A DNA stretch of 5,666 nucleotides from Clostridia bacterium (lineage in GTDB: Bacteria > Bacillota_E > SLMV01 > PUMD01). The stretch covers positions 1 through 5,666 of the forward strand of contig SKXF01000393.1 in the NCBI GenBank assembly GCA_007128555.1, in the 5' to 3' direction. Made by a program: the position numbers and the translations under genes. Within the stretch, counting starts at the first letter, position 1. Each line of letters starts with the position of its first letter. A model generated the notes under the pieces. The model searched no databases and had not been told where the DNA came from. It saw only the letters and a program-made list of their open reading frames with translations. Of the stretch, positions 1-5,666 are shown piece by piece.

Positions 1-77
1 ACGTTATTGGAAATGATCCTCTGGCTGGAAGCACCGGCCAACATACCCGAAGCCGAGGCATAGACACCCCGCAACAT
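1..77 (-). CDS. Flagellar basal-body rod protein, FlgF/FlgG (FlhO/FlhP) family, N-terminal fragment cut by window edge
   Basis: Only the first 25 codons plus two bases are present; the gene runs off the left edge. It opens ATG with translation beginning MLRGVYASASGML and ending QRIISNNV at the edge. This is the N-terminal signature of flagellar rod and hook proteins (SASGM, then SNN-[IV]-AN in the family), which forms the helix that packs in the axial rod or hook. The start is well fixed by a GGAGGTGAT Shine-Dalgarno (90-82) with GGAGG ending 8 nt before ATG. In many Bacillota a flhO-flhP (flgF/flgG-like) pair lies downstream of spoIIID and mbl, so the first member, commonly annotated flgF, is the likeliest identity; FlgG or another rod protein cannot be excluded from 25 residues. 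Its leader carries a c-di-GMP-I riboswitch, which suggests control of motility by that second messenger. Confidence 0.82.
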   Translation of the reverse strand, partial: MLRGVYASASGMLAGASSQRIISNN

Positions 78-155
78 TCCCATCACCTCCCGTCTGAGAT
101 CTCGTCCGATGCAGGCAACGAGAACTCGACAGCATGGGCATGGCCTGGGGTGAGC

Positions 156-180
156 AAAAAAGCGAATACCTTCGGCAACC
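156..180 (-). terminator. Possible riboswitch-controlled intrinsic terminator (P1 3' strand plus T6)
   Basis: Two bases after the 3' strand of the riboswitch closing stem the minus strand has six consecutive Ts (161-156). If P1 forms (251-243 with 174-164), the RNA would show a helix directly followed by a U-tract, the layout of an intrinsic terminator stabilised by ligand. That would make c-di-GMP an OFF signal for the flagellar gene, and the same site could end spoIIID read-through. The P1 helix is A/U-rich and bulged, so it would be weak unless the folded aptamer supports it. No other helix immediately before the T-run is visible. Confidence 0.5.
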
Positions 181-251
181 AGACGTTCCCAATGAGGGAA
201 TCACGGCTTTGCGTCCCCACCTTGCGATGGGTTTGCCCTTATCGAGTATTC
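164..251 (-). promoter_or_regulatory. Cyclic-di-GMP-I (GEMM-I) riboswitch aptamer upstream of the flagellar rod gene
   Basis: Read on the minus strand, the RNA contains AGGGCAAACC (239-230) and GGGACGCAAAGCC (217-205), the two highly conserved core strings of GEMM-I aptamers such as Vc2 of Vibrio cholerae. Between them is a six-pair helix, CCCATC (231-226) with GGTGGG (221-216) including one G-U pair, closed by a GCAA GNRA tetraloop (225-222), as expected for the tetraloop that docks in the other arm. The second arm has TTCCC (200-196) pairing with GGGAA (190-186). The 3' core GGTTGCCGA (180-172) matches the family's GGTTRCCGA. P1 closes with GAATAC+TCG (251-243) pairing to CGA+GTATTC (174-164) around an AG bulge. 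The G equivalent to the guanine-contacting G20 of Vc2 would be about 236, and the partner C one of 175/174. The class is recognised from sequence and structure; ligand and direction of control are inferred. Confidence 0.93.
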
Positions 252-256
252 TCGAT
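241..256 (-). promoter_or_regulatory. Candidate anti-P1 hairpin of the riboswitch expression platform
   Basis: ATCGAGAATACTCGAT on the minus strand is a perfect 6-bp inverted repeat with a 4-nt loop (ATCGAG-AATA-CTCGAT). Its bases 251-243 are exactly the 5' strand of riboswitch P1, so the hairpin and P1 cannot coexist. It is transcribed before the aptamer and could hold the RNA in the ligand-free state. Sequence symmetry is direct; the regulatory role is inference. Confidence 0.5.
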
Positions 257-274
257 GGTCTGACATCGGTTTTG

Positions 275-301
275 TCTATACATTCGACACTCAGGTCGCA
301 A
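275..301 (-). promoter_or_regulatory. Weak candidate sigma-A-like promoter for the riboswitch leader and flagellar gene
   Basis: TTGCGA (301-296; 4 of 6 to TTGACA) and TATAGA (280-275; 5 of 6 to TATAAT) are separated by 15 bp, shorter than the preferred 17. A start near 268 would place the whole riboswitch in the leader. The -35 overlaps the end of spoIIID. Read-through from spoIIID, or another sigma factor, is an alternative. Confidence 0.3.
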
Positions 302-557
302 CTCCTGCATGCCTCTCGGCATATTTTCGACGAGTAGCCTCTCCTCCCCGGATGTGCCGCTCCGCCTTGTTGTGTTCGAGGACACCCCGCACCCTGTCAG
401 CGAGACGCGAATCGATCTGGGGCAGCCTCTCACTGACATCCTTGTGAACCGTGCTCTTGCTGACGTCGAACACATTGGCCGTGTCCCGAACCGTTGAACC
501 AGTCTTGGCAATGTACTGGCTGACTTCCAGAACCCGTCGCCAGATATAGTCTCTCAC
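291..557 (-). CDS. spoIIID: SpoIIID, mother-cell sporulation transcription factor
   Basis: Predicted 88-aa DNA-binding protein that in Bacillus subtilis activates and represses sigma-E-dependent genes in the mother cell. From the chosen GTG the product begins VRDYIWRR and shows the family signature SKSTVHKD (residues 33-40) in the helix-turn-helix (about 23-43), then ERLPQID, and RHIRGGEATRRKY (67-79) with the basic C-terminal region that also contacts DNA in the B. subtilis protein. Length fits the family (about 80-95 aa). GTG at 557 is chosen because family homology starts there and an AGGGGGGG run (571-564) lies 6 nt upstream; a longer reading to a TTG at 650 adds 31 residues with no family resemblance. 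At residue 31 the HTH turn has Asp where B. subtilis has Gly. A sigma-E-like promoter lies just upstream. The gene is followed directly by the riboswitch leader of a flagellar gene; mbl, often next, is absent here. Confidence 0.95.
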   Translation of the reverse strand: MRDYIWRRVLEVSQYIAKTGSTVRDTANVFDVSKSTVHKDVSERLPQIDSRLADRVRGVLEHNKAERHIRGGEATRRKYAERHAGVAT

Positions 558-588
558 CTGAGTCCCCCCCTGCCCGGAATCCGCACTA

Positions 589-618
589 CATGTATATGCA
601 GTGAGGGAACAAACATAC
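589..618 (-). promoter_or_regulatory. Candidate sigma-E-type promoter for spoIIID
   Basis: On the minus strand GTATGTT (618-612) resembles the sigma-E -35 KMATATT at 5 of 7 positions, and TATACATG (596-589) resembles the -10 CATACAHT at 6 of 8, with a 15-bp spacer. A start near 582 gives a short leader before the GTG at 557. In B. subtilis spoIIID is transcribed by sigma-E, which supports the assignment, but the match is by eye. Confidence 0.42.
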
Positions 619-662
619 CCTTCCGGATGCGAACCTTTTGGGGTACTCAATTCATCTTTGCC

Positions 663-1649
663 TCAGTGAGAGATCCGAATCCCCTCCTCTGTCACCACCA
701 GTTCCAGGGGCTCTCCCGCCCGGTCACGGATCTCCAGGTGCAGGTGAGGGGATAGACCCACCTCCTGCGGAGGAGGCTTGCCAATCACCCCGAGAACCTC
801 GCCTCTCGCAACAGCATCTCCCGGTTGGACCTCCGACTCGGCCATGCCCCTGTACACGAAGAACAGGCCCTCCGCCAACACGGTGACCGACACCCCTGAG
901 GCGGCATCGTCTCTGACCTCGTGCACCTGTCCATCGGCAACACTTCGTACGCGGCTGCCGAGCTCGGCCCCAATGTCGACGCCGGGATGAAAGATCCACT
1001 CATTGAGCGTGACGGACCGAATCCACCCGTAGCCGGTGATCACTTCTCCGTGAACGGGGAAGGCGAACGTCCCGCCGGGAAGCTCCGTCGGAAGAACAGG
1101 TAGAGGTTCCTCGTCTTCTGGCTCCTGCTCGTCCTCGCCGGGAGACTCCGCCCCTGGCGCTGGCACATCCTCCTCTGCGGGGCTCTCTGCCTCGTCTTCA
1201 ACGACTGGCTCCGGGGAGGGCTCAATGATCGCCACGGGGATATCGTCTTCCTCCTCCCCCTCCTCCTCTGCAAGGGCCTGTACAACCCGATGACCGATCA
1301 GGGTCAGGCCCAGGGGCGCCCCGTCGGGCCCCCGCAGGCTGAACTCCGTACCTGCAAGAATCATCTGTTGTAGATAATGGGTGACCACATCCAGGCCTGC
1401 AGGAACGACGCCGCCTTCAATGAAACTGCGACCGCCCCCATCGTGGGGCGAAATATCTCCGCTGGGAGCCGTGAGCGCCCACTCGAAGTTCATCTCGGGT
1501 GCCACGGGCTCCGGCACCGGATCCTCGGTTGCCTGGCGCGAAGGGGGACTGGCTGTGAGGGATAAAAATACCAGGGAAAACAGCGCTGCTCCCCACAACA
1601 GGCCCTTTGCGCGTGACGTCCACACGTTGACCACGTTATTGCCTGCCAA
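663..1649 (-). CDS. spoIIQ: SpoIIQ-like membrane-anchored LytM/M23-domain protein
   Basis: Predicted 328-aa membrane-anchored protein. A hydrophobic helix (about residues 15-33) is followed by a region of no recognised family (about 45-125), a very acidic, Pro-rich linker (about 127-187) and a C-terminal LytM/M23 domain (about 195-310). The domain has FHPGVDIG with putative zinc ligands H221 and D225, and HLHLE with H302 and H304. At the position of the usual Y-x-H active-site histidine it has YRG (266-268), recalling YQS in B. subtilis SpoIIQ. In spore formers SpoIIQ is made in the forespore and joins SpoIIIAH of the mother cell to form the trans-septal channel and engulfment ratchet. Placement between spoIID and spoIIID and a sigma-F-like promoter support this role. 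The start is TTG with GGGAG (1663-1659) at 9 nt; a GGAGG lies only 3 nt away, and GTG codons at 1634 and 1625 are alternatives. A general M23 peptidase is the alternative call. Confidence 0.82.
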   Translation of the reverse strand: MAGNNVVNVWTSRAKGLLWGAALFSLVFLSLTASPPSRQATEDPVPEPVAPEMNFEWALTAPSGDISPHDGGGRSFIEGGVVPAGLDVVTHYLQQMILAGTEFSLRGPDGAPLGLTLIGHRVVQALAEEEGEEEDDIPVAIIEPSPEPVVEDEAESPAEEDVPAPGAESPGEDEQEPEDEEPLPVLPTELPGGTFAFPVHGEVITGYGWIRSVTLNEWIFHPGVDIGAELGSRVRSVADGQVHEVRDDAASGVSVTVLAEGLFFVYRGMAESEVQPGDAVARGEVLGVIGKPPPQEVGLSPHLHLEIRDRAGEPLELVVTEEGIRISH

Positions 1650-1672
1650 ATACCTCCACTCCCTTCGCTTCC

Positions 1673-1704
1673 TAGTATTGCCGGTTTAATTCCTGGCAAT
1701 ACAC
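1673..1704 (-). promoter_or_regulatory. Sigma-F-like (forespore) promoter for the spoIIQ-like gene
   Basis: On the minus strand GGCAATACTA (1682-1673) fits the sigma-F -10 consensus GGNRANANTW at every defined position. Upstream, GTATT (1702-1698, 15-bp spacer) or GTGTA (1704-1700, 17-bp spacer) each match the -35 GYWTA at 4 of 5, bracketing the preferred spacing of about 16. A start near 1666 leaves a short leader carrying the ribosome binding site. B. subtilis spoIIQ is sigma-F dependent, which agrees. Confidence 0.5.
1675..1702 (-). repeat. Inverted repeat in the spoIID-spoIIQ gap
   Basis: GTATTGCC (1702-1695 on the minus strand) and GGCAATAC (1682-1675) form a perfect 8-bp inverted repeat around a 12-nt centre, with a further CC/GG pairing possible inside if one base is bulged. 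It lies 10 nt past the spoIID stop and could be a hairpin ending spoIID, but no T-run follows on the minus strand (TAGGAAGC). Its arms coincide with the proposed sigma-F -35 and -10 elements. Confidence 0.6.
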
Positions 1705-1712
1705 ACCAGGGA

Positions 1713-2756
1713 TCACCGATCCGCGACGGTGACCTCCTCGAGGGAGCAAAGGGTTGCACCGGGGTAATAGTGAGTGATGATCTCGCGAAAAGAGTAGCCC
1801 TGCTCTGCCATTCCATCGGCACCGTACTGGGACATTCCGACACCGTGACCGAAACCCCGGACCCAGAACGTGACGCCGTCGGAGTTCTCCTCGATCTCCC
1901 ACCAGGTCGAGGGGAGGTTCAACAGCTGCCTGATGTCCCGGCCCGTGAACTCCCGCCCTCCCACCGTCACCTGGGCGACCCGACCCGTGTCCGTCACGGC
2001 CGTGACCTCCACCGCGGGAATGGCGGGATTCTCCAGGGAAGCCATCAGCAGGGCAGCGCTGACGCCGACCCGCTGGGCCAGCACATCCCAGCTGAACGAG
2101 TGGCGAGTCAGGCTGTAAGGAGAGTGTTCTTCGTAAGGCGATGAAACGCTCAGCAGGTAGGGATAGGGGTTGCCCCAGACGTCGGCGGCATCCTCCGTCT
2201 GACCTCCGGAGGTCGAATGGTAGACGGCCTCGATGAGCTGTCCCTCGTAGGTGACAACGAGTCCCCTCGTCGCCTCCACCGCTTCCTCGATCTTTCCCCG
2301 GTTCAACCAGTAGCCGAGGAAACCCCAGCGATCCCTCATCTGGTCGCTGTCAATCCAGGCCTGGTCGAAATCGGGATTGTCCGAGATGTCTGCATCGGGC
2401 GCAGCTGCCGTACCCGTCCCGCCGTAATCCCGAAGCTTGGCCACAGCATAGGTGCGCGCCAGGACCGACTGTGCCTTGAGTGCTTCGAGTTCAAAGCTGG
2501 CAGGCATCTCCGCCGCCACCACGCCCACCACGTATTCCTCGAGGGAAAGGGTATGGATGTCCTGGGTGCGGCTCACAAAAACATCCACCGTCGGATTCGA
2601 TGGATAGTAGACGTCGCCCGGTTCGGGCGCTGCCTCCTCTTCCTTGAGCCCCGGATCGACCTCGTCGCGGTCGCGCAGACCACTCATCATGGTCCAGGGA
2701 ATGAGTATGACGAGGATCACCAGCAGGGCGGTGAAGGTGACCAGCACGTAGCGCAA
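1713..2756 (-). CDS. spoIID: SpoIID, stage II sporulation peptidoglycan lytic transglycosylase
   Basis: Membrane-anchored 347-aa enzyme that cleaves glycan strands of septal peptidoglycan during engulfment, acting with SpoIIM and SpoIIP in B. subtilis. An N-terminal hydrophobic helix (about 4-24) precedes a charged linker. The SpoIID core shows LEEYVVGVVAAEMP (72-85) with the expected catalytic Glu at 83, then ALKAQSVLARTYA (92-104), QAWID (132-136), YHSTSGGQTE (179-188) and the C-terminal GFGHGVGMSQYGA (301-313). Length matches B. subtilis SpoIID (about 343 aa). The start is TTG; GGAAGAGGGG ends 5 nt before it and no better in-frame start is seen. The gene follows the ATP synthase operon after a 120-nt gap with a hairpin and a candidate sigma-E promoter, and precedes the spoIIQ-like gene by 63 nt. 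murA, often directly upstream of spoIID, is absent here. Confidence 0.96.
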   Translation of the reverse strand: MRYVLVTFTALLVILVILIPWTMMSGLRDRDEVDPGLKEEEAAPEPGDVYYPSNPTVDVFVSRTQDIHTLSLEEYVVGVVAAEMPASFELEALKAQSVLARTYAVAKLRDYGGTGTAAAPDADISDNPDFDQAWIDSDQMRDRWGFLGYWLNRGKIEEAVEATRGLVVTYEGQLIEAVYHSTSGGQTEDAADVWGNPYPYLLSVSSPYEEHSPYSLTRHSFSWDVLAQRVGVSAALLMASLENPAIPAVEVTAVTDTGRVAQVTVGGREFTGRDIRQLLNLPSTWWEIEENSDGVTFWVRGFGHGVGMSQYGADGMAEQGYSFREIITHYYPGATLCSLEEVTVADR

Positions 2757-2789
2757 GATAACCCCTCTTCCACGGTCCTATTCCAGTCA

Positions 2790-2818
2790 TGTTTATGTGT
2801 CGAAGGGGGGCTTTATGT
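2790..2818 (-). promoter_or_regulatory. Candidate sigma-E-type promoter for spoIID
   Basis: ACATAAA (2818-2812 on the minus strand) keeps the CATA core of the sigma-E -35 (4 of 7 to KMATATT). After a 14-bp spacer, CATAAACA (2797-2790) matches the -10 CATACAHT at 6 of 8. A start near 2783 leaves about 27 nt of leader, similar to the layout in front of spoIIID. spoIID is a sigma-E gene in B. subtilis. The -35 is weak. Confidence 0.38.
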
Positions 2819-2833
2819 TACAGGAGGGGAAAC

Positions 2834-2865
2834 CCGGTGCGGCACGGCAGATGTCACCGCACCGG
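2834..2865 (-). terminator. Hairpin terminator at the end of the atp operon
   Basis: A perfect 9-bp GC-rich stem, CCGGTGCGG (2865-2857) with CCGCACCGG (2842-2834) around a 14-nt loop, begins 11 nt after the atpC stop. On the minus strand it is followed by GTTTCCCC, so the U-tract is poor. It is placed to separate the ATP synthase operon from the sporulation genes; it may be a weak or factor-assisted terminator or a 3'-end stabiliser. Confidence 0.6.
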
Positions 2866-2876
2866 TTCGATTCCAT

Positions 2877-4770
<1,894 letters not shown>

Positions 4771-5646
4771 CTACCGGCTTTTCGCCAGGGATTCGGCGCC
4801 GCTCGCTATTTCCGCAATCTCTCGGGTGATGACCGTCTGCCGGGCCCGGTTGTACTCCCGGGTCAGGTCCTCGATCAAATCCCCTGCATTGTCTGTTGCA
4901 CTCTTCATAGCCGTGACCCGTGCGGCATGCTCGGCAGCCTTGGCCTCGCTCAGAACCCTGAACATACTGTTCTCAATGAAGCGAGGTAGAAGCTCGGTGA
5001 ATATACTCTCCGCCGAGGGTTCGTGCAGGTAGAGGCCGGAGGCGGGTTCCCCTTCTCCGGTGGGCGCCGCCAGGGGCAACAGGCGGAAAACCTCCACCGG
5101 GTGAGAGAACACCGACACAAAACGGGTATAGACCAGCCGGATCTCATCCACCCGCTCGGCTGAATACTCGCGGGTCGCCGTCCGACCCAGCGCACGAGCC
5201 AGCCCCAGATTGGCCTCCTCGCCGATGTTTATGAACTCATCAAAGAGGTCGACATCCCTCCAGCGGAAGTAGTCCCGGCCGCGCCTGCCCACCGTGATCA
5301 GGTCGACCTCGGCTCCCTGCTGCCCAGCGCGCATCTCGCGTTCCGCCCGTTTCAACACGTTGGAGTTGTATCCCCCGCACAGGCCCCGATCGGCACTGAA
5401 GCACATCATCAGGATCCGACGGACCGGTCGCTTCTTCAGCAGCGGTGACTCAAACTCTCTCTCGGCACCACCCTGCACAACGCGCCGGAGGAGCCCCGTG
5501 AGCGTCTCGGAGTAGGGCCGGGCTGCCCGGGCCTGTTGCTGGGTGCGGTACATCTTGGTCCGGGCGACCAGCTCCATTGCCCGGGTGATCTGGCGGGTGT
5601 TGTTGACCGCCCTTATTCTACGATGAATTTCCCTTGGATTGGCCAT
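4771..5646 (-). CDS. atpG: F1Fo ATP synthase gamma subunit
   Basis: The 291-aa gamma subunit forms the rotating central shaft, transmitting c-ring rotation to the alpha/beta hexamer. The N-terminal coiled-coil helix shows REIHRRIRAVNNTRQITRAM (5-24) and MELVART; the Rossmann-like core has SADRGLCGGYNSN (84-96); the C-terminal helix has DNAGDLIEDLTREYNRARQ (252-270) then ITREIAEI and ASGA, all at normal spacing for AtpG. Length is usual (about 285-295). The ATG is supported by an AGGTGA element just upstream. It is the first complete gene at the right edge; atpA would be expected immediately upstream, outside the window. It precedes atpD by 15 nt as part of one operon. Nothing is missing from the key motifs. 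Confidence 0.97.
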   Translation of the reverse strand: MANPREIHRRIRAVNNTRQITRAMELVARTKMYRTQQQARAARPYSETLTGLLRRVVQGGAEREFESPLLKKRPVRRILMMCFSADRGLCGGYNSNVLKRAEREMRAGQQGAEVDLITVGRRGRDYFRWRDVDLFDEFINIGEEANLGLARALGRTATREYSAERVDEIRLVYTRFVSVFSHPVEVFRLLPLAAPTGEGEPASGLYLHEPSAESIFTELLPRFIENSMFRVLSEAKAAEHAARVTAMKSATDNAGDLIEDLTREYNRARQTVITREIAEIASGAESLAKSR

Positions 5647-5666
5647 GTCACCTGGGACGATGTCCC

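Follow-up and report, generated by a model that had tools for sequence, protein, structure and literature searches.

The window analysed here was the whole stretch of 5,666 nucleotides from a Clostridia bacterium. A candidate riboswitch was located between spoIIID and the start of a flagellar gene, and the features of the window were as follows.

1 to 77, minus strand: 5' end of a flagellar basal-body rod gene (flgF/flgG-like, flhO-like), which continues outside the window; read from MLRGVYASASGMLAGASSQRIISNNV and from orthologs.
78 to 163, minus strand: leader (putative expression platform) between the aptamer and the flagellar start codon; read from sequence and folds.
164 to 251, minus strand: c-di-GMP-I (GEMM-I) aptamer with extended P1; RF03167 64.2 bits, and 71.9 bits with our own model R1, whose training set included the window element.
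291 to 590, minus strand: spoIIID, start codon provisional; PF12116 127.2 bits, TIGR02844 128.2 bits (cut-off 111.5).
663 to 1649, minus strand: M23 peptidase gene at the spoIIQ position; PF01551 56 bits, SpoIIQ model NF053738 30.7 bits, far under its cut-off of 250.
1713 to 2756, minus strand: spoIID; TIGR02870 320.7 bits.
2877 to 3314, minus strand: atpC (ATP synthase epsilon); TIGR01216 116.7 bits.
3307 to 4755, minus strand: atpD; TIGR01039 813.1 bits.
4771 to 5646, minus strand: atpG; TIGR01146 291.1 bits.

A covariance search of the whole window was performed on both strands (cmscan). The best Rfam match was RF03167 (c-di-GMP-I-GGC) at 246-170 of the minus strand, with 64.2 bits and an E value of 6.5e-14. 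The match covered the full aptamer (model positions 1-80 of 80) and exceeded the gathering score of 59. RF03167 belongs to the same Rfam clan (CL00126) as the c-di-GMP-I family RF01051, and the result was in line with the preliminary description, which had called a c-di-GMP-I riboswitch by eye. Two overlapping matches of the same clan and lower score aside, the only other entry up to an E value of 1 was a microRNA model far below its cut-off (E 0.71). The closing stem proposed earlier was also recovered. GAATAC (251-246) and GTATTC (169-164) are able to form a helix that extends P1, and this flanking pair sets 251-164 as the exact interval of the element. The helix that had been described as GNRA-capped was P2, with a GCAA loop. 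The 77-nt core of the window element was identical in G009 and was conserved across 7 aligned orthologs (6 distinct sequences). In this alignment, the C44 position was C and the bulged G of P3, the putative counterpart of G83 in the C44-G83 interhelical pair, was invariant. Three of the 20 predicted pairs showed changes on both sides with pairing kept; in 4 of the 20, one or two of the ortholog sequences had a broken pair or a gap, and the covariation term was small (-0.28). P3 of the window element was short and carried no 11-nt tetraloop receptor, a common part that was not treated as class-defining; its lack may have an affinity cost. At the level of sequence, 251-164 of the minus strand was confirmed as a c-di-GMP-I (GEMM-I) aptamer, a well-known riboswitch class. 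It is very probably a riboswitch carried by the leader of flhO(-flhP), genes for the flagellar rod.

The flagellar gene starts with ATG at 77-75 behind GGGAGG at 91-86, where a rod gene with a strong ribosome binding site had been described, and runs to the window end. The profile search gave no family match for this piece of 27 codons alone. The identity of the gene rests on orthologs, and those in L002, L144 and L146 scored above the cut-off of TIGR03506 and below that of TIGR02490 (FlgF). On the other side of the switch, the gene already named as spoIIID was established at 590-291 of the minus strand by its TIGR02844 score (128.2 bits). Its stop codon (293-291) was 39 nt from P1, and P1 was 86 nt from the flagellar start. 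In a simple scan of window positions 1-700, in which promoters of the sigma-70 type only were sought, the minus strand showed no terminator-like site and neither strand showed such a promoter. Just 5' of the aptamer, a CCGATGT or CCGATAT string was seen (269-263 of the minus strand in the window, with similar strings in G009 and G002). It resembles what we take to be the SigD -10 element, and inspection by eye revealed no -35 to match it.

SpoIIID was scanned in 562 relatives, and the best 80 loci were used. R1 was searched over 82 sources, namely these best 80 loci, L109 (G009) and the window. Clear elements were found in the window, L109, L001 and L002; the window, L001 and L002 belonged to the R1 training set, and the L109 element has the sequence of the window. 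Both L001 and L002 are metagenome assemblies of a Clostridia bacterium. L022 and L052 gave weak matches (E 0.34 and 0.44), and no element was found at E 1 in the other 76 of the 82 sources. Neighbourhoods were counted with tblastn in 74 of the best 80 loci, which had at least 2.5 kb downstream. In 41 of these 74, mbl was located within 900 nt of spoIIID. A flagellar rod gene was present within 5 kb in 23 of the 74, and 21 of the 23 also had mbl within 900 nt, which upheld the earlier remark that the switch occupies the place of mbl. Among these 23 loci, the rod gene occurred without mbl only in L001 and L002, and both carry the riboswitch.

The locus was then compared within the order of G002, sampled as eight genomes. 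All eight contained c-di-GMP-I elements, and SpoIIID was found in three of them (G001, G002 and G009) by protein and family search. A short element was located directly before flhO in six of the eight. The gene upstream of it was spoIIID in G001, G002 and G009, and atpC in G005, G006 and G007. In the latter genomes (L146, L143 and L144), the locus reads atpC, riboswitch and flhO, and the spoIID, M23 and spoIIID genes of the window are missing from it. These three draft assemblies gave no match to either SpoIIID or SpoIID. Since they are drafts, the absence of genes is softer evidence than the locus with atpC directly upstream. The findings suggest a loss of sporulation in G005, G006 and G007. 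An FlhO-like match was obtained in G010, where none of the listed elements was next to it, and G008 gave no FlhO match at E 1e-25. Strong MreB/Mbl-family genes were present in all eight genomes, on contigs other than that of the flhO element where the latter was present. Most of the genomes had a single strong match of this kind, so mbl may have been lost and not moved.

In the wider class, a model of the 7 orthologs (R2) matched 125 of 151 genomes at E 1e-6. The highest scores were those of the six members of the order (98.8 to 86.9 bits), followed at 79.9 by the next of the matches listed. The same 151 genomes were searched with an FlhO query from G023, so that the sampling followed the gene and not the riboswitch. 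One bias is that an element is also present at the query's own locus (L178). FlhO matches at E 1e-25 were obtained in 88 of the 151 genomes, and the best 30 loci, none from the order of the window, were examined. An R1 element (E 4.2e-8 or better) was present in 20 of these 30, or in 19 of 29 when the locus of the query was excluded. All 20 elements were upstream of flhO and on its strand. Sixteen scored 71.7 bits or more with R1 and four scored 44.5 to 51.0; the four (L201, L202, L196 and L192) have a GC-rich, odd P3. Mbl preceded the element in 19 of the 20 loci, spoIIID was visible in 12 of the 20 stretches, and in L204 (G042) spoIIID was directly before the element, as in the window. No R1 element was found in the other 10 of the best 30 loci, and mbl was still upstream in five of these (L179, L190, L203, L205 and L207). 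The simplest picture is that of an older order spoIIID-mbl-[switch]-flhO-flhP, from which mbl would since have gone in the order of the window. Three genomes within this order would have lost the spore genes from the locus too, with the switch staying beside flhO.

The leader was examined for an expression platform. In the window, a run of six T (161-156) follows shortly 3' of P1, and the Shine-Dalgarno sequence is the GGGAGG at 91-86. The T6 run after the 3' strand of P1 was also seen in G009, and G007 had seven T there, with P1 as a possible terminator stem ahead of the run. No clear terminator was found in the window leader. A possible anti-aptamer strand, TCGAGTTCTCG, was located at 129-119. 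The anti-aptamer duplex hardly beat shuffled sequences, being reached by 24 of 500 shuffles for the window, 244 of 500 for G001 and 124 of 500 for G002. When the leader of G002 was cut just past the start codon, the Shine-Dalgarno was unpaired in the free fold and hidden in the fold with P1 and P2 locked (-78.7 versus -70.8 kcal/mol). G001 behaved like G002 with the same short cut, except that some weak local pairs formed in its free fold (-72.6 versus -63.9 kcal/mol). However, in free folds of both with more coding sequence, the Shine-Dalgarno was mostly paired. The short and long leaders thus conflict, and the translational model hinges on the point at which the RNA is cut. In the window leader, the Shine-Dalgarno was paired alike in the free and locked folds (-75.4 versus -70.8 kcal/mol), and G009 likewise showed no difference. 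A terminator-like hairpin formed in both the free and locked folds of the G006 and G007 leaders. In the wider class, runs of at least five T occurred within 110 nt 3' of the element in 7 of 20 loci, with clear hairpins before them by eye in L199 and L204. A single expression platform common to all orthologs was rejected, since the leaders differ and the folds conflict.

The position beside spoIIID raises a possible coupling of rod synthesis to sporulation, in which transcription would read through from spoIIID and c-di-GMP would gate flhO in sporulating cells. The short distance of 39 nt from the spoIIID stop codon to P1 is consistent with this reading, as is the scan of positions 1-700, in which no terminator-like site of the minus strand and no promoter was found, although the scan was limited to promoters of the sigma-70 type. 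However, the same element is located between atpC and flhO in G005-G007, with no match of SpoIIID or SpoIID there, and in the class mbl precedes it in all but one of the 20 loci with an element. The motility-sporulation link drawn in the preliminary description was not sustained by these two results, and the coupling is unlikely. The element remains beside flhO whether or not mbl and the sporulation genes are present, which speaks against reading the spoIIID neighbour as a functional link. Since mbl no longer intervenes, transcription from spoIIID may continue straight into the aptamer. That it does so and that c-di-GMP thereby gates the rod operon in the mother-cell programme, in spore-forming members of the lineage only, is a doubtful proposal that we regard as quite improbable.

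The nature of the ligand was assessed from the contact letters. G20, A47 and C92 were read in the window and its relatives (C92 by eye), with numbering after what we take to be the Vc2 sequence. Passages of PMC4744006 give G20, A47 and C92 as the contacts of Vc2 to c-di-GMP, and passages of PMC3764141 give G20, C92, A47 and A48 as key recognition residues. In the ACGCxAA stretch, the window reads ACGCA against ACGCG in the RF03167 consensus, with A at the A47 position. The "GGC" in the name of RF03167 denotes, we infer, positions 20, 47 and 92; the label at face value was dropped because position 47 reads A. Related elements were compared in a 24-element set consisting of the RF03167 matches (n = 24) in relatives G001-G004 plus the window, in which L101, a fragment of 26 positions at the end of a contig, was left out and two copies of L001 and L002 were counted once. 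The type of the P2 loop varied together with the receptor in P3. Among the 18 elements with a GAAA loop, 16 had a UCUAA-type receptor and the other two had UCUAC. A simple pattern search found no UCUAA-type receptor in any of the six with other GNRA loops (the window, L001, L002, L092, L093 and L102). The spoIIID-linked elements of L001 and L002 scored 54.0 and 51.6 bits with RF01051, where the remaining 21 of 23 matches scored 61.4 to 88.4, and 61.7 and 58.2 bits with RF03167. The L002 element is labelled RF01051 because 58.2 is below the RF03167 gathering score of 59.

If the element belonged to the GGC-variant class, it would sense some ligand other than c-di-GMP, or recognise c-di-GMP with a changed specificity. 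RF03167 was the top Rfam family for both the window and L001, the 64.2 bits of the window cleared the gathering cut-off of 59, and the raw bits of L002 also favoured RF03167 (58.2 versus 51.6). However, A and not the consensus G is found at the A47 position in the window, L001, L002 and all 20 flhO-linked elements of the class. A short P3 is common to the three flhO-linked elements behind spoIIID, and the better RF03167 fit of this subgroup is probably due to it and not to the letter at position 47. A variant ligand is thus very unlikely, and the ligand of the window element is most likely c-di-GMP. The short P3 without the 11-nt tetraloop receptor might also indicate a decayed aptamer remnant without function. 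Such decay is difficult to reconcile with a 77-nt core that G009 shares without change and that is conserved across 7 orthologs, with compensated changes in 3 of 20 pairs. In addition, a non-GAAA loop and a missing receptor coincide in all six such elements of the 24, as a matched alternative contact would. We consider a remnant extremely unlikely. By its sequence, the element is of an ordinary aptamer class, and its unusual-looking address is explained by the comparison of gene orders.

A functional c-di-GMP riboswitch would agree with its surroundings. The flhO-like gene 3' of the leader is a plausible c-di-GMP target, and proteins with GGDEF domains are present in relatives G001 and G002, the two genomes searched (9 and 14 matches). 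C-di-GMP-I elements were also found before FlgB-like products, named by eye, in the same order (L089 in G002, L121 in G008, L123 in G009 and L138 in G005). Among the first four relatives, elements preceded pilin-, MotB- and CheW-like products, assigned by eye from translated starts (L083, L096, L090 and L081). An element with a GUGA loop was observed before a TasA/camelysin-type matrix protein, by eye, in L102 (G002:C64). According to passages of PMC6200980, the c-di-GMP-I element before Clostridioides difficile flgB (Cdi-1-3) ends transcription upon c-di-GMP binding, and high c-di-GMP lowers flagellar genes. The flgB analogy and the partly conflicting folds lead us to expect an OFF switch, which most likely lowers the flagellar rod gene at high c-di-GMP. 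Since the folds conflict and the Shine-Dalgarno of the window shows no difference, we infer both the direction and the level of control in the window. The element would bind c-di-GMP, and at high c-di-GMP a closed P1 would free the downstream strand. The freed strand might hide the Shine-Dalgarno, as suggested for G001 and G002, or it might let a terminator form, as suggested for some relatives; flhO would be off in both cases. Most simply, the position beside spoIIID would derive from the older spoIIID-mbl-[switch]-flhO order, with mbl lost or moved.

With a c-di-GMP-I switch before flhO in 20 of the 30 sampled FlhO loci of the class, flhO may represent a second flagellar entry point for c-di-GMP beside the known flgB. 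In the open-licence literature, no paper was found that joins a riboswitch with spoIIID and flagellar genes, with flhO, or with mreB and flagellar genes, and none that names spoIIID, mbl, flhO and flhP together. Compared with known systems, the window element shares the P1/P2/P3 layout and G20, A47 and C92 with RF01051, but its P3 is short and its P2 loop is GCAA, where most elements of the relatives have GAAA. It shares the short P3 with RF03167, which gave the best covariance score, above the gathering score, but it has A at the A47 position where the consensus is G. The neighbourhood spoIIID-mbl-flhO-flhP, which we take to be that of Bacillus subtilis, has the same genes in the same order as the lineage of the window, apart from mbl. 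In contrast to it, the window locus is without mbl, so that spoIIID adjoins the switch, and has a riboswitch before flhO. Cdi-1-3 differs in that the window gene is flhO-like and in a spoIIID neighbourhood, and in that the window element has a short P3 without the usual receptor and no clear terminator. It is similar in that, as described in passages of PMC6200980, an aptamer of the same class precedes a flagellar rod gene, there in the flgB operon of Clostridioides difficile.
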